From contig LKUE01000042.1 of NCBI GenBank assembly GCA_001412365.1, positions 1 through 6,479 of the forward strand: 6,479 nucleotides of DNA, given 5' to 3'. A program made the translations under genes and the position numbers. Below, one piece after another: positions 1-6,479 of this stretch. The DNA is from Desulfuromonas sp. SDB. Its GTDB lineage: Bacteria; SDB-A. The notes under the pieces were generated by a model. The model ran no database searches. It was given only the letters and a program-made list of their open reading frames with translations, and was not told the origin of the DNA. Position 1 is the first letter of the stretch, and each line of letters begins with the position of its first letter.

Positions 1-42
1 AGAAATTGAATTTTTTAAAGGATACAATAAATGATAAAGCAC
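1..42 (-). CDS. mraY: MraY, phospho-MurNAc-pentapeptide transferase (N-terminal fragment, runs off the window)
   Basis: Only the first 14 codons are present, starting with GTG and reading MLYHLLYPLKNSIS before the window ends. This matches the usual N-terminus of MraY (MLYHLLYPL followed by a polar stretch), and mraY is the expected gene after murF in a dcw cluster. MraY is an integral membrane enzyme that moves phospho-MurNAc-pentapeptide from UDP to undecaprenyl phosphate, forming lipid I. The GTG shares its first base with the last base of the murF stop codon (TAGTG), and a strong SD (AAGGGAGG) ends 6 nt upstream, so coupled translation with murF is likely. The call rests on 14 residues plus gene order; the membrane helices and catalytic aspartates are outside the window. 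Confidence 0.85.
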   Translation of the reverse strand, partial: MLYHLLYPLKNSIS

Positions 43-1379
43 TATTTGCCTCCCTTTAACGCGGCTACCAGTTTATCCAGCTGTACTGCCCTGCTAGCTT
101 TGATTAACACCAAATCCTCCGGCTGTATAATTTGTTTTAACTGCTGATATCCATGTTCCCAATCAGGGCTTGTATAGATGTTGTCCTCAGTAATCCCGCT
201 TTTAACTGCTCCTTGTTGAAACAAATCAGCTTTCTCCCCAACTGCAATAAGGTAGTCAAATTTCATATTACCTACTTCAATTCCCGATAGTATGTGGTAA
301 TAATTTTCTTCATCTCCTAATTCTTTCATGTCGCCCAGAACCGCAATATACCTGTTTGCCTTAAATTTTTTCGATAATTTTAAAGCGCTGCTTAAAGCTA
401 CCGGATTGGAATTGTAGCTATCATCAATAACCAGTAGTTTTCCGATTTTCTCCAATTTCAATCTTCCTGGTGCATTGACGGTTTGTTCCAGACCAGATTT
501 TATTTGGGAATAATCCAACCCGTAAATTTGTCCAATTTTAATAGCAGCTAACATCGCATAAAGTCCGGTTTCACCTAAAATTGGAATAAAATAATGACCT
601 TCCCCTTTGATATCAATTTCAGTTCCTTGGGAGTTGTACTTAATGGATTGAACATTTTGAGCTTCACAGCCGAAATATTCTATATTTTTAAATTTCTTTC
701 CTAATTCTTTTAATTTAGTGTCATCTGAATTTAATAGTCCCACTCCGGTTGTATTTAAATTATCAATGATTTCACATTTAGTTTTAATAATGTTATCAAT
801 TGTCTTGAAATTTTCTAAATGAACCGGAGCAATCCGGGTAATCACCCCCATCTCAATTTTAACAATATTACAAAGATAATTTATATCTCCCGGATTTCTG
901 GCTCCCATTTCCAAAACCAGTATATCTGTATTCCCTGAAGCACTTAGCACCGAAAGGGGCAATCCAATTTCAGTATTCATATTTCCTATGCTCCCCCCTA
1001 CTTTAAACCCTGAATTTAAAACTGAACAAGCCGCCTGCTTAGTAGTAGTTTTCCCGATGGAACCAGTGATGCCAATGACTTTGAAATTATTTTCCTGGGC
1101 AAAAGTCCGGGCTAATTTCCCCAAGGCATTGATACTTTGAGGAACATGGATGCAATTGGTACAACTACCTTTTTCAATTATAGCGACCAAAGCACCTTTG
1201 TGCAGGGCATCATTTACAAATCTGTGTCCATCGGTATTTTGCCCTTGAATTGCTACAAATACATCTCCTGATTTTACCTTTCTGGAATCTATTGCAAATG
1301 TTCTTATCCTGGTTTGTTTATCAGGAAATTTTGACGAGGAATTTAAAATTTTTTCAATATCACCAATAGTTAAATTCAT
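42..1379 (-). CDS. murF: MurF, UDP-MurNAc-tripeptide--D-alanyl-D-alanine ligase
   Basis: MurF is a cytoplasmic ATP-dependent amide ligase (EC 6.3.2.10) that adds D-Ala-D-Ala to UDP-MurNAc-tripeptide, the last soluble precursor step. With the ATG start the protein has 445 residues, normal for the family. Visible motifs are an N-terminal Mur domain with IDSRKVKSGDVFVAI, a P-loop GITGSIGKTTT at 103-113, GNMNTEIGLP from 132, EMG near 157, APVHLENF near 185, a candidate carbamylated Lys at 201, APGRLKLEK from 303 and IDDSYNSNP at 318-326, then VLGDMKELG and the C-terminal KASRAVQLD. The P-loop has Ile where Asn or Ser is common, and KASR replaces the more usual KGSR. An in-frame GTG at 1391 would add four residues, but GGGAG at 1385-1389 sits 5 nt before the ATG at 1379, so ATG is preferred. 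One base separates this start from the murE stop. Identification is firm. Confidence 0.97.
   Translation of the reverse strand: MNLTIGDIEKILNSSSKFPDKQTRIRTFAIDSRKVKSGDVFVAIQGQNTDGHRFVNDALHKGALVAIIEKGSCTNCIHVPQSINALGKLARTFAQENNFKVIGITGSIGKTTTKQAACSVLNSGFKVGGSIGNMNTEIGLPLSVLSASGNTDILVLEMGARNPGDINYLCNIVKIEMGVITRIAPVHLENFKTIDNIIKTKCEIIDNLNTTGVGLLNSDDTKLKELGKKFKNIEYFGCEAQNVQSIKYNSQGTEIDIKGEGHYFIPILGETGLYAMLAAIKIGQIYGLDYSQIKSGLEQTVNAPGRLKLEKIGKLLVIDDSYNSNPVALSSALKLSKKFKANRYIAVLGDMKELGDEENYYHILSGIEVGNMKFDYLIAVGEKADLFQQGAVKSGITEDNIYTSPDWEHGYQQLKQIIQPEDLVLIKASRAVQLDKLVAALKGGK
49..54 (-). promoter_or_regulatory. Shine-Dalgarno of mraY
   Basis: GGGAGG lies inside the last codons of murF, 6 nt before the GTG at position 42. 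This near-consensus ribosome binding site is what decides the mraY start, which overlaps the murF stop by one base. Confidence 0.8.
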
Positions 1380-1380
1380 A

Positions 1381-2886
1381 CTAACTCCCACAAAAATTTT
1401 TAACTATTTCCCGATCATCGAAATGTTCAGTATGATCTTTGAATATCTGATAGTTTTCATGGCCCTTACCGCAAATTAACACCACATCGCCTTTACCCGC
1501 ATTGCTTAATGCAAATTCAATAGCTTCCTGCCTGTCTAGAATTACGGTAGGGGGATTACTAAATCCTTGGGAAATTTGTGTGGCAATTTCCCGGGGATCT
1601 TCATTCCGGGGATTATCATTGGTAATCACTGTTAAATCCGAATATTTTTCAGCAATTTTACCCATGAGAGGTCTTTTTCCTGGATCTCTATCTCCACCGC
1701 ATCCGAATACACAAATCAGCTTAGCTGAAGGGACATTGATAATTGATTTAACACTGGAAAGTAAACATTGCAGAGCATCAGGAGTATGAGCGTAGTCAAT
1801 AAACACGTTATAATCTTTAGTGCATTTTACCCTTTCCATTCTTCCTGGTATCAAGTTTAACTTGGCAATAGCTTTAGCGGTAACGGAAGGGGAAATCCCA
1901 TACTGGTGAGCCCAGCAAAACGCCCCCAGTGCATTCTGGGCATTAAACAAACCCGGCAGGTTTATGGTAATTTCAGTATGTTGATTCTGAAAACCAATAT
2001 CAATAACTGAACCCAGTGTATCGGTATTAATAATTTTCCCGGAATAATCCACCTTTTGCGCATGCAGGGGAAAGCCAGTTCCATCAACAGAAGTTCCAGT
2101 TATACCGTAAATCCATACAGGAACATTTAATCTCCGGATAAATTGGTCCACTCCTTCTATCGCTGCGCTGAAGCAGGCGAATCCATCATTATTTATGGCG
2201 CTGAACAGTTTCAATTTGGATTGAACATAATCATCCCAGCTGGGATGAACGTCCAGATGATCTCTTCCTAAACTGGTGAAAATTGCAGAGGAGAACTTAA
2301 TATTCACCGTACGGTTAATTTTTAACCCGTAGGAAGAGACTTCCATAACTGCCGCTTCAATTCCTTCCTGTTTCATCCTCCCCAGCAGACGATTTAATTC
2401 TAATGCAGGAGGAGTGGTATTCAGGGCTATTTCTCTTTCTTTTTCAATAAAATGCCCCACTGTCCCAATCATTCCCGCTTTTCTTCCTGATTCGGTCAAT
2501 ATCTCCTTGATCATAAACGCAGTGCTGGTTTTACCATTAGTACCGGTAATTCCAATAATGTCCATATTGCGAGAAGGATAACCGTAGATAAAGTCGCTGA
2601 TCTCCAACAATCTCTGTTCATACTTTTCCGGGGGCAGGGGAACTTCAATAATGTTCAAATTCTCATTTAAATCAGATCGGGGTTGAGTAATGATCATTTC
2701 AATTCCCCGGTTAACTGCAGAATCAATGAATCGGGCGCCGTCCTGGGTGCTTCCCTGAATAACTGCAAAGATATCCCCTGGATTTACTACCCTGGAATCA
2801 GAGCCCAAGCCGGTTATATTGATATTAGATTCTCCTGAATATTTTAAATCAGGAAATTGCTGAAGAATTTGTTCAATTGATTTCAA
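1381..2886 (-). CDS. murE: MurE, UDP-MurNAc-L-Ala-D-Glu--meso-diaminopimelate ligase
   Basis: MurE is a cytoplasmic ATP-dependent ligase that adds the third stem-peptide residue. In the 501-residue form the N-terminal Mur domain has GLGSDSRVVNPGDIFAVI, followed by the P-loop GITGTNGKTST at 112-122, NTTPPALEL near 156-164, MEVSSYGL, FTSLGRDHLDVH, a candidate carbamylated Lys at 224 (SKLKLF), NLPGLFNAQNALGA, IPGRMERV, IDYAHTPDAL at 363-372, FGCGGDRDPGKRP, DNPR at 424-427 and GKGHE at 473-477. DNPR is the signature associated with meso-DAP rather than lysine, so EC 6.3.2.13 is inferred. No ATG is available at the N-terminus. TTG at 2886 gives a normal start (MKSIEQIL) but has only a weak GGA about 8 nt upstream. 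TTG at 2919 would add 11 hydrophobic residues atypical of the family. Either choice overlaps the end of ftsI, by 14 or 47 nt, suggesting coupling. The family call is certain and the start is not. Confidence 0.96.
   Translation of the reverse strand: MKSIEQILQQFPDLKYSGESNINITGLGSDSRVVNPGDIFAVIQGSTQDGARFIDSAVNRGIEMIITQPRSDLNENLNIIEVPLPPEKYEQRLLEISDFIYGYPSRNMDIIGITGTNGKTSTAFMIKEILTESGRKAGMIGTVGHFIEKEREIALNTTPPALELNRLLGRMKQEGIEAAVMEVSSYGLKINRTVNIKFSSAIFTSLGRDHLDVHPSWDDYVQSKLKLFSAINNDGFACFSAAIEGVDQFIRRLNVPVWIYGITGTSVDGTGFPLHAQKVDYSGKIINTDTLGSVIDIGFQNQHTEITINLPGLFNAQNALGAFCWAHQYGISPSVTAKAIAKLNLIPGRMERVKCTKDYNVFIDYAHTPDALQCLLSSVKSIINVPSAKLICVFGCGGDRDPGKRPLMGKIAEKYSDLTVITNDNPRNEDPREIATQISQGFSNPPTVILDRQEAIEFALSNAGKGDVVLICGKGHENYQIFKDHTEHFDDREIVKNFCGS
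1385..1389 (-). promoter_or_regulatory. Shine-Dalgarno of murF
   Basis: GGGAG lies in the last codons of murE, 5 nt before ATG at 1379. It overlaps the alternative GTG start at 1391-1389, which therefore has no site of its own. This favours the ATG. Confidence 0.65.
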
Positions 2887-4537
2887 TAGATAAATCCAGA
2901 TGACGGTTATAGCATTCAATTTTCAATATCTCATTAACCATTTTTCTAAAGGCAGGTGCTGCCACTATGCCGCCATAATAACTGCCTAGGGGTTCATCAA
3001 TAATTACACAAATCAAATACCGGGGCTTTTCCGCAGGGAAAAAACCAATAAAAGAGGACACAAACTTATCCTCATAATATCCGCCCTGAGGTGATGATTT
3101 TTCAGCAGTACCTGTTTTCCCGGCAATATTTAAACCATGCACGGAGGCATTAGTGCCTGTTCCCTGATTAACCACCTCTACCAAAAGACTGGTGAATGTA
3201 TCTGCTACTGATTGGGTGGTTATTCTTCTTATCGTATCCACCGGATTATAATATACTTGACCGTTTCCATTTTGTACCCTGTCCACAATACGGGGTTTAA
3301 TCAGATATCCGTTATTGGCAATTGCTCCGTAGGCGGCACATAATTGCAAAGGAGTAATTGAAATACCCTGACCGAAAGCAGCGGAAGCGGTGGTAACATC
3401 GGTCCATTGTTCAAGTTTAGGTATAAATCCTGATACCTCTGCAGGTAGATTTATCCCTGTTTTTTCTCCAAATCCAAAAAGCACACAATAATTTCGAATC
3501 TTAAAATTTCCCGTTTTCAAAGCAATGTTGACAAATCCTACGTTGGACGAATGAATTACCGCATCTCGGAAATTATAAGGGGGATGAATTTCAGCATCGT
3601 TAATCAGCATATCTGCAATTTGAATCTTGCATTGTCCGGATTCTACTATCTCCTCTAAACCCACAGATTTTTCTGATAAAGCTGCTATTGCCGCAACAAT
3701 TTTAAAAGTTGAACCGGGTTCATATGACCAGGATATGGCTTGATTTGAATAGCTGGAGCCGACGCTAGCCATGGCTAAAATATCACCCTGATGAGGATCC
3801 ATGACTATAATAACTCCTCCCTTAGCCGAATAGTTAGTAACCACTTCATTTAAAATAGCATCAGCAGTTTCTTGAATGTCAATATTTAAGGTCAGGTATA
3901 TTTCGGCTCCGGAAAAACAAATTTTTGCTAATTCCGAATTGAGGGGATAGAGAATTCCCCGATGATTTCGAGCCAGGTCTGTACACCAGGATTCTCCTCG
4001 AAGATAACGTTCACAGGAATATTCTATTCCCGAGATACCCTGCCCTTCAAGATTGAGTATCCCCACTACTTTAGCCATCTCCTTCTGCCTTGCATATCTT
4101 CTGAGGTGATCGTAGTAAGTTCCAATGCCCCGGAAATTCAACCTGTTAATAGTATCTACAATTTGAGGGGAGATATCTCTTTTTATCCAGGTGAAACCTT
4201 TACTAGTTTCAATTAAGGCGTTGAAACTATCCATTTTGATGATATTTAAATCTTCCAGCATTGATCCTATTTCATTTGCCTGATCTAAACTCTCTGGATA
4301 CATATAAAGGGAAATGGTCTTCTGGGAATAAGCTAACATCCGTCCATTACAGTCACGGATAGTACCTCTTAAAATATCCGGTGAAAAATGATACGTGGTC
4401 CTGGAAATTGCCATTCTTCTAAATCGCTCAGATGAGGCAATTGCACTGACTTTAAATGAAAAGAAAACAGTTAATACAAATGCAAATAGTATTAAAAATT
4501 CCAATTTTTTATGCTTATGCAAACTGCTGAAATTCAT
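2873..4537 (-). CDS. ftsI: FtsI / PBP3-like class B penicillin-binding protein (septal transpeptidase)
   Basis: This is a 554-residue bitopic membrane transpeptidase that cross-links septal peptidoglycan together with the SEDS glycosyltransferase FtsW. It has a short cytoplasmic N-terminus rich in His and Lys, one transmembrane segment at about 13-33, and a pedestal domain starting with RGTIRDCNGRMLA at 57-69. The penicillin-binding domain carries all three active-site motifs: STFK with Ser276 and Lys279 (in YEPGSTFKI), SSN at 330-332 and KTG at 474-476 (AGKTGTAEK). AFGQGISITPLQL at 387-399 is also typical. No PASTA repeats follow, which fits FtsI rather than SpoVD or PBP2x. The canonical DRNG of the pedestal motif is DCNG here. 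The last 13 or so residues form a tail encoded largely in the murE overlap. Two bases separate its ATG from the ftsL stop; upstream is only a weak GAGAG, so coupling to ftsL is likely. Confidence 0.96.
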   Translation of the reverse strand: MNFSSLHKHKKLEFLILFAFVLTVFFSFKVSAIASSERFRRMAISRTTYHFSPDILRGTIRDCNGRMLAYSQKTISLYMYPESLDQANEIGSMLEDLNIIKMDSFNALIETSKGFTWIKRDISPQIVDTINRLNFRGIGTYYDHLRRYARQKEMAKVVGILNLEGQGISGIEYSCERYLRGESWCTDLARNHRGILYPLNSELAKICFSGAEIYLTLNIDIQETADAILNEVVTNYSAKGGVIIVMDPHQGDILAMASVGSSYSNQAISWSYEPGSTFKIVAAIAALSEKSVGLEEIVESGQCKIQIADMLINDAEIHPPYNFRDAVIHSSNVGFVNIALKTGNFKIRNYCVLFGFGEKTGINLPAEVSGFIPKLEQWTDVTTASAAFGQGISITPLQLCAAYGAIANNGYLIKPRIVDRVQNGNGQVYYNPVDTIRRITTQSVADTFTSLLVEVVNQGTGTNASVHGLNIAGKTGTAEKSSPQGGYYEDKFVSSFIGFFPAEKPRYLICVIIDEPLGSYYGGIVAAPAFRKMVNEILKIECYNRHLDLSIEIN

Positions 4538-4539
4538 CT

Positions 4540-4830
4540 TTATAAATCTCTCTTTATTTCAATCACCACAAAAGAATTGTTATTTTCAGGAGCCCATCTG
4601 TCAAAACCCAATTCAACACCCAAGCTGTCAATTTTTCTAACCGAGAGAAGCTGATCGGAAAGTTGAAGTTCCAGGGCAGCAATCTGCTGCTTCTTTTTCT
4701 CAATATCTTTTTCCATTTCAAAGCTTACTGTATCCAGATGCATCACCAGGGTTCTCAACATCAAGGTCATCAATAGCCAAAGGAAAATTAAACCGCATCC
4801 AATAATCAGTATCAGCTGAAATTTTTTCAT
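4540..4830 (-). CDS. ftsL: FtsL-like septum protein
   Basis: This is a small bitopic protein of 96 residues, the usual FtsL size. It has a short basic cytoplasmic start (MKK), one hydrophobic segment at about 5-29, and a charged heptad-like stretch at about 33-62 (DTVSFEMEKDIEKKKQQIAA) that should form the periplasmic coiled coil. Next comes RKIDSLGVELGFDRWAPEN, matching the loose FtsL/DivIC ending of a short helix, LG(F/M) and a Pro. FtsL pairs with a DivIC/FtsB partner and helps activate FtsW-FtsI. Sequence conservation in this family is weak, so the call relies on topology plus its place between rsmH and ftsI. Its ATG overlaps the rsmH stop as ATGA, with AAGG 8 nt upstream. Confidence 0.85.
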   Translation of the reverse strand: MKKFQLILIIGCGLIFLWLLMTLMLRTLVMHLDTVSFEMEKDIEKKKQQIAALELQLSDQLLSVRKIDSLGVELGFDRWAPENNNSFVVIEIKRDL

Positions 4831-5705
4831 GAGATGAACCTTATTATCCTTAGTTTTGCACTGCGGGACCGGGGATTTTTATTTCTTTCCTCTCGGGAAG
4901 GTTTTATCACGTGAGAAAATGAGGGTTTAGCCTGATTTTGTTGTTTCCATCTTTTCTGAAATTTCTTAATAATTCTGTCCTCACCGGAATGATAAGCAAT
5001 GGTCAGTAATACTGCTTCAGGCTGTATTATTTCAGGTAAACCTTCAAGAAATTCATTTAACTGGCTGTATTCCTGGTTAACTGCAATTCTCAATGCCTGA
5101 TAAGTTCTAGCCATTCTTTTAACTGCATTTTTACGGGGACCAGCTGATCTGATAATTTCTGATAAGTCTTCTGTAGTTTTAATTTCATTTTTTTGCTGAA
5201 ATATTTTATGTGCTAATCTTTTAGCAAATTGATTTTCTCCTCCCTGGAATAATATTTCTTTTAATTCATCCTCTCCTGACTTCATAATTAAATCCAAGGC
5301 GGTCATGGACTCGCTTTGATCCATCCTCATGTCCACCGGATAATTGTAACGGTAACTAAAACCCCGGGATGAATCTAGCTGTAATGATGAAACACCTAAA
5401 TCCAGAAGAACTGCATGAAATTTGGGAATATTATTTTCCTGGCAATATTTACTAATTTGCGAAAACTGCAGATGAATTAATTTAATCTGATTTTTAAACC
5501 CGGTCAGCTTTTCCTGGGCAATATCAAGTGCTTGTAAATCTCTATCTACTCCCAGTAATAACTGCGGATTTAAAGAGCGAAGTAAAAAAAAACTATGTCC
5601 TCCCAATCCTACAGTGGCATCTAGAAAATTCCCTCCATAGAATGGTGAAAATGCGGCAACAACAAAACCGACTAATACTGGTATATGATTACAAACTGTT
5701 AATAT
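4827..5705 (-). CDS. rsmH: RsmH (MraW), 16S rRNA (cytosine(1402)-N(4))-methyltransferase, with AUA start
   Basis: RsmH is an SAM-dependent enzyme that N4-methylates C1402 of 16S rRNA in the ribosomal P site. From the proposed start the protein has 292 residues, slightly short for the family. It contains the N-terminal NHIPVLV signature at 6-12, SAM motif I DATVGLGGHS at 29-38, GVDRD at 52-56, LLDLGVSS at 100-107, RGFSY at 114-118, DMRM at 125-128, RTYQALRIAVN at 200-210, AYHSGEDR at 237-244 (usually FHSLEDR) and NPRSRSAKLR at 277-286. No ATG or GTG lies between the in-frame upstream TAA and motif I. The first standard start, TTG at 5606, falls inside motif I and would destroy it. AUA at 5705 is 7 nt after AGGAGG and puts the usual six residues before the His of NHIPVL. 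The family call is firm and the start is inferred. The gene overlaps the STAS-like gene by 17 nt and ftsL by 4 nt. Confidence 0.92.
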   Translation of the reverse strand: MLTVCNHIPVLVGFVVAAFSPFYGGNFLDATVGLGGHSFFLLRSLNPQLLLGVDRDLQALDIAQEKLTGFKNQIKLIHLQFSQISKYCQENNIPKFHAVLLDLGVSSLQLDSSRGFSYRYNYPVDMRMDQSESMTALDLIMKSGEDELKEILFQGGENQFAKRLAHKIFQQKNEIKTTEDLSEIIRSAGPRKNAVKRMARTYQALRIAVNQEYSQLNEFLEGLPEIIQPEAVLLTIAYHSGEDRIIKKFQKRWKQQNQAKPSFSHVIKPSREERNKNPRSRSAKLRIIRFIS

Positions 5706-6015
5706 CTCTCTTCCTCCTGTACCTTTTTTGTATTATTTCTTTACTCCAGTCATGACCAGATAAATTTAGCACTTGAATGAAATAAGGTCTGACATTTTTC
5801 AATTTCAATTTTTTCCCCTTTACATTTAAGCGATTCTTCAACTTTTCCAAAACCGAACCTGATTTGTAGTGCAGGTAAATTAATTCTTTGAGATCAAAAA
5901 CTATTTCATCTTCTTCTTGATCGGCAACTGATTCCAGAAAGTTGATTACCTCGGGATGGCGAAAAGGATCAAAACTTCCGGACAGGTGAATTACTTTACG
6001 CTTTATCATGTGCAT
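5689..6015 (-). CDS. Small STAS-like domain protein, function unknown
   Basis: This 108-residue soluble protein has no signal peptide or membrane segment. Its pattern resembles a lone STAS domain of the SpoIIAA/anti-sigma-factor-antagonist and MlaB type: a first strand VIHLSGSFDP at 8-17 (G-x-x-D turn), a helix to about 30, EDEIVFDLKELIYL at 35-48 as the central strand, an amphipathic helix SVLEKLKNRL, then KGKKLKLKNVRPYFIQVLNLSGHDW at 66-90. In active antagonists a D-S-S/T-G motif with a phosphorylatable Ser/Thr follows the central strand. Here the region reads HYKSG (49-53), so Asp is missing and, in an ungapped alignment, Lys takes the Ser place. The C-terminus is very basic (KRYRRKRD). 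The gene sits 22 bp after mraZ and overlaps rsmH by 17 nt, so it belongs to the operon. AGGA lies 9 nt before the chosen ATG; an ATG two codons later is possible. The fold call is by pattern only, and no function can be assigned. Confidence 0.7.
   Translation of the reverse strand: MHMIKRKVIHLSGSFDPFRHPEVINFLESVADQEEDEIVFDLKELIYLHYKSGSVLEKLKNRLNVKGKKLKLKNVRPYFIQVLNLSGHDWSKEIIQKRYRRKRDINSL
5713..5718 (-). promoter_or_regulatory. Shine-Dalgarno that decides the AUA start of rsmH
   Basis: A perfect AGGAGG lies within the last codons of the STAS-like gene, as its tandem AGG AGG arginine codons. Seven bases (AAGAGAG) follow, then the ATA at 5705-5703. No ATG, GTG or TTG in the rsmH frame follows at a usable distance, which is the main reason for assigning initiation to AUA. 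Confidence 0.75.
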
Positions 6016-6027
6016 AGTTGTTTTTCC

Positions 6028-6049
6028 TATCTAAAATTTAGATATCTAA
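6028..6049. repeat. Overlapping AT-rich dyads at the mraZ/STAS junction
   Basis: Positions 6028-6044 form an inverted repeat with 8-bp arms (TATCTAAA, one base, TTTAGATA). Positions 6038-6049 form a perfect 12-bp palindrome TTAGATATCTAA. Together they give three alternating copies of TATCTAA in 22 bp, covering the mraZ stop codon and reaching the SD of the next gene. With no room for a loop the dyads look more like a possible protein site than an RNA hairpin. The composition is so AT-rich that chance is a real alternative. Confidence 0.35.
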
Positions 6050-6466
6050 TTTGTCAAAACTGTCCTCAATGGTTTTATACATTTTCTGTTCAACTTCCGA
6101 CAATGCATCCGGTGACCATAATTCAATCCGATTGCCTTGACCCAGGGCGACAAGTTGTTTATCAATGCCTACAAAATCCAGTAATTCTTGAGGTATCTTT
6201 ATCCTGCCCTTGCCGTCAATTTCAATTCTCTCCCCTGAACCAATAAAGTATCTTAAAACATTTCTAACTTCTGATTTACTTACGGGTAGAGAAAGTAATT
6301 TATTCTCAAAAATGCCCCAATCCTCTATGCGGTAAAGGTTAAGACATTTATCAAAACCTTTGGTTACAAAAACCTTTCTGACCTCAAGATCTTTTCTAAA
6401 TTTAGCCGGTAGAAAAAATCTTCCTTTAAGATCTAAATTACAAATATGTTTACCACTAAAACCCAT
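6038..6466 (-). CDS. mraZ: MraZ, transcriptional regulator of the dcw cluster
   Basis: MraZ is a ring-forming DNA-binding protein with two SpoVT-AbrB (swapped-hairpin) domains that binds direct TGGG-type repeats upstream of its own gene. In E. coli it represses the dcw operon. This copy has 142 residues, the normal length, with the first half-motif DLKGRFFLPAKFR at 12-24 and the second DGKGRIKIPQEL at 84-95, both with the expected D-x-K-G-R core. GQGNRIELWSPD at 109-120 is also typical. The ATG is preceded by AAAAGG with 7 nt spacing. It is the first gene of the cluster in this window. Only 13 bp upstream is visible, so the promoter and any MraZ-binding repeats cannot be assessed. Confidence 0.96.
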   Translation of the reverse strand: MGFSGKHICNLDLKGRFFLPAKFRKDLEVRKVFVTKGFDKCLNLYRIEDWGIFENKLLSLPVSKSEVRNVLRYFIGSGERIEIDGKGRIKIPQELLDFVGIDKQLVALGQGNRIELWSPDALSEVEQKMYKTIEDSFDKLDI

Positions 6467-6473
6467 TTTTATA

Positions 6474-6479
6474 CCTTTT
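6474..6479 (-). promoter_or_regulatory. Weak Shine-Dalgarno of mraZ
   Basis: AAAAGG lies 7 nt before the mraZ ATG, at the very edge of the window. It supports the chosen start (MGFSGKH), which matches the usual beginning of MraZ. Confidence 0.55.

Follow-up and report, generated by a model that had tools for sequence, protein, structure and literature searches.

An ORF of 108 codons lying between mraZ and rsmH in the window, by which we mean the whole 6,479-nt stretch of DNA analysed here, is predicted to encode a single-domain STAS-fold protein, and STAS genes occupy the same slot of the dcw cluster in at least 17 bacterial families. The serine that is phosphorylated in partner switching (Ser58 of SpoIIAA) is missing from every mraZ-linked copy examined. 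We suggest, at slightly less than even confidence, that the protein is a phosphoserine-independent single-domain STAS adaptor of the dcw operon. To our knowledge, MraZ heads the most conserved bacterial division operon and its control is poorly understood; the serine-less STAS protein in this slot is a testable candidate for that control.

The window is one entire contig out of the 433 that make up a draft genome of 3.14 Mb. Its recognisable genes all lie on the minus strand, in the dcw order mraZ, STAS ORF, rsmH, ftsL-like, ftsI, murE, murF (Table 1). The contig ends directly upstream of mraZ, and no promoter-like site was found on the minus strand between positions 5400 and 6479. The ftsL-like gene gave no family match in profile searches. 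The longest murE frame begins at a TTG and shares 47 nt with the end of ftsI (window 2873-2919, minus strand), and the true start of murE may lie further inside this frame. The 108-residue ORF itself was present as the preliminary description had reported it, with an ATG start, a further in-frame ATG at codon 3, and a 22-bp gap between the end of mraZ at 6038 and its own start at 6015.

Table 1. Features of the dcw cluster in the window, with the evidence for each
Feature	Positions	Strand	Evidence
mraZ, first dcw gene	6038..6466	(-)	Pfam MraZ E 1e-27; TIGR00242 above cut-off
STAS gene, 108 aa, single-domain	5689..6015	(-)	Pfam STAS_2 and STAS; AlphaFold2 model; PDB matches; kept in relatives
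Tyr50 codon of the STAS gene, aligned with the SpoIIAA phospho-serine Ser58	5866..5868	(-)	Profile alignment to SpoIIAA; linked STAS proteins compared with unlinked ones
AGGAGG, likely rsmH ribosome-binding site within the STAS gene	5713..5718	(-)	One AGGAGG-N7-ATA, against a chance expectation of 0.07
rsmH	4827..5705	(-)	Pfam Methyltransf_5 E 9.5e-83; TIGR00006 above cut-off
ftsL-like gene; its short product has a single membrane segment at the N-terminus	4540..4830	(-)	Position and sequence only
ftsI (penicillin-binding protein)	2873..4537	(-)	Pfam Transpeptidase E 3.2e-68; PBP_dimer

The STAS-like strand-helix pattern noted earlier was borne out by profile searches and by structure prediction. 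The protein matched Pfam STAS_2 (E 7.9e-8, 32.8 bits against a cut-off of 29.2) and Pfam STAS (E 3.5e-7, 30.4 bits against 22.6), and its relatives likewise matched the Pfam STAS models. The AlphaFold2 model (pLDDT 84, pTM 0.75) showed the E-H-E-H-E-H STAS fold. Its best PDB match was RsbV (Foldseek E 2.6e-5, VIA Z 11.5), and its top fold matches were RsbV, TM1442, RsbS (Z 11.2) and SpoIIAA; the MlaB chains 7ch7 and 7cha (Z 9.8) were also among the matches. A PDB search with the single window sequence returned nothing significant (TM1442, E 0.69) and a family profile was required, which matched SpoIIAA with E 3.5e-16. The anti-sigma antagonist models TIGR00377 (23.6 bits against 53.45) and TIGR02886 (14.3 against 114.75) stayed below their cut-offs. 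The predicted order of secondary-structure elements in a Myxococcus mraZ-linked member was the same as that in the window protein. Because both Pfam cut-offs were passed and the model matched RsbV, TM1442, RsbS and SpoIIAA, the assignment stands, and on this predicted structure the ORF is a STAS-fold gene.

Conservation in the window's phylum was examined in four genomes of one family, the three others belonging to a sister genus. The order mraZ-STAS-rsmH was found in all four, so that the unusual slot described earlier is kept in the relatives, whose STAS proteins share 47-52% identity with that of the window. Across mraZ-linked STAS genes dN/dS was about 0.1-0.5, and these genes are under purifying selection. 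In the phylum pairs compared, the STAS protein was better conserved than RsmH. The retention in 4/4 genomes, together with the dN/dS values, shows that the reading frame is not a chance ORF.

To see how widely the arrangement occurs in bacteria, we first sampled 60 genomes, in most cases a single one for each family, of which 47 contained mraZ, and inspected the junction of mraZ and rsmH in about 42 families besides the window's. At most of these junctions mraZ and rsmH overlap or abut, in agreement with the earlier statement that rsmH usually follows mraZ directly. Seven families had a STAS ORF in the slot (G004, G009, G027, G028, G031, G042, G059); Pfam confirmed STAS directly in G004, G028, G042 and G059, and named loci gave the confirmation for the groups to which G009, G027 and G031 belong. 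The slot ORF of G053 (f51) is STAS-like by our own profile, without a Pfam match, and is a tentative eighth case. At loci L036, L050 and L052, mraZ and rsmH are 220-320 nt apart, and no STAS gene could be recognised in the interval.

As a single-sequence query against named genomes, the window protein found no relatives; an alignment-based motif scan of these genomes did, at eight loci, all with the order mraZ-STAS-rsmH. These belong to Abyssobacteria SURF_17 (NCBI phylum Hydrogenedentota), a Poribacteria-labelled MAG, a Latescibacterota MAG, two bacterial bins, two Myxococcus species and Citreicoccus. In Myxococcia, the class of Citreicoccus, a STAS gene lay between mraZ and rsmH at all 26 further mraZ loci read, and in Myxococcota outside this class one sampled family only (f211) had a STAS slot gene. 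Five further families (G098, G164, G174, G236, G241) were found when 241 genomes were scanned with a profile, giving the total of at least 17. Carriers whose phyla were searched represent at least four phyla, namely the window's, those of G009 and G027, and Myxococcota. None of 11 genomes without mraZ had a STAS gene upstream of rsmH, a number too small for significance by itself.

In the profile alignment, Tyr50 of the window protein (local sequence LHYKSG) falls on the position of SpoIIAA Ser58, and neither this protein nor any other linked member has a phosphorylatable Ser/Thr of the D-S/T-S-G kind at the N-terminus of helix 2. Among 44 mraZ-linked proteins the phospho-position is occupied by Tyr in 36, by Phe in four and by other residues in four, with no Ser or Thr, whereas 23/23 unlinked STAS stretches have Ser. 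In the 56-row set used for trees, Ser/Thr was likewise found in 0/31 linked and 25/25 unlinked sequences. Since the motif-based search contributed only two of the 44 linked proteins, the missing serine is not an artefact of the search. Proteins with Phe come from the three genomes nearest to that of the window and from a single genome of Myxococcia. Loci L170 and L181 (G236, G098) have Leu or Val at the position (ISLNVI, INVSGI) and group weakly in the tree.

With the motif columns included, the tree placed the linked group on one side of a single branch (93/83). With these columns excluded, two changes were needed, and a one-clade constraint was not rejected (p-AU 0.375); the alignment rows are short, and long branches occur, among them that of the window's family. 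The alignments thus allow a single origin of the mraZ-linked group.

The 17-nt overlap with rsmH claimed in the preliminary description holds if rsmH starts at the ATA at 5705-5703, where no usual start codon is present. Inspection of the frame on the minus strand gave this ATA as the sole table-11 start, in-frame ATG, GTG and TTG codons being absent from the stretch that runs from the upstream stop to the conserved HIPVL. An AGGAGG lies 7 nt upstream of it (window 5703-5718, minus strand), and the ATA may be either a genuine, rare start codon or an error in one base. The rsmH genes of the three relatives begin with an ATG that shares nucleotides with the STAS stop codon (AATGA), and in one relative the STAS gene has a stop-start overlap with mraZ as well. 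Control of rsmH by translation of the STAS gene, also proposed earlier, is plausible from the overlaps in the relatives; in the window itself the overlap hinges on the ATA start. A run of A prompted the idea of a programmed frameshift from the STAS gene into rsmH; this was rejected, since the two genes do not stand in the same relative frame in the window as in its relatives.

The position in the operon, the stop-start overlaps and the acceptor-less state together suggest a dedicated adaptor, made in amounts linked to those of MraZ and RsmH. Such an adaptor would be co-translated with these two proteins in fixed proportion and would remain bound to its partner, with no kinase to switch it off, so that its amount would set the activity of the partner. 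With the acceptor residue absent, a SpoIIAB/RsbW kinase could not switch the protein off at that site; other residues could be phosphorylated. Vibrio SypA is active as the S56A variant, which cannot be phosphorylated, and inactive as the S56D mimic (PMC4517449), and by analogy with S56A an acceptor-less STAS member may bind its partner permanently. We put the transcription regulator MraZ first as candidate partner, because it is the constant upstream neighbor and because none of the 11 mraZ-less genomes had a STAS gene before rsmH; RsmH, or a division or envelope protein encoded elsewhere, would come next. Distance correlations of the STAS protein with MraZ and with RsmH were both positive, and stronger for RsmH, and are not decisive for the partner.

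Two known roles of lone STAS proteins had been offered in the preliminary description, anti-sigma partner switching and partnership with lipid transporters (MlaB). If the protein were a classical anti-sigma factor antagonist, an RsbW/SpoIIAB-type kinase would bind and phosphorylate it, and a division or envelope sigma factor would thereby be controlled. The nearest folds, RsbV and SpoIIAA, and the profile match to SpoIIAA fit this role, as do four HATPase_c_2 matches above the cut-off in the window genome. Against it, the acceptor serine is missing from every linked member, and the three sister-genus genomes keep the STAS gene with no HATPase_c_2 match above the cut-off. No HATPase_c_2 kinase gene was found within the window operon. 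Judged from these sequences, classical partner switching is unlikely. The four HATPase_c_2 sites, of the anti-sigma kinase type, lie at G000:C283:7807-8154, C234:2412-2705, C393:22012-22371 and C206:1005-1337. The protein could instead be the MlaB of this organism, a subunit of the MlaFED lipid transporter encoded apart from mlaEFD. A single mlaE-mlaF-mlaD cluster, with no STAS gene adjoining it, is present in each of the phylum's four genomes, the dcw gene is the only strong profile match there, and the MlaB chains among the fold matches point the same way. The STAS gene nevertheless stays beside mraZ and not beside mla, and the carrier genome G098, 100% complete, has no MlaE match; nor have G053 (97% complete, its STAS assignment doubtful) and G004 (59% complete). 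In G027 and G059, a separate STAS gene lies near mlaE. Given G098 and these separate genes, MlaB does not serve as the general explanation; in the window's phylum the protein may have an MlaB-like role, and we regard the identification with MlaB as doubtful. In all four genomes of the phylum (L201-L204, G000-G003) the mlaE-mlaF-mlaD genes lie between dnaB and radA, with no MlaB-type STAS gene alongside.

The Tyr found at the Ser58 position in 36/44 linked proteins might reflect a change from a phosphoserine to a phosphotyrosine switch, the adaptor being controlled by a tyrosine kinase. Phe takes its place in the three closest relatives and in the one Myxococcia genome, so the hydroxyl is not required, and aromatic packing is a simpler account of Tyr and Phe at this position; we consider such a switch quite improbable. 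That the ORF has no role in trans and chiefly tunes rsmH translation by coupling is suggested by the stop-start overlaps in the relatives and by the AGGAGG located within the STAS gene. Action in cis alone is hard to reconcile with an amino-acid sequence kept over great distances at dN/dS of about 0.1-0.5, and with a STAS protein better conserved than RsmH within the phylum, and we give this explanation very little weight.

The preferred reading thus remains a STAS adaptor acting independently of phosphoserine. From the operon context we infer, as had been suggested before, a link of the gene to division or envelope control. More tentatively, the mraZ-linked STAS protein may be an old, unrecognised member of the dcw cluster that, independently of any kinase, regulates either RsmH or MraZ and, through MraZ, dcw transcription, in several phyla including that of Myxococcus. 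The presence of the gene at all sampled Myxococcia loci brings the question within reach of ordinary genetics, Myxococcus being tractable. The view that such an arrangement had not been described was supported by a literature search, most subscription journals lying outside it, which gave no account of a STAS gene between mraZ and rsmH and no paper connecting STAS proteins with mraZ or with the dcw cluster. STAS goes unmentioned in a study of dcw synteny, in which 17 genes of the cluster are listed (PMC8871954). The STAS domain family itself is known; the serine-less, mraZ-linked group in the dcw cluster appears to be undescribed.

Comparison of the window protein with known systems shows that SpoIIAA and RsbV, its best sequence and fold matches, are likewise single-domain STAS proteins of about 110 aa, but the window protein lacks Ser at the phospho-position, and its gene lies in the dcw cluster instead of beside a kinase and a sigma factor. 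RsbS of the stressosome shares the STAS fold and acts via protein-protein contacts. RsbS keeps its phosphorylatable serine and is encoded in an rsb operon, whereas the window gene has no RsbR or RsbT neighbor. MlaB is also a small cytoplasmic STAS protein, and works as a subunit of a complex without an anti-sigma factor, but it is tied to MlaFED, whereas the dcw STAS gene is tied to mraZ and rsmH even in a complete genome without MlaE. SypA of Vibrio fischeri is a STAS regulator with no evidence of sigma-factor action, and is active in a non-phosphorylatable form (PMC4517449); unlike the window protein, it keeps its serine, is switched by SypE and is encoded at another locus.
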